64,000 bases of DNA from an uncultured Paracoccaceae bacterium (lineage in GTDB: Bacteria; Pseudomonadota; Alphaproteobacteria; Rhodobacterales; Rhodobacteraceae), in NCBI GenBank assembly GCA_947503765.1, contig CANNFA010000008.1, positions 62,001 to 126,000 of the forward strand. Reading direction: 5' to 3'. The notes under the pieces are model-generated. The model made no database searches and was not told the origin of the DNA. It worked only from the letters and a program-made list of their open reading frames with translations. Positions 1-64,000 of this stretch are shown here, one piece after another. The first letter of the stretch is position 1, and the number at the start of each line of letters is the position of its first letter. The translations under genes and the position numbers were made by a program.

Positions 1-2
1 TC

Positions 3-566
3 ATCTCGGACGAGGACAAGCGCGATTTCGTCATGGGGCTGGGCGCGAAGGGCGTCATCAACCGGCGCGATTTCGATTGCTGGGGCCAGTTGCCCAAGGT
101 GAACACGCCCGAATACAAGACGTGGTTCACCGAGGTGCGCAAGTTCGGCAAGGCGATCTGGGACATCACCGGCAAGGGCGTGAATGTCGACATGGTGTTC
201 GAGCATCCGGGCGAGGCGACGTTCCCCGTCTCGACCTTCGTGGTCAAGAAGGGCGGCATGGTGGTGATCTGCGCCGGGACCACCGGCTACAACCTGACGC
301 TCGATGCGCGCTATCTGTGGATGCACCAGAAGCGCATCCAGGGCAGCCATTTCGCCCACCTGAAACAGGCGGCGTCGGCGAACAAGCTGATGGTCGAACG
401 GCGCATCGACCCCTGCATGTCCGAGGTGTTCCCCTGGGCCGACATCCCCGCCGCCCACACCAAGATGCTGCGCAACGAGCATCGGCCGGGCAACATGGCG
501 GTGCTGGTCCAGGCCCCGAAGACCGGGCTGCGCACGCTGGAGGATGCGCGCGAGGCGGGGCGCTGA
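3..566 (+). CDS. ccr: Crotonyl-CoA carboxylase/reductase, C-terminal part (truncated by window edge)
   Basis: Frame open from the window start; MDR-type sequence ...WDITGKGVNVDMVFEHPGEATFPVSTFVVKKGGMVVICAGTTGYN... is characteristic of Ccr. Confidence 0.9.
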   Translation: MSDEDKRDFVMGLGAKGVINRRDFDCWGQLPKVNTPEYKTWFTEVRKFGKAIWDITGKGVNVDMVFEHPGEATFPVSTFVVKKGGMVVICAGTTGYNLTLDARYLWMHQKRIQGSHFAHLKQAASANKLMVERRIDPCMSEVFPWADIPAAHTKMLRNEHRPGNMAVLVQAPKTGLRTLEDAREAGR

Positions 567-601
567 CGCGGCGCGCACCGGTTGCCCACATGGCCCCTTT
601 T

Positions 602-626
602 CGCCCGGCCCTGCGCCGGGCGTTTT
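602..626 (+). terminator. Rho-independent terminator after ccr
   Basis: Perfect 8-bp arms CGCCCGGC/GCCGGGCG with 5-nt loop followed by TTTT. Confidence 0.75.
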
Positions 627-750
627 CGCGTCCGCCGAATCACCCCGTGCGGGACGCCGCAATATCCCGGCTGGCGGCAGGCCGGGCGGTTTCGTTCAAT
701 CCGTTGAATTCATGCGATATTCGGCTTTTCAATCACTTGTTAACCCCGGC

Positions 751-768
751 CTCCCCATTTTCGGGGAG
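751..768. promoter_or_regulatory. lux-box-like palindrome CTCCCCATTTTCGGGGAG
   Basis: 18-bp inverted repeat (6-bp perfect arms, 6-nt spacer), ~87 bp upstream of the small ORF that precedes luxR. Confidence 0.5.
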
Positions 769-854
769 TACCAAAATGCGAATGGATCGAAATAACCTTC
801 CAGTTGTATGCTGGTTCTTAAGACTTCGTTAACCTTTCCCGAGGACAGATTGTG

Positions 855-1043
855 ATGGCAAACGACTGGATAATCGACGTTCTTGCGGACCTGAGGGCCT
901 TTGCCACGAAAAACGGGCTCTCTAAGACGGCCGAACAGCTTGACGACGCCACGCTGATCGCCGCCCTCGAACTCGAATCGCACGAGGGGAGGCGAGCGTT
1001 ATCGTCACCGCGCAATGAAGGATCGGCTGGACTCGTTTATTGA
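855..1043 (+). CDS. Small conserved-looking ORF (62 aa) upstream of and overlapping luxR
   Basis: MANDWIIDVLADLRAFATKNGLSKTAEQLDDATLIAALEL...; overlaps the luxR start by 29 bp; sits just downstream of a relatively AT-rich promoter region. Confidence 0.6.
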   Translation: MANDWIIDVLADLRAFATKNGLSKTAEQLDDATLIAALELESHEGRRALSSPRNEGSAGLVY

Positions 1044-1728
1044 GAGGATCCAGGGCGTCGGCAGCTTCGACTGTCTTCAGGACAGCATTACCGAATTGCG
1101 CGACATCTACGATGTCGGGCATGTCATCTACCACTCGCTGAACGGGAAGGGGCAGCAATACGCTGCCCTGACCTACCCGGTCTCCTGGGTCGATCATTAC
1201 ATCGACCAGGATTATTCGCGCGTCGATCCGGTCGTGCAGGGATGCTGGCGCCGGTTCCACCCGGTCGACTGGCGGCGGCTCGACTGGTCGGGGAAACCGG
1301 CGCGCGATTTCCTGGCCGAGGCGCGCGATGCCGGGGTCGGCAACCAGGGCTTCACCGTCCCGATTCGCGGCCCGTCCGGCCAATTCGCGCTGTTCACAAT
1401 CTCCGACAGCCGCACCGACGCGCAATGGGAACGCTTCACCGAGGCTTCGGTGCGCGAGCTGATCCTGGCCGCGCATTACATCAACCAGAAGGCGCTGGAG
1501 CTGGACCGCGGCACCGACGAGCAGCCGATGCAGGCGCTCAGCCCGCGCGAGGTGGATGTCTGCACCCTGCTGGCCATGGGCTACAGCCGTGCGCAGGCGG
1601 CCGAATCGCTGTCGATCAGCGAACACACCCTGCGGGTCTATATCGAGGGCGCGCGCTTCAAGCTGGGGGCCTCCAACACCGTCCACGCCGTGGCGCGGGC
1701 GATGGTTCTGGGCCTTCTGGTGGTGTAG
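1015..1728 (+). CDS. LuxR-family regulator with autoinducer-binding domain
   Basis: N-terminal autoinducer-binding-type domain and C-terminal LuxR HTH (LSPREVDVCTLLAMGYSRAQAAESLSISEHTLRVYIEGARFKLGASN); adjacent to luxI. Confidence 0.9.
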   Translation: MKDRLDSFIERIQGVGSFDCLQDSITELRDIYDVGHVIYHSLNGKGQQYAALTYPVSWVDHYIDQDYSRVDPVVQGCWRRFHPVDWRRLDWSGKPARDFLAEARDAGVGNQGFTVPIRGPSGQFALFTISDSRTDAQWERFTEASVRELILAAHYINQKALELDRGTDEQPMQALSPREVDVCTLLAMGYSRAQAAESLSISEHTLRVYIEGARFKLGASNTVHAVARAMVLGLLVV

Positions 1729-1813
1729 GCGGCGCGCAACGGTCGGTGCCTTAACCCGCGTTTAAACATGAGAGGGCAGCCTTGCCTGCAGACACACTGC
1801 AAGGAGGCTTCCC

Positions 1814-2446
1814 ATGCTTCGCTATGTTTACGGCGACGATCTGCACCGGCATCCCCGGCTGCTCGATACGATGTTCAGGCACCGCGCGGCCCAGTTCCGC
1901 GACCGGCTTGGCTGGCAGGTCACGGTCGACGCGCAAGGCCATGAACGCGACGGCTACGACGCGATGAACCCGCTATACGTGATCTGGGAACGCGCCGATG
2001 GCAGCCATGGCGGCTCCATGCGGTTTCTGCCGACAACCGGGCAGACCATGGTGAACGACCATTTCCGGCACCTGGCCGGGGCAGAGATCGTGCACCCGCT
2101 TATCTGGGAATGCACCCGCTTCTGCCTTGCCCCCGATGCGGAAACGCGCATCTCGGCGGCGCTGCTGCTGGGCGGGCTGGAGATCGGGCTCGGGTTCTGC
2201 CTGACGGATTCGGTCGGCGTGTTCGATGCGCGCATGGTGCGGATCTATCGCCGCCTCGGCTGGGAGCCTGCGGTGCTGGGCAGCCAGGGCGCGGGCCGCG
2301 ACGCGATCAGTGTCGGCCTCTGGACCTTTTCCGCCGCCGACCGCGGCGAATTGCTGGACAGGGCGGGCATCGCCGACGCGTTCAGCCAGGCCTGGTTCGA
2401 CCAGTCCTTCGGTGCGCCCGGCATCGCGCTGGCCGCCACCGGCTGA
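1814..2446 (+). CDS. Acyl-homoserine-lactone synthase (LuxI family)
   Basis: Autoinducer synthase features ...HRAAQFRDRLGW...; WECTRFC; directly downstream of luxR. Confidence 0.92.
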   Translation: MLRYVYGDDLHRHPRLLDTMFRHRAAQFRDRLGWQVTVDAQGHERDGYDAMNPLYVIWERADGSHGGSMRFLPTTGQTMVNDHFRHLAGAEIVHPLIWECTRFCLAPDAETRISAALLLGGLEIGLGFCLTDSVGVFDARMVRIYRRLGWEPAVLGSQGAGRDAISVGLWTFSAADRGELLDRAGIADAFSQAWFDQSFGAPGIALAATG

Positions 2447-2520
2447 CGGGAAACGCGGCCCGGCGCAGGCGCCGCGAAAACCGGTTCCTTCCGCGGGAAA
2501 TGCGCCGTAATGTCCGGGCC

Positions 2521-4047
2521 ATGGCGCTCCCCGCATTGCAATTCTCCGAAGACCAGGCTGAAGCCTATGACAGCGTCGCCGAAATGCTCAAGGGCGCGGG
2601 CGTCGACCTGGTGGACGGCACGCTGACCCCGATGGCCGAGGGCGACCAGCGCGTCGCCGCGGTGATCGGCAAGGCCGGGTCCGGCAAGACCATGCTGCTG
2701 GCGCGCCTGACCGATGCGCTGGAAGAGGCCGGGGTTGAAATCGTGTCGGGCGACTGGGAGGGGCGCCGCCGCAAGGATCGCCGCACGCTGGCGATCCTCG
2801 CGCCCACCAATAAGGCGGCCAGCGTGCTGCGCAGCCGCGGCGTGCCCGCCACCACGATCCACCGCATCCTCTATACCCCGGTCTATGACCCGGAATACGA
2901 GAAGATCGCCGAATGGCTGGCCGGTACCGGCGAACGCCCGGCGATCGAGGGGCTGACCGACGCCGCGCTCGAGCGGGCGCGCGAGTTCTACCGCACGCAC
3001 AAGTCGATCCCCGGCGCGCTGGCGGCGGCGGGGCTGCGCGGCTCGGATTTCATCAAGGGCTGGAAGCGGCGCGACGACCCGCTGGATATCGGGCTGGTGG
3101 ACGAGGCGTCGATGCTCGACGACCGGCTTTACGACGACCTGCGAGAGATTTTCCCGACCCTGTTGCTGTTCGGCGACCCGGCGCAGCTTGCCCCGGTGGG
3201 CCAGTCCGGCGAAATGGTGTTCGACCGTTTTCAGGGCAAGCGCAAGCTGGAGCTCAGCCGCATCCACCGCCAGGCCGAGGGCAACCCGATTCTCGACCTT
3301 GCCCACGCGCTGGCCGATGACAGCGTCGGTTTCGAGGCGTTCGAGCGGATGGTGGAGGACGCGGCAGCGCGCGACCCGCGCGTCGTCGTCGCCCCCCGGG
3401 TCGAGGCCGGGCTGATGGCGCGCTCGCCGGTGCTGGTCTGGCGCAACAAGACGCGGGTGCGCCTGATCACGGCGTTCCGTGCCGCCTATGGCGCGCCGGG
3501 CGATGCGCTGCTGGAGGGCGAGCCGCTGATCTGCGACGGCATCGAGCTGCCGCTGAAGCATCGCAAGAAACGCATCGATCTGGAGGCCCGCGGCCTGATC
3601 AAGGGCGCGCAGGTGATCTTTCTCGGCCCCGGCCGCAAGGCCGGCTTCTCGCGGCTGCATGTCATCGGGGCCGAGGATCCGCAGATCTCCGCCGCCTCGA
3701 TCATCAAGATCGAAACCCCCGACGCGGACGAGCCGTTCATCGCCTCGGCGGCGCGGATGGGCGCCGCGTTCCTGCACGGCGCGGCGGTGACGATCCACAA
3801 GGCGCAGGGCAGCCAGTGGCCCGATGTGCAGGTCTTCGCCCCCGACATCTGGGCAGCGGCGCAATCGGGCCGTATGGAGGCCGGGCTGCCGCTGTGGAAA
3901 CGCCTCGCCTATGTCGCGATCACACGGGCGCAGGAACGATTGTACTGGGTCACCCGCTACCGGCTGGCGCGGCCCGAAGGCGCGCTGAGCGTGGCCGATC
4001 TGAAACCGCCGAAACCGGCACTGGAACTGCACGGAGAAGAGCAATGA
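2521..4047 (+). CDS. AAA ATPase / RecD-Dda-like DNA helicase (UvrD_C_2 type C-terminus)
   Basis: Walker A IGKAGSGKT, Walker B GLVDEASML, GDPAQLAPVG, C-terminal TIHKAQGSQWPDV motif. Confidence 0.82.
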   Translation: MALPALQFSEDQAEAYDSVAEMLKGAGVDLVDGTLTPMAEGDQRVAAVIGKAGSGKTMLLARLTDALEEAGVEIVSGDWEGRRRKDRRTLAILAPTNKAASVLRSRGVPATTIHRILYTPVYDPEYEKIAEWLAGTGERPAIEGLTDAALERAREFYRTHKSIPGALAAAGLRGSDFIKGWKRRDDPLDIGLVDEASMLDDRLYDDLREIFPTLLLFGDPAQLAPVGQSGEMVFDRFQGKRKLELSRIHRQAEGNPILDLAHALADDSVGFEAFERMVEDAAARDPRVVVAPRVEAGLMARSPVLVWRNKTRVRLITAFRAAYGAPGDALLEGEPLICDGIELPLKHRKKRIDLEARGLIKGAQVIFLGPGRKAGFSRLHVIGAEDPQISAASIIKIETPDADEPFIASAARMGAAFLHGAAVTIHKAQGSQWPDVQVFAPDIWAAAQSGRMEAGLPLWKRLAYVAITRAQERLYWVTRYRLARPEGALSVADLKPPKPALELHGEEQ

Positions 4048-4775
4048 GCAACACCATCATCATCACCGGGGCCAGCTCGGGCATCGGGCAGGCAACGGCC
4101 GAGCACTTCGCACAGCTTGGCTGGACCGTCGGCGCATTGGCGCGGCGCGCCGAGCCGCTAAACGACATGGCCGCCGCGCATCCCGGCATCGTCCCGCTGG
4201 CCGCCGACGTCACCGATGCGGAGGCCGTCAAGAACGCGATGGAACGCTTCCTGGACAAGGCCGGGCGGCTTGACGTGCTGTTCAACAATGCCGGCATGTT
4301 CGGCGTCGCCGAGCTGATCGACGAGGTGCCGCTGGATGTCTGGCAGCAGGTGGTGAACGTGAACCTCACCGGCATGTTCCTGATGGCGCAGGCGGCGTTC
4401 GGCCAGATGCGCCGGCAGGATCCGCGCGGCGGGCGGATCATCAACAACGGCTCGATCTCGGCCCATGTCCCGCGCGAGAAATCGGTCTGCTACACCACCA
4501 CCAAGCACGCGGTCACCGGTCTCACCCGCTCGCTCAGCCTCGATGGCCGCGATCTCGATATCGGCTGCGGGCAGATCGACATCGGCAATGCGCGCACCCC
4601 GATGGTCGCCGCACAGCACGACCGCGCCCGCGCCGCCGGGACGGAACCCGACGCCTCGATGGACGTGTCCAACGTGGTCGAGGCGGTGGAGTTCATGGCG
4701 ACCCGACCGCTCGAGGCGAACGTGCAGTTCATGACCGTCATGGCGCGGCGGATGCCCTTCATCGGCCGGGGCTGA
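4044..4775 (+). CDS. SDR family oxidoreductase
   Basis: TGASSGIGQ, NNAG, S...Y..TK motifs; ATGA overlap with the helicase gene. Confidence 0.88.
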   Translation: MSNTIIITGASSGIGQATAEHFAQLGWTVGALARRAEPLNDMAAAHPGIVPLAADVTDAEAVKNAMERFLDKAGRLDVLFNNAGMFGVAELIDEVPLDVWQQVVNVNLTGMFLMAQAAFGQMRRQDPRGGRIINNGSISAHVPREKSVCYTTTKHAVTGLTRSLSLDGRDLDIGCGQIDIGNARTPMVAAQHDRARAAGTEPDASMDVSNVVEAVEFMATRPLEANVQFMTVMARRMPFIGRG

Positions 4776-4806
4776 CCACCCGAAACGCCGCCGCGGCGCA
4801 CCGGCG

Positions 4807-4902
4807 TTCCTCCTCATCTTGCCCGAAATACCTTGGGGAGCGCGAGGGGCAAAGCCCCTCGCCCCGGTCGGATCGCCAAAGGCGATCCGAACCCCCGGGC
4901 CC
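4807..4902. repeat. Dispersed intergenic repeat (copy A, minus orientation) with two tandem stem-loops
   Basis: Reverse complement reads TCCCCAAGGTATTTCGGGCAAGATGAGGAGGAA; stem-loops gaggggc-aaa-gcccctc and cggatcgcc-aaa-ggcgatccg; lies between convergent genes. Confidence 0.7.
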
Positions 4903-4904
4903 CT

Positions 4905-5234
4905 TCAACTCGACTGGCTGGCCTTCTCGATATAGCCGCGCAGTTCCTCGGCTTCGGTGCGCGCGTCGCGCAGGCCCTCCATCGCCGCGGACAGCTCCGC
5001 CTCGGTCTGCTGCAACTGGCTCGACAGGTCCAGCTCGCGCTGCTGGTAATAGGCGACGGCCTGGTCGCGCTGCTCCTCCGCCTCGTGAAGCTGCTGCGCC
5101 AGCCGGTCCAGCTCGTTCAGGTCCGCGCCCTTCACCCGTGAAAAGCGGTGGATCAGCCAGTGGGCGAACCAGCCCAGCACGAAGGCCACGAACAGGATCA
5201 CCGCCGTCAGCGCTATGAATTCCAGTCTATTCAT
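4905..5234 (-). CDS. Small membrane-anchored coiled-coil protein
   Basis: MNRLEFIALTAVILFVAFVLGWFAHWL TM segment then a Q/E-rich coiled coil; start overlaps the stop of the upstream OmpA-family gene. Confidence 0.7.
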   Translation of the reverse strand: MNRLEFIALTAVILFVAFVLGWFAHWLIHRFSRVKGADLNELDRLAQQLHEAEEQRDQAVAYYQQRELDLSSQLQQTEAELSAAMEGLRDARTEAEELRGYIEKASQSS

Positions 5235-7347
5235 CGGGGGTCTCGGCCTCTTCGTCTGGCGGGCTGTCCGCGTTCGGGATTTCGGTGCCGGGGCGCAGCG
5301 GCGGCGGGGTCGCGGGCACGGCCGCATCGCCGGCTGTCTCGGTCTCGGGCGTGTCCTCGCCCTCGCCCTCGTCCGCGCTGCCGCTTTCGCCGGCGGGGGC
5401 GCCGCCGGACCCGTCTTCGGCGGGCGGGTTGTCCGGCGCGGCGGCCGCGCCCTCGCCCTCGCTGTCCCCGGCATCATCGTCCCCGGTAGGCGCGCTGCCG
5501 CCGTCTTCGGCAGAGGCATCCGTGTCCCGCACGCGCAGGGTGAATTCGATCCGCCGGTTCGCCTCGCGGCCTTCCTCGGTGTCGTTGTCGGCGATCGGGC
5601 GTTCCTCGCCATAGCCCTTGGCGGTCAGGTTCGCGGTCAGCACCCGGCGCGCCATCAGCGCCTCCAGCACCGCCTCCGCGCGGCGTTGCGACAGGCCGAG
5701 ATTCATCGCCTCGCGGCCCTGGCTGTCGGTGTGCCCGGCGATCTCCATCGGCACCGCGGTGCAGTCGTTCATCACCTCGGTGATGCGGTCGATGCTGACC
5801 CGCGCGGCGCTGTCGATATTGGCAGAGCCGGGATCGAAGGTGATCTTGCGCGCGGCCAGGATCGCGTTGACCGCGTCCACGCATTCCTCGGGGGTCGGCA
5901 GGTCCGATTCGGGATCGAGCGCCTCCTGGTAGGTCACCTCGATCGCATATTCCCCCGAATCGCCCAGCTGCGCGCCCAGGATGCGCGAGATTTCGGCCCG
6001 CGCATCCGCGTTGCCGGTGTCGCCGCGTACCTCCAGGAAGTCGGGCTGCACCAGCAGCGCGCCGTTGGTCAGATAGCTGAGCGCCTCCAGCCCCGAGAAC
6101 ACGCGCCCGGGCCATCCCACGGGCAGCCCTTCGGCGACGCGCATCGCGCCGTCGATCTCGGCGGTGGAAAAGCGGGCGCGGGCGAATCCCTCGACCGCGC
6201 CGCGCAGCCGCTCGTCCGGCACCCGGCCGCGCAATTGCAGCAGCCCCTCGGGGCTGAGCGTGGCGACGAATTCGGGCGGGCCGTCATCATCCGCGGTGCC
6301 GCCCGCATCTTCCGGCTCGGGCCGCACCGCGTGCAGGCTGAACACGTCGGGCAGGGCGGCTTCCAGCTCGCCGACCACCTTGTCGAAGTCGCGCTGCCCG
6401 GTGGTCTCGGGCGCGACCAGCGTCACGTCGGCATCGGAAAAGGTGATCGACCCGCCGCCCAGCCGCGCCAGCGCGTCGATGCCGGTGATCACGGCGTCCG
6501 GCCAGCGCGGCGTCGGCACGCCGAGGCCAAGCCGGCAGGTCGCGTTGCCCTGCAGCCCCGCGGCCGCGGCGGCGGCGAGGATGCGGGCGCGCCCGTCCTC
6601 GGTATGGGCCGAGCAGGCATCGAATCGCCCGCCGGTCTCGTCCAGCAGAAAGCGCAGCGTGAAAGGCGTGATCACGGGTCGCGGCGCGCTGATGTCGAGG
6701 GTCAGCGCGATGCCGTCCGGCGCGCTTTCGCGCAGGCCGGTTTCCAGCCTGCGCTTCTGCGCGGCGCTGCCGGAGATCGCGGTGATGTCCACCCGCCCCG
6801 GCGCGACCGAGATCTTCGAGCGCGGCAGCGTCGCCAGCGCCTCGACCGCAAAGCCGATGGCCGGCTCCCATCCGGTCGGAACGGGGTAATCCGCCGCCTC
6901 CAGCAGATCGGCGATCCCGGCCTCGCCGGCCACCTCGGCGAGGTCGGCGACGATGCCGGTGCGGTCCATCGCCTGCGGCACCAGCCCGATCAGCGAGATG
7001 CCGTTGTCGTTGCGGAGGATCTCGATGGAAAAGTCCGGCGGGCGCACCGCGCGGCCGGCCGTCACCTCCATCCGGTCGATGACGTGGGTGGCGTCGACCA
7101 CGGTGCCCGCCAGCGACAGCGCGTCGAACCGCGTCGCCTCGTTCGGGGCGGTGCCGGTCAGTGTCACCCGCAGCCCGTCCACCGACACCTTGGCCCAGTC
7201 GAGCCGTTCTTCAAGGAACAACCGGTCGATCTCGCGCAGCGACGTCCGCTCGATCCGTTCCACGATCAGCGCGGCGGCCAGGAGCGCGGCGGCGGCGGCG
7301 ATGACAAAGGCGGCGGTCGTTGGGATCAGCGACGTGGATCTTCGCAT
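5227..7347 (-). CDS. OmpA-family protein with BON-like repeats and acidic/proline-rich C-terminal tail
   Basis: OmpA-like peptidoglycan-binding core ITFDPGSANIDSAA...IAGHTDSQGREAMNLGLSQRRAEAVLEAL; N-terminal TM. Confidence 0.88.
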   Translation of the reverse strand: MRRSTSLIPTTAAFVIAAAAALLAAALIVERIERTSLREIDRLFLEERLDWAKVSVDGLRVTLTGTAPNEATRFDALSLAGTVVDATHVIDRMEVTAGRAVRPPDFSIEILRNDNGISLIGLVPQAMDRTGIVADLAEVAGEAGIADLLEAADYPVPTGWEPAIGFAVEALATLPRSKISVAPGRVDITAISGSAAQKRRLETGLRESAPDGIALTLDISAPRPVITPFTLRFLLDETGGRFDACSAHTEDGRARILAAAAAAGLQGNATCRLGLGVPTPRWPDAVITGIDALARLGGGSITFSDADVTLVAPETTGQRDFDKVVGELEAALPDVFSLHAVRPEPEDAGGTADDDGPPEFVATLSPEGLLQLRGRVPDERLRGAVEGFARARFSTAEIDGAMRVAEGLPVGWPGRVFSGLEALSYLTNGALLVQPDFLEVRGDTGNADARAEISRILGAQLGDSGEYAIEVTYQEALDPESDLPTPEECVDAVNAILAARKITFDPGSANIDSAARVSIDRITEVMNDCTAVPMEIAGHTDSQGREAMNLGLSQRRAEAVLEALMARRVLTANLTAKGYGEERPIADNDTEEGREANRRIEFTLRVRDTDASAEDGGSAPTGDDDAGDSEGEGAAAAPDNPPAEDGSGGAPAGESGSADEGEGEDTPETETAGDAAVPATPPPLRPGTEIPNADSPPDEEAETPDE

Positions 7348-7414
7348 GGGCGGCCTTGGCACTTCGCTTGACTGGTCTGCCGGGTCTCTTAGGCGCTTGC
7401 GCGGAAAGCTGCAA

Positions 7415-8380
7415 TCATGCCAGCAGCGCCAAGGCAAGAAACAGCGCAACGATCAGCCCGGCATCGCGGTTCGACCGGAACAGGCGCAGACAGGTGTCGC
7501 CGTCGTCGATGTCCAGCCGGCCAAGCTGCCAGGCCATGTGCCAGCCCATCGCCCAGACCCCGCCCAAGGCCAGCACCAGCGCCAAAAGGTTCGATTCGGG
7601 TTGCGCCACCAGCGCGACGATCATCGCCATTCCCAGCAAGGTGAGCGCCAGCATCATGAAGATCTGCAGGTATTTCTTCGTCTTCGGCCCGAACAGCAGC
7701 GCGGTCGATTTCACCCCGATCAGCGCGTCGTCCTCCTTGTCCTGATGGGCATAGATCGTGTCGTAGAAGATCGTCCACGCGATTCCGCCCGCGTAGAGCA
7801 GCAGCATCGCGGGATGGAAGGTGCCGGTTACCGCCGCCCAACCCAGAAGCGCGCCCCAGTTGAACGCGAGGCCAAGGAAGATCTGCGGCCACCAGGTGAA
7901 CCGCTTGGCAAAGGGGTATATGCATACGAAGACCAGCGACCCGATCCCGAGGCCAACCGCCAGCGGCGGAAAGGTCAGAAGGATGCCGAACGCCGCCAGC
8001 GCCTGCGCCGCCATCCAGACCGCTGCCTCCCGCGCGCTGACCTGCCCCGACGGGATCGGGCGGGATGCGGTGCGCGCCACGCTGCCGTCGATATTGCGGT
8101 CGGTGATGTCGTTCCAGGTGCAGCCCGCGCCGCGCATCAGCCAGGCGCCGATGGCGCAGGCCGCCATCACCCACGCCATCTGCCACGAGGCACCGCCCTG
8201 CCAAAGCGCGGCCAGCAGCGCCGACCACCAGCAGGGCAGCAGCAGCAGCCAGGTGCCGATCGGGCGGTCGGCGCGGCTCAGCCGCAGGTAGGGACGTACC
8301 CGGCGCGGCGCCAGCCGGTCCACCCAGTTTCCGCGCACCGCGTCGGCGACGGAGCCGGTGCTCTCTGGTGCATCGCTCAT
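7415..8380 (-). CDS. ubiA: 4-hydroxybenzoate polyprenyltransferase
   Basis: UbiA family; motif GAGCTWNDITDRNIDGSVARTASRPIPSG, multiple TM helices. Confidence 0.93.
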   Translation of the reverse strand: MSDAPESTGSVADAVRGNWVDRLAPRRVRPYLRLSRADRPIGTWLLLLPCWWSALLAALWQGGASWQMAWVMAACAIGAWLMRGAGCTWNDITDRNIDGSVARTASRPIPSGQVSAREAAVWMAAQALAAFGILLTFPPLAVGLGIGSLVFVCIYPFAKRFTWWPQIFLGLAFNWGALLGWAAVTGTFHPAMLLLYAGGIAWTIFYDTIYAHQDKEDDALIGVKSTALLFGPKTKKYLQIFMMLALTLLGMAMIVALVAQPESNLLALVLALGGVWAMGWHMAWQLGRLDIDDGDTCLRLFRSNRDAGLIVALFLALALLA

Positions 8381-8401
8381 CGGCAACCTATCTTTGCATC
8401 C

Positions 8402-9112
8402 ATGGTCAGGCTCTATGTAGATCACCCGCTTGCCCCGGAACAACCGGTTGCCCTGAATCGGGACCAGGCACATTACCTGTTCGGCGTGATGCGGCTGAAA
8501 CAGGGGGATGCGGTTCGCCTGTTCAACGGGCATGCCGGCGAATACGCCGCCACTGTCGCGCAGACAGGCAAGCGCGGCGGAGAGTTGGTCGTCGGCGCGC
8601 AGACCGCGCCGCAGCGCGATCCGCCCGACCTGTGGCTGCTGTTCGCCCCGATCAAGAAGGCGCGCACCGATTTCATCGTGGAAAAGGCGACCGAGCTGGG
8701 CGCGGCGCGGATCCTGCCGGTGCAGACCGATTTCACCAATTCCGAGCGTGTGCGCCGCGACCGGCTTCAGACCCATGCGGTCGAGGCGGCCGAGCAATGC
8801 GGCGGCACCTTCGTGCCCCCGGTCGGGGATTTGCAGCGGCTGGGCAGGGTGCTGGATGACTGGCCCGCGGACAGAACGCTGCTGTTCTGCGACGAATCGC
8901 GCGTCGGCCCGGCAGAGGTGCTGACCGGCAGCCGCGGCAAATGGGCGATCCTGATCGGCCCCGAAGGCGGCTTCAGCCCGGAGGAACGCACGCGCCTGCG
9001 GGGCCTGCCGTTCGTGCGGCCGGTCAGCCTGGGCCCGCGGATCCTGCGCGCCGATACCGCCGCCGTGGCCGCCATCGCGCTGTGGCAGGCGGCACTGGGA
9101 GATTGGGCATGA
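8402..9112 (+). CDS. rsmE: 16S rRNA (uracil1498-N3)-methyltransferase
   Basis: HYLFGVMRLKQGD, LIGPEGGFSPEE, LGPRILRADTAAVAA motifs. Confidence 0.92.
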   Translation: MVRLYVDHPLAPEQPVALNRDQAHYLFGVMRLKQGDAVRLFNGHAGEYAATVAQTGKRGGELVVGAQTAPQRDPPDLWLLFAPIKKARTDFIVEKATELGAARILPVQTDFTNSERVRRDRLQTHAVEAAEQCGGTFVPPVGDLQRLGRVLDDWPADRTLLFCDESRVGPAEVLTGSRGKWAILIGPEGGFSPEERTRLRGLPFVRPVSLGPRILRADTAAVAAIALWQAALGDWA

Positions 9113-9266
9113 TTTTGCTTGGCATTGTGTACAATACCGGAATTTTCGCGCGATTGGCGGCGATTTGCGAACAAGGGCGCAAAACTGGCGGCGCCTTGCC
9201 ACAGAATCGCCGCGCAACCATGACAGCATGTCCGGCATGTTCATCCGCACGCCGAGGCGACCTGCC

Positions 9267-9782
9267 ATGACCTTCATCCGGCCCGAACTGCGCCGCCGGA
9301 TATGGCGCTGGCGCGAGGTGCTGATCGGCCTGTTCGTGGCCGGGTGCGGCATGTTCTGGACGGTCAGCCAGACCGGCATCCTGGCCGCCATCGGCCTTGC
9401 GTTGACGATTGTCGGCGCGCTCGTGGTCTTTGCCGGGTTCCAGCGCACGCGCTTCCGGGTCGGTGCGGGCGGGCCGGGCGTGGTGCAGGTGACCGAACGG
9501 CAGGTGACCTATTACGGCCCGTTCGACGGCGGCGCGCTGTCGATCGATGCGCTGGTCCGGGTCGATCTCGACCCCGGGGCGCAGCCCTTTCCGGCCTGGA
9601 TCCTGACCGAGGCGGGCGGAACCGTGCTTGCGATTCCGACCCATGCGGAAAACGCAGAGGCGCTGTTCGACGTGTTCGCCGCGCTCGACGGCATCCAGAC
9701 CGAGAGCATGCTGACCAAGTTGCGCGGCAACCCGCGCGAGCGTGTGCGCATCTGGGACAGCGGGCCGCGCCGGCTCCATTGA
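9267..9782 (+). CDS. Conserved hypothetical membrane protein
   Basis: Two N-terminal TM helices; located between rsmE and gshA. Confidence 0.65.
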   Translation: MTFIRPELRRRIWRWREVLIGLFVAGCGMFWTVSQTGILAAIGLALTIVGALVVFAGFQRTRFRVGAGGPGVVQVTERQVTYYGPFDGGALSIDALVRVDLDPGAQPFPAWILTEAGGTVLAIPTHAENAEALFDVFAALDGIQTESMLTKLRGNPRERVRIWDSGPRRLH

Positions 9783-9842
9783 CTTTGCAGTGAAAACCTC
9801 TCAGGTCTGCCCGCTCATCGCGCTGGCAAGGGAACGCTTCGC

Positions 9843-11213
9843 ATGTCCATACCGCAGGCGGGCGGCGGCCCCATCGAACACCATGAGCAACTGGCCGAGT
9901 ATCTGGCCGACGGGTGCAAGCCCCCGGAAGACTGGCGCATCGGCACCGAGCACGAGAAATTCGGCTATTGCCGCGACACCCATCTGCCGCTGTCCTATGA
10001 CGGGCCGCGCTCGATCAAGGCGATGCTGGAAGGCTTGCAGGCGCGGTTCGGCTGGCAGCCGGTGCTGGAAGCCGGCAACATCATCGGGCTGGAAAAGAAC
10101 GGTGCCAACGTGTCGCTGGAGCCGGGCGGCCAGCTTGAATTGTCCGGCGCCCCGCTGGAGACGATCCACCAGACCTGCGACGAGGTGAACGAGCACCTGC
10201 GCGAGGTCAAGGAAGTGGCCGACGGCATCGGCGCCGGCTTCATCGGTCTGGGGGCGGCGCCCGAATGGACGCATGAGCAGATGTCGATGATGCCCAAGGG
10301 GCGTTACGCGCTGATGACCGGGTACATGGACAGGGTCGGCACCCACGGCAAGCAGATGATGTACCGCACCTGCACCGTGCAGGTGAACCTCGACTTCGGG
10401 TCCGAGGCCGACATGGTGCAGAAACTGCGCGTGGCGCTGGCGCTGCAACCCGTGGCGACCGCGCTCTTCGCCAATTCGCCGTTCTTCGAGGGCAAGCCGA
10501 ACGGCCACAAGTCCTGGCGCAGCCGGATCTGGCGCGATCTCGATCCCGACCGCACCGGGATGCTGCCCTTCGTGTTCGAGGACGGCATGGGGTTCGAGCG
10601 CTACGCCGATTACGCGCTCGATGTGCCGATGTACTTCGTCTACCGGGACGGCGAGTATCTGGATGCCCGCGGCCAGTCATTCCGCGATTTCCTGAAGGGC
10701 GAATTGCCGGCGCTGCCGGGCGAGATGCCGACATTGTCGGACTGGGCCGACCACCTGACGACGATCTTCCCCGAGGCGCGGATCAAGAAATTCATCGAGA
10801 TGCGCGGTGCCGATGGCGGGCCTTGGCGGCGGCTTTGCGCGCTTCCGGCGCTGTGGGTCGGGCTGACCTACGACCAGACCGCGCTGGATGCCGCATGGGA
10901 TCTGGCCAAGGACTGGGATGCCGAAACCCGCGAGGAATGGCGCGTTGCCGCCTCTGTCTCGGCGCTGGATGCCGAAGTGGGCGGCCGCAAGATGCGCGAC
11001 CTCGCGTCGGAGGTGATCGACATCGCGCGCGGCGGGCTCAAGGCGCGGGCGCGGCCGGGGCTTGGCGGCATGGTGCAGGACGAACGGCACTTCCTGCATG
11101 CGCTGGAGGACAGCGTCGAAAACGGCGCGGTCCCCGCCGACGAGCTGCTGGCGCGCTATCACGGCGAGTGGAACGGCGATCTGTCGCGGATCTACGAGGA
11201 ATATTCGTACTGA
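9843..11213 (+). CDS. gshA: Glutamate-cysteine ligase
   Basis: WRIGTEHEKFGY, EPGGQLELSGAPLETIH, MYRTCTVQVNLDF typical of the plant/alphaproteobacterial GCS2-type enzyme. Confidence 0.93.
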   Translation: MSIPQAGGGPIEHHEQLAEYLADGCKPPEDWRIGTEHEKFGYCRDTHLPLSYDGPRSIKAMLEGLQARFGWQPVLEAGNIIGLEKNGANVSLEPGGQLELSGAPLETIHQTCDEVNEHLREVKEVADGIGAGFIGLGAAPEWTHEQMSMMPKGRYALMTGYMDRVGTHGKQMMYRTCTVQVNLDFGSEADMVQKLRVALALQPVATALFANSPFFEGKPNGHKSWRSRIWRDLDPDRTGMLPFVFEDGMGFERYADYALDVPMYFVYRDGEYLDARGQSFRDFLKGELPALPGEMPTLSDWADHLTTIFPEARIKKFIEMRGADGGPWRRLCALPALWVGLTYDQTALDAAWDLAKDWDAETREEWRVAASVSALDAEVGGRKMRDLASEVIDIARGGLKARARPGLGGMVQDERHFLHALEDSVENGAVPADELLARYHGEWNGDLSRIYEEYSY

Positions 11214-11268
11214 ATTCGGGACGGCGTGGGCGTCTGCATCCGTCGCTGTCCGCGCCCACGGCGCGCCG

Positions 11269-11853
11269 CTACTTCCCGCCGATCCGCGGCTCCGTCCCGG
11301 CGCGCAGCCGGGCGATGTTGGCCGCGTGCTTGAAGAAGACCAGCGCGCTCATCGCCGCGACCAGCACCGCGACATGCCAATGCAGCACCAGCAGCGCGAA
11401 GACGGGCGCGGCAAGCGCCGCCGTCAGCGCCGCCAGCGACGAGATGCGCAATGCCGCCGCCATGGCCAGCCACACCGCGCAGGCCATCAGCCCCATCGGC
11501 CAGTAGAGCGCCAGCAGCGTGCCCAGGTAGGTCGCCACCCCCTTGCCGCCGCGAAAGCCGGCAAAGCAGGACCACAGATGCCCGGCCATGGCGAACAGCG
11601 CCGCCGTGCCCGCGCCGTCCTCGCCCACCAGCCAGCGCGCGATCAGCACCGCCGCCGCGCCCTTGCCGGCATCGCCCAGCAAGGTCAGCAGCGCGGCCAG
11701 CCGGTTGCCGGTGCGCAGCACATTGGTCGCGCCGATATTGCCCGAGCCGACGCGCCGCAGATCGCCCAGCCCGAACAGCCGCGCCGTCAGCAGCCCGAAC
11801 GACACGGAGCCGAGCAGATAGGCGAGGATCGCGGTCAGGATCAAAGGCAGCAT
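11269..11853 (-). CDS. plsY: Glycerol-3-phosphate acyltransferase PlsY
   Basis: YLLGSVSFGLL, GSGNIGATNVLRTG, FAGFRGGKGVATYLG motifs. Confidence 0.93.
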   Translation of the reverse strand: MLPLILTAILAYLLGSVSFGLLTARLFGLGDLRRVGSGNIGATNVLRTGNRLAALLTLLGDAGKGAAAVLIARWLVGEDGAGTAALFAMAGHLWSCFAGFRGGKGVATYLGTLLALYWPMGLMACAVWLAMAAALRISSLAALTAALAAPVFALLVLHWHVAVLVAAMSALVFFKHAANIARLRAGTEPRIGGK

Positions 11854-11895
11854 GGGCGGTCGGCACCTTGTGCGGAGACGGGCGGCACCCGAGGC

Positions 11896-12555
11896 TTAGT
11901 CGACCTCGCCGATCAGTTCCAGCACGTAGGGGCCCAGCGCCTCGACGATCACGTCGACGCCTTTCGCGTTGGGATGGATGCCGTCCTGCTGCATGTATTC
12001 GGCCAGCGCCGTGTCCTGCGGCATGTCGCGCAGCGGCGCGAGGAAGTTCGGCCCGGCCAGCGCGCCGTATTCCGCCGCCAGTTCGGGAAAGATCGCGTCG
12101 AAGTCGCGCCGGTAATCCGGCCCGTAATTGCCGGGCGCGGCGATGCCGACCAGCAGCACCTTGACGCCCCGGTCCTTTGCCGCCGCAAGGATGCCCGACA
12201 GGTTCTCGCGCGTCACTGCCGGGTCGATGCCGCGCAGCGCGTCGTTCCCGCCAAGCGCCACGATCATCGCGTCCGCGCCTTCGTCCAGCGTCCATTCGAC
12301 GCGCGACAGCCCGCCCTGCGACGTGTCGCCCGACACGCCGGCATTCATCACCTCCGCCGCGACGCCCTGTTCGTCCAGCCAGGTGTTCAGCTTCGGCACG
12401 AAGCCCTCGCCCTCGGCGACGCCGTAGCCTGCGGTCAAGCTGTCACCCAGCGCGGCGATGGTCAGATCGGCATCCTCGTCGGCGGCGGCCAGCGGCAACG
12501 GTGCGGCAAGCAGCCCGAGCGCCGCGGCGGCAACGAGCTTGCGCAGCCCGCGCAT
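11896..12555 (-). CDS. tesA: Arylesterase / SGNH hydrolase (TesA-like)
   Basis: Signal peptide, GDSLTAGYG, GGNDALRG, DGIHPNAKG motifs; divergent from the ybbA-like gene. Confidence 0.9.
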   Translation of the reverse strand: MRGLRKLVAAAALGLLAAPLPLAAADEDADLTIAALGDSLTAGYGVAEGEGFVPKLNTWLDEQGVAAEVMNAGVSGDTSQGGLSRVEWTLDEGADAMIVALGGNDALRGIDPAVTRENLSGILAAAKDRGVKVLLVGIAAPGNYGPDYRRDFDAIFPELAAEYGALAGPNFLAPLRDMPQDTALAEYMQQDGIHPNAKGVDVIVEALGPYVLELIGEVD

Positions 12556-12595
12556 CGCCCCATATGGCTTGGAACGCCACCGAAGGACGCCGCCG

Positions 12596-13288
12596 ATGAC
12601 CGATCCCGCCATTTCCCTGAAGGACACCCGCCTGTCGCTGGCGGGCAATGCGGGGCCGGTGGACATTCTGCGCGGCGTCACGCTGGACGTGGCGCGGGGC
12701 GAAACGCTGGGGCTCGTGGGTCCGTCTGGCAGTGGCAAGTCGTCTCTCCTCATGCTGATGGGCGGTCTGGAGCGTGCCACCGGCGGCCGGATCGAGGTTC
12801 TGGGCCGCGATCTGACCGCGATGGGCGAGGACGCTCTCGCCCGGTTTCGTAGGGAACATATGGGTGTGGTCTTCCAATCCTTCCACCTGATTCCGACAAT
12901 GACCGCCCTCGAGAACGTGGCGACGCCGCTGGAACTCGCCGGTCACGCGGATGCGTTCGAGCGTGCCGGGGCAGAGCTTGACGCGGTCGGGCTGGGGCCG
13001 CGCGCGAGCCATTATCCGGCGCAATTGTCGGGCGGCGAGCAGCAGCGCGTGGCGCTTGCCCGCGCCTCCGCGCCGCGCCCCGACATCCTGCTGGCGGACG
13101 AGCCGACGGGCAATCTCGACGGGGTGACCGGCACCGCGATCATGGATCTGCTGTTCGGCCTGCGCGACCGGCACGGCGCGACGCTGGTTCTGGTCACGCA
13201 TGCGCCGGAACTCGCCGAACGCTGCGACCGGGTGGCCGAGCTGGTCGACGGCCGGCTGGCGCCGCCGGCACGGGCGGCGGCCGAATGA
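12596..13288 (+). CDS. ybbA: ABC transporter ATP-binding protein (YbbA/LolD type)
   Basis: Walker A GPSGSGKSS, signature LSGGEQQRVALARA, Walker B ILLADEPTGNLD. Confidence 0.9.
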   Translation: MTDPAISLKDTRLSLAGNAGPVDILRGVTLDVARGETLGLVGPSGSGKSSLLMLMGGLERATGGRIEVLGRDLTAMGEDALARFRREHMGVVFQSFHLIPTMTALENVATPLELAGHADAFERAGAELDAVGLGPRASHYPAQLSGGEQQRVALARASAPRPDILLADEPTGNLDGVTGTAIMDLLFGLRDRHGATLVLVTHAPELAERCDRVAELVDGRLAPPARAAAE

Positions 13289-15810
13289 GCCTGCGCAATG
13301 CTGCTCGCATCGCGCGCCGGGAATTGCGCGGCGGGCTGTCCGGCTTTCGCGTGTTCCTTGCCTGCCTCGCGCTGGGCGTGGCCGCCATCGCCGCCGTCGG
13401 CACGGTGCGCCAGTCGATCGAGCTGGGCCTTGCCCGCAACGCCGCCGCGATCCTGGGCGGCGATGCCGAGATCGAGCTGACCTACCGCTTCGCGTCGGAG
13501 GCCGAACGCGCCTGGATGGACAGCGTGGCCGAGGAGGTCTCCGAAACCGTCGATTTCCGGTCGATGGCGGTGGCCGAAGACGGCACGCGCGGGCTGACGC
13601 AGGTGCGCGGCGTCGATGCGGCCTATCCGCTTTACGGCAATGTGGCGCTGGACCCGCCGATGCCGCTGGCCGAGGCGTTCGCGGGGCAGGGCGGGATGCC
13701 GGGTGCGGTGATGGACCCGGTGCTGATCGCGCGGCTGGGGCTGGAGGTCGGCGATATCTTCCGGCTTGGCCTGAACGAATTCGTCCTGAGCGCCGCGATC
13801 CTGCGCAACCCGGACGATGCCGGCGGTGCCTTCAACCTTGGGCCGCGCACCTTGCTGCGGCGCGCCGATCTGGCCGGTGCGGGCCTGATCCAGCCCGGCA
13901 CCCTGTACGAGACCGAGTATCGCCTGCGCCTGCCGCCCGGCGCCGATCTTGCCGCGCTGGAAGCGGGCGCGAAGACCGCGCTGGAGGGGGCCGGCCACCG
14001 CTGGAACGACACCCGCAACGCCGCGCCGGGCACGTCGGAATTCGTGGACCGGCTGGGCAGTTTCCTGGTGCTGGTCGGGCTGGCGGGGCTGGCGGTCGGC
14101 GGGGTCGGCGTGTCGGCGGCGGTAAGGTCGTACCTTGACCGCAAGACGGCGGTGATCGCCACGCTCAAGACGCTGGGCGCCGAGACGCGGACGATCTTTG
14201 CCGCCTATGCGATGCAGATCGCGGTGCTGACCGGGCTGGGCGTGGCGCTGGGCCTGGTGCTGGGCGCGCTGCTGCCTCTGGCGGCACAGCCGGTCCTGGC
14301 GGCGCGGCTGCCGGTGCCGGCGGCGTTCGGGGTGCATCCCGGCCCGCTGGCCGAGGCGGCGCTTTACGGCGTGTTGGCGGCGGCGCTGTTCACGCTGTGG
14401 CCATTGGCGCGCAGCGAACAGGTGCGCGCCGCCGCGCTTTACCGCGAAGGCGCGCAGGGCGGCGCGCCGTTGCCGCGCTGGCCCTATGTCGCGGCGACGC
14501 TGGCGCTGCTGGCGGCGCTGGTCGGGGCGGCGGCATGGCTGTCGGGGCTGGCACGGCCGACGCTGTGGTCGGCGGCCGGGCTGCTGGCCGCGTTCGTGGC
14601 CCTGCTGGTCGTCGCCTGGGGCGTGCGGCACCTGGCCCGCCGCCTGGCACGGACGCCGCTTTTGCGCGGGCGCAGTGCGCTGCGCATGGCGCTGGGATCG
14701 GCCGGCGGGCCGGGCAGCGAGGCGGGATCGGTCGTGCTGTCGCTGGGGCTGGGGCTGACGGTGCTGGCCGCCGTGGGGCAGATCGACGCGAACCTGCGCG
14801 GCGCCATCGCCCGCGACCTGCCGGAGCGCGCGCCGGCCTATTTCGTCGTCGACATCCAGCCGGGCCAGCTGGATGCCTTCCGCGCCGCGGCCGAGGGCGA
14901 TGCGGCCGTCACGCAGGTGCGCACCGCGCCGATGCTGCGCGGCGTCATCACCCGGATCAACGGCCGCCCCGCATCCGAGGTGGCGGGCGATTACTGGGTC
15001 TTGCAGGGCGATCGGGGCATCACCTATTCCGCCGCGCCGCCGCCGGGCGCGGAGGTGACGGCGGGCGAGTGGTGGCCCGAGGATTACGACGGCCCGCCGC
15101 TGGTCAGCTTTGCCGCCGCGGAGGCCGCGGAGATGGGGCTTTCGCTGGGCGACACGCTGACGGTCAACGTGCTGGGCCGTGACATCACCGCCGAGATCAC
15201 CAGCTTCCGCCGGGTCGATTTCTCCAGCGCCGGGATGGGGTTCGTCCTGTCGATGAATCCCGGCGCACTGAGCGCCGCGCCGCACAGCCATATCGCCACG
15301 ATCTACGCCGAACCGGAGGCCGAGGCGCGGCTCTTGCGCGAGATCGGCGGCCGCTGGCCGAACATCACCATGATCAGCGTGCGGTCGGCCATCGCGCGGG
15401 TGTCCGAGATCCTGTCGGGGATCGCGGCCGCCACCACCTACGGCGCGATGGCGACACTGGTCACCGGGTTCATCGTGCTGATCGGCGCGGCAGCTGCGGG
15501 CGAGCGGGCGCGCACCTACGAGGCGGCGGTGCTCAAGACGCTGGGCGCGACGCGCGCCACGGTGCTGGCCAATTTCGCGCTGCGCAGCGCCGTGTTCGGG
15601 CTGGCCGCCGGGCTGGTCGCGATCCTTGCGGGCGGGCTGGCCGGCTGGGCGGTGACGACATTCGTGATGGACACCGATTTCGTGTTCGAGCCGGTTTCCG
15701 CCATCCTGATCGTCACGGGCGGGGTGCTGGTGACGCTGATGGCCGGACTGGCCTTTGCCTGGCGGCCGCTGGCGGCGCGCCCCGCGCAGGTGCTGCGGGC
15801 GCAGGAATAG
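13285..15810 (+). CDS. ybbP: ABC transporter permease (FtsX-like, YbbP type)
   Basis: Large FtsX-type permease with repeated TM blocks, ATGA overlap with the ATPase gene. Confidence 0.88.
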   Translation: MSLRNAARIARRELRGGLSGFRVFLACLALGVAAIAAVGTVRQSIELGLARNAAAILGGDAEIELTYRFASEAERAWMDSVAEEVSETVDFRSMAVAEDGTRGLTQVRGVDAAYPLYGNVALDPPMPLAEAFAGQGGMPGAVMDPVLIARLGLEVGDIFRLGLNEFVLSAAILRNPDDAGGAFNLGPRTLLRRADLAGAGLIQPGTLYETEYRLRLPPGADLAALEAGAKTALEGAGHRWNDTRNAAPGTSEFVDRLGSFLVLVGLAGLAVGGVGVSAAVRSYLDRKTAVIATLKTLGAETRTIFAAYAMQIAVLTGLGVALGLVLGALLPLAAQPVLAARLPVPAAFGVHPGPLAEAALYGVLAAALFTLWPLARSEQVRAAALYREGAQGGAPLPRWPYVAATLALLAALVGAAAWLSGLARPTLWSAAGLLAAFVALLVVAWGVRHLARRLARTPLLRGRSALRMALGSAGGPGSEAGSVVLSLGLGLTVLAAVGQIDANLRGAIARDLPERAPAYFVVDIQPGQLDAFRAAAEGDAAVTQVRTAPMLRGVITRINGRPASEVAGDYWVLQGDRGITYSAAPPPGAEVTAGEWWPEDYDGPPLVSFAAAEAAEMGLSLGDTLTVNVLGRDITAEITSFRRVDFSSAGMGFVLSMNPGALSAAPHSHIATIYAEPEAEARLLREIGGRWPNITMISVRSAIARVSEILSGIAAATTYGAMATLVTGFIVLIGAAAAGERARTYEAAVLKTLGATRATVLANFALRSAVFGLAAGLVAILAGGLAGWAVTTFVMDTDFVFEPVSAILIVTGGVLVTLMAGLAFAWRPLAARPAQVLRAQE

Positions 15811-15864
15811 GCCGCAATCCGGCGATGGGGGCAAGGCGAAGCACGGCCCGGCCGCTTGCGCGCC

Positions 15865-17316
15865 CTATCCGCCCGGCGCCGTCCGGGTGAAGTGCAGCAT
15901 TTCCTCCGTGCCATCCTCGGCCGGGGGCGTCGGGGTGCGGGTGAAGTTGCGCTCAAGGTACGTCATCACCTCGTCCGAGACGGGAAAGCGGCGCAGCATC
16001 ACCTGTTCGACGTCATAGTCTTCGGCCACCGCGATCAATTCGGCGGGCGTTATGTTGCCCGCGTCGCGCCGCTTGAGCGAATAGACGACGATTTCCGGCG
16101 GCACCGGCAGCCCGGCGCGGTAGGCGTCCATCGGCCGGTCGGTCAGCACCCAGCCGTCCGTGCCATGCGCGGCCACCAGCGCGGCGGCGGCGCGATCCTG
16201 CGGCTTGTCGCCGGTCGGAACCTGCAACAGCGCGCCCGCCGCGATCATCGCGGCAAGGATCCAGATCGCCTTGGGCGCCTCCGTGCTGGCCCAGCGCCAC
16301 AGCCCCGCCACCGCCGGCCCGCACAGCAGCGTCAGCGGCACCAGGAACAGCAGCGCGTGGTGATACCAGACCGGGTGATGGAAACACAGCGCAACCGCCC
16401 CCGTGACGAACCAGAGCGTCGCCACCCGCCCCGTCGGTGTCGGCCAGACCAGCGCGAAGCTGAGCAGCGCGGGCACGAGAAGCTGGGCGTTGCTGATCAA
16501 CTCGTCGAGCACCTCGGTCGCGGATCCCGCGATGCTGCCCTGCGCGCGCAGCGTGTCCCCCACATGCGGCGCGATGATCTGGCCCAGGATCGGCTCTCCG
16601 GCGATCAACGCGATGGCGGTGAAGGAGGCGGCGGCCGCCCCCGCGACCAGGGCGCCGCCGCGCCAGCCGCGCGCAAGAACCGCCGCAAGGATCAGCGCCG
16701 GCACCGCTGCCATGACGAAGAACTTGATCTGAAGCGCCGCGCCCGTCAGCAGCCCGGCCAGCACGACGCGGCCCCAGCCGGGCGTGCCGCGCCGCAGCAG
16801 CAACTCGGCCGCAAGCAGGGCCACTGCGATGGCCGGAAGCCCGATCATCACCGAGACCGACAGCTTGGAATAGGACGACGACGCCGCCAGCAGTCCGACG
16901 CACCACCAGCCCGCCGCACGCCCCCAATCCTGCCGCACCAGAACGTAGACCGACCGCAGGATCAGCATCGAGAAGGCAAGAATGATCAGCCGCGCCGCAA
17001 ATACCGAACTGCCCAGCAGCTTGTATTGCGCCGCGAGGATCCAGGTCAGCACCGGCGGCTGGTCGTTCCAGATGTCGCGGTAGGGGTGGAACCCGTTCGC
17101 CACCAGCAGCGACTTGCCGAGGTTGATGCCCTCGTCGGTGTCGAATTCGTAATGGGTCCACCATTGCGACAGCAGCGACAGGAGCAGCGCGAAGGCCAGC
17201 GCGGGCAGCCACGGCTCCAGCCATGCCGGGATGCGGCCGGGCGGAAAAGCGGGATCGGGCGTCGCGCCGTGGGCAGGGGTCATGCGGCGGCGATAGCCGA
17301 TGCTCCGCAGGATCAC
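15865..17316 (-). CDS. Polytopic membrane glycosyltransferase (GT39/ArnT-like)
   Basis: Multiple TM helices, DTDEGINLGKSLLVANGFHPYRDIWNDQPP motif of dolichyl-P-mannose-type GTs. Confidence 0.75.
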   Translation of the reverse strand: MILRSIGYRRRMTPAHGATPDPAFPPGRIPAWLEPWLPALAFALLLSLLSQWWTHYEFDTDEGINLGKSLLVANGFHPYRDIWNDQPPVLTWILAAQYKLLGSSVFAARLIILAFSMLILRSVYVLVRQDWGRAAGWWCVGLLAASSSYSKLSVSVMIGLPAIAVALLAAELLLRRGTPGWGRVVLAGLLTGAALQIKFFVMAAVPALILAAVLARGWRGGALVAGAAAASFTAIALIAGEPILGQIIAPHVGDTLRAQGSIAGSATEVLDELISNAQLLVPALLSFALVWPTPTGRVATLWFVTGAVALCFHHPVWYHHALLFLVPLTLLCGPAVAGLWRWASTEAPKAIWILAAMIAAGALLQVPTGDKPQDRAAAALVAAHGTDGWVLTDRPMDAYRAGLPVPPEIVVYSLKRRDAGNITPAELIAVAEDYDVEQVMLRRFPVSDEVMTYLERNFTRTPTPPAEDGTEEMLHFTRTAPGG

Positions 17317-17460
17317 AACAGGTCGCGCCGCGGGCCTGCGGTGACGCCAGAGGATATCGCGTTCAGTTTAATTCAGCCGCCGGGGCCAACGCGCCCTTCT
17401 TCGAAAACGCTGCCTCGCCCCGGCCGCTGACGACTTGAATCCGAATGACCGCGACGCGCT

Positions 17461-18120
17461 TCAAACCCTGCTCATGGCACCGCCGAAACGCGGATGTTCG
17501 TGCGCGCCCGCAGCGGCGCGGCTGTCCAGCAGGTCCAGCACATCGTCAAGCGCCTCTGCCGCGCGATCCCAGCGCCGCTCCTGCGGGCCGCCAAGCTGCC
17601 GGTCCATCGCCATCGTCGCCGCGCCGTGCAGCGTGAACCAGACCGTCCGCGCCAGCGCATCGGACGCCGGTGCAGCGGCAGCCCTGTCCGGCAGTGCCGC
17701 ATCGAGGTTCCGGGCGATCGGGCGGATCGCGATGTCGAACAGGTCGATCCCGGAGCCGCCGGTGTCGTGGTCCGGCGCGAAGATCAGCCGGTAGATCGCC
17801 GGGCTTTCCCGTGCAAGCCCGAGGATCCGCCTGCCGCCATCGCGGATGCGCTGCATGGGCGGGGTGCCGGGTGCCTCCGTATCGGTTGCGATCAGGATCC
17901 GGCCATCGGCGGAAAGATCGTGGACGGCCTGCATGCGCGCCTGCTCAAGCAGATCGCCCTTGCTGCGGAAATGGGCATAGAGCGCGGGCGCGCTGCACCC
18001 GATCCGCCGCGCCAGGACCGACAGCGACAGGCTTCCGGGGGTGCCGCGCAACAGCGCAAGGGACTCGGAAATCGCACGTCCCTTGATATCGATGGCGTCT
18101 TCTTTCTTCGGCCGGGCCAT
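17461..18120 (-). CDS. TetR/AcrR family transcriptional regulator
   Basis: N-terminal HTH LSLSVLARRIGCSAPALYAHFRSKGDLLEQA; divergent from the sugar cluster. Confidence 0.87.
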   Translation of the reverse strand: MARPKKEDAIDIKGRAISESLALLRGTPGSLSLSVLARRIGCSAPALYAHFRSKGDLLEQARMQAVHDLSADGRILIATDTEAPGTPPMQRIRDGGRRILGLARESPAIYRLIFAPDHDTGGSGIDLFDIAIRPIARNLDAALPDRAAAAPASDALARTVWFTLHGAATMAMDRQLGGPQERRWDRAAEALDDVLDLLDSRAAAGAHEHPRFGGAMSRV

Positions 18121-18196
18121 GAAGAAATCCGGTGTTTTTCGCGGGCCGCCATGCCCCGAGGCGCCGAATGCGCGCGGGGCGGCGTCGCCCATACCG

Positions 18197-18209
18197 CCAT
18201 AACCTATGG
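18197..18209. promoter_or_regulatory. Candidate operator palindrome CCATAACCTATGG in the TetR divergent promoter region
   Basis: Perfect 5-bp arms (CCATA/TATGG) with 3-nt spacer between divergent tetR and isomerase genes. Confidence 0.35.
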
Positions 18210-18357
18210 TTCCGCGGCATCTTTGAAACCCGTCGAACGCAATATGTGATCGGACCGGCAGGAATTCTCCGACGCGGCCGGGGGTGCGGGGCCGATGGAC
18301 GCGCGCGGCCGGACATGGTTTATCGGTACGCGCGAGATCACGGCAGGAAGGAACGCC

Positions 18358-19335
18358 ATGACCGGCACGCTGCACAACCGTCCGCGCTATGCCGCGCGGC
18401 TGAATGCGTTCAAGCGCAAGGGCGGCGGCATCGCCGACATGATCGCGGCCGCCGGCCGGGTCGGCGGGCTGGATGCGGCCGATCTGAACTATCCCGACCA
18501 TTTCGACGGCCAGACAGCGGCCGGCCTGTCGCGGATGCTGGCCGATCAGGGCATGGCGGCGAACGGGCTGGCGATGCGCTATTACACTGAGGCCGAATTC
18601 GCCATCGGCGCCTTCACCAATCCCGACCCGGCCATCCGCCGCGCCGCCATCGACCTGACGAAACGCGGCATCGACGCGGCGGCGGAGATGGGCGCGCCGC
18701 TGATGACGCTGTGGATGGGGCAGGACGGGTTCGACTATGCGTTCCAGCTTGATTACGCCGCCGCCTGGGATGCCACCATCGCCGCCCTGCAGGAGGTCGC
18801 GGATCATAACCCCGCTGTCGCCATATCCATCGAGTACAAGCCGAACGAGCCGCGCGCCTTCGCGCTGATGCCCGATATCGGCACGACGCTGCTGGGCGTG
18901 ACGGAGGCAGATCGTCCCAACCTGGGCGTGACGCTGGATTTCGCGCATGTGCTTTATGCCGACGAGATGCCGGCCCATTCCGCGCGGCTGGTCGACCGGC
19001 ATTCGCGGCTGCTGGGGGTGCATCTGAACGACGGCTACGGCAAGCGCGATGACGGGCTGATGGTGGGAACGGTGCATCCCGTGCAGACGGTGGAGCTGTT
19101 CGTGGAACTGTCGCGCATCGGCTATGATGGCGTGATCTATTTCGACACCTTCCCCGATCAGTCCGGCCTGTCGCCGGTGGAAGAGGCGCGCACCAATATC
19201 GAGATCGCGGAACGCCTGCGCGCGCTGGCCGGGCCGCTGGCGCGGGATGGGGCGCTGGCGGCGGCGATTGCCCGGCAGGACGCGGCGGAAAGCCAGCGGA
19301 TCGTGGCCCGCGCGCTCTATGGCGGCGCGGCATGA
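18358..19335 (+). CDS. Sugar phosphate isomerase/epimerase family (xylose-isomerase-like TIM barrel)
   Basis: TIM-barrel isomerase features ISIEYKPNEPRAF, VTLDFAHVLY, VHLNDGYGKRDDGLMVGTVHP. Confidence 0.8.
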   Translation: MTGTLHNRPRYAARLNAFKRKGGGIADMIAAAGRVGGLDAADLNYPDHFDGQTAAGLSRMLADQGMAANGLAMRYYTEAEFAIGAFTNPDPAIRRAAIDLTKRGIDAAAEMGAPLMTLWMGQDGFDYAFQLDYAAAWDATIAALQEVADHNPAVAISIEYKPNEPRAFALMPDIGTTLLGVTEADRPNLGVTLDFAHVLYADEMPAHSARLVDRHSRLLGVHLNDGYGKRDDGLMVGTVHPVQTVELFVELSRIGYDGVIYFDTFPDQSGLSPVEEARTNIEIAERLRALAGPLARDGALAAAIARQDAAESQRIVARALYGGAA

Positions 19336-20228
19336 GCGGGGTCTTCGTCGTCGGCGCGCTGCACTGGGACGTCGTGGTCGATGCGCCCCACCTGCCAAGG
19401 CTGGACGAGACGGTGACGGGGCGCGCCGTCGCCTACCGGTTCGGCGGCAAGGGCGGCAATCAGGCGGTGGCCGCCGCGCGCTTCGGCGCCTCTGCGGCGA
19501 TGGCCGGGCGGGTCGGCGGCGATGCCTTCGGCGAGAACATGCTACGCGTGCTGGATGCCGCCGGGGTCGACCGGATCCAGGTGCGCGTGGTGGACGGCGC
19601 TTCGGGGATGAGCGTGGCGATCACCGATGCCAATGCCGGCTATGGCGCCGTGATCGTGTCGGGCGTCAATGCCGGGATCGTGCCACATCAGATCGAGGTG
19701 CCGCGTGATACAGGTGTACTGCTGCTGCAGAACGAGATCCCAGAGCCGGTGAACCTTGCAGTGGCGCAAAAGGCGCCCGAGCAGACGCTGGTGATCCTGA
19801 ACGCGGCCCCGGCGCGGCCGGTGGATGCGCGCCTGCTGGAGCGGGTGGATGTGCTGGTGGTCAACCGCGTCGAGGCTGCGGTGCTGACCGGGCAGGATCC
19901 CGAAACAACGGATACCGAGGCGGCGCTGGCCGCGCTACGGCGCATGGGGCCGGGGGCGGTGATCGTGACCCTTGGCAGCGACGGGCTGATCGGGGCGGGG
20001 CCTGAAGGGCGCGTGTTCCGGCGGCGCGCGCATGCGGTCAAGGCGATGTCGACCCACGGGGCGGGGGATGCCTTCATCGGCGCGCTGGCGGCGGACCTGG
20101 TACAGGGCGCGGCGCTGGCGCCGGCCTGCGATTTCGCGCAGGCCGCCGCGGCGCTGGTGGTCGCCACCGATCCCGCGCGGCGCGAGCGGTTGACGCGAGC
20201 CGATGTGGCGGCGTTCCGGGGCGGATAG
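19332..20228 (+). CDS. PfkB/ribokinase family sugar kinase
   Basis: FGGKGGNQAVAAARFG and STHGAGDAFIGALAADL motifs; ATGA overlap with the upstream gene. Confidence 0.9.
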   Translation: MSGVFVVGALHWDVVVDAPHLPRLDETVTGRAVAYRFGGKGGNQAVAAARFGASAAMAGRVGGDAFGENMLRVLDAAGVDRIQVRVVDGASGMSVAITDANAGYGAVIVSGVNAGIVPHQIEVPRDTGVLLLQNEIPEPVNLAVAQKAPEQTLVILNAAPARPVDARLLERVDVLVVNRVEAAVLTGQDPETTDTEAALAALRRMGPGAVIVTLGSDGLIGAGPEGRVFRRRAHAVKAMSTHGAGDAFIGALAADLVQGAALAPACDFAQAAAALVVATDPARRERLTRADVAAFRGG

Positions 20229-20253
20229 GCCGCCCGCCGACCCGCCCGCCGCC

Positions 20254-21096
20254 TTATACGTCCAGCGAATAGAACTCCGCCGCGGTGCCGCCGAACACCC
20301 TTGCGCGTTCGGCGCCGGACAAACCTGCGGTCAGCGCCTCGGCGGCTTCGCGCCAAGCGTCGTATTCGCAGACCAGCCGCACCACCGGCCAGTCCGACCC
20401 CCACATCACCCGGTCGGGGCCGAACACCGTCAGGACATGCTCGGCATAGGGGCGCAGCGCCTCGACCGTCCAGTCGCCATCGGTTTCGGTCACGATCCCC
20501 GACAGCTTGCAGTAGGCGTCGGTGTCGTCGGCGATCTTCTTCATCCCGTCGGCCCAGAAGCGGAAATTCTCGTCCGAATGATCGCGGATCTGCGGTTTCA
20601 TGCAGTGATCCACGACCGTCTTCATCTGCGGATAGCGCGTCAGGATCTGGTGGAAATTCGCCAGGTGGCGCGGGAAACCCAGCGCGTCGAAGGTCAGGCC
20701 CAGTTCCGCCAGCGCGCCGTAGGCCCATTGCACGTCGTCCCGCAGCATCCAGTCGTCATCGGGGATGTCCTGGATCATCGGCCGCACGCCCTTGAATTTC
20801 GGGTGCTTGGCCAGCCGTTCCAGATGCGCGCGGTGCTCGGGCCGCTCGAAGTCGACCCAGCCGACGACACCGGCGATATGCGGCGTCGCATCGGCGAGGC
20901 CCAGCATGTACTCGGTCTCTTCCACCGTCGGGGCGGCCTGCACCAGAACCGTATGGTCGATCCGGTGCGCCGCGCGGGCCGCATCCAGATCGGCGGGGAA
21001 ATAGGTGCGGGCCAGCGTCGCGTTGTCCATCGGCATCCAGCCGTAATCGCCCCGTGCGGGGTTCCAGAAATGCTGGTGCGCATCCACCTGTGCCAT
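20254..21096 (-). CDS. Amidohydrolase family protein (aldonolactonase / dicarboxylate lactonase-like)
   Basis: VDAHQHFWNPARGDYGWM, DHCMKPQI, VMWGSDWPV motifs (PF04909 family). Confidence 0.85.
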   Translation of the reverse strand: MAQVDAHQHFWNPARGDYGWMPMDNATLARTYFPADLDAARAAHRIDHTVLVQAAPTVEETEYMLGLADATPHIAGVVGWVDFERPEHRAHLERLAKHPKFKGVRPMIQDIPDDDWMLRDDVQWAYGALAELGLTFDALGFPRHLANFHQILTRYPQMKTVVDHCMKPQIRDHSDENFRFWADGMKKIADDTDAYCKLSGIVTETDGDWTVEALRPYAEHVLTVFGPDRVMWGSDWPVVRLVCEYDAWREAAEALTAGLSGAERARVFGGTAAEFYSLDV

Positions 21097-21098
21097 GG

Positions 21099-22136
21099 TC
21101 AAGCCTCCTGTCCGGTCGGGGCGTCCTTGCGCATCAGCCCCTCTGCCTTCAAATCCTGCCACAGTGCGGCGGGGATGTCCGCGCGCACCGCAGCCAGGTT
21201 CGATTCCATCTCGGCCACGCCCTGCCCGCCGGGGATCACCGAGACCACGGCGGGATGCAGCAGCGGAAAGCGGAACGCGGCATCCACAAGGCGCACGTCG
21301 TGGCGGGTGCAGACCGCCTCGATCCGGCGCACGCGGTCCAGGATCTCTGGCGGGGCGGGGTCGTAGTTGTAGTACGCCCCCTCGCGCGGGCCGGTGGCGA
21401 GGATGCCCGAATTGTACGGCCCGCCGATCACGATGCCGATGCCCTGTCGCTCGCAGAGCGGCAGGAAGCTGTCCAGCGCCTCCTGCTCCAGCAGGGTATA
21501 GCGCCCGGCCAGCAGGAACAGGTCGAAATCGCCGCGCTCGGCAAGCCATTGCGCGGGCTGCCATTCGTTGATCCCCGCGCCGAACGCGCCGATCACGCCC
21601 TGGTCGCGCAGCTCGCTGAGCGCGCGGTAGCCGCCCTCCATGAACTCGGCCAGCCTTGCATCCAGCGCCTCCTGGGTGCGGTGGTTGAACAGGTCCAGAT
21701 CGTGGGCATAAAGGATATCGACCCGCGACACGCCCAGCCGTTCCAGCGAGAAGTCGAGGCTGCGCATCACGCCGTCATAGCCGTAATCGTAGACTTCCTG
21801 CCGGGCGGGCACGTCGAACCACTTGTCCCTGCCGTCGCGTTCCTCTGGCGGGCAGGCGCGCAGAAGCCGGCCGACCTTGGTGGACAGCACGTATTCGCCG
21901 CGCGGCTTGCCGCGCAGGAACCGGTTGATCCGCGTTTCCGACAGCCCCAGCCCGTAAAGCGGCGCAGTGTCGTAGTACCGCGCGCCGTTCTGCCAGGCGA
22001 TGTTCAGCAGATCGTCCACCTCGGTATCGGTGACCGCCCGGTAGAGATTGCCGATCGGCGCGCCGCCAAAGCCCATTTCCGTGAAGGTCAGCCCGCCCGT
22101 TCCGCGCCTGTCCCAGTGCCGTGTCGCGATGGTCAT
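21099..22136 (-). CDS. Aldo/keto reductase (aldose 1-dehydrogenase-like)
   Basis: GFGGAPIGNLYRAVTD, YYDTAPLYGLGLSE, AKR fold; adjacent to lactonase-like gene. Confidence 0.88.
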   Translation of the reverse strand: MTIATRHWDRRGTGGLTFTEMGFGGAPIGNLYRAVTDTEVDDLLNIAWQNGARYYDTAPLYGLGLSETRINRFLRGKPRGEYVLSTKVGRLLRACPPEERDGRDKWFDVPARQEVYDYGYDGVMRSLDFSLERLGVSRVDILYAHDLDLFNHRTQEALDARLAEFMEGGYRALSELRDQGVIGAFGAGINEWQPAQWLAERGDFDLFLLAGRYTLLEQEALDSFLPLCERQGIGIVIGGPYNSGILATGPREGAYYNYDPAPPEILDRVRRIEAVCTRHDVRLVDAAFRFPLLHPAVVSVIPGGQGVAEMESNLAAVRADIPAALWQDLKAEGLMRKDAPTGQEA

Positions 22137-22359
22137 CGGTCCCTCCCTGTTGGTCCGCCGCGCGGGTTCGGGGTGACGTTAGTGCAGGATGCGGCGGGAT
22201 GGAACAGCCCGGTGCCGGACATGCCGTGCGCCGCCGCATAACGTCTTGCGTTCGGCGGATCGGGCGGTAGGCTCGGCCGAAATCGGGAGGATACGGGATG
22301 AGCAGGCGCAGACAGCTCTTTGGCAACCGCAAGTCGGGGATCGCCAAAGGGGGCGGGAC

Positions 22360-23478
22360 ATGACCGGCCCCGAGACGCAGGAGCGGCAGGGCCGGCTGGC
22401 GCGCGATCTGGCCGACCTGATGCTGGTGCCGGGCCTGTCGGGCCACGAGGACCGCGTGCGCCGGGCCATCGCCGGCAAGCTGTCCGAGGACGGGATCGAC
22501 AGCCGCTCGGACCGGCTGGGCAACCTGATTGCGACATTCGAGGGGGCGGAAGACGCGCCTTCGGTCATGCTTTTTACACATATGGATCAATTGGGATTCA
22601 TTGTGCGAAAAGTGGAAGAGGACGGGTTGATCCGGGTCGAGCGGCTTGGCGGCGTGCCCGAGCGCGCGCTTGCCTCGCAGCCGGTGCTGCTGTGCGGTGC
22701 CAAGGGAGACGTGGCGGGGATCATCTACAACAAGGCGCATCACGCCACCCAGCCGGACGAGAAGTTCACCGTCACCAAGACCCCCGATCTGCGGATCGAC
22801 ACCGGCCACGGATCGAAAGCGGCGGTCGAGGCGGCGGGGATCGCGATCGGAACGCCGGTGGTCTACCGGCCGCACGTCCTGCCGCTGGCGAACGGGCGCA
22901 TAGCAGGCACCAGCGTCGACGACCGTGCCGGCTGTGCCGTGCTGGTCGAGGTGGCGCGCGCCATGGCGGCGCGGGAAGGCGGGCCGACCGTGCATGTCGT
23001 GTTCACGACGCAAGAGGAATTCAACCTGCGCGGCGCCCAGGTCGCGGCGCAGACGCTGAAGCCCGATATCGCTGTGCAGATCGACATCATGCTGACCAGC
23101 GACACCCCAGAAATGGCCGACCGCGGCGAGATGCTGCTTGGCGGCGGGCCGGGGATCAGCCTTTATTCCTTCCACGGGCGCGGCACGCTGAACGGCGTGA
23201 TCCCGCACCCGTCGGCCGTGCGGCTGATGGAGGATACCGCGGCCGCCGAGGGCCTGACGCTGCAACGATCCGCACAAGTCGGCGTATTGACGGATCTGTC
23301 CTATGTGCAGCTCGTGGGCGAGGGGGTTGTCGCGATAGATGCGGGATTCCCGATGCGCTATTCCCATTCCAGCCTTGAAATGTGCGATCTGTCCGATCTG
23401 GAGGGGCTGACGCAATTGCTGATCGCGGCGGCGGCGCGGATCGGGCCGGATTTCGACCTCCTGAGGGACGGCGCATGA
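22360..23478 (+). CDS. M42 family metallopeptidase (FrvX-like)
   Basis: HMDQLGFIV, SVDDRAGCAVLVE, TTQEEFNLRGAQVAA, SHSSLEM motifs. Confidence 0.87.
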   Translation: MTGPETQERQGRLARDLADLMLVPGLSGHEDRVRRAIAGKLSEDGIDSRSDRLGNLIATFEGAEDAPSVMLFTHMDQLGFIVRKVEEDGLIRVERLGGVPERALASQPVLLCGAKGDVAGIIYNKAHHATQPDEKFTVTKTPDLRIDTGHGSKAAVEAAGIAIGTPVVYRPHVLPLANGRIAGTSVDDRAGCAVLVEVARAMAAREGGPTVHVVFTTQEEFNLRGAQVAAQTLKPDIAVQIDIMLTSDTPEMADRGEMLLGGGPGISLYSFHGRGTLNGVIPHPSAVRLMEDTAAAEGLTLQRSAQVGVLTDLSYVQLVGEGVVAIDAGFPMRYSHSSLEMCDLSDLEGLTQLLIAAAARIGPDFDLLRDGA

Positions 23479-24980
23479 CCTATACGCTGGGGATCGACAT
23501 CGGCACCTATCAATCCAAGGGCGTGCTGGTCGACGGCAGCGGCAACATCGTCGCCGAGGCGCGGGTTCCGCATGAAATGATCGTGCCGCGCCCCGGCTGG
23601 GCGGAACACCGCGCCGACGAGGATTGGTGGGACAATTTCAAGGCGATCACGCGCGAGATTCTGGCCACCGCGAAGGCCAGCGGCATCGACCCGGCCGAAA
23701 TCGCCTGTATCGGCACCAGCGGCATCGGCCCCTGCATGCTGCCGGTGGACAAGGATGGCACGCCGCTGATGAACGCGGTGCTCTACGGCGTCGACAGCCG
23801 CGCCGGCGCCGAGATCGAGGAACTGACCGCCCGGATCGGCGAGGACACGATCATGGCGCGCTGCGGCAACGCGCTGACCTCGCAATCGGTGGGGCCCAAG
23901 ATCCTGTGGCTGGCGCGCAACCGGCCCGAGATCTTCGCGCGCACGGCGCAGGTGCTGAACTCCACCAGCTACCTGACCTATCGGCTGACGGGCGAATACA
24001 CGGTCGACCATTATACCGCCGCCAATTTCACCCCGCTCTATGATGTCAACGCGCAGGACTGGGCCGCCGACCTGGCCGAGGGGATCGTGCCGCTGGACCG
24101 GCTGCCAAGGCTGCTGTGGTCGACCGAGATCGCAGGCCATGTGACCGCCGCCGCCGCCGCCGAGACGGGGCTGGCCGAGGGAACGCCGGTGACCGCCGGC
24201 ACCATCGACGCCGCCGCCGAGGCGGTCAGCGTCGGTGTGCGCCGCCCCGGCGACATGATGATGATGTACGGCTCGACCGTGTTCATCATCCAGGTCACGG
24301 CCGAACGGGTGAACGACGCGCGGCTGTGGTATGCGCCCTGGCTTTACCCCGGCGCGCATGCCTCGATGGCGGGGCTGGCCACGTCGGGCACGCTGACCCA
24401 CTGGTTCCGCGACCGGTTCGCCCGCGAATTGCCGCGAGAGACGGCGTTCGAGGCGCTGTCGGCAGAGGCTGCCGCCTCGCCCCCCGGCGCGAACGGGGTG
24501 CTGATGCTGCCCTATTTCGCGGGCGAGCGGACACCGATCCACGACCCGTATGCCAAGGGCGCCTTTTTCGGCCTGAACCTCACGCATACGCGCGGCGACC
24601 TGTTCCGCGCGCTGATCGAAGGGATCGCCAGCGGCACCGCGCATGTGTTCGAGACCTATGCCGAGGTCGGCGCGCCGCCCAAGCGGATCCTCGCGGTGGG
24701 CGGCGGCACCAACAATCCGGTCTGGCTGCAATCGACGTCCGATTATGGCGGGCTGCCGCAGATCGTCTGCGAAAAGACCGTGGGCGCGTCCTATGGCGAT
24801 GCCTTCCTGGCCGCCTGCGCGGTGGGGCGGGCGGCCCCCGATGACATCGAGGCGTGGAACCCCGCGGTGCGCACCGTCACGCCAGAGGATCACCCGGTGG
24901 TCAAACGGCAATACGCGCTGTTCAAGCGGCTGCACGGCCAGACCCGCGACATCGCGCGGGAACTGGACGGGCTGTCGTGA
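23475..24980 (+). CDS. FGGY-family carbohydrate kinase
   Basis: GIDIGTYQSKGVLVD, GTSGIGPCMLPVD, ILAVGGGTNNPVWLQ motifs; ATGA overlap. Confidence 0.9.
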   Translation: MTYTLGIDIGTYQSKGVLVDGSGNIVAEARVPHEMIVPRPGWAEHRADEDWWDNFKAITREILATAKASGIDPAEIACIGTSGIGPCMLPVDKDGTPLMNAVLYGVDSRAGAEIEELTARIGEDTIMARCGNALTSQSVGPKILWLARNRPEIFARTAQVLNSTSYLTYRLTGEYTVDHYTAANFTPLYDVNAQDWAADLAEGIVPLDRLPRLLWSTEIAGHVTAAAAAETGLAEGTPVTAGTIDAAAEAVSVGVRRPGDMMMMYGSTVFIIQVTAERVNDARLWYAPWLYPGAHASMAGLATSGTLTHWFRDRFARELPRETAFEALSAEAAASPPGANGVLMLPYFAGERTPIHDPYAKGAFFGLNLTHTRGDLFRALIEGIASGTAHVFETYAEVGAPPKRILAVGGGTNNPVWLQSTSDYGGLPQIVCEKTVGASYGDAFLAACAVGRAAPDDIEAWNPAVRTVTPEDHPVVKRQYALFKRLHGQTRDIARELDGLS

Positions 24981-25011
24981 CCCGGCGCCCGGACGCGGCC
25001 CGGGACACACC

Positions 25012-25569
25012 ATGATGCAGGACCGGTTGCAGACCGCGCTGGCCGAACTCGGCGCCGCCCTGTCCGGTATCGACGCGGGCGAGGTGGAAACCGCCTGCGA
25101 CCGGATCGCGGGCGCGCGGCGCATCGTGCTCTATGGCTGCGGCCGCGAGGGGCTGATGATGCGCGGCCTGGCGATGCGGCTCTATCACCTGGGGCTGGAT
25201 GCGCATGTGCAGGGAGAGATGGGGACGCCGCCCGTGGGGCCGGGCGATCTGCTGATCGTCTCGGCCGGGCCGGGGGAACTGGCCACCGTCACCGCCCTGA
25301 TGCGCGTCGCGCAGGAGGCCGGCGCCGGCGTGCTGTTCCTGACGGCGAGGCCGGATACGGCCAGCGCCGCGCTGGCCGAAATGATCCTCACGATCCCCGC
25401 CCAGACCATGGCAAGCGACCGCTCCGGCGCGGCCAGCGCGGTGCTGCCGATGGGTTCGGTCTATGAAGGCGCGATGTTCGTGCTGTTCGAGATCGTGATC
25501 GACATGCTGCGCACCCGGCTGGGCGTGACCCCCGAGGCGATGCGCGCCAACCACACCAATCTGGAGTGA
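25012..25569 (+). CDS. SIS-domain sugar isomerase (6-phospho-3-hexuloisomerase-like)
   Basis: RIVLYGCGREGLMMRGLAMRLYHLGL... GDLLIVSAGPGE ... typical SIS fold. Confidence 0.8.
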   Translation: MMQDRLQTALAELGAALSGIDAGEVETACDRIAGARRIVLYGCGREGLMMRGLAMRLYHLGLDAHVQGEMGTPPVGPGDLLIVSAGPGELATVTALMRVAQEAGAGVLFLTARPDTASAALAEMILTIPAQTMASDRSGAASAVLPMGSVYEGAMFVLFEIVIDMLRTRLGVTPEAMRANHTNLE

Positions 25570-25572
25570 AAG

Positions 25573-26310
25573 ATGCGCTATGAGATGATGCTGCCGCACC
25601 AGATTCGCGCCGCGATCGCCGCGAATACGCCGGTGATCCTGCCGCTGGGGGTGCTGGAATACCATGGCGAGCATATGGCCGTGGGCATGGACACGCTGGC
25701 CGTGACACGCATCTTCGACCGGCTGGAGCAGGAGATGGATCTGGTGATCCTGCCGCCCTTTGCCTATGGCGCGGCCAGCCATGCGGTGCGCGGTCCCGAA
25801 GGCGGCACGCTGCATGTCGATGCCGGCCGCATCGCGCCGCTGGCCGAGGAGATGTTCCATTCCCTGCTGCGGATCGGGTTTCGCAACATCCACGGCTTCG
25901 TGCATCACCAGACGGAGAACTTCGTGGCCGGGATGCCGACCGATCTGGCCTTCCGCTTCGCCGGGCGGCAGGCGGTGTTCCGGTTCCTCGAGGCGGAACG
26001 CGGCGAGGGCTGGTGGGGCAGCGGGCAGATGCAGGATTACTACGACCAGCACGAGGCGGGGACCGATCCGTTCAACTGGGTGCGGGTGCATCCGCTGATG
26101 GACGAGGGCATCACCGCCCGCTACCCGTTCGATCATGCCGGGATCGGGGAAACCTCGCTGATGCTGGCGCTGGCGCCCGACGCGGTGGACCGGGACCGGC
26201 TGGCCGAGAACGACACCTGGTATACCGAAAGCGCGGTGGAGGCGACGGCGGAGCTGGGCGAGCAAGGCTGCGCGATGATCATGGAGAGGCTGCGGCGCCT
26301 GCTGGGCTGA
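25573..26310 (+). CDS. Creatininase family protein
   Basis: VILPLGVLEYHGEHMAVGMDTLAV and creatininase-like metal-binding residues. Confidence 0.85.
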   Translation: MRYEMMLPHQIRAAIAANTPVILPLGVLEYHGEHMAVGMDTLAVTRIFDRLEQEMDLVILPPFAYGAASHAVRGPEGGTLHVDAGRIAPLAEEMFHSLLRIGFRNIHGFVHHQTENFVAGMPTDLAFRFAGRQAVFRFLEAERGEGWWGSGQMQDYYDQHEAGTDPFNWVRVHPLMDEGITARYPFDHAGIGETSLMLALAPDAVDRDRLAENDTWYTESAVEATAELGEQGCAMIMERLRRLLG

Positions 26311-26670
26311 TTGAATACGGCGGGGTGGGATGGACGTTCCGCCCATATCGTAAAGCCGCGCTTCGCCGGCGCGCGCGGCGGCGATCCGCACCGATGAACC
26401 CCTCGATTTATCCCGGCCGCACCCACTATCGTTCAACGCGTTGCGCAAGCGGCAGCAAATCGCCGCCGCGTGGGAGCGCGCCGGCGATGCGCGGCGGCCA
26501 GCGGCCTTTATTCCGCGCGGGCGCCACGGGTCAAGGAATCGCCGTGGAGCATTTGCAGCGCCACCCCACGGGCAGGCGCACGCCCGGCGCCCCCTTTCCC
26601 CCGCGCCCGCTTTACCCCGCCGGTCCTTGGCGCTACATCCGGCGATGCCAGCACAAACAGGGATAGCCCG

Positions 26671-27903
26671 ATGCCCGACGACCTGATCAACTCCTACCGG
26701 ACCGGCCCCGACGAGAACGGCCGTTTCGGCCTGCATGGCGGGCGGTTCGTGTCGGAAACGCTGATGCCGCTGATCCTCGACCTCGAGGCGTGCTACGAGC
26801 ATGCCAAGACCGACCAGAGCTTCTGGGACGAGATGGACTTCCTGTGGAAGCATTATGTCGGCCGGCCCTCGCCGCTGTATTTTGCGGAACGCATGACCGA
26901 GCGGCTGGGCGGTGCGAAAATCTACCTCAAGCGCGACGAGCTGAACCATACCGGCGCGCACAAGATCAACAACGTGCTGGGCCAGATCATCCTTGCCCGC
27001 CGCATGGGCAAGACCCGGATCATCGCGGAAACCGGCGCGGGCCAGCACGGCGTGGCGACGGCGACGGTCTGTGCCAAGTTCGGGCTGAAATGCATCGTCT
27101 ACATGGGCGCGCATGACGTGGAACGGCAGAAACCCAACGTGTTCCGCATGCGCCTGCTGGGCGCCGAGGTGGTGCCGGTCACCTCCGGGCGCGGCACGCT
27201 CAAGGACGCGATGAACGATGCCCTGCGCGACTGGGTGACCAATGTGCGCGACACGTTCTACTGCATCGGAACGGTGGCGGGGCCGCACCCCTACCCGGCG
27301 ATGGTGCGCGATTTTCAAAGCATCATCGGCAAGGAAGCCAAGGCGCAGATGCAGGAGGCCGAGGGCCGGCTTCCCGATACGATCATCGCCGCGATCGGCG
27401 GCGGGTCGAACGCGATGGGCCTGTTCCATCCGTTCCTCGACGACAAGGATGTGCGGATCATCGGGGTGGAGGCGGGCGGCAAGGGTGTCGACGAGAAGAT
27501 GCAGCATTGCGCGTCGCTGACCGGCGGGCGGCCCGGCGTGCTGCATGGCAACCGGACCTATCTGCTGCAGGACGATGACGGGCAAATCCTGGAAGGCCAC
27601 TCGATTTCCGCGGGGCTCGACTATCCCGGCATCGGGCCCGAGCATTCCTGGCTGCACGATACCAAGCGCGCCGAATATGTCGCCATCACCGATGCCGAGG
27701 CGCTTGAGGCGTTCCAGCTGTGCTGCGAGACCGAGGGGATCATCCCCGCGCTGGAGCCGTCCCACGCGCTGGCCCATGTGATGAAGATCGCGCCGGACCT
27801 GCCGAAGGATCACATCATCTGCATGAACCTGTGCGGGCGGGGCGACAAGGATATCTATACCGTCGCCCGCGCGCTGGGCATGGAGATGGGCGACGCCGAC
27901 TGA
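26671..27903 (+). CDS. trpB: Tryptophan synthase beta chain
   Basis: [20 protein letters not shown] (PLP Lys), [20 protein letters not shown] motifs. Confidence 0.97.
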
Positions 27904-28090
27904 GCCGGTCCGGCCGGACGCCCCCATTATTGCGGCATAAACCAAAGGTCTATGCGGATCGGCGCGCGGCTTATGGCGGCGGCGCTAAACCCGTGTTCAA
28001 TGGGCAGTGGCGAGATATCGGCGCATTTCCGGGACAGCCGGCGACCAACGGCGGCTTTGACACCCGGATATGTTCTGAAAGGACACGACC

Positions 28091-28525
28091 ATGAACACCA
28101 TGTTCAAACTCACGGCGCTTTCCCTGCTGCTTGGCAGCGTTGCCTCCGTCGCCTCCGCGCGGGATGCCGATTTCCGGCAGCTCGACACCAATGACGACGG
28201 CTATGTCGACCAGGCCGAGCTCGAATCCTATTTCGGGACCGAGGCCGCGCAGTCGATTCTCGGCCGCGACGACGCGGACGGCGACAATCGCCTGTCGCGG
28301 GACGAGGCAATCGCGGCGGATAACCGCGACGACGATCCGAACGATCCCGATGACGACGACGATCTGGACAACCCCGACGACGATGTCGAGGTCGAGCTGG
28401 ACGACGACCCGAACGATCCCGAGGACGACGATGACGACGATGATCGTGATGACGACGATGATGACGATGACCGGGATGACGACCGGGACGACAACGACGA
28501 CGACGATGACGACGACGATGATTGA
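28091..28525 (+). CDS. Secreted EF-hand protein with poly-Asp C-terminal tail
   Basis: Signal peptide; EF-hand loops DTNDDGYVDQAE and DADGDNRLSRDE; ~65-residue Asp-rich tail. Confidence 0.8.
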   Translation: MNTMFKLTALSLLLGSVASVASARDADFRQLDTNDDGYVDQAELESYFGTEAAQSILGRDDADGDNRLSRDEAIAADNRDDDPNDPDDDDDLDNPDDDVEVELDDDPNDPEDDDDDDDRDDDDDDDDRDDDRDDNDDDDDDDDD

Positions 28526-28565
28526 GCCGGGCGGCGCACCGCGCCGGACCTGACCGGGCACCACC

Positions 28566-28600
28566 GCCGGATCCGCGCCGAAACGCGGGTCCGGCCTTTT
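28566..28600 (+). terminator. Rho-independent terminator after the EF-hand gene
   Basis: GCCGGATCCGCG/CGCGGGTCCGGC 12-bp stem (one G-T) followed by CTTTT. Confidence 0.75.
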
Positions 28601-28611
28601 CGGGCATTGAA

Positions 28612-29088
28612 ATGACACGAATGTTCCAGACCTTCGTATTCGGCGCCGCGCTGGCGCTTGCCACGCTTCCGGCTGCGGCGCAGGCCGGGCCTGTCGAGGA
28701 CAGCGTGATCCGGCAATTGCGCGCGCAGGGCTTCTCGCGGATCGAGGTTGCGCGCACCATGCTGGGCCGCGTGCGCATCGTCGCGCGCTCTGCAGAGCTG
28801 GAGCGCGAGATCATCGTCGACCCGCGCACCGGCGAAATCCTGCGCGACTATTGGGCGGAACACGGCGACCGGCGGCCGGGGGGATTGCTCGACCCGACCG
28901 GCAACGGCGATAACGCGGATGATGGCGATGACGGCGACACCGGCGATGTCGGGGACGAAGGCGATGACGACAACGACAACGATGACAACGACAACGATGA
29001 CGACGACGGCGATGACGACGACGGCGATGACGACGATGACGATGGCGGGGACGATGATGGCGACGGCGGCGACGATGGCGACGACTGA
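28612..29088 (+). CDS. Secreted PepSY-like protein with Asp/Gly-rich C-terminal tail
   Basis: Signal peptide; PepSY-like VEDSVIRQLRAQGFSRIEVARTMLGRVRIVA...REIIVDPRTGEILRDYW; acidic tail. Confidence 0.75.
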   Translation: MTRMFQTFVFGAALALATLPAAAQAGPVEDSVIRQLRAQGFSRIEVARTMLGRVRIVARSAELEREIIVDPRTGEILRDYWAEHGDRRPGGLLDPTGNGDNADDGDDGDTGDVGDEGDDDNDNDDNDNDDDDGDDDDGDDDDDDGGDDDGDGGDDGDD

Positions 29089-29106
29089 TCGCGGCCCCGT
29101 CTTCTG

Positions 29107-29622
29107 ATGGGCCGGGCGGCGCGCCGGCTGCGCATCATGGTGGCTTTGGTCTTTGCCGTGCAGGTCATCTGCGCGGTGTTCTTCGTCTCGGAGATCCTCG
29201 CCTCCGTGCTGGGGCTGCCGGTCGGCCCGCTTGACTGGCATGTGCACGAGTTGATGGAGATCGGCGCCGCGCTGGGGCTGATCCTGGGCGTGGTGTTCGG
29301 GTTTTTCATTCTCAGGATCGTGATGGCGCGGTCGGCGGCGGTGGAAAGCCAGCTGCGCGCCGCGTCGGGCGCCTTCATGGAGCTTCTGGAGGAACGGTTC
29401 GACGACTGGTCCCTGACGCCCGCGGAACGCGATGTGGCGCTGTTCGCGATGAAGGGGCTGTCCACGTCGGAAATCGCCGCTCTGCGCCGCACGTCCGAAG
29501 GCACGGTAAAGGCGCAAAGCAACGCGATCTACCGCAAGGCCGGGGTCAGCGGGCGGTCGCAGCTTCTGAGCCTGTTCATCGACGATCTGATGGGCGACGG
29601 GCTGGTCGGGCAACCGGGATAA
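29107..29622 (+). CDS. Membrane-anchored LuxR-type HTH transcriptional regulator
   Basis: Two N-terminal TM helices; C-terminal LTPAERDVALFAMKGLSTSEIAALRRTSEGTVKAQSNAIYRKAGVSGRSQLLSLF. Confidence 0.82.
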   Translation: MGRAARRLRIMVALVFAVQVICAVFFVSEILASVLGLPVGPLDWHVHELMEIGAALGLILGVVFGFFILRIVMARSAAVESQLRAASGAFMELLEERFDDWSLTPAERDVALFAMKGLSTSEIAALRRTSEGTVKAQSNAIYRKAGVSGRSQLLSLFIDDLMGDGLVGQPG

Positions 29623-29661
29623 AGCCGCGTGCGACCATGCCGCATCGGGCCGGCGGATCGA

Positions 29662-30048
29662 TCAGCGCGGCTGGCCGGCGGGAAGCGCGTGGCGTTCGAG
29701 CACCTCGAACGAGACGATATCCAGCGCGCGGATATGCGTTGCGGCAAGGTCGACATCGGGCGCGCAGCCTTCGTCATGGGCCTGCAGGAACCGTCCGGCG
29801 CACAGGCACCAGCGGTCGCCCGGCTTCAGCCCGGCAAAGCCGAAATCGGGGCGCGGCGTCGACAGGTCGTTGCCGACATATTTCGAGTAGGCGAGGAACT
29901 CCGCCGTCATAACCGCACAGACCGTATGGCTGCCGGCATCTTCCGCGCAGGTGTCGCAATTGCCGTTGCGGAAATAGCCGGTGACCGGATCGGTCCCGCA
30001 GGTTTCGAGCGGCTCTCCCAATACGTTGATCGACGGGTCGGGGGTCAT
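29662..30048 (-). CDS. DUF2237 family protein
   Basis: NVLGEPLETCGTDPVTGYFRNGNCDTCAEDAGSHTVCAVMTAEFL...GNDLSTPRPDFGFAGLKPGDRWCLCAGR. Confidence 0.88.
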   Translation of the reverse strand: MTPDPSINVLGEPLETCGTDPVTGYFRNGNCDTCAEDAGSHTVCAVMTAEFLAYSKYVGNDLSTPRPDFGFAGLKPGDRWCLCAGRFLQAHDEGCAPDVDLAATHIRALDIVSFEVLERHALPAGQPR

Positions 30049-30149
30049 CGCGGCGCTCCTCTGTGGTCGGCCCGCCGATATGCGGACAATCCGAGTGTAG
30101 CCCTCTTCGGCAATCCATCAAACGGTGCGGTTCACCGCCCGGCCGCGGA

Positions 30150-30842
30150 TCACCGGAAGCGGTCCACGAGTTTTTGCAGCGCGCTGCGCGCGTCGGGGGC
30201 CTCTTCCGGCTTTGTTGCGGGGGCTTCCGGTTCGGGGGCGGTTTTCGGCGGCGGTGTATCGGCGGATGTGCGCGGCGGCACGGTGCGCAGCGCGACCGCG
30301 TTCATGAAGCGCCCGGCATCGCCCGCCGCCAGATCCGGCGCCCCGTCCGAGATGCCGCGCAGCAGATCGTCCAGCCAGTCCCGATCCGCCTTGGCAAAAT
30401 CGTGCAGCACGTAATGCGAGACCATGTCCTTGTGCCCCGGATGGCCGATGCCGATGCGAACCCGCTGATATGCATCGCCGATCTGCCCGTGCAGCGAGCG
30501 CAGACCATTATGCCCGGCATGGCCGCCGCCCGTCTTGACCCGGCACTTGCCGGGGGCGAGGTCCAGCTCGTCGTGGAACACGGTCACGTCGCCGGGGGCC
30601 AGCTTGTAGAACTGCATCGCCGCGCCGACCGAATTGCCCGACAGGTTCATGTAGGTTTCCGGCTTGAGCAGCAGCACCTTTTCCGTGCCCAGCCGCCCCT
30701 CTGCCAGCTGGCCGCGGAATTTCGCGCGCCACGGGCCGAAACCGTGATCGGCGGCGATCCGGTCCACGGCCATGTAGCCGATATTGTGCCGGTTGCCGGC
30801 ATATTTCGCACCCGGATTCCCGAGACCGACGAAAAGGCGCAT
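30150..30842 (-). CDS. pth: Peptidyl-tRNA hydrolase
   Basis: MRLFVGLGNPGAKYAGNRHNIGYMAVD, KPETYMNLSGNSV, GGGHAGHNGLRS. Confidence 0.96.
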   Translation of the reverse strand: MRLFVGLGNPGAKYAGNRHNIGYMAVDRIAADHGFGPWRAKFRGQLAEGRLGTEKVLLLKPETYMNLSGNSVGAAMQFYKLAPGDVTVFHDELDLAPGKCRVKTGGGHAGHNGLRSLHGQIGDAYQRVRIGIGHPGHKDMVSHYVLHDFAKADRDWLDDLLRGISDGAPDLAAGDAGRFMNAVALRTVPPRTSADTPPPKTAPEPEAPATKPEEAPDARSALQKLVDRFR

Positions 30843-30916
30843 GGGGCAGGCTCCGCTCCTGTATCGCCCCCATCTAGCCCCCGCATTTGCAGGACGCAAC
30901 GCCGGGGCGCACGCGG

Positions 30917-31684
30917 TCAGTGCCCGGCGGACATCCCGGCCAGCCAGCCCAGCCCGTCGCCGGTGCGCCCGCCGGGGTGGTATTCGGCACTGATCCAGCC
31001 GTCATAGCCGGCCTCGGCCAGCGCCGCGAGAAATCCGGCAAAGTCGATCTCTCCGCTGCCCGGCTCGTGCCGGCCCGGGGCGTCCCCGATCTGCACATGA
31101 CGGACCAGCGGCGCGCAGTCCCGCCATGTGCCGGTCACGTCGCCGGTGATGACATGCGCATGATAGCTGTCGAATTGCAGGCCCAGATTGGCCGCGCCGA
31201 CCTCGCCGATCACCTCGGCCGCCTGGGCGAAATCGTTGAGGAAATAGCCCGGCTTGTCCTGCGGGTTCAACGGCTCGATCGTCAGGCTCTGGCCCGGCGC
31301 CTCGGCTGCGGCCCAGCCGAGGTTGCGCAGGAAGGTTTGCTGCGCCTCGGGCCCCTCGGCCTCGCCGGCCATGATGTGGATGTGCTGTGCCCCCAGACGC
31401 CTTGCATAGCGCAGAACGCGCCTGAAATCGCGGCGAAAGCGGTCTTCCAGCCCGGGCACGGCGGCATAACCGAGCGGCCCGCCGGCATAGTTCGGCGGCG
31501 GCGCGTTGATCAGCGCCAGCGGCAGGCCCGTGGCGTGCAGCTCGCGCAGGATGTCGGCGGCGGGATCGTCATAGGGGAACAGAACCTCGACCCCGTCGAA
31601 CCCGGCCTCGGACGCGGCATCGAACCGTTCCAGAAAGGGCAATTCGGTGAACAGCATCGTCAGGTTGGCGGCGATTTTCGGCAT
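30917..31684 (-). CDS. hyi: Hydroxypyruvate isomerase family TIM-barrel protein
   Basis: AANLTMLFTELPFLERF, IEPLNPQDKPGYFL, HVQIGDAPGRHEPGSGEI. Confidence 0.88.
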   Translation of the reverse strand: MPKIAANLTMLFTELPFLERFDAASEAGFDGVEVLFPYDDPAADILRELHATGLPLALINAPPPNYAGGPLGYAAVPGLEDRFRRDFRRVLRYARRLGAQHIHIMAGEAEGPEAQQTFLRNLGWAAAEAPGQSLTIEPLNPQDKPGYFLNDFAQAAEVIGEVGAANLGLQFDSYHAHVITGDVTGTWRDCAPLVRHVQIGDAPGRHEPGSGEIDFAGFLAALAEAGYDGWISAEYHPGGRTGDGLGWLAGMSAGH

Positions 31685-32307
31685 CAGGTCAGGTCGCTCT
31701 CGGGGATGACGGGAAAGAACGCGCCGCCGGACCACAGCCCGAACCAGGGGGTGCCGTCCACCGCCTCGGTCGTGCCCAGATCCACCAGCCGGTAGAAGGT
31801 CTTGCGGTCGATCAGCGCCTCCAGCCCCGCGCGCACCATCACGTAGGGCGACGGCTCGCCGGTCTCAGGATCGCGCGCCACGCGGATCGGGTGGTCGGGG
31901 CCGGCGGTCACGACGTCGTCCACATGGGTGACGAAGGTCAGGCGCTGGTCCTTTCCGGTACCCTCGGCCTCGACATCCACCGCGACGAAGGGCGCGTCGT
32001 CGACCGTGATGCCGACCTTCTCGACGGGGGTGACGAGGAAATAGGCGTCGCCGTCCTTGCGCAGGATCGACGAGAACAGCTTGACCAGCGGTTTCCGGCC
32101 GATCGGCGTGCCAAGGTAGAACCACGTCCCGTCGCGCGCGATGCGCATGTCCAGATCGCCGCAGAATGGCGGGTTCCACAGGTGGACGGGCGGCGGCCCC
32201 TTGCCGCCGGCGGCCTTTGCTGCCGCGACCAGCGATTGCGTCATGGTATCCGCCGTTTGGCCGGATACCGGGTCTGCCGCCGCATCGGGGGCGGGTTTCA
32301 CGATCAT
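31684..32307 (-). CDS. DUF1285 domain-containing protein
   Basis: VHLWNPPFCGDLDMRIARDGTWFYLGTPIGRKPLVKLFSSILRKDGDAYFLVTPVEKVGI. Confidence 0.85.
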   Translation of the reverse strand: MIVKPAPDAAADPVSGQTADTMTQSLVAAAKAAGGKGPPPVHLWNPPFCGDLDMRIARDGTWFYLGTPIGRKPLVKLFSSILRKDGDAYFLVTPVEKVGITVDDAPFVAVDVEAEGTGKDQRLTFVTHVDDVVTAGPDHPIRVARDPETGEPSPYVMVRAGLEALIDRKTFYRLVDLGTTEAVDGTPWFGLWSGGAFFPVIPESDLT

Positions 32308-32395
32308 TTGTCCGCTCCCGCGTTTTGTCATTTGTGCTTTCGGCGTTACCTGCCGATACTGAGCCGACTGATAGCGCACAAGCAGGAGCTTTTCC

Positions 32396-33399
<1,004 letters not shown>

Positions 33400-33403
<4 letters not shown>

Positions 33404-34275
33404 CCACGGCCGCCGCCTATCGCCAGAAGGCCGAGGGTCTTGCCGGGGGGATGCCGCCGCTGCTGGCCGAGGCCGAGCATCTGGCGCAGGCCGTCATGCT
33501 GGGCTTTCACGGGCGCAGGCGCGGCGGCATGGGCGACGAGTTCTGGCAATACCGCCCCGCGCGCAGCGGCGATCCGCGCCGGCTGATCGACTGGCGCCGG
33601 TCGGGCCGGTCCGACACGCATTTCGTGCAGGAAAAGGAATGGCAGGCGGCGCAATCGGTGTTCCTGTGGGTCGACGAGGCGCAGTCGATGGATTTCACCG
33701 GCGATCCGGCGCGCGCCACCAAGGCCGAGCGTGGCAAGCTGTTGGCGCTGGCGATCGCGGTGCTGCTGATCCGGGGCGGCGAGCGGGTGGCGCTTGCGGC
33801 GCTGGGCACGCCGCCGCGCGCGTCGCAACTGCAATTGCTGCGCATCGCCGAACGCTTTGCCGGCCGCCCCGAGGCGCCCGATTACGGCGCGCCCGTGCTG
33901 CGCAACCTCGCGCCGCAGTCCCGCGCGCTGTTCGTGTCGGATTTCCTGGGCGATCCCGCCCCGCTCGAGGCGCAGCTTGCCCAGGCGGCGGATCGCGGCG
34001 TGCGCGGCGTGCTGTGCCAGGTGCTCGACCCGGCCGAAGAGGCGTTTCCCTTCGACGGGCGCACGATCTTCGAGAGCATGGGCGGAACGCTGCGGCACGA
34101 GACGCTGAAGGCCGGCGATCTGAAGGGTCGCTACCTTGACCGGCTGGCGCAGCGCAAGGCGCGGCTGGCCGATCTGGCACGCGCCGTGGGCTGGCAATAT
34201 CATTGCCATCACACCGGCCAACCCGCGCAATCGGCGCTGCTGTACCTTTACGGCGCGCTGGAGCGGCGGCGCTAG
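33400..34275 (+). CDS. DUF58 domain-containing protein
   Basis: GRRRGGMGDEFWQYRPARSGDPRRLIDWRRSGRSDTHFVQEKE; GTGA overlap with MoxR gene. Confidence 0.92.
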
Positions 34276-37050
34276 ATGTTCACCATCGGATCCATAGGGT
34301 TCACCGCGCCATGGCTGCTTCTGGGGCTGCTGGCGCTGCCGATCCTGTGGCTGCTGCTGCGCGCGGTGCCGCCGGCGCCGATCCGGCGGATGTTTCCCGG
34401 CGTGGCGCTGCTGCTGGGCCTGACCGACGACGAGACGCAGACCGACAAGACGCCGTGGTGGCTGCTGCTGCTGCGCGCACTGGCGGTGGCGCTGATCATC
34501 CTGGGCTTTGCCGGGCCGGTGCTGAACCCGCGCGCCGAGACGGCGGGCAGCGGCCCGCTGCTGATCGTGATGGACGGCACCTGGGCCGATGCGCCCGGCT
34601 GGACGCGGCGGCTGGACCGGGTGGAGGCGGCGCTGGCCGAGGCGGGGCGCAGCGGCCGGCCGGTGGCGCTTGTGTCGCTGACCGACCTGCCCGGCGGCGA
34701 TCTGCCATTCCGTGCCGCCGGCGACTGGCTGCCGGAACTGGCCGGCCTTGCGCCGAAGCCGTGGCTGCCCGATGCCGAGGCGGTGGCCGACTGGGCCGCC
34801 GCGCTGCCGGAAGACGGGTTCGACACGTTCTGGCTGTCGGACGGGCTGGCGCGCGGCAGCCGCGCGGATCTGCTTGCGGCGCTGGAAGGGCATGGCGACG
34901 TGACCGTGTTCCAGTCGCCGCACCCGGTTCTGGCGCTGCGGCCCGCCGGGTTCGCAAAGGACAAGGTCGCGCTGACCGCGATCCGCGCCGCTGGCGGCGC
35001 AGTGCGCGAGGCGACCGTTTCGGCGCGCGGGCTGGACCCTTCCGGGATCGAGCGCGAACTGGCACGCGAGGATCTGGATTTTGAAGCGGGCGCGACCGAG
35101 GCCACGCTTGAGCTGGACCTGCCGCCCGAGTTGCGCAACCGCGTCAGCCGGTTCGAGATCACTGGCCTGCGCTCTGCCGGAGCGGTCAGCCTGACCGATG
35201 ATGCACTGCGCCGCCGCGAGGTGGCGCTGATTGCCGGCCGCGACGACCGCGAGGGGTTGGAGCTGCTGTCGCCGCTGCACTACCTGCAAAAGGCGCTGGC
35301 CCCCAGTGCCGACCTGATCGAGGGCGATCTGCTGGACATCCTGCTGGCCAACCCGGACGTGCTGATCCTGGCCGATGTGGCCACCGTCAGCGAGGGCGAG
35401 GAAGCGCCGCTGCTGGACTGGGTGGACCAGGGCGGCCTGCTGCTGCGGTTCGCCGGGCCGCGGCTGGCCGGATCGGATATCAGCCGCGCCGAGGAAGACC
35501 CGCTGATGCCGGTGCGGCTGCGCGCCGGCGGACGCAATATCGGCGGCGCCATGAGCTGGGGCGAGCCGAAGAAGCTGCGCCCCTTTGCCGAAACCTCGCC
35601 ATTCTTCGGGCTGGATGTGCCGGATGACGTGACCGTATCCAGCCAGGTTATGGCGCAGCCCGATCCGCAATTGTCCCAGCGGGTGATCGCCGCGCTGGCG
35701 GACGGGACGCCCCTGGTCACGCGCAAGCGGGTGGGCCAAGGGCAGGTGGTGCTGTTCCACGTCTCGGCCAATGCCGAATGGTCGACGCTGCCGCTGTCGG
35801 GCCTGTTCGTGCAGATGCTGGAACGGCTGGCCGTCTCGACCCGGCCGGCAGAGCCGTCGGCCGAGGATCTGGCCGGAACGGTCTGGGCGCCCGACGCGGT
35901 GCTGGACGGGTTCGGCGTGGTGCGGGATGCGGGCAATCTGGCCGGGGTGCCCGGCGAGCGGATCGCCGATGGCCTGCCCGGCCCGGACATGCCGCCGGGG
36001 CTGTATACCGGCGAGGACCGGCGCATCGCGGTGAACGTGGTCGGCCCGGACACGGTGCTGGCCGCGGCAGAGTGGCCGGCCTCGGTCCCGGTGGTCGGGT
36101 TGGAGGTGCAGGCGGAGACGCGGCTGGGCGGCTGGCTGCTGGCGGCGGCGCTGGCGCTGCTTTGCGTCGATATCCTGGCCTCGCTGTGGATTTCCGGGCG
36201 GTTGCCGCGCCCCGGATCCCGCGGCGTCGCTGCCGCGCTTGCGGGGCTGGTGCTGCTGGCGGTGCCGGGCCCGTCGCCCGCGCAGGACAGCGGCGACGCG
36301 CTGGCGCTGGCCGCCACGTCCGAGGTGGTGCTGGCCCATGTGGTCACCGGCGATGCAGAGGTCGACAAGGTCGCCGAGGCGGGGCTGCGCGGGCTGAGCC
36401 AGGTGCTTTGGGCGCGCACCTCAATCGAGCCGGCCGATCCGATCGCGGTGAACCTGGAAACCGACGAGCTGGCCTTCTTTCCGTTCCTCTACTGGCCGAT
36501 CAGCGAGGGCCAGCCGATCCCGTCCGATGCCGCCTATGCGCGGCTGAACCGCTATCTGCGGCATGGCGGCATGATCCTGTTCGATACCCGCGACGCCGAC
36601 ATCGCCGGCTTCGGCGCCGCCAGCGCCAATGGCCGCAAGCTGCAACGCCTGGCCGCGCCGCTGGACATCCCGCCGCTGGAGCCGATCCCGGAGGATCACG
36701 TCCTGACGCGGACCTTCTATCTGCTGCAGGATTTCCCCGGCCGATACGCGGGCCGCGACATCTGGGTCGAGGCCGCGCCGCCCGATGCCGAGGCGATCGA
36801 GGGGATGCCGTTCCGCGATCTCAACGACAACGTGACGCCGGTGGTGATCGGCGGCAACGACTGGGCCGCGGCCTGGGCGGTGGATGCGCGCGGCAAGCCG
36901 ATGTTCCCGGTGGGCCGGGGCGTCGGCGGGCAGCGCCAGCGCGAGATCGCGCTGCGGTTCGGGGTGAACCTGGTCATGCATGTGCTGACCGGCAACTACA
37001 AGAGCGACCAGGTGCATGTCCCGGCCTTGCTGGACCGGCTGGGGCAATAA
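34276..37050 (+). CDS. DUF4159 domain-containing membrane protein with BatA-type N-terminus
   Basis: N-terminal FTAPWLLLGLLALPILWLLLRAVPPAP; C-terminal DUF4159-like LLAHVVTGDAEVDKVAEAGLRGLS...YWPISEGQPIPSDAAYARLNRYLRHGGMILFDTRDAD. Confidence 0.88.
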   Translation: MFTIGSIGFTAPWLLLGLLALPILWLLLRAVPPAPIRRMFPGVALLLGLTDDETQTDKTPWWLLLLRALAVALIILGFAGPVLNPRAETAGSGPLLIVMDGTWADAPGWTRRLDRVEAALAEAGRSGRPVALVSLTDLPGGDLPFRAAGDWLPELAGLAPKPWLPDAEAVADWAAALPEDGFDTFWLSDGLARGSRADLLAALEGHGDVTVFQSPHPVLALRPAGFAKDKVALTAIRAAGGAVREATVSARGLDPSGIERELAREDLDFEAGATEATLELDLPPELRNRVSRFEITGLRSAGAVSLTDDALRRREVALIAGRDDREGLELLSPLHYLQKALAPSADLIEGDLLDILLANPDVLILADVATVSEGEEAPLLDWVDQGGLLLRFAGPRLAGSDISRAEEDPLMPVRLRAGGRNIGGAMSWGEPKKLRPFAETSPFFGLDVPDDVTVSSQVMAQPDPQLSQRVIAALADGTPLVTRKRVGQGQVVLFHVSANAEWSTLPLSGLFVQMLERLAVSTRPAEPSAEDLAGTVWAPDAVLDGFGVVRDAGNLAGVPGERIADGLPGPDMPPGLYTGEDRRIAVNVVGPDTVLAAAEWPASVPVVGLEVQAETRLGGWLLAAALALLCVDILASLWISGRLPRPGSRGVAAALAGLVLLAVPGPSPAQDSGDALALAATSEVVLAHVVTGDAEVDKVAEAGLRGLSQVLWARTSIEPADPIAVNLETDELAFFPFLYWPISEGQPIPSDAAYARLNRYLRHGGMILFDTRDADIAGFGAASANGRKLQRLAAPLDIPPLEPIPEDHVLTRTFYLLQDFPGRYAGRDIWVEAAPPDAEAIEGMPFRDLNDNVTPVVIGGNDWAAAWAVDARGKPMFPVGRGVGGQRQREIALRFGVNLVMHVLTGNYKSDQVHVPALLDRLGQ

Positions 37051-37080
37051 GATGTCGGGCGGCGCCTGTGCCGGGCGCCG

Positions 37081-37132
37081 GCTGGGGGCGCCGCCCCCAG
37101 ACCCCCGAGGTATTTTTGGCAAGATGAGGAAG
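37081..37132. repeat. Dispersed intergenic repeat (copy B, plus orientation)
   Basis: CTGGGGGCG-C-CGCCCCCAG inverted repeat followed by ACCCCCGAGGTATTTTTGGCAAGATGAGGAAG. Confidence 0.75.
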
Positions 37133-37143
37133 GGAGACCTGGC

Positions 37144-39216
37144 TTGACCGGCTCGATCATCTTCGATCCCCTGCTGGACTGGCCGCTGGTCTGGGGGGCG
37201 CTGGCGCTGGGCGTGCTGTTCGTGGCGGCCGCCCTGTGGCGCGGGCTGTCCGGCTGGTGGCTGCGCGGTCTGGCGGCGGCGGTTCTGGGGGTGGCGCTGG
37301 TGAACCCGTCGCTGCAGCGCGAGGAGCGGGCGGCACTGAGCGACATCGTGATCCTGGTGGTCGACGAAAGCGCCAGCCAGCGGATTGCGGAGCGCCCGGC
37401 GCAGACCGAACGGGCGGTGGCGGCGGTGGAGGCCGCGGTCGCCGCGCTGGACAACACCGAGTTGCGGATCGTGCCGCTGGGCGACGCGGACGCGGATCGC
37501 GGCACGCTGCTGATGTCGGCGCTGGCCGAGGCGATGGCGGAGGAGCCGCGCGCGCGGCTGGCGGGCGCGATCCTGCTGACGGACGGGCAATTGCACGATC
37601 TGGACCGGGCGCCGGACATGCCGGCGCCGCTGCACGTGCTGCTGACCGGCGAGGCGGGTGACTGGGACCGGCGGCTGCTGGTGACCAGCGCGCCGGCCTT
37701 CGCGATCCTCGGCGAGCCGGTGAGCCTGCGGCTGCGGATCGAGGATCAGGGCGCGGTTCCGCCGGGCGAGGGCGGCACCGCGCTGCTGCGGATCGCGGTG
37801 GATGGCGGGGCGCCGCAGGCCTACGAGGTGCCGGTCGGGCAGGATCTGGAACTGCCGGTGACGCTGCCGCATGGCGGGATGAACGTGATCCGCTTCACCC
37901 TGCCCGAGGCGGAGGGCGAGTTGACCGACCGCAACAATTCGGCGGTGGTGCAGATCAACGGGGTGCGCGACCGGCTGCGGGTGCTGCTGGTGTCCGGAGA
38001 GCCGCATCCCGGCGAGCGGACGTGGCGCAACCTGCTGAAATCCGACAGTTCTGTCGATCTGGTGCATTTCACCATCCTGCGCCCGCCCGAGAAACAGGAC
38101 GGCGTGCCGGTCAACGAGCTGTCGCTGATCGCCTTTCCGACGCGGGAATTGTTCATCGACAAGATCGACGAGTTCGATCTGATCATCTTCGACCGCTACA
38201 AGCGGCGCGGGATCCTGCCGTCGCTCTATCTCGACAACGTGCGGCAATATGTCGAGGATGGCGGCGCGGTGCTGGTGGCGGCGGGGCCGGATTTCGCCAC
38301 CGCCAATTCGCTGTTCCGCTCGCCCCTGTCCGCGATCCTGCCGGCGGCGCCGACCAGCCGGGTGATCGAGGAAGGATACCGCCCGCAGATCACCGACCTG
38401 GGCGAAAAGCACCCGGTCACTGCCGGGCTGGAGGCGTTCGCGCCGGACGGGGCGGACGAGGACGGGCCGGGCTGGGGGCGCTGGTTCCGGCTGATCGACC
38501 TGGAGGCGACATCCGGCGACACGGTGATGTCGGCGATGGACGGGCGGCCGCTGCTGGTGCTGAACCGGGTCGGCGAGGGGCGCATCGCGCTGCTGGGATC
38601 GGATCACGCCTGGCTGTGGAACCGGGGCTTCGAGGGGGGCGGGCCGCAACTGGAATTGCTGCGGCGGCTGGCCCACTGGATGATGAAGGAGCCGGACCTG
38701 GAGGAGGAGGCGCTGAGCGCCGCCGCCGAGGGCCGGACGATGACGATCACCCGCCGCACGCTGGGCGATGCCGTGGGCGATGTGGAACTGACCGGGCCGG
38801 ACGGCGCGGTGACGATGGTGCCGCTGGAAGAGGTCGCGCCGGGGCGGTTCGAGGCGACGGTGGAAGGCCCGCAGATCGGCCTTTACCGCTTGCGGGAAGG
38901 CGACCGCGAGGCGGTGATCGCGCTTGGCCCGGCCGCGCCGAAGGAATTCGAGGCGACGATCGCGAGCGGCGAGGCGCTGATGCCGGCGGTCGAGCGGACC
39001 GGCGGCGGGATCGCGCGGATCGAGGACGGTGTGCCCGATCTGCGGCAGGTCCGTGCCGGGCGTCCCGCCGTGGGGCGCGGCTGGCTGGGGATCACGCCGC
39101 GCGGCGCGTACCTGACCGCCGATGTCAGCCTGACCCCGCTTGTCTCGGGCTGGCTGTTCCTGCTGGCGGCATCGCTTCTGATGGTCGGGGCGTGGCTTCG
39201 CGAGGGCCGGCGCTGA
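37144..39216 (+). CDS. Membrane protein with vWA/MIDAS-like and glutamine-amidotransferase-like domains
   Basis: N-terminal TMs, DESAS (DxSxS) MIDAS-like motif, GATase1-like region, C-terminal TM; last gene of MoxR cluster. Confidence 0.78.
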   Translation: MTGSIIFDPLLDWPLVWGALALGVLFVAAALWRGLSGWWLRGLAAAVLGVALVNPSLQREERAALSDIVILVVDESASQRIAERPAQTERAVAAVEAAVAALDNTELRIVPLGDADADRGTLLMSALAEAMAEEPRARLAGAILLTDGQLHDLDRAPDMPAPLHVLLTGEAGDWDRRLLVTSAPAFAILGEPVSLRLRIEDQGAVPPGEGGTALLRIAVDGGAPQAYEVPVGQDLELPVTLPHGGMNVIRFTLPEAEGELTDRNNSAVVQINGVRDRLRVLLVSGEPHPGERTWRNLLKSDSSVDLVHFTILRPPEKQDGVPVNELSLIAFPTRELFIDKIDEFDLIIFDRYKRRGILPSLYLDNVRQYVEDGGAVLVAAGPDFATANSLFRSPLSAILPAAPTSRVIEEGYRPQITDLGEKHPVTAGLEAFAPDGADEDGPGWGRWFRLIDLEATSGDTVMSAMDGRPLLVLNRVGEGRIALLGSDHAWLWNRGFEGGGPQLELLRRLAHWMMKEPDLEEEALSAAAEGRTMTITRRTLGDAVGDVELTGPDGAVTMVPLEEVAPGRFEATVEGPQIGLYRLREGDREAVIALGPAAPKEFEATIASGEALMPAVERTGGGIARIEDGVPDLRQVRAGRPAVGRGWLGITPRGAYLTADVSLTPLVSGWLFLLAASLLMVGAWLREGRR

Positions 39217-39298
39217 AGGGCGGGCCGATCCGCCCGCTGTGCCTTGCCACGCGCCGCCGGGCACACGATATTGAGAGCAGGCAAAAGGGAGACCGGCG

Positions 39299-40729
39299 AT
39301 GGAGATGCCCCGGCCGCAGGCGGCGATACTGGACAAGAAGGACCGGGTGGTCGAACGCCTGCACGGGATCTTGCCCGATGAAGCCGTGATCCACGAGGAG
39401 CACGAGGTGCGCGCCTATGAATGCGACGCGCTGACCGCCTATCGCTGTCCGCCTCTGGCCGCCGTCCTGCCCGCGACGACCGAAGAGGTCGCGGCGGTGC
39501 TGAAGATCTGCCACGAGGAAGGCGTGCCGGTCGTGCCGCGCGGCTCGGGCACGTCGCTGGCGGGCGGGGCGCTGCCCACCGCCGACAGCGTGATCCTGGG
39601 CGTCGCGCGCCTGACCGAGGTGCTGGAGACGGATTACGCCAACCGCTTCATCCGGGTGCAGGCCGGGCGCACCAACCTGAGCGTGTCCGGCGCGGTCGAG
39701 GATGACGGGTTCTTCTACGCGCCCGACCCGTCGAGCCAGCTTGCCTGTGCCATCGCCGGCAATATCGGGATGAATTCGGGCGGTGCGCATTGCCTGAAAT
39801 ACGGCGTGACGACGAACAACCTTCTGGGCGTGACGGCGGTTCTGATGGACGGCACGGTTGTCGAGATCGGCGGCGCGCATCTGGATGCGGGCGGGCTGGA
39901 CCTGCTGGGCGTGATCTGCGGCTCCGAAGGGCAGCTTGCCGTCGTGACCGAGGCCACGTTGCGCATCCTGCCCAAGCCCGAGGGCGCAAGGCCGGTCCTG
40001 ATGGGCTATGACAGTTCCGAAGCGGCCGGGCAGGTCGTGTCGGACATCATCAAGGCCGGGATCCTGCCGGTCGCGATCGAGTTCATGGACCGCCTGTGCA
40101 TCCGCGCGACCGACGATTTTTCCGGCGCGGGCTATCCCGATTGCGAGGCGCTGCTGATCGTCGAGGTCGAGGGGTCCGAGGCCGAGATCGACGCGCAGCT
40201 GGGCGTGATCCTGCAGATCGCCCGCAAGTACGATCCGGTGGCGATTCGCGAAAGCCAGTCGCCCGAGGAAAGCGCGCGGATCTGGACCGGGCGCAAATCG
40301 GCCTTCGGGGCGATGGGGCGGCTGGGCGATTACATCTGCCTTGACGGCACGATCCCGGTGGACCGCCTGCCCGAGGTGCTGCGCCGGATCGGCGAGATGG
40401 CTGAGAGCTACGGGCTGCGGGTCGCCAATGTGTTCCACGCGGGCGACGGCAACATGCACCCGCTGATCCTGTTCGATGCGAACGGGCCGGGGCAGCTTGA
40501 GAAGGCCGAGGCGCTGGGCGCCGACATCCTGCGGCTCTGCGTAGAGGTGGGCGGCTGCCTGACCGGGGAACATGGCGTGGGAATCGAAAAGCGCGATCTG
40601 ATGACGGACCAATTCGGCCCCGATGACCTGGAGGCGCAGATGCGCGTCAAGGACGTGTTCGATCCCGGCTGGCTTCTGAACCCCGCCAAGGTCTTTCCGC
40701 TGGCATCGAGCGCGGGGCGCCGTCCCTGA
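39299..40729 (+). CDS. glcD: FAD-linked oxidase, glycolate oxidase subunit GlcD-like
   Basis: VPRGSGTSLAGGALP, NIGMNSGGAHCLKYG, CLTGEHGVGIEKRDLM motifs. Confidence 0.9.
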   Translation: MEMPRPQAAILDKKDRVVERLHGILPDEAVIHEEHEVRAYECDALTAYRCPPLAAVLPATTEEVAAVLKICHEEGVPVVPRGSGTSLAGGALPTADSVILGVARLTEVLETDYANRFIRVQAGRTNLSVSGAVEDDGFFYAPDPSSQLACAIAGNIGMNSGGAHCLKYGVTTNNLLGVTAVLMDGTVVEIGGAHLDAGGLDLLGVICGSEGQLAVVTEATLRILPKPEGARPVLMGYDSSEAAGQVVSDIIKAGILPVAIEFMDRLCIRATDDFSGAGYPDCEALLIVEVEGSEAEIDAQLGVILQIARKYDPVAIRESQSPEESARIWTGRKSAFGAMGRLGDYICLDGTIPVDRLPEVLRRIGEMAESYGLRVANVFHAGDGNMHPLILFDANGPGQLEKAEALGADILRLCVEVGGCLTGEHGVGIEKRDLMTDQFGPDDLEAQMRVKDVFDPGWLLNPAKVFPLASSAGRRP

Positions 40730-40782
40730 CGCGCAGTTGCGTGAAATCATCTGTTTTCAAGGGCCTGGACCGGATTGTTAGC

Positions 40783-40815
40783 CGATAACACGGGCGGATA
40801 CGCCCCCGGTTATCG
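40783..40815. promoter_or_regulatory. Strong imperfect hairpin CGATAACacgggcg-gata-cgcccccgGTTATCG
   Basis: Outer 7-bp perfect arms plus GC-rich inner stem with one bulge, in the 195-bp gap between glcD and the next gene; no U-tract. Confidence 0.5.
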
Positions 40816-40924
40816 CATGACTCCGGGCCGATATTGCCTGACTTTCAAGCATGGGGGCAGCCTGTGTCCATCGCGGCCGTCGCAATCGGCCAGCCACGAC
40901 ACAGACCTTGAAAGGAGCGCCCCC

Positions 40925-41377
40925 ATGCCGCTCAGGATCCGCCATGCCATCCTTCCCGTCCTCGGCCTTGCCGGAGGTCTTGCCGCGCTCGGTGCGGCGC
41001 AGTCGGAAACCGTCGTGCGCCTTGCCGCGCCGGAGGCCGTGACCGTTACCCGCCTTCCCGGCAGTGTCGAGGGACTCGCCGCCGACATCGCCGCCATGGC
41101 TGCCCCGGCGCCGGCCAGGGCCGTCGCGCCCGTTCCGGCCCCCGCGCACAGCGCCGCGCCAATGCGCAGCCTGCGCCCCGATCCGCGGCCCGAAATCTTC
41201 GCCATGAACACCGTCACGATCCGGCAGGCGGATGCGCCCGTGGTGCTGGCGATGCCGCGCCTCGATGCCGCGCCGAACCGCTGCGCCGCACTGGCCGCGA
41301 TGCCTGGTCACCTGCCCGCCGGGGCCTTCCGCGCCGATTTCGCGCGGGTGCTGAACGGTGTGCGCTGCGCCGACTGA
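40925..41377 (+). CDS. Hypothetical secreted protein with two C-terminal Cys
   Basis: Signal-peptide-like N-terminus, AGGAGC-type RBS upstream. Confidence 0.6.
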   Translation: MPLRIRHAILPVLGLAGGLAALGAAQSETVVRLAAPEAVTVTRLPGSVEGLAADIAAMAAPAPARAVAPVPAPAHSAAPMRSLRPDPRPEIFAMNTVTIRQADAPVVLAMPRLDAAPNRCAALAAMPGHLPAGAFRADFARVLNGVRCAD

Positions 41378-41408
41378 ACCGCCGCCCCCCTTGCAAAGGA
41401 GATCCACC

Positions 41409-41750
41409 ATGACCCGAACCGCCCCGATCCTGTGCGCCGCCCTCGCCCTTGCCGCCCAGCTGTCCGCGACGGGCGCCGGAGCGGGCGACATGCCGTTCCT
41501 GTCCCTGCCGAAACCGCTGCCGGCAAAGCCCGCAACGCCGTATTCGACGCATTACGCGCTTGGCCACGAGGCGATGATAGAGCTGTTCAGCGTCGCCCCG
41601 CCGCCTTGCGCGGCGCCGGCGCGGCACGGTGGCGGGTCCGGCGCCTTTGCGCCCGTGGGCGCGGTCACCGGGGCGCCGTGCAAGTCCGCCGGCAGCCCCG
41701 TCCTCGGCGCCCCGCCGCCCGCGCCGCGTGGCGGTCCGTCGCTGCGGTAG
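41409..41750 (+). CDS. Hypothetical secreted small protein (Pro/Ala/Gly-rich)
   Basis: Signal-peptide-like N-terminus, AAGGAGATCCACC RBS upstream. Confidence 0.6.
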   Translation: MTRTAPILCAALALAAQLSATGAGAGDMPFLSLPKPLPAKPATPYSTHYALGHEAMIELFSVAPPPCAAPARHGGGSGAFAPVGAVTGAPCKSAGSPVLGAPPPAPRGGPSLR

Positions 41751-41816
41751 GCGCGGCGCCCGGCGCGTGTTTCGCTCGGCAGGGTTCAAGGTGACGCCAA
41801 TCGGGCGAAACAGGTT

Positions 41817-42590
41817 TCAGCCCAGCGTCACATCGAGCAGCATCATCAGGATCAGCCCGAACAGAAGGCCGGTGGTCGCCCATTTCTGGTGGCCGTTCCG
41901 GTGGGTTTCGGGGATGATCTCGTGGCTGATGATATACAGCATCGCCCCCGCGGCAAACCCCAGCCCCCAGGGCAGCACCGATTCCGAGATCGTCACCAGC
42001 GTGACCCCCAGCGCGCCGCCCAACGGCTCGACCAGCCCCGTGGCCAGCGCGATCAGAAAGGCACGCTGGCGGGCATAGCCCTGGCCGCGCAGCGCGATCG
42101 CAACGGCCAGCCCTTCGGGCGCGTTCTGAAGCCCGATCCCGGTCGCCAGCGACATCCCGTTCGCGATGTTGCCGCCGCCGAAACCGACGCCGACGGCAAG
42201 CCCCTCGGGGAAGTTGTGGATCGTGATGGCGATCACGAACAGCCAGATCTTGGCCATCGCGCCGGGATCGCCGCCTTCGGGGCCCTGGACGAAATGCAGG
42301 TGCGGGACGAACTCGTTCATCAGCGCGACCGCACCGGCGCCCAGCGCGATGCCGGCCGCGACGATGAAGGCCGCGATCACGGTGCTGCCATGCAGCCCCT
42401 CGGCCGCCTCGATCCCCGGCAGGATCAGCGAGAAGAACGAGGCCGACAGCATGACCCCGGCGGCAAAGCCCAGGAACGCGTCGTTGGTACGCTGCGACAC
42501 GTTGCGCCCGAACAGCACCGGCAGCGCCCCGAGGCCGGTCATCAGCCCGGCGCCGAGGCTGGCGAGTATGCCGATCCAGATGATGCTCAT
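41817..42590 (-). CDS. ZIP family metal transporter
   Basis: ITIHNFPEGLAVGV and GIGLQNAPEGLAVAIAL motifs, multiple TMs. Confidence 0.92.
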   Translation of the reverse strand: MSIIWIGILASLGAGLMTGLGALPVLFGRNVSQRTNDAFLGFAAGVMLSASFFSLILPGIEAAEGLHGSTVIAAFIVAAGIALGAGAVALMNEFVPHLHFVQGPEGGDPGAMAKIWLFVIAITIHNFPEGLAVGVGFGGGNIANGMSLATGIGLQNAPEGLAVAIALRGQGYARQRAFLIALATGLVEPLGGALGVTLVTISESVLPWGLGFAAGAMLYIISHEIIPETHRNGHQKWATTGLLFGLILMMLLDVTLG

Positions 42591-42695
42591 TGTCCCCTTA
42601 CCTACCGCGCCCCGGCGCGGCGTCCAGCGGATTGTCACCGCCGCGCGCGGCTGCTAACGAAAAGCGCCGCGTCACGCCCGCCAAGGAGGCCGCCC

Positions 42696-43865
42696 ATGCC
42701 CGTCATCACCGAGATCGAGGATCTGAAACGGATCTACCGCAGCCGTGTTCCGAAGATGTTCTTCGACTATTGCGAATCCGGCAGCTGGACGGAAAAGACC
42801 TTCCGCGAGAACGTGTCCGATTTCGAGGATCTGTACCTGCGCCAGCGGGTGGCGGTCGACATGACCGGCCGGTCCACCGAAAGCGCGATGATCGGCCAGG
42901 ATCTGTCGATGCCGGTGGTGCTTGCCCCCGTCGGATCGACCGGGATGCAATGGCCCGACGGCGAGATCCTGGCCTGCCGCGCGGCGCATGCCTTCGGCAC
43001 CCAGTTCACGCTGTCGACCATGTCGGTCTGCTCGGTCGAGGACGTGGCCGAGAACACGGACAAGCCGTTCTGGTTCCAGCTTTACGTGATGCGCGACTGG
43101 GATTTCGTGACCCGAATGATCGAGCGCGCCAAGGAGGCGAAATGTTCCGCCCTGGTGCTGACGCTCGATCTGCAAATCCTCGGCCAGCGGCACAAGGATC
43201 TGAAGAACGGGCTGTCGGTGCCGCTGAAGCCCTCGCTCGGCAATATCCTGGACCTGTCCACGAAATGGTCCTGGGGTCAGGCGATGCTGCGCACGAAACG
43301 GCGCACCTTCGGCAACATCGTCGGCCATGCCAAGGGGGTCAGCAACCTGTCGTCGCTGTCGACGTGGGCGGCCGAAAGCTTCGATCCCAGCCTCGATTGG
43401 GAGAAGGTGAAGGAGATCAAGCGGCTGTGGGGCGGGCCGCTGATCCTCAAGGGCATTCTCGATGCCGAGGACGCGAAGATGGCGCTGAACGTCGGGGCCG
43501 ACGCGATCATCGTGTCGAACCATGGCGGACGGCAGCTTGACGGGGCGCTGTCCTCGATCCGGGCGCTGCCGTCGATCCTCGACGCCGTGGGCGACAAGGT
43601 GGAGGTGCATCTCGACAGCGGTATCCGGTCGGGGCAGGATGTGCTCAAGGCGCTCGCGCTGGGGGCCAAGGGCACCTATATCGGCCGCGCCTTCGTCTAC
43701 GGGCTGGGCGCGATGGGCGAGAAGGGCGTGACCCGCGCGCTGGAAGTGATCCACAAGGAACTGGACATGACCATGGCGCTGTGCGGCAAGCGCCGGATCG
43801 AGGAACTGACCCGCGACGTGCTGCTGGTGCCGGAAGGGTTCGGCGGCCGCTGGGAACGGGCGTGA
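42696..43865 (+). CDS. lldD: FMN-dependent alpha-hydroxy-acid dehydrogenase (L-lactate dehydrogenase type)
   Basis: RVPKMFFDYCESGSWTE, LAPVGSTGM, IVSNHGGRQLDGALSS motifs. Confidence 0.9.
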   Translation: MPVITEIEDLKRIYRSRVPKMFFDYCESGSWTEKTFRENVSDFEDLYLRQRVAVDMTGRSTESAMIGQDLSMPVVLAPVGSTGMQWPDGEILACRAAHAFGTQFTLSTMSVCSVEDVAENTDKPFWFQLYVMRDWDFVTRMIERAKEAKCSALVLTLDLQILGQRHKDLKNGLSVPLKPSLGNILDLSTKWSWGQAMLRTKRRTFGNIVGHAKGVSNLSSLSTWAAESFDPSLDWEKVKEIKRLWGGPLILKGILDAEDAKMALNVGADAIIVSNHGGRQLDGALSSIRALPSILDAVGDKVEVHLDSGIRSGQDVLKALALGAKGTYIGRAFVYGLGAMGEKGVTRALEVIHKELDMTMALCGKRRIEELTRDVLLVPEGFGGRWERA

Positions 43866-43882
43866 CCGCCCCGGAGGATGCG

Positions 43883-44119
43883 ATGCATGCGAATCTGATC
43901 GAGGCGCTGGACCTGCTGGAAGCGGGCGACTGGGACGCCGCGCACGCGATCGCGCAGGACGATCCGGGCGCGGAAGCGGCCTGGCTGCATGCGCATCTGC
44001 ACCGGCTGGAGGGCGACGAGGGCAACGCGGCCTACTGGTATCGCCGCGCCGGCCGCGCGCCCTTTGCCGGAACCCGGGCCGAGGAGCGCGCCGCCCTGCG
44101 CGAGGCGCTGGCCGGCTGA
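43883..44119 (+). CDS. Small conserved hypothetical protein
   Basis: MHANLIEALDLLEAGDWDAAHAIAQDDPGAEAAWLHAHLHRLEGDEGNAAYWYRRAGR. Confidence 0.7.
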   Translation: MHANLIEALDLLEAGDWDAAHAIAQDDPGAEAAWLHAHLHRLEGDEGNAAYWYRRAGRAPFAGTRAEERAALREALAG

Positions 44120-44120
44120 G

Positions 44121-44188
44121 CGGGGAGGGGGCGCTGCCCCCGCCGCCTGCGGCGGCCCCCCGAGGTATTTTCCGGCAAGATGAGGAAG
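44121..44188. repeat. Dispersed intergenic repeat (copy C, plus orientation)
   Basis: GGGGGCGCTGCCCCC / GCCGCCTGCGGCGGC stem-loops followed by CCCCCGAGGTATTTTCCGGCAAGATGAGGAAG. Confidence 0.75.
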
Positions 44189-44211
44189 CGGCCGCCGGGT
44201 TGCGGTGTGCG

Positions 44212-45387
44212 TCAGGGGTGGAGGCGGATCGCCTCGCGCCGCGGCCGGGCGGCGAGGGCGCGGACGGCGGGCAGGATCAGCGCCACGATCACGGCGATGA
44301 AGGCGAAGGACAGGCGCAGACCGAACAGCTCTGATATGCCGCCCATCAGCGACGGGCCGATGAAGAAGCCGACGATCCCCAGCATCCAGGCGCGCGAGAT
44401 GGCGTGGCTGCGCTGGCGTTCGGTCACGCGGGCGCCCAGCATCGAATTGGCGGAGGGCACGATCACCGCCATGCCCAGCCCGGTGATCGCAACGCCGAGC
44501 AGCGCGACCGCGACACTGGGCGCCGCGGCGATGGTCAGCGCGCCCGCGATGCCCAGGATCGCCGAGGCGAAGATCAGCCGCGCGTCGCCGAAGCGGCCGG
44601 TCAGCACCTGGCCCGACATCCGGCCGATGCCCATCAGCAGGCCCAGCATCGCCGGCCCGAAGCTGCCGGTGCCGGCGGGCGCGCCGAGGGTGCGCTCGAT
44701 ATGCAGGGCGGACCACGCCTCTGTCGCGTTCTCGCCGATGAAGGCGCAGAGCAGGATCAGGCCGGTCAGCCCGATCGCGCCCCAGGGAACGCGGGCCGGC
44801 GCCTCGGGGATCGCGGCATCCTCTGGGTCCGCCTCCGGGGCGGGCGGCGCGCGCATCGCCAGCACCAGCACAAGGTTCACCGCCGCCATGACCGGCAGGA
44901 TCTGTTCCGGCCCGTAGCCGGCCTGCCGCGCCATGCCGCAGCTCCAGGCGGCGCCGGCGAAGGCGAAGGAGAACATCGCGTGGTTGACGTTCATCAGGTG
45001 CATGCGATGGCGCGATTCCAGTGCGCTGATCGTCACGTTCGCGGTGATGTCCAGAAGCGCCACGCTGATCCCCATCGCCAGCAGCGCGGCGCCGAGCCCC
45101 GGCACGCTGCCCGGAAGCGCCGGGTACAGCACCGCGGCCGCCGCCAGCAGGCCCATGAGCGGCAGCGCCCGGCGGCCCAGCCGCGCCGTCACCCAGGGCG
45201 CGGCCCACATCGACAGCAGCCCGCCGAGCGCCGACATCAGCAGCGCGGCGCCCAGTTCGGCATCCGACGCGCCCACGCGCAGCTTGATGTCCGGCACCAT
45301 GCCCGCGAAGCTGCCCCACAGGACGCCCACGGCCATCAGACCGGCAGCGGGAGAGCGCGACAGGCGCAGGGCGGCTGGAATCGACAT
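44212..45387 (-). CDS. MFS transporter
   Basis: ~12 TM helices, MFS pattern (GGLLSMWAAPWVTARLGRRALPLMGLL). Confidence 0.85.
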   Translation of the reverse strand: MSIPAALRLSRSPAAGLMAVGVLWGSFAGMVPDIKLRVGASDAELGAALLMSALGGLLSMWAAPWVTARLGRRALPLMGLLAAAAVLYPALPGSVPGLGAALLAMGISVALLDITANVTISALESRHRMHLMNVNHAMFSFAFAGAAWSCGMARQAGYGPEQILPVMAAVNLVLVLAMRAPPAPEADPEDAAIPEAPARVPWGAIGLTGLILLCAFIGENATEAWSALHIERTLGAPAGTGSFGPAMLGLLMGIGRMSGQVLTGRFGDARLIFASAILGIAGALTIAAAPSVAVALLGVAITGLGMAVIVPSANSMLGARVTERQRSHAISRAWMLGIVGFFIGPSLMGGISELFGLRLSFAFIAVIVALILPAVRALAARPRREAIRLHP

Positions 45388-45571
45388 CTCGGGGCACCTA
45401 TCGGAGGGAAGAACCGCGCGAGCCTAGGCCGGGGCGCTGCGCTTTCCAAGCCCCGCTGCCTGCGGGGCGAGAATCCGCTTCCCATCCGGGACATTCTGCC
45501 TTATGTGCGGCGCTTCATCGGGCATACACCCTTGGAGGATGCCCACAACATCCAATTCAGGAGACGTTCAT

Positions 45572-46225
45572 ATGGCTGGCGAGATTCCAGATCTGGTCGC
45601 CACGGAGCGGACGGGGACAGGCAAGGGGGCCGCCCGTCAGGCACGCCGTGAAAACTTGGTACCGGGCATCGTATACGGGGGCGGGGTCGATCCGCTGCCG
45701 ATCAACCTGCCCTACAACGTGCTGGTCAAGCGGCTGAAGGCCGGCCGCTTTCTTGCGACGCTGTTCAACATGAAGGTCGACGGCCACGAGGACGTGCGCG
45801 TGATCTGCCGCAGCGTGCAGCGCGACGTGGTCAAGGATCTGCCGACCCATGTCGATTTCATGCGTCTGCGCCGGACCACCAAGATCAACCTGTTCATCCC
45901 GGTGGAATTCGTCGGCGAGGACGATTGCCCCGGTCTGCGCCGCGGCGGCGTTCTGACCATCGTGCGCCCCGAGGTGGAGTTGCTGGTGACGGCCGGGGAA
46001 ATCCCCGATCACGTCACCGTGGACGTCACCGGTCTCGATATCGGCGATGTGGCGACGATTTCGTCGGTCGATCTGCCGAAAGGCGCGAAGCCGACCATCG
46101 ACCGCGACTTCGTCATCGCCAATATCAGCGCGCCCTCCGGGCTGCGCGCCGAGGAAGGTGAAGAGGACGAAGAGGTTGCCGCCGACGAGGTGCCGACCAC
46201 CGAACAGGACGACGAAGAGGCGTAA
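45572..46225 (+). CDS. rplY: 50S ribosomal protein L25 (Ctc family)
   Basis: [42 protein letters not shown], acidic C-terminal tail. Confidence 0.96.
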
Positions 46226-46249
46226 GCCCGGCCCGTCGGTCGAGATTGC

Positions 46250-46273
46250 AAACGGGGCCGTCTGGCCCCGTTT
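46250..46273 (+). terminator. Terminator-like hairpin after rplY
   Basis: Perfect AAACGGGGCC-GTCT-GGCCCCGTTT. Confidence 0.75.
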
Positions 46274-46286
46274 CGCGTTTCCGGGC

Positions 46287-46931
46287 TCAGCGCCGGCGCG
46301 CGCCGATCCCGCAGCTGCGCAGATCGCGCCCCGCGGCCCGCGCCGCCGTCATCGCGATCAGCCGCAAGTCCAGCCAGATCGTGCGCCGCCGCTGATAGAT
46401 CAGGTCCAGCGCCGCCTTGCGCGGAACGCAGCGCGCCGCATAGACGCGGTCGGTTTCGCGCGGCGTGCGGCAGGCGGACAGCAGGCGTTCCTCGTGCCGG
46501 TGGTAATACAGCGTCGCCAGCCCGGTAATGCCGGGCCGGCTTTGGAGCACGCGGGCATAGAGATCGGGGAACCGTTCGACATAGGCGCGCAGTGGCGGGC
46601 GCGGCCCGACAAAGCTGATATCGCCTTTCAGAACGTTCCAAAGCTGTGGCAGCTCGTCCAGCCGGGTGCGGCGCAGGAACCGGCCGGTGCGGGTCAGCCG
46701 GTGCGCCTTGTCGCCGCCCGACACGCCGCTGTCCCCGCGCGCGACGGTCATGGTGCGGAATTTCCACAACAGGAACGGCGTGTCCGGGGTCTTCATCCGT
46801 TCGGAGACGTAGAATAGCGGCCGGCCGTCGCGGACCAGGATCACCGCCGCCAGCACCAGCGCCGCGGGGGCCAGAACCGCCGCCAGCAGCAGCGCCAGCG
46901 CCAGGTCGAGCGCGCGCTTGCCCGGCGTCAC
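46287..46931 (-). CDS. Bacterial sugar transferase (polyprenyl-P phosphoglycosyltransferase, PF02397-type), GTG start
   Basis: [68 protein letters not shown]. Confidence 0.9.
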
Positions 46932-47740
46932 GCGCGCGCCTCCGCCCGGCGCAGGCCGGCCACCAGCGCGGCGGCGTCCCGCTGCGGCACCGGCAGCAGC
47001 GCGGCAAGGCGCGCCATGTCCATCGACACCAGCGGCAGCGCGGCGCCGGGGGCGGGGCGCGGCGTCCAGGCGACACCGGCAGCGTCCGCGAGCGCGCCCA
47101 TCTCGACCGGCGGGGCGGCGGCGACGTTCAGCGCGCCGGGCAGGGGGCCGGCGGCCAGCAACCCGCGCAGGACGGCGCCAAGGCTTTCGGGGTCGATATA
47201 GGAGCGGCGCGGCGTGGTGCCGTCGGGGAATTGGTCGACGGCGACCGCGCGCCCGGCGGCGATGTTGCGAAACAGCATGTCCGCGCCCACGATGTTGCCC
47301 AGCCGCAGCGCGGTCACCGCGATCCCCGCCGCTTCGCCGGCCCTTGCCGCCGCGCGTTCCATGTCGCGCTTCGACGCGCCGTAGCCGGGCAGCGGCGCCA
47401 GCGCCGCATCCTCGGCATGGGGGCCGCCCGGCCCGTAGACCGCCATCGAGGAGGCCAGCCATACCCGCCCGACCCCTGCCGCCGCCGCCGCCGCGATGCC
47501 GGCCAGCGCGATGTCGGTGTTCAGCCCGTAATCGTCCGCCCCCGGCGTTGCCCCGGCAAGGCACAGAACGGTGCCCGCGCCGGCCATGGCCGGTGCCAGC
47601 GCGCCGGGCCCGTCCGCCAGCGACCAGTCCACATCGGCGCCCTTCCGCGCCTGCCAGACGATCGGCAGATCCCCGAGCGGGCCGCGCAGAAGGTGGCCGG
47701 TACGGCTATGCGCGCCCATGACGAACAGCTTGGCGGTCAT
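46928..47740 (-). CDS. NAD-dependent epimerase/dehydratase family protein
   Basis: SDR-extended features: SSMAVYG, YGASKRDME; overlaps sugar transferase start. Confidence 0.82.
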   Translation of the reverse strand: MTAKLFVMGAHSRTGHLLRGPLGDLPIVWQARKGADVDWSLADGPGALAPAMAGAGTVLCLAGATPGADDYGLNTDIALAGIAAAAAAGVGRVWLASSMAVYGPGGPHAEDAALAPLPGYGASKRDMERAAARAGEAAGIAVTALRLGNIVGADMLFRNIAAGRAVAVDQFPDGTTPRRSYIDPESLGAVLRGLLAAGPLPGALNVAAAPPVEMGALADAAGVAWTPRPAPGAALPLVSMDMARLAALLPVPQRDAAALVAGLRRAEARA

Positions 47741-47922
47741 CGGGTCTCCCGGCGTCGGATCGGCAAAAGCGCCGCAGACCTGCGCGCTCCCGCTTCCCCT
47801 CACTTGACGAAACCGCGCGCGACCTGCAAGCCTGACCGAAAGGGGGACAGTCCTACAGGTGCCGGACCGCCACGCTTGGGGCGGCGCGCGGTGGCATGAC
47901 CCCGTCGACCGGAGGGTTTTCG

Positions 47923-48540
47923 ATGTCCCGCAACCTGATCGCCATCCTGCGCGGCGTGGCGCCGGACGAGGCCGCCGCCGTTGGCGAGGCGCTGATCGGC
48001 GCCGGAATCGACCGGATCGAGGTGCCGCTGAACTCGCCCGACCCGCTGGACAGCATCGGACGGCTGGCACAGGCTTTCGGCAAGGACGCATTGATCGGGG
48101 CGGGAACGGTGCTGACCCGGCAGGATGTCGCCGATGTCTACCGCGCCGGCGGGCGGCTGGTGGTGTCGCCCAATTGCCACAAGGCGGTGATCCGTGCGAC
48201 CGTCAAGTGCGGCATGCAGAGCTTTCCGGGCGTTCTGACCGCCACCGAATGCTTCGACGCGCTGCGCTGGGGCGCGAGCGGGCTCAAGATTTTTCCGGCA
48301 TCGCAGCTTGGCACCGGCGGGCTGAAGGCGCTGCGCGCGGTTCTGCCCGAGGGCACGCAGGTCTATGCCGTGGGCGGTGTCGGCCCGGACGGCTTTGCCG
48401 AGTGGCGCGCGGCGGGGGTGCAGGGCTTCGGCATCGGCTCTGCCCTGTACAAATCCGGCGATGCGCCCGCCGATGTCGGCGTCCGCGCGGCCGAGATGGC
48501 CGCCGCCTATGACAGCGCATTCAAGGGGGCCTCGGCATGA
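47923..48540 (+). CDS. dgoA: 2-dehydro-3-deoxy-6-phosphogalactonate aldolase
   Basis: LIAILRGVAPDEA, IEVPLNSPDPLDSI, GAGTVL, KIFPASQLG, GGVGPDGFAEW. Confidence 0.92.
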   Translation: MSRNLIAILRGVAPDEAAAVGEALIGAGIDRIEVPLNSPDPLDSIGRLAQAFGKDALIGAGTVLTRQDVADVYRAGGRLVVSPNCHKAVIRATVKCGMQSFPGVLTATECFDALRWGASGLKIFPASQLGTGGLKALRAVLPEGTQVYAVGGVGPDGFAEWRAAGVQGFGIGSALYKSGDAPADVGVRAAEMAAAYDSAFKGASA

Positions 48541-49394
48541 GCGCGACGATCCACGACAACCGCCGCTGCGAACTTGGCGAGGGGCCGCTATGGCACCCCG
48601 AACGCGAACAGCTGTTCTGGTTCGACATCCTCGGCAAGCAGCTGATGACCCGCGCCGGCGATGCGCCGCGCCGCTGGCAGTTCGACGAGATCGTGTCCGC
48701 CGCCGGCTGGGTGGATCGTGACACGCTGCTGATCGCCAGCGAAACGCGGCTGTTCCGCTTCGACCTGGAGACCGGCGATTCCGCCACGATCTGCGCGCTG
48801 GAGGAGGACAGCCCCGGCACGCGGTCCAATGACGGGCGCGCCGACCGGCAGGGCGGCTTCTGGATCGGCACGATGGGCAAGGCCGCCGAAGAGGGCAAGG
48901 GCGCGATCTACCGCTATTACCGGGGCGAGTTGCGGCGCGTGGTCGAAGGCATCACGATCCCCAACGCGATCTGCTTCACGCCCGATGGCAAGGGCGCCTA
49001 CTATTCCTGCTCCGCGCGAAAGCAGGTCTACAATCTGGACCTCGATTCAGACGGATGGCCCAAGGGCGATGCGCAGCTTTGGCTCGACCTGACCGCGCAG
49101 GACAGGGTGCCCGATGGCGCGGTCACCGATTCGGGCGGCAATCTGTGGATCGCCCATTGGGGCGGCTTCTGCGTGGGCGCCTACGATGCCGCCGGCAAGC
49201 ACCTGCGCGACATCGCGTTTCCGGCCAAGCACTGTTCCTGCCCGGCCTTCGGCGGCGCGGATCTGGGCACGCTTTATTTGACCTCGGCGCTGGAGGGGCT
49301 GGACCCCGAAGAGGCCGCACGATCCGAGAACGGCATGACCTTCCGCGCCGATGCGGGCGCCACCGGCCTGCCAGAGCCGCGCGTGGTGCTGTAG
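48537..49394 (+). CDS. SMP-30/gluconolactonase family protein
   Basis: CELGEGPLWHPEREQLFWFDI, SNDGRADRQGGFWIGTMG, PNAICFTPDGKGAYYSCS. Confidence 0.93.
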   Translation: MSATIHDNRRCELGEGPLWHPEREQLFWFDILGKQLMTRAGDAPRRWQFDEIVSAAGWVDRDTLLIASETRLFRFDLETGDSATICALEEDSPGTRSNDGRADRQGGFWIGTMGKAAEEGKGAIYRYYRGELRRVVEGITIPNAICFTPDGKGAYYSCSARKQVYNLDLDSDGWPKGDAQLWLDLTAQDRVPDGAVTDSGGNLWIAHWGGFCVGAYDAAGKHLRDIAFPAKHCSCPAFGGADLGTLYLTSALEGLDPEEAARSENGMTFRADAGATGLPEPRVVL

Positions 49395-49397
49395 GCG

Positions 49398-50399
49398 ATG
49401 GCGCAGGCCGTGTTCGGCGACACCGCCGCGGGCGAGGCGGTGCACCGGCTGATGATCGGTGCGGGCGATCTGTCGGTCGCGCTGCTGACCCATGGCGCGA
49501 CGCTGAACGACGTGCGGCTGGCGGGCGTTGCGCATTCGCTGACCGTGGGCAGCCCGGAACTGGCCGCCTACGAGGGGCCGATGGCCAGTTGTGGCGCGGT
49601 GATGGGGCCGGTGGCGAACCGGATCGGCGGGGCCGCGGCGATGATCGACGGGGTGCGCCATGTGTTCAGTGGCGCGCACCCGGACGGGTACATCCTGCAC
49701 AGCGGCGACGCGGGGTTTCACCGCCGCGTCTGGCGCATCGCGGATCACGCCGCCGCGGCCGCGACCCTGACCATCGACGCGCCGGACGGCGAGGGGGGCT
49801 TTCCCGGCAATCGCCGCGTCACCGCGCGTTTCGAGGCGTTCGCGCCCGCCACGCTGCGGCTGACCCTGACCGCCGCGACCGATGCGCCGACGATCCTGAA
49901 CCTCGCCAATCACAGCTACTGGCGGCTCGATGACGCACCCACGACCGAGGGGCATGTGCTGCGGATCGCGGCCGACAGCTACCTGCCGCTGTCAGAGGCG
50001 CTGATCCCCACCGGAGAGATCAGGCCGGTGGCCGGCACGCGGCTTGATTTCCGCGAGGGGCGGATATGGGCGGCGGGGGCCGAAGGGCAGGTGGACAACA
50101 ACTTCTGCCTGTCGCGGACCCGCACCGATCTGCGCCCGGTCGCATGGCTGACCGGTCGGTCGGGCGTGCGGATGGAAATGGCGACGACGGAGCCGGGATT
50201 GCAGGTCTATGACGGCCACAGCCTGGACCTTCCGCAGTTTCCCGGCAATGACGGCGCGCCGCCGGTGCCCTATTGCGGCATCGCGCTGGAGGCGCAGGGC
50301 TGGCCCGACGCCCCGAACCACCCCGATTTCCCGTCCATCCTGCTGCGGCCGGGCGAGGATTGGGTGCAGGTGACGGAGTGGCGCTTTTCGCGGGCCTGA
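49398..50399 (+). CDS. galM: Aldose 1-epimerase
   Basis: GPVANRIGGA, LHSGDAGFHRRVW, NLANHSYWRLD, DNNFCLSR. Confidence 0.92.
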   Translation: MAQAVFGDTAAGEAVHRLMIGAGDLSVALLTHGATLNDVRLAGVAHSLTVGSPELAAYEGPMASCGAVMGPVANRIGGAAAMIDGVRHVFSGAHPDGYILHSGDAGFHRRVWRIADHAAAAATLTIDAPDGEGGFPGNRRVTARFEAFAPATLRLTLTAATDAPTILNLANHSYWRLDDAPTTEGHVLRIAADSYLPLSEALIPTGEIRPVAGTRLDFREGRIWAAGAEGQVDNNFCLSRTRTDLRPVAWLTGRSGVRMEMATTEPGLQVYDGHSLDLPQFPGNDGAPPVPYCGIALEAQGWPDAPNHPDFPSILLRPGEDWVQVTEWRFSRA

Positions 50400-50406
50400 T
50401 CCGCCG

Positions 50407-51264
50407 TCACGGCCCCAGCAGCAGCGTTGCCTCGGTGCCCTTCACATCGGTCCAGACCGCCCGCTTGCTCAGCGCCTTCGCCATGTCGGCCGGCAACAGC
50501 ATCTCGCGGGTCGCGGGCCGCAAGGGGCCGTCGATGCTGTGCAGGCCCGGCGTGTTCAGGAACGTGTCCAGCCTTGGCAACTCGAACGAGAAATTCTTGA
50601 AATCATGCTCGAATGCCGGCTCGCGCAGGAACCGGTACAGCAGGCCCATCGTCTCGGCGGGGCGGGCCAGCAGGCGGTCGTAATCCACCACGATCATCCG
50701 TTCCGACAGCGGCCCGGCCAGCGCATCATGCACGAGGTTGAGCGATTGGCCGACGATCCCCTCATCCGACATCAGCCGGTTCACCCGCTGCGCCAGCGTG
50801 GTGTCGGGATCGAACAGCTTCGACTGCCGGAAGGTAAGCCCGCGCCGCGCCTTTTCAAGCGATGACACGACCCTGGCCGGGTCGCGCACGGTCACGATGA
50901 ACCGGCAGAACGGATAGAGCGCCACCAGTTGCTCCGCCCGCAGCAGCCAGCGGCGATTGGTGTCGAACACCACGCCGCGCGCGCCGCGCTTGTGGTGCAC
51001 CGCGTCGATCACCGCGTGCATCACTTCGCGGCGCTGGTCGTCGTCGAGCAGCGCCGACAGTTCCGACACGCCGGAAAACTGGTTGTAGAGCATCTGAAAG
51101 ATGATCTGCGCCGCGCTGGTGCCGCTGGCATAGAATCGGGGGTTCTGGTTCAGCAGCGCCGCCAGCATGGTCGATCCCGACCGCGGCAGGCCGACGATGA
51201 AATGGTATTTCGTGCTTCGCGCCAGTGCCGCGATCTCGGCCCTGCCGCTGTCCTGGTCGCTCAT
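50407..51264 (-). CDS. Sulfotransferase
   Basis: FIVGLPRSGSTMLAALLNQNPRFYASGTSA PAPS-binding motif, FIVTVRDPARVVSS. Confidence 0.87.
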   Translation of the reverse strand: MSDQDSGRAEIAALARSTKYHFIVGLPRSGSTMLAALLNQNPRFYASGTSAAQIIFQMLYNQFSGVSELSALLDDDQRREVMHAVIDAVHHKRGARGVVFDTNRRWLLRAEQLVALYPFCRFIVTVRDPARVVSSLEKARRGLTFRQSKLFDPDTTLAQRVNRLMSDEGIVGQSLNLVHDALAGPLSERMIVVDYDRLLARPAETMGLLYRFLREPAFEHDFKNFSFELPRLDTFLNTPGLHSIDGPLRPATREMLLPADMAKALSKRAVWTDVKGTEATLLLGP

Positions 51265-51518
51265 CCGGTCGCCTGCCTCTTGCCGTCCCGCCCTTTCGCC
51301 CCGTGATCGCATCGGGGCGGGGCGCTGCTATGGCAGAATGGCGGTTTTGCCGTGTCGGGGAAACAGAAACCTTGCCCCCCGCGCATTTGCGCCGGGGCAA
51401 TGACAATGGCTGCATACGCCGCTTCAGAAACCCCTTTTCCGCCACATTCCGGGCCGCATTTCACCGCCTTTTGCGGGGCAGATGGACGGCAGAAGCATCC
51501 AGACACGGGATCGGCGTC

Positions 51519-52142
51519 ATGCCCCATATCAGCCAGACGGAACCGACAGCCGCCCTGCCGATGGTGGCGGGCACCCTGATCGATGTCGAGGGCGGGCAGA
51601 AACGCGTCGAGGATCTGGTGGTCGGCGACATGGTCCGCACCAAGGATAGCGGCTATCGCCCGGTGCGCTGGATCGCCTCGCGTCATCTGGACCCGGCGGC
51701 GCTGGCGGTCGATCCGTCGCTGCGCCCGATCCGCATCCGTGCCGGCGCGCTGGGAAAGGCGAAACCGGCCCGCGATCTGGTCGTGTCCCCGCAGCATTGC
51801 GTTCTGATCGACGACTGGCGTTGCGAGCTTCTGTTCGGCGAGGACGAGGTGCTGGCCCCGGCGAAGTCGCTGCTGAACGATCATTCGATCACCGTCGATC
51901 ATGGCGCGCAGGGCGTGACCTATTACCATTTCATGTTCGATCGGCACGAGATCGTCTATTCCAACGGCGCCGAAACCGAAAGCTACCACCCCGCCGCCGG
52001 CGGCGTTGCCGCGCTGGACGCGGCGAAGCGGGCCGAGCTGTTCCGCCTGTTCCCCGACCTGGAGCATGACGCCGGCAGCTACGGCCCGCAGGCCCGCGCC
52101 ACGCTCAAGGGCTACGAGGCCGAGGTGCTGATGGCGCTGTAA
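51519..52142 (+). CDS. Hint-domain-containing protein
   Basis: AGTLIDVEGGQKRVEDLVVGDMVRTKDSGYRPVRWIASR and SPQHCVLIDDW match the Rhodobacterales-type Hint domain. Confidence 0.82.
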   Translation: MPHISQTEPTAALPMVAGTLIDVEGGQKRVEDLVVGDMVRTKDSGYRPVRWIASRHLDPAALAVDPSLRPIRIRAGALGKAKPARDLVVSPQHCVLIDDWRCELLFGEDEVLAPAKSLLNDHSITVDHGAQGVTYYHFMFDRHEIVYSNGAETESYHPAAGGVAALDAAKRAELFRLFPDLEHDAGSYGPQARATLKGYEAEVLMAL

Positions 52143-52249
52143 TCGCCACCGCGGCGTCGGTTTTTCGCGGCCTTTCCCGGCCCGCGCCGCTTTGCCGTTG
52201 AACACTGCCCGTATCGCGTTACGTTCCGCCCACCGGCAGGAGGCGCGCG

Positions 52250-53182
52250 ATGGGTTCTATGATTTCGGTGCAGGATGTCCGCAAGACATTCGACGATGGC
52301 GGCGAGGCGCTCAAGAGCGTGTCGCTCGACATCGAGGAGGGCGAGATCCTGGCCCTGCTCGGCCCGAACGGCGCCGGCAAGACGACGCTGATCTCGATCA
52401 TCTGCGGGCTGACCAACCTGACCTCGGGCCGGATCACCGTCGGCGGGCATGACGTGATCGCCGATTTCCGCGCCGCGCGCAAACTGATCGGGCTGGTGCC
52501 GCAGGAAATCGCGCTGGAGCCGTTCGAGAAGGTGCTGAACACGGTCCGCCTGTCGCGCGGGCTGTTCGGTCTGCGCCGGAACGAGGCCGTGGTCGAGGAC
52601 GTGCTGCGCAAGCTGTCGCTGTGGGACAAGCGCAATTCCAGCATCCGCGAATTGTCGGGCGGCATGAAGCGCCGGGTGCTGATCGCCAAGGCGCTGGTCC
52701 ACGAGCCGCGCGTGCTGTTCCTTGACGAGCCGACGGCAGGCGTCGACGTGGAACTGCGCAAGGACATGTGGGACATCGTGCGCGGCTTGCAGGACAGCGG
52801 CGTGACCATCGTTCTGACCACCCATTACATCGAGGAGGCAGAGGCGATCGCCGACCGCATCGGCGTCATCAATGCCGGAGAGATCCTTCTGGTCGAGGAG
52901 ACCGGCGCGCTGATGCGGCGCATGGGCAACAAGGAATTGACCATCGAATTGCAAAAACCGGTCGGGGACATTCCCGAAAGCCTTGCCGCCTATGACCTGC
53001 AGCGCAACGGCCATCCTTGCGAGCTGGTGTACAGCTACGACACCCAGGCGGCGCGCACCGGGATCGCGACGCTGCTGTCGGACCTGTCGAAAGCGGGCCT
53101 GGTGCTGCGCGACCTGCGCACGAAGCAGTCCAGCCTCGAAGAGATCTTCGTCGGCCTCGTGCACAAGGAGAACGCGGCATGA
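52250..53182 (+). CDS. ABC-2 type transporter ATP-binding protein
   Basis: [44 protein letters not shown]. Confidence 0.92.
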
Positions 53183-53940
53183 ACTGGCATGCGGTGCTGG
53201 CAATCTACATGTTCGAAATGACGCGCACCTTCCGCACGCTGCTGCAATCGGTGATCTCGCCGGTCATCTCGACCTCGCTCTATTTCGTGGTGTTCGGCGC
53301 CGCCATCGGCAGCCGCATCGACCAGGTCGAGGGGGTCAGCTATGGCGCGTTCATCGTGCCGGGGCTGATCATGCTGTCGGTGGTGATGCAGTCGATCTCC
53401 AACGCGAGCTTCGGCATCTATTTCCCGAAATTCATCGGCACGATCTATGAATTGCTGTCGGCGCCTGTCAGCTTCCTGGAAATCGTGATCGGCTATGTCG
53501 GCGCGGCGGCGACGAAATCGCTGATCATCGGCCTGATCATCCTGGGCACGGCCAGCCTGTTCGTGCCGCTGGAAATCCAGCACCCGGTGGCGATGCTGTC
53601 CTTCCTGGTGCTGACCTGCCTGTCCTTCGCGCTGTTCGGTTTCATCATCGGCATCTGGGCCAGCAATTTCGAGCAGTTGCAGCTGGTCCCGCTGCTTGTG
53701 GTCACGCCGCTGGTTTTCCTCGGCGGCGCGTTCTACTCGATCTCGATGCTGCCCGAGACGTGGCAGGCGATCACCCTGCTGAACCCGGTGGTCTATCTCG
53801 TGTCGGGGTTCCGGTGGTCGTTCTTCGGCATGGCGGATGTGGCGCTGGGCTGGTCGCTGCTGGCGATCCTGGGCTTCACGCTGGCCTGCCTTGCCGCGAT
53901 CTGGTGGATCTTCCGTACCGGCTGGCGGATCCGCAACTGA
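53179..53940 (+). CDS. ABC-2 type transporter permease
   Basis: Six TM-like segments, [34 protein letters not shown] motif; ATGA overlap. Confidence 0.92.
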
Positions 53941-54014
53941 GCGCCGCCGCCCCGCCCCGTGAAACGCGCGGCGGCACCTTGCCAGCCCGTCGCCGCGTGT
54001 CTACATGCGGCGGC

Positions 54015-54815
54015 ATGGCAAAATGGCTCCCCTTCGTGAAGTCCGGCCCCACCGTGGCCGTGGTCCGGCTGAACGGCATGATCGCGGCGGCCGGGCGCGG
54101 CAATGCGCTGAACGATGCCGGGCTTGCACCGATCCTCGAGCGCGCCTTCCGGCGCGGCAAGCCGAAGGCGGTGGCGCTGGTGATCAACTCGCCCGGCGGC
54201 TCGCCGGTGCAAAGCTCGCTGATCGCGGCGCGGATCCGGCGGCTGGCACGGGAAAGGAACGTCCGGGTCTATGCCTTCACCGAGGATGTGGCGGCATCGG
54301 GCGGCTATTGGCTGGCCTGCGCGGCCGACGAGATCTGGGTCGATGCGGCCTCGATCGTCGGCTCCATCGGCGTGGTGTCGGCGGGTTTCGGCTTTTCCGA
54401 CTTCATCGCCCGGCACGGGGTTGAGCGGCGCGTGCACACCTCGGGCCGCTCGAAATCCATGCTCGATCCGTTCCGCGCGGAAAAGCCCGAGGATATCGCC
54501 CGCCTGAACGCGTGGCAGGAGCAGATCCACGACACCTTCATCGACCATGTGCGCAGCCGGCGCGGCACGCGGCTTGCGGACGATCCCGACCTCTTCACTG
54601 GCGACATCTGGATCGGGGACAAGGCGGTGGAATTGGGGCTGGCCGACGGGGTCGGCCATGTCGTCCCCAAGATGAAGGAGGTGTTCGGCGACAAGGTTCG
54701 GCTGCTGCCCTATGGCCGCCGCAAGGGCCTGCTGTCGCGGATCGGCGTCGCGCTGGCCGCGGATGCGCTGGGCGCGGTCGAGGAACGCGGCCTTTTCGCG
54801 AGGTTCGGGCTGTGA
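54015..54815 (+). CDS. S49 family serine peptidase (SppA/SohB-like)
   Basis: LVINSPGGSPVQSSLIAARI, VYAFTEDVAASGGYWLACAADEI, ASIVGSIGVVSAGFG. Confidence 0.92.
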   Translation: MAKWLPFVKSGPTVAVVRLNGMIAAAGRGNALNDAGLAPILERAFRRGKPKAVALVINSPGGSPVQSSLIAARIRRLARERNVRVYAFTEDVAASGGYWLACAADEIWVDAASIVGSIGVVSAGFGFSDFIARHGVERRVHTSGRSKSMLDPFRAEKPEDIARLNAWQEQIHDTFIDHVRSRRGTRLADDPDLFTGDIWIGDKAVELGLADGVGHVVPKMKEVFGDKVRLLPYGRRKGLLSRIGVALAADALGAVEERGLFARFGL

Positions 54816-54982
54816 TCGTCAAGATCGTGGCCCTGTTCCTTGTGGTGATGGCGGTGCTGTCGATGTTCGGCAAGCTGCGCCTGCCGCCGGTGCCGGGAAA
54901 GAAATACCTCGACGCCCGGAAATGCCGGAATTGCGGCCGCTACCGCATCGGCAAGGGCCCCTGCGACTGCGGCAAGGGGTAG
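54812..54982 (+). CDS. Small TM protein with C-terminal CxxC/CxC zinc-ribbon-like motif (56 aa, GTG start)
   Basis: MIVKIVALFLVVMAVLSMFGKLRLPPVPGKKYLDARKCRNCGRYRIGKGPCDCGKG; overlaps S49 stop. Confidence 0.75.
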   Translation: MIVKIVALFLVVMAVLSMFGKLRLPPVPGKKYLDARKCRNCGRYRIGKGPCDCGKG

Positions 54983-54989
54983 GCGGCCG

Positions 54990-55961
54990 GTGGATTACCT
55001 GTATGTCGGTCTTGGCCTCGTCATCCTGATGTTTGCCGGAGACGCGCTGGTGCGCGGCGCGGTGAACCTGGCGCTGCGGCTGGGAATCCCGGCGCTGATC
55101 GTCAGCCTCACGGTCGTCGCATTCGGCACCTCGGCGCCGGAACTGGTGGTCGCGGTGGGGGCCGTCCTGGACAACGCGCCGGGGATCGCACTGGGCAACG
55201 TGGTGGGATCGAACACCGCCAACGTGCTGCTGGTGCTGGGCCTGCCCGCGTTGCTGTTCGGGCTGGCGGCCGGGCGCGAGGATTGCCGCCGCTCGTTTCT
55301 GCAGATGCTGGCGGCCAGCGTGCTGTTCATCGCGCTGGCCTTTGCCGGGCCGTTCCGCTGGTGGGGTGGGGCGATCATGCTGGCGATGCTGGGCGCGATC
55401 GTGGCCGGCCAGATTGCCGGCGCGCTGGGTCATCGGCGGACCAACCGGGCCGCGCGCCTGAACGGCGAGGCGCCGCCGCAGGACATCCCCGAGGGGGCGG
55501 ACCCGGCGATGACCGGCCGCCGCGTCGCGCTGTTCCTGCTGGCCGGGCTGATCGGGCTGCCGCTGGGCGCGCAGCTTCTGGTGCGCGGCGCGGTTAACAT
55601 CGCCACCGTGTGGGGCGTCAGCGAAACGGTGATCGGCCTGACCCTCGTGGCGGTCGGCACCTCGCTGCCCGAACTGGCGACCACCGGCGCCTCGGCCTTT
55701 CGCCGGCAGGCGGATGTGGCGCTGGGCAACGTGATCGGGTCGAACCTGTTCAACCTGCTGGGCGTCGTCGGGCTGACCGCGTTGATCGCGCCGATCCCGG
55801 TCGATCCCGAATTCCTGCGTCTCGATCTTTGGGTGATGCTGATCGCCTCGCTGGCGCTGGCGCCGTTCGTGTTCCGCAACCTCGCGGTCGGCCGGGTGTC
55901 GGGGGGGCTCTTGACCGCACTCTACGCGGCCTATGTCATCGTCGTGCTGTTCCTGTACTGA
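54990..55961 (+). CDS. Calcium/sodium antiporter (YrbG/CaCA family)
   Basis: Duplicated alpha-repeats: VAFGTSAPELVVAVGAVLDNAPGIALGNVVGSNTANVLLVLG and VAVGTSLPELATTGASAFRRQADVALGNVIGSNLFNLLGVVG. Confidence 0.93.
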   Translation: MDYLYVGLGLVILMFAGDALVRGAVNLALRLGIPALIVSLTVVAFGTSAPELVVAVGAVLDNAPGIALGNVVGSNTANVLLVLGLPALLFGLAAGREDCRRSFLQMLAASVLFIALAFAGPFRWWGGAIMLAMLGAIVAGQIAGALGHRRTNRAARLNGEAPPQDIPEGADPAMTGRRVALFLLAGLIGLPLGAQLLVRGAVNIATVWGVSETVIGLTLVAVGTSLPELATTGASAFRRQADVALGNVIGSNLFNLLGVVGLTALIAPIPVDPEFLRLDLWVMLIASLALAPFVFRNLAVGRVSGGLLTALYAAYVIVVLFLY

Positions 55962-56011
55962 CGCTGCCGCGGCGCCGACCCCGCCCGCGCCATGATCCCC
56001 GGAGGTTTTCC

Positions 56012-56794
56012 ATGCAGACACGTACCGCGCTTGTCACCGGCGCCGCGAAACGGCTGGGCCGGGCCATGGCGCTGGCACTGGCCGAGGACGGGTTCGATGT
56101 TGCCGTGCATTACCACGGCTCGGAAGACGCCGCCGCCGAGGTCGCCGCCGGGATCGAGGCACGGGGCCGCCGCGCCGTCCTGCTGCGTGCCGACCTGACG
56201 GACGAGGCCGACATGCAGGCGCTTCTGCCCCGTGCGGCCGATGCGCTGGGTCCGGTCACGCTGCTGGTCAACAACGCGTCGATCTTCGACTACGATTCCA
56301 TCGACAGCGCGACCCGCGAAAGCTGGGACCGGCACATCGAATCGAACCTGCGCGCCCCGTTCGTCCTGACCCAGGCACTGGCCGCGCAGGCGCCCGAGCC
56401 GGCCATCGACAGCGCCGGAGAGCCGCGCGCCGAGGCGATGGTGCTGAACATGATCGACCAGCGGGTGAAAAAGCTGACACCGCATTTCATGTCCTACACG
56501 CTGGCAAAGACGGCGCTGTGGACGCTGACGCAGACCGCGGCGCAGGCGCTGGCGCCACGGGTGCGCGTCAACGCGATCGGCCCCGGCCCCACCTTGCAGG
56601 GCGTGCGCCAGAGCGATGCGCATTTCGCGGCGCAGCGGCAGAACACGGTGCTGGAGCGGGGCGCGAACCCCGAGGACATCGTCGGCGCGCTGCGCTACTT
56701 CCTGGCCGCGCCGGCGGTGACGGGGCAGATTCTGTGCGTCGATGGCGGGCAGCACCTGGGTTGGAAGACACCGGAAATCGAGTCGGACCAATGA
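56012..56794 (+). CDS. SDR family oxidoreductase (pteridine-reductase/FolM-like)
   Basis: VTGAAKRLGRAMALAL, NNASIFDYDSI, Y..AK motif. Confidence 0.85.
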   Translation: MQTRTALVTGAAKRLGRAMALALAEDGFDVAVHYHGSEDAAAEVAAGIEARGRRAVLLRADLTDEADMQALLPRAADALGPVTLLVNNASIFDYDSIDSATRESWDRHIESNLRAPFVLTQALAAQAPEPAIDSAGEPRAEAMVLNMIDQRVKKLTPHFMSYTLAKTALWTLTQTAAQALAPRVRVNAIGPGPTLQGVRQSDAHFAAQRQNTVLERGANPEDIVGALRYFLAAPAVTGQILCVDGGQHLGWKTPEIESDQ

Positions 56795-56879
56795 TTGGCC
56801 AAGGCGTCGCGGTGTTTCGCTGCGACAAGTTGTGCACTGGCGGACGCGGATTGCACCAATGGCACTCTTTTCTGTGATC

Positions 56880-57030
56880 GTTCACAATCGTTTACCTATT
56901 ATCCATAAAAATATATCGCAAAAACAACAGCTTGAAATTCCGCTTAATAAATAGGCAATCTTGTGAAGGCTACGGAATACAACGGAAATTCTGCATTCGC
57001 GCAAAGTTGCCACCAGACTTATCCACCGAT
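56880..57030. other. AT-rich intergenic island with DnaA-box-like 9-mers
   Basis: ttatccata (56899-56907) and ttatccacc (57019-57027), each one mismatch from TTATCCACA; surrounding tract attatccataaaaatatatcgcaaaaacaac. Confidence 0.45.
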
Positions 57031-57104
57031 TCCGTGGACAGGATCGGGCTTGTTTCCTGCCGCATGACATTGCAGCCCGCGCCGGGAATCACGACATTGG
57101 CGGA

Positions 57105-59021
57105 ATGAGCGATGACATGCCCGACAATGCCCCCGATCGCGGGACACAGCAGGCGGCCGGCACCGGCGAAAAGGGCCGTGTGACCGGCCATGCCTGCATC
57201 CAGTCCTACCTGCGGACACTGGATGCCTCGCCGGGCGTTTACCGGATGCTCGATGACAAGGGTGCGGTTCTTTACGTCGGCAAGGCGCGCAACCTGAAGG
57301 CCCGGGTGTCCAGCTATGCGCGTCCCACCGGCCATTCGGGGCGCATCGCGCGGATGATCGCCGCCACCGCCTCGATGATGTTCCTGACGACGCGGACAGA
57401 GACCGAGGCGCTGCTGCTGGAGCAGAACCTGATCAAGCAGCTCAAGCCGCGCTACAACGTGCTGCTGCGCGACGACAAGAGCTTTCCCAACATCCTGGTG
57501 GCCAAGGATCACGCCTTTCCGCAGATCAAGAAGCACCGCGGCGCGCGCAAGGAAAAGGGCGCCTATTACGGCCCCTTCGCCAGCGCAGGCGCGGTGAACC
57601 GGACGCTGAACCAGTTGCAGCGGGTGTTCCTGCTGCGCAGCTGCTCGGATTCGGTTTTCGACAGCCGGACGCGGCCCTGCCTTCTGTACCAGATCAAGCG
57701 GTGCAGTGCGCCCTGCGTCGGCTATGTGTCGGAGGCGGAATATGCCGCGCTTGTCGCCGATGCGGAGCGGTTCCTGCAGGGCCGCTCGACCAAGGTGCAG
57801 TCGGAACTTGCGGAAGAGATGCAGGCCGCGTCCGAGGCGATGGAGTTCGAGCGCGCGGCGGCCCTGCGCGACCGGATCCGCGCGCTGACGCAGGTGCAGT
57901 CGAGCCAGGGGATCAACCCGCGCGGCGTGGCCGAGGCCGACGTGATCGCCCTGCACATGGAGGGCGGGCAGGCCTGTGTTCAGGTGTTCTTCATCCGGGC
58001 GCACCAGAACTGGGGCAACCGCGATTTCTACCCCCGGCTCGGCGGGTCCGAGGCGCCGGACGAGGTGTTGCAGGCGTTCATCGGCCAATTCTATGCCACC
58101 AAGGAGCCGCCCCGCCAGGTGATCCTGTCGGACGCGCTGGAGGATCCCGACCTCGTGGCAGAGGCGCTGTCGGGCAAGGCCGGCCGCAAGGTCGAGATCC
58201 TGGTGCCGCAGCGGGGCGAAAAGCTGGAACTGGTGTCGGGCGCGCTGCGCAACGCGCGCGAAAGCCTGGCGCGCAAGATGGCCGAAACCGCGACCCAGTC
58301 AAAGCTGCTGGCCGGGCTGGCCGAAGCATTCGCGCTGGACGCGCCGCCGCAGCGGATCGAGGTTTACGACAACAGCCACATTCAGGGCGCCCACGCGGTC
58401 GGGGCGATGATCGTCGCGGGGCCGGACGGGCTGATGAAGAACCAGTATCGCAAGTTCAACATCAAGGACGCCAATCTGACGCCGGGCGACGATTTCGGCA
58501 TGATGAAGGAGGTGCTGACGCGCCGCTTCAAGCGCCTGCTGAAGGAAGACCCCGACCGCGACAAGGGGATGTGGCCCGACCTGCTGCTGATCGACGGCGG
58601 CGCCGGGCAGGTCTCGGCGGTGCGGCAGATCATGGAAGAGATGGGCGTCGGCGACATCGACATGGTCGGCGTGGCCAAGGGGCTGGACCGCGATGCCGGC
58701 AAGGAGGAGTTCCACCGCACCGGGCTGCGGCCCTTCGCGCTGCGGCACAACGACCCGGTGCTGTACTTCATCCAGCGGCTGCGCGACGAGGCGCACCGCT
58801 TTGCCATCGGCACGCACCGCGCCAAGCGGGCCAAGGCGGTCGGCGCGACCCCGCTGGATGAGGTGCCGGGCGTGGGTGCCACGCGCAAGCGCGCGCTGCT
58901 GGCACATTTCGGCTCGGCCAAGGCGGTGGGGCGGGCGGATCTTGCCGATCTGAAGGCGGTGGAGGGGATTTCGGATGCTCTGGCGGAGACGATCTATGAC
59001 TTCTTTCACGAACGCGGCTGA
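57105..59021 (+). CDS. uvrC: Excinuclease ABC subunit C
   Basis: [34 protein letters not shown] domain, UVR motif, C-terminal HhH. Confidence 0.96.
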
Positions 59022-59077
59022 CGGGTTCGGGGCATCGCGGCTTTCCTGTTCGCGCCGGACACGGTAGGGATCGCGCG

Positions 59078-59746
59078 ATGACCTGGACGATCCCCAATAT
59101 CCTGACGGTCCTGCGCCTGCTGGCCGCGCCCGGCGTGGCGGTGATGTTTCTCTACTTCTTCCGCCCCTGGGCGGACTGGCTGGCGATGCTGCTATTCGTC
59201 GTGGCAGCGATCACCGACTGGTTCGACGGCTATCTGGCCCGGTTGTGGAAACAGGAATCGCGGTTCGGCGCGATGCTGGACCCGATCGCCGACAAGGCGA
59301 TGGTGGTGATCGCGCTCTTGGTCATCACCGGATTTTCCGGGATGGATCCGTGGATCCTGCTGCCCGCCACCGTGATCCTGTTCCGCGAGGTGTTCGTGTC
59401 CGGCCTGCGCGAGTTTCTGGGCGACAAGGCGGGCACCCTCAAGGTCACGAAACTGGCCAAGTGGAAGACCCTGCTGCAGATGGTTGCCATCGCGGTGCTG
59501 TTCGCCAAGGGCATCTTCGAGCACAACCTGATCGAACGCACCGTCGGGATGGACCACGCCACCGTGCAGGGCGTCTTGTCGGGCGGCATTCCCGACGAGG
59601 TGGGACTGGTCTGGAACATGCAGGCGGCGATATATACGTGGTGGATCGGGGTCGGCCTGCTGTGGATCGCGGCGGCGCTGACGCTGGTTTCGGGCATCGA
59701 CTATTTCCGCAAGTCGCTGCCGTTCTTCCGGGAGGATACGCCATGA
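59078..59746 (+). CDS. pgsA: CDP-diacylglycerol-glycerol-3-phosphate 3-phosphatidyltransferase
   Basis: IPNILTVLRLLAAPGVAV; DWFDGYLARLWKQESRFGAMLDPIADKAMV CDP-alcohol phosphotransferase motif. Confidence 0.94.
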   Translation: MTWTIPNILTVLRLLAAPGVAVMFLYFFRPWADWLAMLLFVVAAITDWFDGYLARLWKQESRFGAMLDPIADKAMVVIALLVITGFSGMDPWILLPATVILFREVFVSGLREFLGDKAGTLKVTKLAKWKTLLQMVAIAVLFAKGIFEHNLIERTVGMDHATVQGVLSGGIPDEVGLVWNMQAAIYTWWIGVGLLWIAAALTLVSGIDYFRKSLPFFREDTP

Positions 59747-59991
59747 TCGACGTTCTGTATTTCGCCTGGGTCCGCGAGCGGATCGGCCTGCCCAAGGAAC
59801 GGGTGAAGACCGGGGCGGCCACCGTGTCCGGGCTGGTCGACGAATTGCGCGCCCGCGAGGCGCGCTACGAGGCCGCCTTTGCCGATACCTCGGCGCTGCG
59901 CGTCGCGCTGGACCAGGAGCTGGCCGATTTCGACGCGCCGCTGGAGGGTGTGCGCGAGGTGGCGTTCTTCCCGCCGATGACCGGGGGCTGA
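59743..59991 (+). CDS. moaD: Molybdopterin synthase sulfur carrier subunit
   Basis: Ubiquitin-like fold ending ...VAFFPPMTGG; ATGA-type overlap with pgsA and followed by moaE. Confidence 0.93.
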   Translation: MIDVLYFAWVRERIGLPKERVKTGAATVSGLVDELRAREARYEAAFADTSALRVALDQELADFDAPLEGVREVAFFPPMTGG

Positions 59992-59992
59992 C

Positions 59993-60430
59993 ATGACCGT
60001 GCGGGTGCAGGAGGCGCCGTTCGATCCGGCCGTCGAGCTGGACGGTTTCGCAGCTGGGCGCACCGATACCGGCGCGCAGGTGACATTCACCGGGCTGGTG
60101 CGCGGCGATGGCGGGCTGCACCACATGGAGATCGAGCATTATCCCGGCATGACCGAGAAGGCGATCGCCGCGATCGAGGCGGACGCCGTGCGGCGCTGGG
60201 ATTTGACCGCATCGCTGGTGATCCACCGCTATGGCCGGCTGGCGCCGGGCGAGCGGATCATGATGGTCGCCACCGCCGCGCCGCACCGCAAGGCGGCCTT
60301 CGAGGCGGCGGAGTTCCTGATGGATTACCTCAAGTCCCGCGCGCCGTTCTGGAAGCGCGAAGCGTCTGAAACCGGCGCGGCCTGGGTGGCGGCGAAGGAC
60401 GAGGACGAGGCGGCGCTGGACCGCTGGTAG
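59993..60430 (+). CDS. moaE: Molybdopterin synthase catalytic subunit
   Basis: GAQVTFTGLVRG, MEIEHYPGMTEKAI, IHRYGRLAPGE, FLMDYLKSRAPFWKRE. Confidence 0.95.
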   Translation: MTVRVQEAPFDPAVELDGFAAGRTDTGAQVTFTGLVRGDGGLHHMEIEHYPGMTEKAIAAIEADAVRRWDLTASLVIHRYGRLAPGERIMMVATAAPHRKAAFEAAEFLMDYLKSRAPFWKREASETGAAWVAAKDEDEAALDRW

Positions 60431-60528
60431 CGCGGTGCCCGCCGGACGTGTTCCGGCCGGGATCCGGCGGTGGCCGTTTTTTCGCGGCTTCCGCCAAGGA
60501 TTGACGCGGCGCGCGCGTCCAACCCAAT

Positions 60529-61077
60529 GTGATGCGCATGGAAACGGGGGATACCGGTTTGGCCCTGGCGGCCGCAGGCGGCGACCGGGACGCCTTTGCC
60601 GCGCTGCTGGCGCGGCATTACGACGCCCTGTTCCGCGTGTGTTTCCGGCTGACCGGGCGGGGCGATGCGGCCGAGGATCTGACGCAGGACATCTGCCTGG
60701 CGCTGCCGGCCAAGCTGCGCGGCTATCGCGGCGAGGCGAAGTTCACCACCTGGCTTTACCGGGTGGCGGTGAACGCGGCGCACGATGCCCGCCGCCGGGC
60801 CAGCGCGCATGCGAAGGCGGCCGATGGCTGGGGCGACTGGGAAGTGATGCGCCGCGCCGCCGCGGATGACACTGCCGCCGGGTTGGACTGGCTGCAGGCG
60901 GCGATGCGCGCCCTGCCGGACGATCTGCGCGACACGGCCGCCCTGACCATGGGGGACGAGATGACCCATGCCGAGGCCGCAGAGGCGCTTGGCATCTCCG
61001 AAGGGACCGTCAGCTGGCGGCTTTCGGAAATCCGCAAGCGCCTGAAGGCGCTGCGCGACGAGGAATTGACCGCATGA
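60529..61077 (+). CDS. ECF-type RNA polymerase sigma factor
   Basis: Sigma region 2 (RHYDALFRVCFRLTGRGDAAEDLTQDICLALPAKL...FTTWLYRVAVNAAHDARRR) and region 4 (MTHAEAAEALGISEGTVSWRLSEIRKRL). Confidence 0.9.
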   Translation: MMRMETGDTGLALAAAGGDRDAFAALLARHYDALFRVCFRLTGRGDAAEDLTQDICLALPAKLRGYRGEAKFTTWLYRVAVNAAHDARRRASAHAKAADGWGDWEVMRRAAADDTAAGLDWLQAAMRALPDDLRDTAALTMGDEMTHAEAAEALGISEGTVSWRLSEIRKRLKALRDEELTA

Positions 61078-63047
61078 CCGACCCGCTCGACGATCTCGAA
61101 CGCGCCTTTGCGCAGGAAACGCCCGTCCCGGACCGGGACCGCCGGGCGACCAACCTGGACCGGGCGCAGGAAATTTTCGACCGCGCCCAAGGATCGACGG
61201 ACGCGGCGCGTCCTACTTCTGACCGCCCCCGAGCCTGGGCGGGTATTGCCACAGGAGTTGGACTTATGCTGAAGCGATTGACCTCCCGCCCCGCCCTCAC
61301 GGCCTCTACCGCGATTGTCGCCGTGGGGCTGGTCGCGTTGATCCCCGTCTTGCGGGATGCGCCGGAAATGCCGGGCACACTGGACCGGCCGGAAGCGGTG
61401 AAGATCGCGGACGGCGACGACGCGCGGCCGAACGAAGAGGCCGAGGAGATCGCCGATCTGACCGCGCCGATGGTCGAGCCCGCGCCCGAACTGGCGATGG
61501 AGGCACCCGCGCCGAGTGTCGTTCCGATGGGCGGGGTTTCCGATACCTATTCGGCCGGCGGGTCCGCCGCACGCACCAACAGCCTTGCGACCGGCATCGC
61601 CCCGCCAAGCCCGGTGCCCGACCTTGCGCCGCCGGCCCTGCCCGATACCAAAACCTTCGCCAATGCCGACGCCAACCCGGTCAAGGTGACGGAGGACGAG
61701 CCGGTTTCGACCTTTTCCATCGACGTCGACACCGCAAGCTACGCGGTGGTGCGCAATTCGCTGATGAACGGCACGCTGCCCCCCGCCGACGCCGTGCGGA
61801 TCGAGGAGATGGTGAATTATTTCCCCTATGATTACCCCGCGCCCGCACCGGGCGAAGGCCCGTTCAAGCCGACCGTCACCGTGGCCGAGACGCCGTGGAA
61901 CCCGGACACGCGGCTGATGACCGTCGCGCTTCAGGGGAAGATGCCGGCGCTGGCGGACCGGCCGCCGCTGAACCTTGTCTTCCTGATCGACACCTCCGGC
62001 TCGATGGAAAGCCCCGACAAGCTGCCGCTGCTCAAGCAGTCGTTCCGGTTGATGCTGGGCGAGCTGCGCCCCGAGGATCAGGTGGCCATCGTGACCTACG
62101 CGGGATCGGCCGGGCTGGTGCTGGAGCCGACCGCGGCGGCCGAGCGCGAGACGATCCTTGCCGCGCTGGAGAACCTGTCGGCGGGCGGATCCACCGCCGG
62201 GCAGGCCGGGCTGGAGCAGGCTTACGGCGTTGCCGCCGGCATGGCGGGCGACGGCGAGGTGAGCCGCGTGATCCTGGCGACCGACGGCGATTTCAACGTC
62301 GGGATCAGCGACCCGGACGCATTGAAAAGCTATATCGAGGACAAGCGCGACGCGGGCACCTACCTGTCGGTCCTGGGCTTCGGCCGCGGCAATCTTCAGG
62401 ACGCGACGATGCAGGCGCTGGCGCAGAACGGCAACGGCACGGCGGCCTATATCGACACGCTGAACGAGGCGCGCAAGGTGCTGGTCGACCAGTTGACCGG
62501 CGCGCTGTTCCCGATTGCCGACGACGTGAAGATCCAGGTGGAGTTCAACCCCGCCGAGATCGCCGAATACCGTCTGATCGGCTACGAGACCCGCGCGCTG
62601 CGGCGCGAGGATTTCAACAATGACAAGGTGGATGCCGGCGAGATCGGGGCGGGCCATTCCGTCACCGCGATCTACGAGATCACGCCCGTCGGCTCGCCGG
62701 CGATCCTGAACGATCCGCTGCGCTATGGCGACGGGGCGCCGCAGACGGCGGCCGAGGGTGGCGGCGAGATCGCGTTCCTGCGGCTGCGATACAAGGCGCC
62801 GGGCGAGGATGCCAGCCAGTTGATCGAGGTGCCGATCGCCGAGGGGATGGGCACGTCAACCGCGGATACGCAATTCGCCGCCGCAATCGCCGGGTTCGGC
62901 CAGCTCTTGAAGGACGGGAAGTATACCGGCGACTGGAGCTATCAGGATGCCATCGACCTTGCGACCGGCGCGCTTGGCGAGGACGCCTTTGGCTATCGGC
63001 ACGAGGCGGTGAACCTGATGCGTCTGGCGCAAAGCCTGGCGGAGTAA
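61074..63047 (+). CDS. vWA domain protein (YfbK-like) with N-terminal cytoplasmic segment and single TM
   Basis: ATGA overlap with sigma gene; TM ~LTASTAIVAVGLVALIPVL; SIDVDTASYAVVRNSLMNGTLPPADAVRIEEMVNYFPYDY; MIDAS FLIDTSGSMESPDK. Confidence 0.92.
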   Translation: MTDPLDDLERAFAQETPVPDRDRRATNLDRAQEIFDRAQGSTDAARPTSDRPRAWAGIATGVGLMLKRLTSRPALTASTAIVAVGLVALIPVLRDAPEMPGTLDRPEAVKIADGDDARPNEEAEEIADLTAPMVEPAPELAMEAPAPSVVPMGGVSDTYSAGGSAARTNSLATGIAPPSPVPDLAPPALPDTKTFANADANPVKVTEDEPVSTFSIDVDTASYAVVRNSLMNGTLPPADAVRIEEMVNYFPYDYPAPAPGEGPFKPTVTVAETPWNPDTRLMTVALQGKMPALADRPPLNLVFLIDTSGSMESPDKLPLLKQSFRLMLGELRPEDQVAIVTYAGSAGLVLEPTAAAERETILAALENLSAGGSTAGQAGLEQAYGVAAGMAGDGEVSRVILATDGDFNVGISDPDALKSYIEDKRDAGTYLSVLGFGRGNLQDATMQALAQNGNGTAAYIDTLNEARKVLVDQLTGALFPIADDVKIQVEFNPAEIAEYRLIGYETRALRREDFNNDKVDAGEIGAGHSVTAIYEITPVGSPAILNDPLRYGDGAPQTAAEGGGEIAFLRLRYKAPGEDASQLIEVPIAEGMGTSTADTQFAAAIAGFGQLLKDGKYTGDWSYQDAIDLATGALGEDAFGYRHEAVNLMRLAQSLAE

Positions 63048-63102
63048 TCCCCGAACGATCCGCGCCGCACGATCTGTCCTCTCCCGCAGAGCGGCGCGGA
63101 CG

Positions 63103-63138
63103 GCCCCTTCCCCCTTGTCCCAGGGGAAGGGGCTTTTT
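63103..63138 (+). terminator. Rho-independent terminator after vWA gene
   Basis: Perfect 11-bp stem GCCCCTTCCCC/GGGGAAGGGGC with TTTTT tail. Confidence 0.85.
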
Positions 63139-63144
63139 GGTATA

Positions 63145-63615
63145 TCAGGCGCGGTGGTAAGGCGCGCCGGCCAGGATAGACGCCGCGCGGTAAAGCTGTT
63201 CGGCCAGCATCACCCGCACCAGCATGTGCGGCCAGACCATCGCCCCGAAGCTGACGCTTGCATCCGCCGCGCCGCGCAGCGCGGGGTCCAGCCCGTCCGC
63301 CCCGCCGATGACAAAGGCGGCATCCGCCACGCCCTGGTCGCGCCAGCCGGCCAGCAGATCGGCGAATTGCGGAGAGGTCAGACGCTTGCCGCGCTCATCC
63401 AGCACCGCCAGCCGCGCGCCCTTGGGCACCGCACGGCGCAGCAGGCCGCCCTCGGCCGCGCTGCCGCCGCCCTTGCGGTCCTCGACCTCGAGGGTGGCGC
63501 AGGGACCAAGGCCAATCCCGCGCCCGGTCCGGTCGAAGCGGGTCAGATAATCGTCGACAAGCGCGCGTTCGGGGCCCGGCCGCAGCCGCCCCACCGCGCA
63601 GATCGCAAGGCGCAT
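63145..63615 (-). CDS. rlmH: 23S rRNA (pseudouridine1915-N3)-methyltransferase
   Basis: LDERGKRLTSPQFADLL, FVIGGADGLDP, LVRVMLAEQLYRAASILAGAPYHR. Confidence 0.95.
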   Translation of the reverse strand: MRLAICAVGRLRPGPERALVDDYLTRFDRTGRGIGLGPCATLEVEDRKGGGSAAEGGLLRRAVPKGARLAVLDERGKRLTSPQFADLLAGWRDQGVADAAFVIGGADGLDPALRGAADASVSFGAMVWPHMLVRVMLAEQLYRAASILAGAPYHRA

Positions 63616-63983
63616 CAGGTCTCGGCGGCCGCGGCCTCGCCCGGGTTCATCCACATCTTTTCAAGCTGGTAGAACTCGCGCACCTCGGGGCGGAAGACAT
63701 GGACGATCACGTCGCCCGCGTCGATCAGCACCCAATCGCCCTGATCCTTGCCTTCGACCTTGGAGGCCAGACCGCAATCCTGCTTGAGCCGGTCGGTCAG
63801 CTTTTCGGCGATCGAGGCGACCTGCCGCGAGGACCGCCCGGTGGCGATCACCATGTAATCGGCCATTTCCGACTTGCCCTTGAGGCTGATCGAAATGACG
63901 TCTTCGGCCTTGTCGTCGTCTAGCGAGGTCAGGATACGGTCAAGCAGTGCATCGCTTGAAACCTGCTTCGGCTCCGAACTCAT
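63615..63983 (-). CDS. rsfS: Ribosome silencing factor
   Basis: DYMVIATGRSSRQVASIAEKL, GDWVLIDAGDVIVHVFRPEVREFYQLEKMW. Confidence 0.95.
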   Translation of the reverse strand: MSSEPKQVSSDALLDRILTSLDDDKAEDVISISLKGKSEMADYMVIATGRSSRQVASIAEKLTDRLKQDCGLASKVEGKDQGDWVLIDAGDVIVHVFRPEVREFYQLEKMWMNPGEAAAAET

Positions 63984-64000
63984 CGAAGCACCGGAAGTCG

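Follow-up and report, generated by a model that had tools for sequence, protein, structure and literature searches.

What sugar does a compact block of nine genes, coding for a TetR regulator, two sugar kinases, isomerase-like proteins and several hydrolases, serve to degrade, and do the nine genes make up one pathway? The block lies in a window of 64,000 nucleotides (the whole stretch of DNA analysed) from an uncultured Paracoccaceae bacterium. No paper on the nine-gene cluster was found in the literature. The first-pass annotation, made from the letters alone, had taken the block for a transporter-less, undescribed pathway. At the heart of a sugar-degradation cluster that is widely conserved, the block is built of modules, one of which is of a known kind.

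Layout of the block

The nine genes were examined ORF by ORF (starts, domains) with Pfam and NCBIfam profiles. The genes, families and coordinates given by the first-pass annotation were all correct (Table 1), as were its ATGA overlaps, which are 4 bp long and found at TIM/PfkB and M42/FGGY. The intergenic gaps are 2 bp between AmdH and AKR, 31 bp between FGGY and SIS, and 3 bp between SIS and CRN. The families found also bear out the view that the block serves sugar catabolism and combines an oxidative arm for aldoses with kinases and isomerases. None of the nine proteins reaches an NCBIfam equivalog (substrate-specific) cut-off. The substrate is therefore not directly readable, and the L-fucose assignment discussed below rests on family resemblance and neighborhood.

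Table 1. Features of the block, with positions in the window and the profiles or structures that define them
Feature	Position	Strand	Basis
TetR-family regulator	17461..18120	-	PF00440/PF13305 above cut-off
TIM, xylose-isomerase-like TIM barrel	18358..19335	+	PF01261
PfkB, ribokinase-like sugar kinase	19332..20228	+	PF00294; ribokinase model 199 bits (cut-off 299.65)
AmdH, L-fucono-1,5-lactonase-like amidohydrolase (Amidohydro_2)	20254..21096	-	NF052480 (lactonase) 206.8 bits (cut-off 400); PDB 4dlf
AKR, aldose 1-dehydrogenase, L-fucose/L-galactose dehydrogenase-like	21099..22136	-	PF00248
Gap, site of BtpA/SgcQ in most relatives	22137..22359	.	AKR< BtpA> M42> order in relatives
M42, SgcX-clade metal-dependent hydrolase (Peptidase_M42)	22360..23478	+	PF05343; NCBIfam equivalog 159 bits (cut-off 412)
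FGGY, ketose-type kinase	23475..24980	+	PF00370/PF02782; xylulokinase model 306 bits (cut-off 380.25)
SIS, 6-phospho-3-hexuloisomerase-like, altered phosphate site	25012..25569	+	TIGR03127 (6-phospho-3-hexuloisomerase) 148.1 bits (cut-off 160)
CRN, creatininase-family metal hydrolase	25573..26310	+	PF02633

Conservation and modules

Orthologues of M42 (57-80%) occur in 25 of the 150 Rhodobacteraceae genomes sampled, the present genome included. In the same 150 genomes M42 is accompanied by FGGY in 23 (4.3 expected, p=1e-21), by AKR in 22 (5.7 expected, p=7e-15) and by TIM in 17 (3.3 expected, p=1e-13), the p-values being ones that ignore shared ancestry. For synteny, 80 named loci were compared, drawn from GTDB genomes of Rhodobacterales, Hyphomicrobiales and a small number of other groups. 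M42 stands directly before FGGY in 77 of them, and BtpA, a TIM barrel and the counterpart of SgcQ of E. coli, directly before M42 in 75. Where more than 19 kb of sequence was available (56 loci), the commonest companions were an ABC permease and AKR (49 each), a solute-binding protein (43) and a FucU/RbsD mutarotase (42), followed by TIM (39), lactonase (38), ribokinase (36), PfkB (35), SIS (20) and creatininase (16). The closest relatives are Maritimibacter MAGs, whose M42 is 84% identical. Chance does not explain the grouping, since many genera show both co-occurrence and synteny of the orthologues.

The cluster is at the same time modular. Three modules can be told apart: AKR with the lactonase, TIM with PfkB, and BtpA(SgcQ)-M42(SgcX)-FGGY, to which SIS and creatininase are optional additions. 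In 12 of the 150 genomes AKR is present but M42 is not. Conversely, two Maritimibacter loci (L078 and L079) hold TIM-PfkB-(BtpA)-M42-FGGY-SIS-CRN without AKR or AmdH. TIM and PfkB form a separate module. In Sinorhizobium, Paracoccus and Roseibium their orthologues (56-59% and 46-49%) share an operon with an RpiR regulator gene and genes for an Rbs-type ABC transporter, a TIM-PfkB operon of the same arrangement with an Rbs-type transporter is found in Vibrio, and in Agrobacterium vitis an operon of this type directly follows a MalE-type transporter, FucU and RbsK set. Pairs of BtpA and FGGY are found with DeoR, SDR and ABC transporter genes in Thermus, Salipiger and Rhizobium. These arrangements do not bear out the idea of nine genes as one fixed pathway. 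The first-pass annotation had named independent distribution of the sub-operons as evidence against itself. The objection holds in part, since the modules can occur apart despite their strong association.

The oxidative arm, uptake and two proposed exits

The bacterial oxidative L-fucose pathway consists of L-fucose dehydrogenase, L-fucono-1,5-lactonase, L-fuconate dehydratase, an SDR and an FAH-type hydrolase. The present block resembles it in that an AKR-type aldose dehydrogenase adjoins a putative lactonase of the COG3618 type. The best PDB matches of AKR are L-galactose dehydrogenases, and the only one of AmdH is 4dlf (E 2e-37); among the profiles, AmdH scores best with the lactonase model NF052480, at about half of its cut-off. 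AKR orthologues in relatives adjoin FucU, RbsK and an ABC transporter. The resemblance extends to the lower enzymes: in relatives the AKR and lactonase genes are clustered with L-fuconate dehydratase, SDR, an FAH-type hydrolase and a UxaA-type dehydratase, together with FucU and a sugar ABC transporter, and the relatives' dehydratase aligns at 550 bits with the solved L-fuconate dehydratase. In Herbaspirillum and relatives, the L-fucose loci are marked by the same dehydrogenase, lactonase and dehydratase set (PMC11378808).

There are also differences. The lower enzymes are scattered in the present genome: an L-fuconate dehydratase (FucD) homologue (59%) is at position 151453 of contig C5, and homologues of the FAH hydrolase, SDR and UxaA-type dehydratase (about 58-61%) lie together at 540-547 kb of contig C1. 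The C1 locus also holds other sugar-acid genes and may serve other acids. The TIM/PfkB/BtpA/M42/FGGY half is extra to the known pathway. Uptake differs as well, the cluster transporter being MalE-type and that of Herbaspirillum L-fucose uptake Rbs-type (PMC11378808). By homology and context, the AKR/AmdH arm is predicted to be the known oxidative L-fucose-type route. Its substrate could alternatively be a sugar of like configuration. AKR- and lactonase-family enzymes can accept several aldoses of like configuration.

The block is transporter-less only in the narrow sense. No transporter gene lies between TetR and CRN, but next to the block most relatives have an ABC sugar transporter, made up of two permeases, a solute-binding protein of about 550 residues and an ATPase, as well as a mutarotase and a ribokinase. 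The mutarotase is closer to L-fucose mutarotase (83.7 bits) than to D-ribose pyranase (31.3 bits). The model of the solute-binding protein (pLDDT 66) gives a generic match only, to MalE-type sugar/oligosaccharide-binding proteins. In the present genome the binding protein has a sole orthologue (73%), encoded at about 49-51 kb of contig C9 and surrounded by permeases, an ATPase and a FucU-type mutarotase. Uptake is thus encoded elsewhere, as had been anticipated. Since the transporter-mutarotase operon is found on C9, the lack of a transporter in the block reflects a rearrangement in this genome and is not characteristic of the system.

We favor the view, at an even chance of being right, that a conserved catabolic cluster of modular build has this block as its core and breaks down an aldose of the L-fucose type (L-fucose itself or else a related sugar or derivative) through two exits. 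The sugar would enter by way of the C9 operon that codes for the ABC transporter and the FucU-type mutarotase. In the oxidative exit, AKR would oxidize the aldose to a lactone, AmdH would open the lactone to the acid, and the enzymes of C1 and C5 (dehydratase, SDR and FAH hydrolase) would cut the acid to pyruvate and a three-carbon acid. In the phosphorylative exit, TIM would convert the aldose to a ketose, to be phosphorylated by FGGY (and/or PfkB), and the BtpA/SgcQ TIM barrel present in most relatives would probably rearrange or cleave the ketose phosphate. The SgcX-type M42, along with SIS and the creatininase-family protein where present, would probably ready a derivatized, unphosphorylated sugar for the kinase. 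From gene content, synteny, motifs and the genes located on other contigs, we infer the substrate, the direction and every step of this second exit. Four points weigh against the two-exit view: NCBIfam scores below the cut-offs, further sugar-acid genes at the C1 locus, the missing BtpA gene and the lack of a common operator in the window and C9 promoters.

The block may instead hold two unrelated pathways that happen to be neighbors, one for L-fucose oxidation (AKR, AmdH and the remote partners) and one for another sugar or polyol (TIM, PfkB, M42, FGGY, SIS and CRN). The separations described above speak for this: AKR without M42, the two Maritimibacter loci without AKR, TIM-PfkB with its own Rbs-type transporter, and, in rhizobia and Thermus, BtpA-FGGY lacking both M42 and AKR. 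Against it stand the co-occurrence of M42 with AKR far beyond expectation and the single ABC transporter/FucU/RbsK set common to both halves, which separate pathways would not need. We regard two unrelated pathways as unlikely, if a serious alternative.

The SgcX-type half and regulation

TIM carries the xylose-isomerase-type motif EYKPNEPR, as well as DFAH and DDGLMVG, its best PDB match is 3ktc (183 bits), and it is probably an aldose-ketose isomerase. In M42 the metal and catalytic residues are in place, and H74, D187, E219, E220, D242 and H336 are invariant (17 sequences, SgcX included). FrvX had been offered as the E. coli match of M42, but SgcX is the better one: identity to SgcX is 37-38%, vs. 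about 28% to other M42 proteins of E. coli and Enterobacter.

In E. coli and Salmonella, SgcX sits together with SgcQ in the sgc operon, which includes a PTS. The sugar of the E. coli operon is unknown, and deletion mutants have no growth defect (PMC5797941, PMC13343008); in particular, sgcX and sgcQ deletion mutants grew normally on Biolog carbon panels (PMC13343008). The present cluster resembles sgcXBCQAER in its SgcX-type M42 and in the pairing, in relatives, of M42 with BtpA/SgcQ (46%). It differs in relying on FGGY phosphorylation and ABC uptake in place of the PTS, in lacking an SgcE-like epimerase and, in the present genome, in missing the SgcQ counterpart from the cluster. PTS genes of the SgcA/B/C type were found neither in the block nor among the relatives' conserved neighbors. 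The sgc operon and this type of cluster share SgcQ, SgcX and a step of phosphorylation, by PTS or by FGGY.

The BtpA/SgcQ gene is absent from the window cluster, and only paralogues of 45% and 30% are present elsewhere in the genome, on other contigs. The BtpA step is therefore not indispensable, unless replaced by something. Many TIM barrels of the phosphate-binding type, among them tryptophan synthase alpha, HisF, KDPGal aldolase and dihydropteroate synthase, match the structure model of BtpA (pLDDT 83) at a TM of about 0.5-0.6. These matches are too general for a reaction to be assigned, but the fold makes action on a phosphorylated sugar likely.

SIS resembles the 6-phospho-3-hexuloisomerase of the RuMP pathway (HxlB/YckF) over its full length, and retains the C-terminal H-x-NLE and the glutamate after PMGS. 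It differs in that the phosphate-site residues are replaced and the cluster has no HxlA partner. In comparison with five PDB relatives, GxGRS has become GCGRE, and SGSGET/SGSGRT has become SAGPGEL; E46, which takes the place of a phosphate-site serine, is invariant in 17 orthologues. Given the loss of these serines, the substrate of SIS is probably an unphosphorylated sugar, possibly a cationic one.

CRN has creatininases as its closest PDB relatives, and residues E29, H31, D40, H112, E115, H188 and E193 are invariant in 19 orthologues. It keeps the metal ligands and the catalytic His/Glu of the family (creatininase, MftE, Thermotoga IolN), but has an HHQTEN motif and GWWG in place of the creatininase sequence, and the partner genes of the creatininase, MftE and IolN pathways are missing from the cluster. 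Its scores are far below the curated cut-offs for creatininase (82.9 vs. 235 bits), MftE (46.3 vs. 172) and IolN (43 vs. 245). The Thermotoga inositol route (IolN/IolO) was rejected on such scores.

No described pathway was found to cover the M42-FGGY-SIS-creatininase half, and to this extent the claim of an undescribed pathway is supported; it does not extend to the oxidative half. The SgcX/FGGY half is a conserved, undescribed module. For its substrate and chemistry we suggest, tentatively and at a little under an even chance, that BtpA/SgcQ, SgcX-type M42 and FGGY form a sugar-processing module in which SgcQ would cleave or isomerize a ketose phosphate, SgcX would hydrolyze a sugar derivative without being a peptidase, and the variant SIS would isomerize an unphosphorylated sugar.

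SIS and CRN could also be a hydrolase-isomerase pair acting on an amino- or amide-substituted sugar, the N-substituted sugar of the first-pass annotation, with M42 removing the N-linked group. CRN and M42 do retain the metal ligands of amide-hydrolyzing families, and the invariant glutamate of SIS at the phosphate site would fit. However, of 78 loci with enough sequence for a judgment, SIS alone is present in 15, CRN alone in 12, both in 9 and neither in 42, and in 40 of the last group BtpA, M42 and FGGY are all in place. SIS and CRN, both lacking in about one locus in two, are not central. Further, no deaminase or aminotransferase is among the constant neighbors, and creatininase-family enzymes also open carbocycles, as IolN does. 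An N-substituted sugar is thus improbable. When the 78 loci are split by the presence or absence of BtpA, CRN alone is found in 9 with and 3 without, both proteins in 7 and 2, and neither in 40 and 2. CRN is accordingly commoner in loci lacking BtpA (5/7 vs. 16/71; p=0.014 without correction for relatedness), which hints, if weakly, that the presence of CRN allows BtpA to be dispensed with.

A D-apiose-type route, in which TIM would isomerize apiose and FGGY phosphorylate apulose, has in its favor the fold class of TIM (the xylose-isomerase-like barrel of apiose isomerase), the like logic of isomerase plus FGGY kinase and an FGGY relative (44%) next to transketolase-type and RuBisCO-like genes in Vibrio nigripulchritudo, but is very improbable and, as an orthologous pathway, ruled out by the 22.6% identity of FGGY to E. 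coli AplK, transketolase-type apt genes being seen in none of the loci compared and TIM-PfkB occurring elsewhere without FGGY.

In clusters of this kind, culturable alphaproteobacteria have the SgcX and SgcQ families in one operon with a sugar kinase; cultured carriers include Ruegeria arenilitoris, Stappia sediminis and Hoeflea olei. With a dedicated transporter and a recognizable L-fucose-type oxidation module at their side, the candidate substrates come down to a few sugars, and the cluster offers a genetic system for assigning BtpA and SgcX-type M42 proteins. If true, the reading of SgcQ as lyase or isomerase and SgcX as hydrolase would also assign the E. coli sgc operon. The cluster is in addition a lead on how Roseobacters may take up algal 6-deoxy sugars.

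As to regulation, comparison of three promoter regions, from the window and the C9 operon, gave no convincing common motif for a shared operator, and the TetR gene has no match in the related loci compared. A LacI-type palindrome, GTTAGCGATAAC, is found only before the C9 transporter operon and is absent from the window; GTTAGCGCTAAC, at two C1 sites, is likewise absent from the window. In relatives, a GntR regulator often stands before TIM.

Creatininase and BtpA/SgcQ genes

Clusters without BtpA (L040/L096, L053/L152, L079, L119 and the window itself) usually have a creatininase gene, in five of seven cases vs. 16 of the 71 others. The genome has a second BtpA/SgcQ gene on contig C16, 45% to the cluster type; genes for a DeoR regulator and a DapA-like protein adjoin it, and downstream of this group lie apparent genes for phosphoenolpyruvate mutase and phosphonopyruvate decarboxylase.

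Hydrolases at related loci

In 15 related loci (L107, L108, L150 and 12 others), the transporter has a gene for an SGNH/GDSL-type hydrolase next to it, 3′ of the ABC/FucU genes, a possible sign that the substrate is O-acylated. In three Roseobacter loci, a sulfatase-like gene flanks the cluster.

Other features of the genome

The ABC transporter operon is preceded by a LacI-type palindrome, GTTAGCGATAAC; GTTAGCGCTAAC marks two further sites. Two adjacent genes in the window have products predicted to be secreted, with extremely aspartate-rich C-terminal tails, and the first bears EF-hand-like repeats.

Coordinates of the features described
Feature	Location	Position
Second BtpA/SgcQ gene with its neighbours	C16 (L076)	5.8-11.8 kb (5797-11819)
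Sulfatase-like gene	L131, L150, L155	near 1.8-3.4 kb
Palindrome	C9	50878-50889
Further sites	C1	40847, 157835
Aspartate-rich proteins	window	28091-29088
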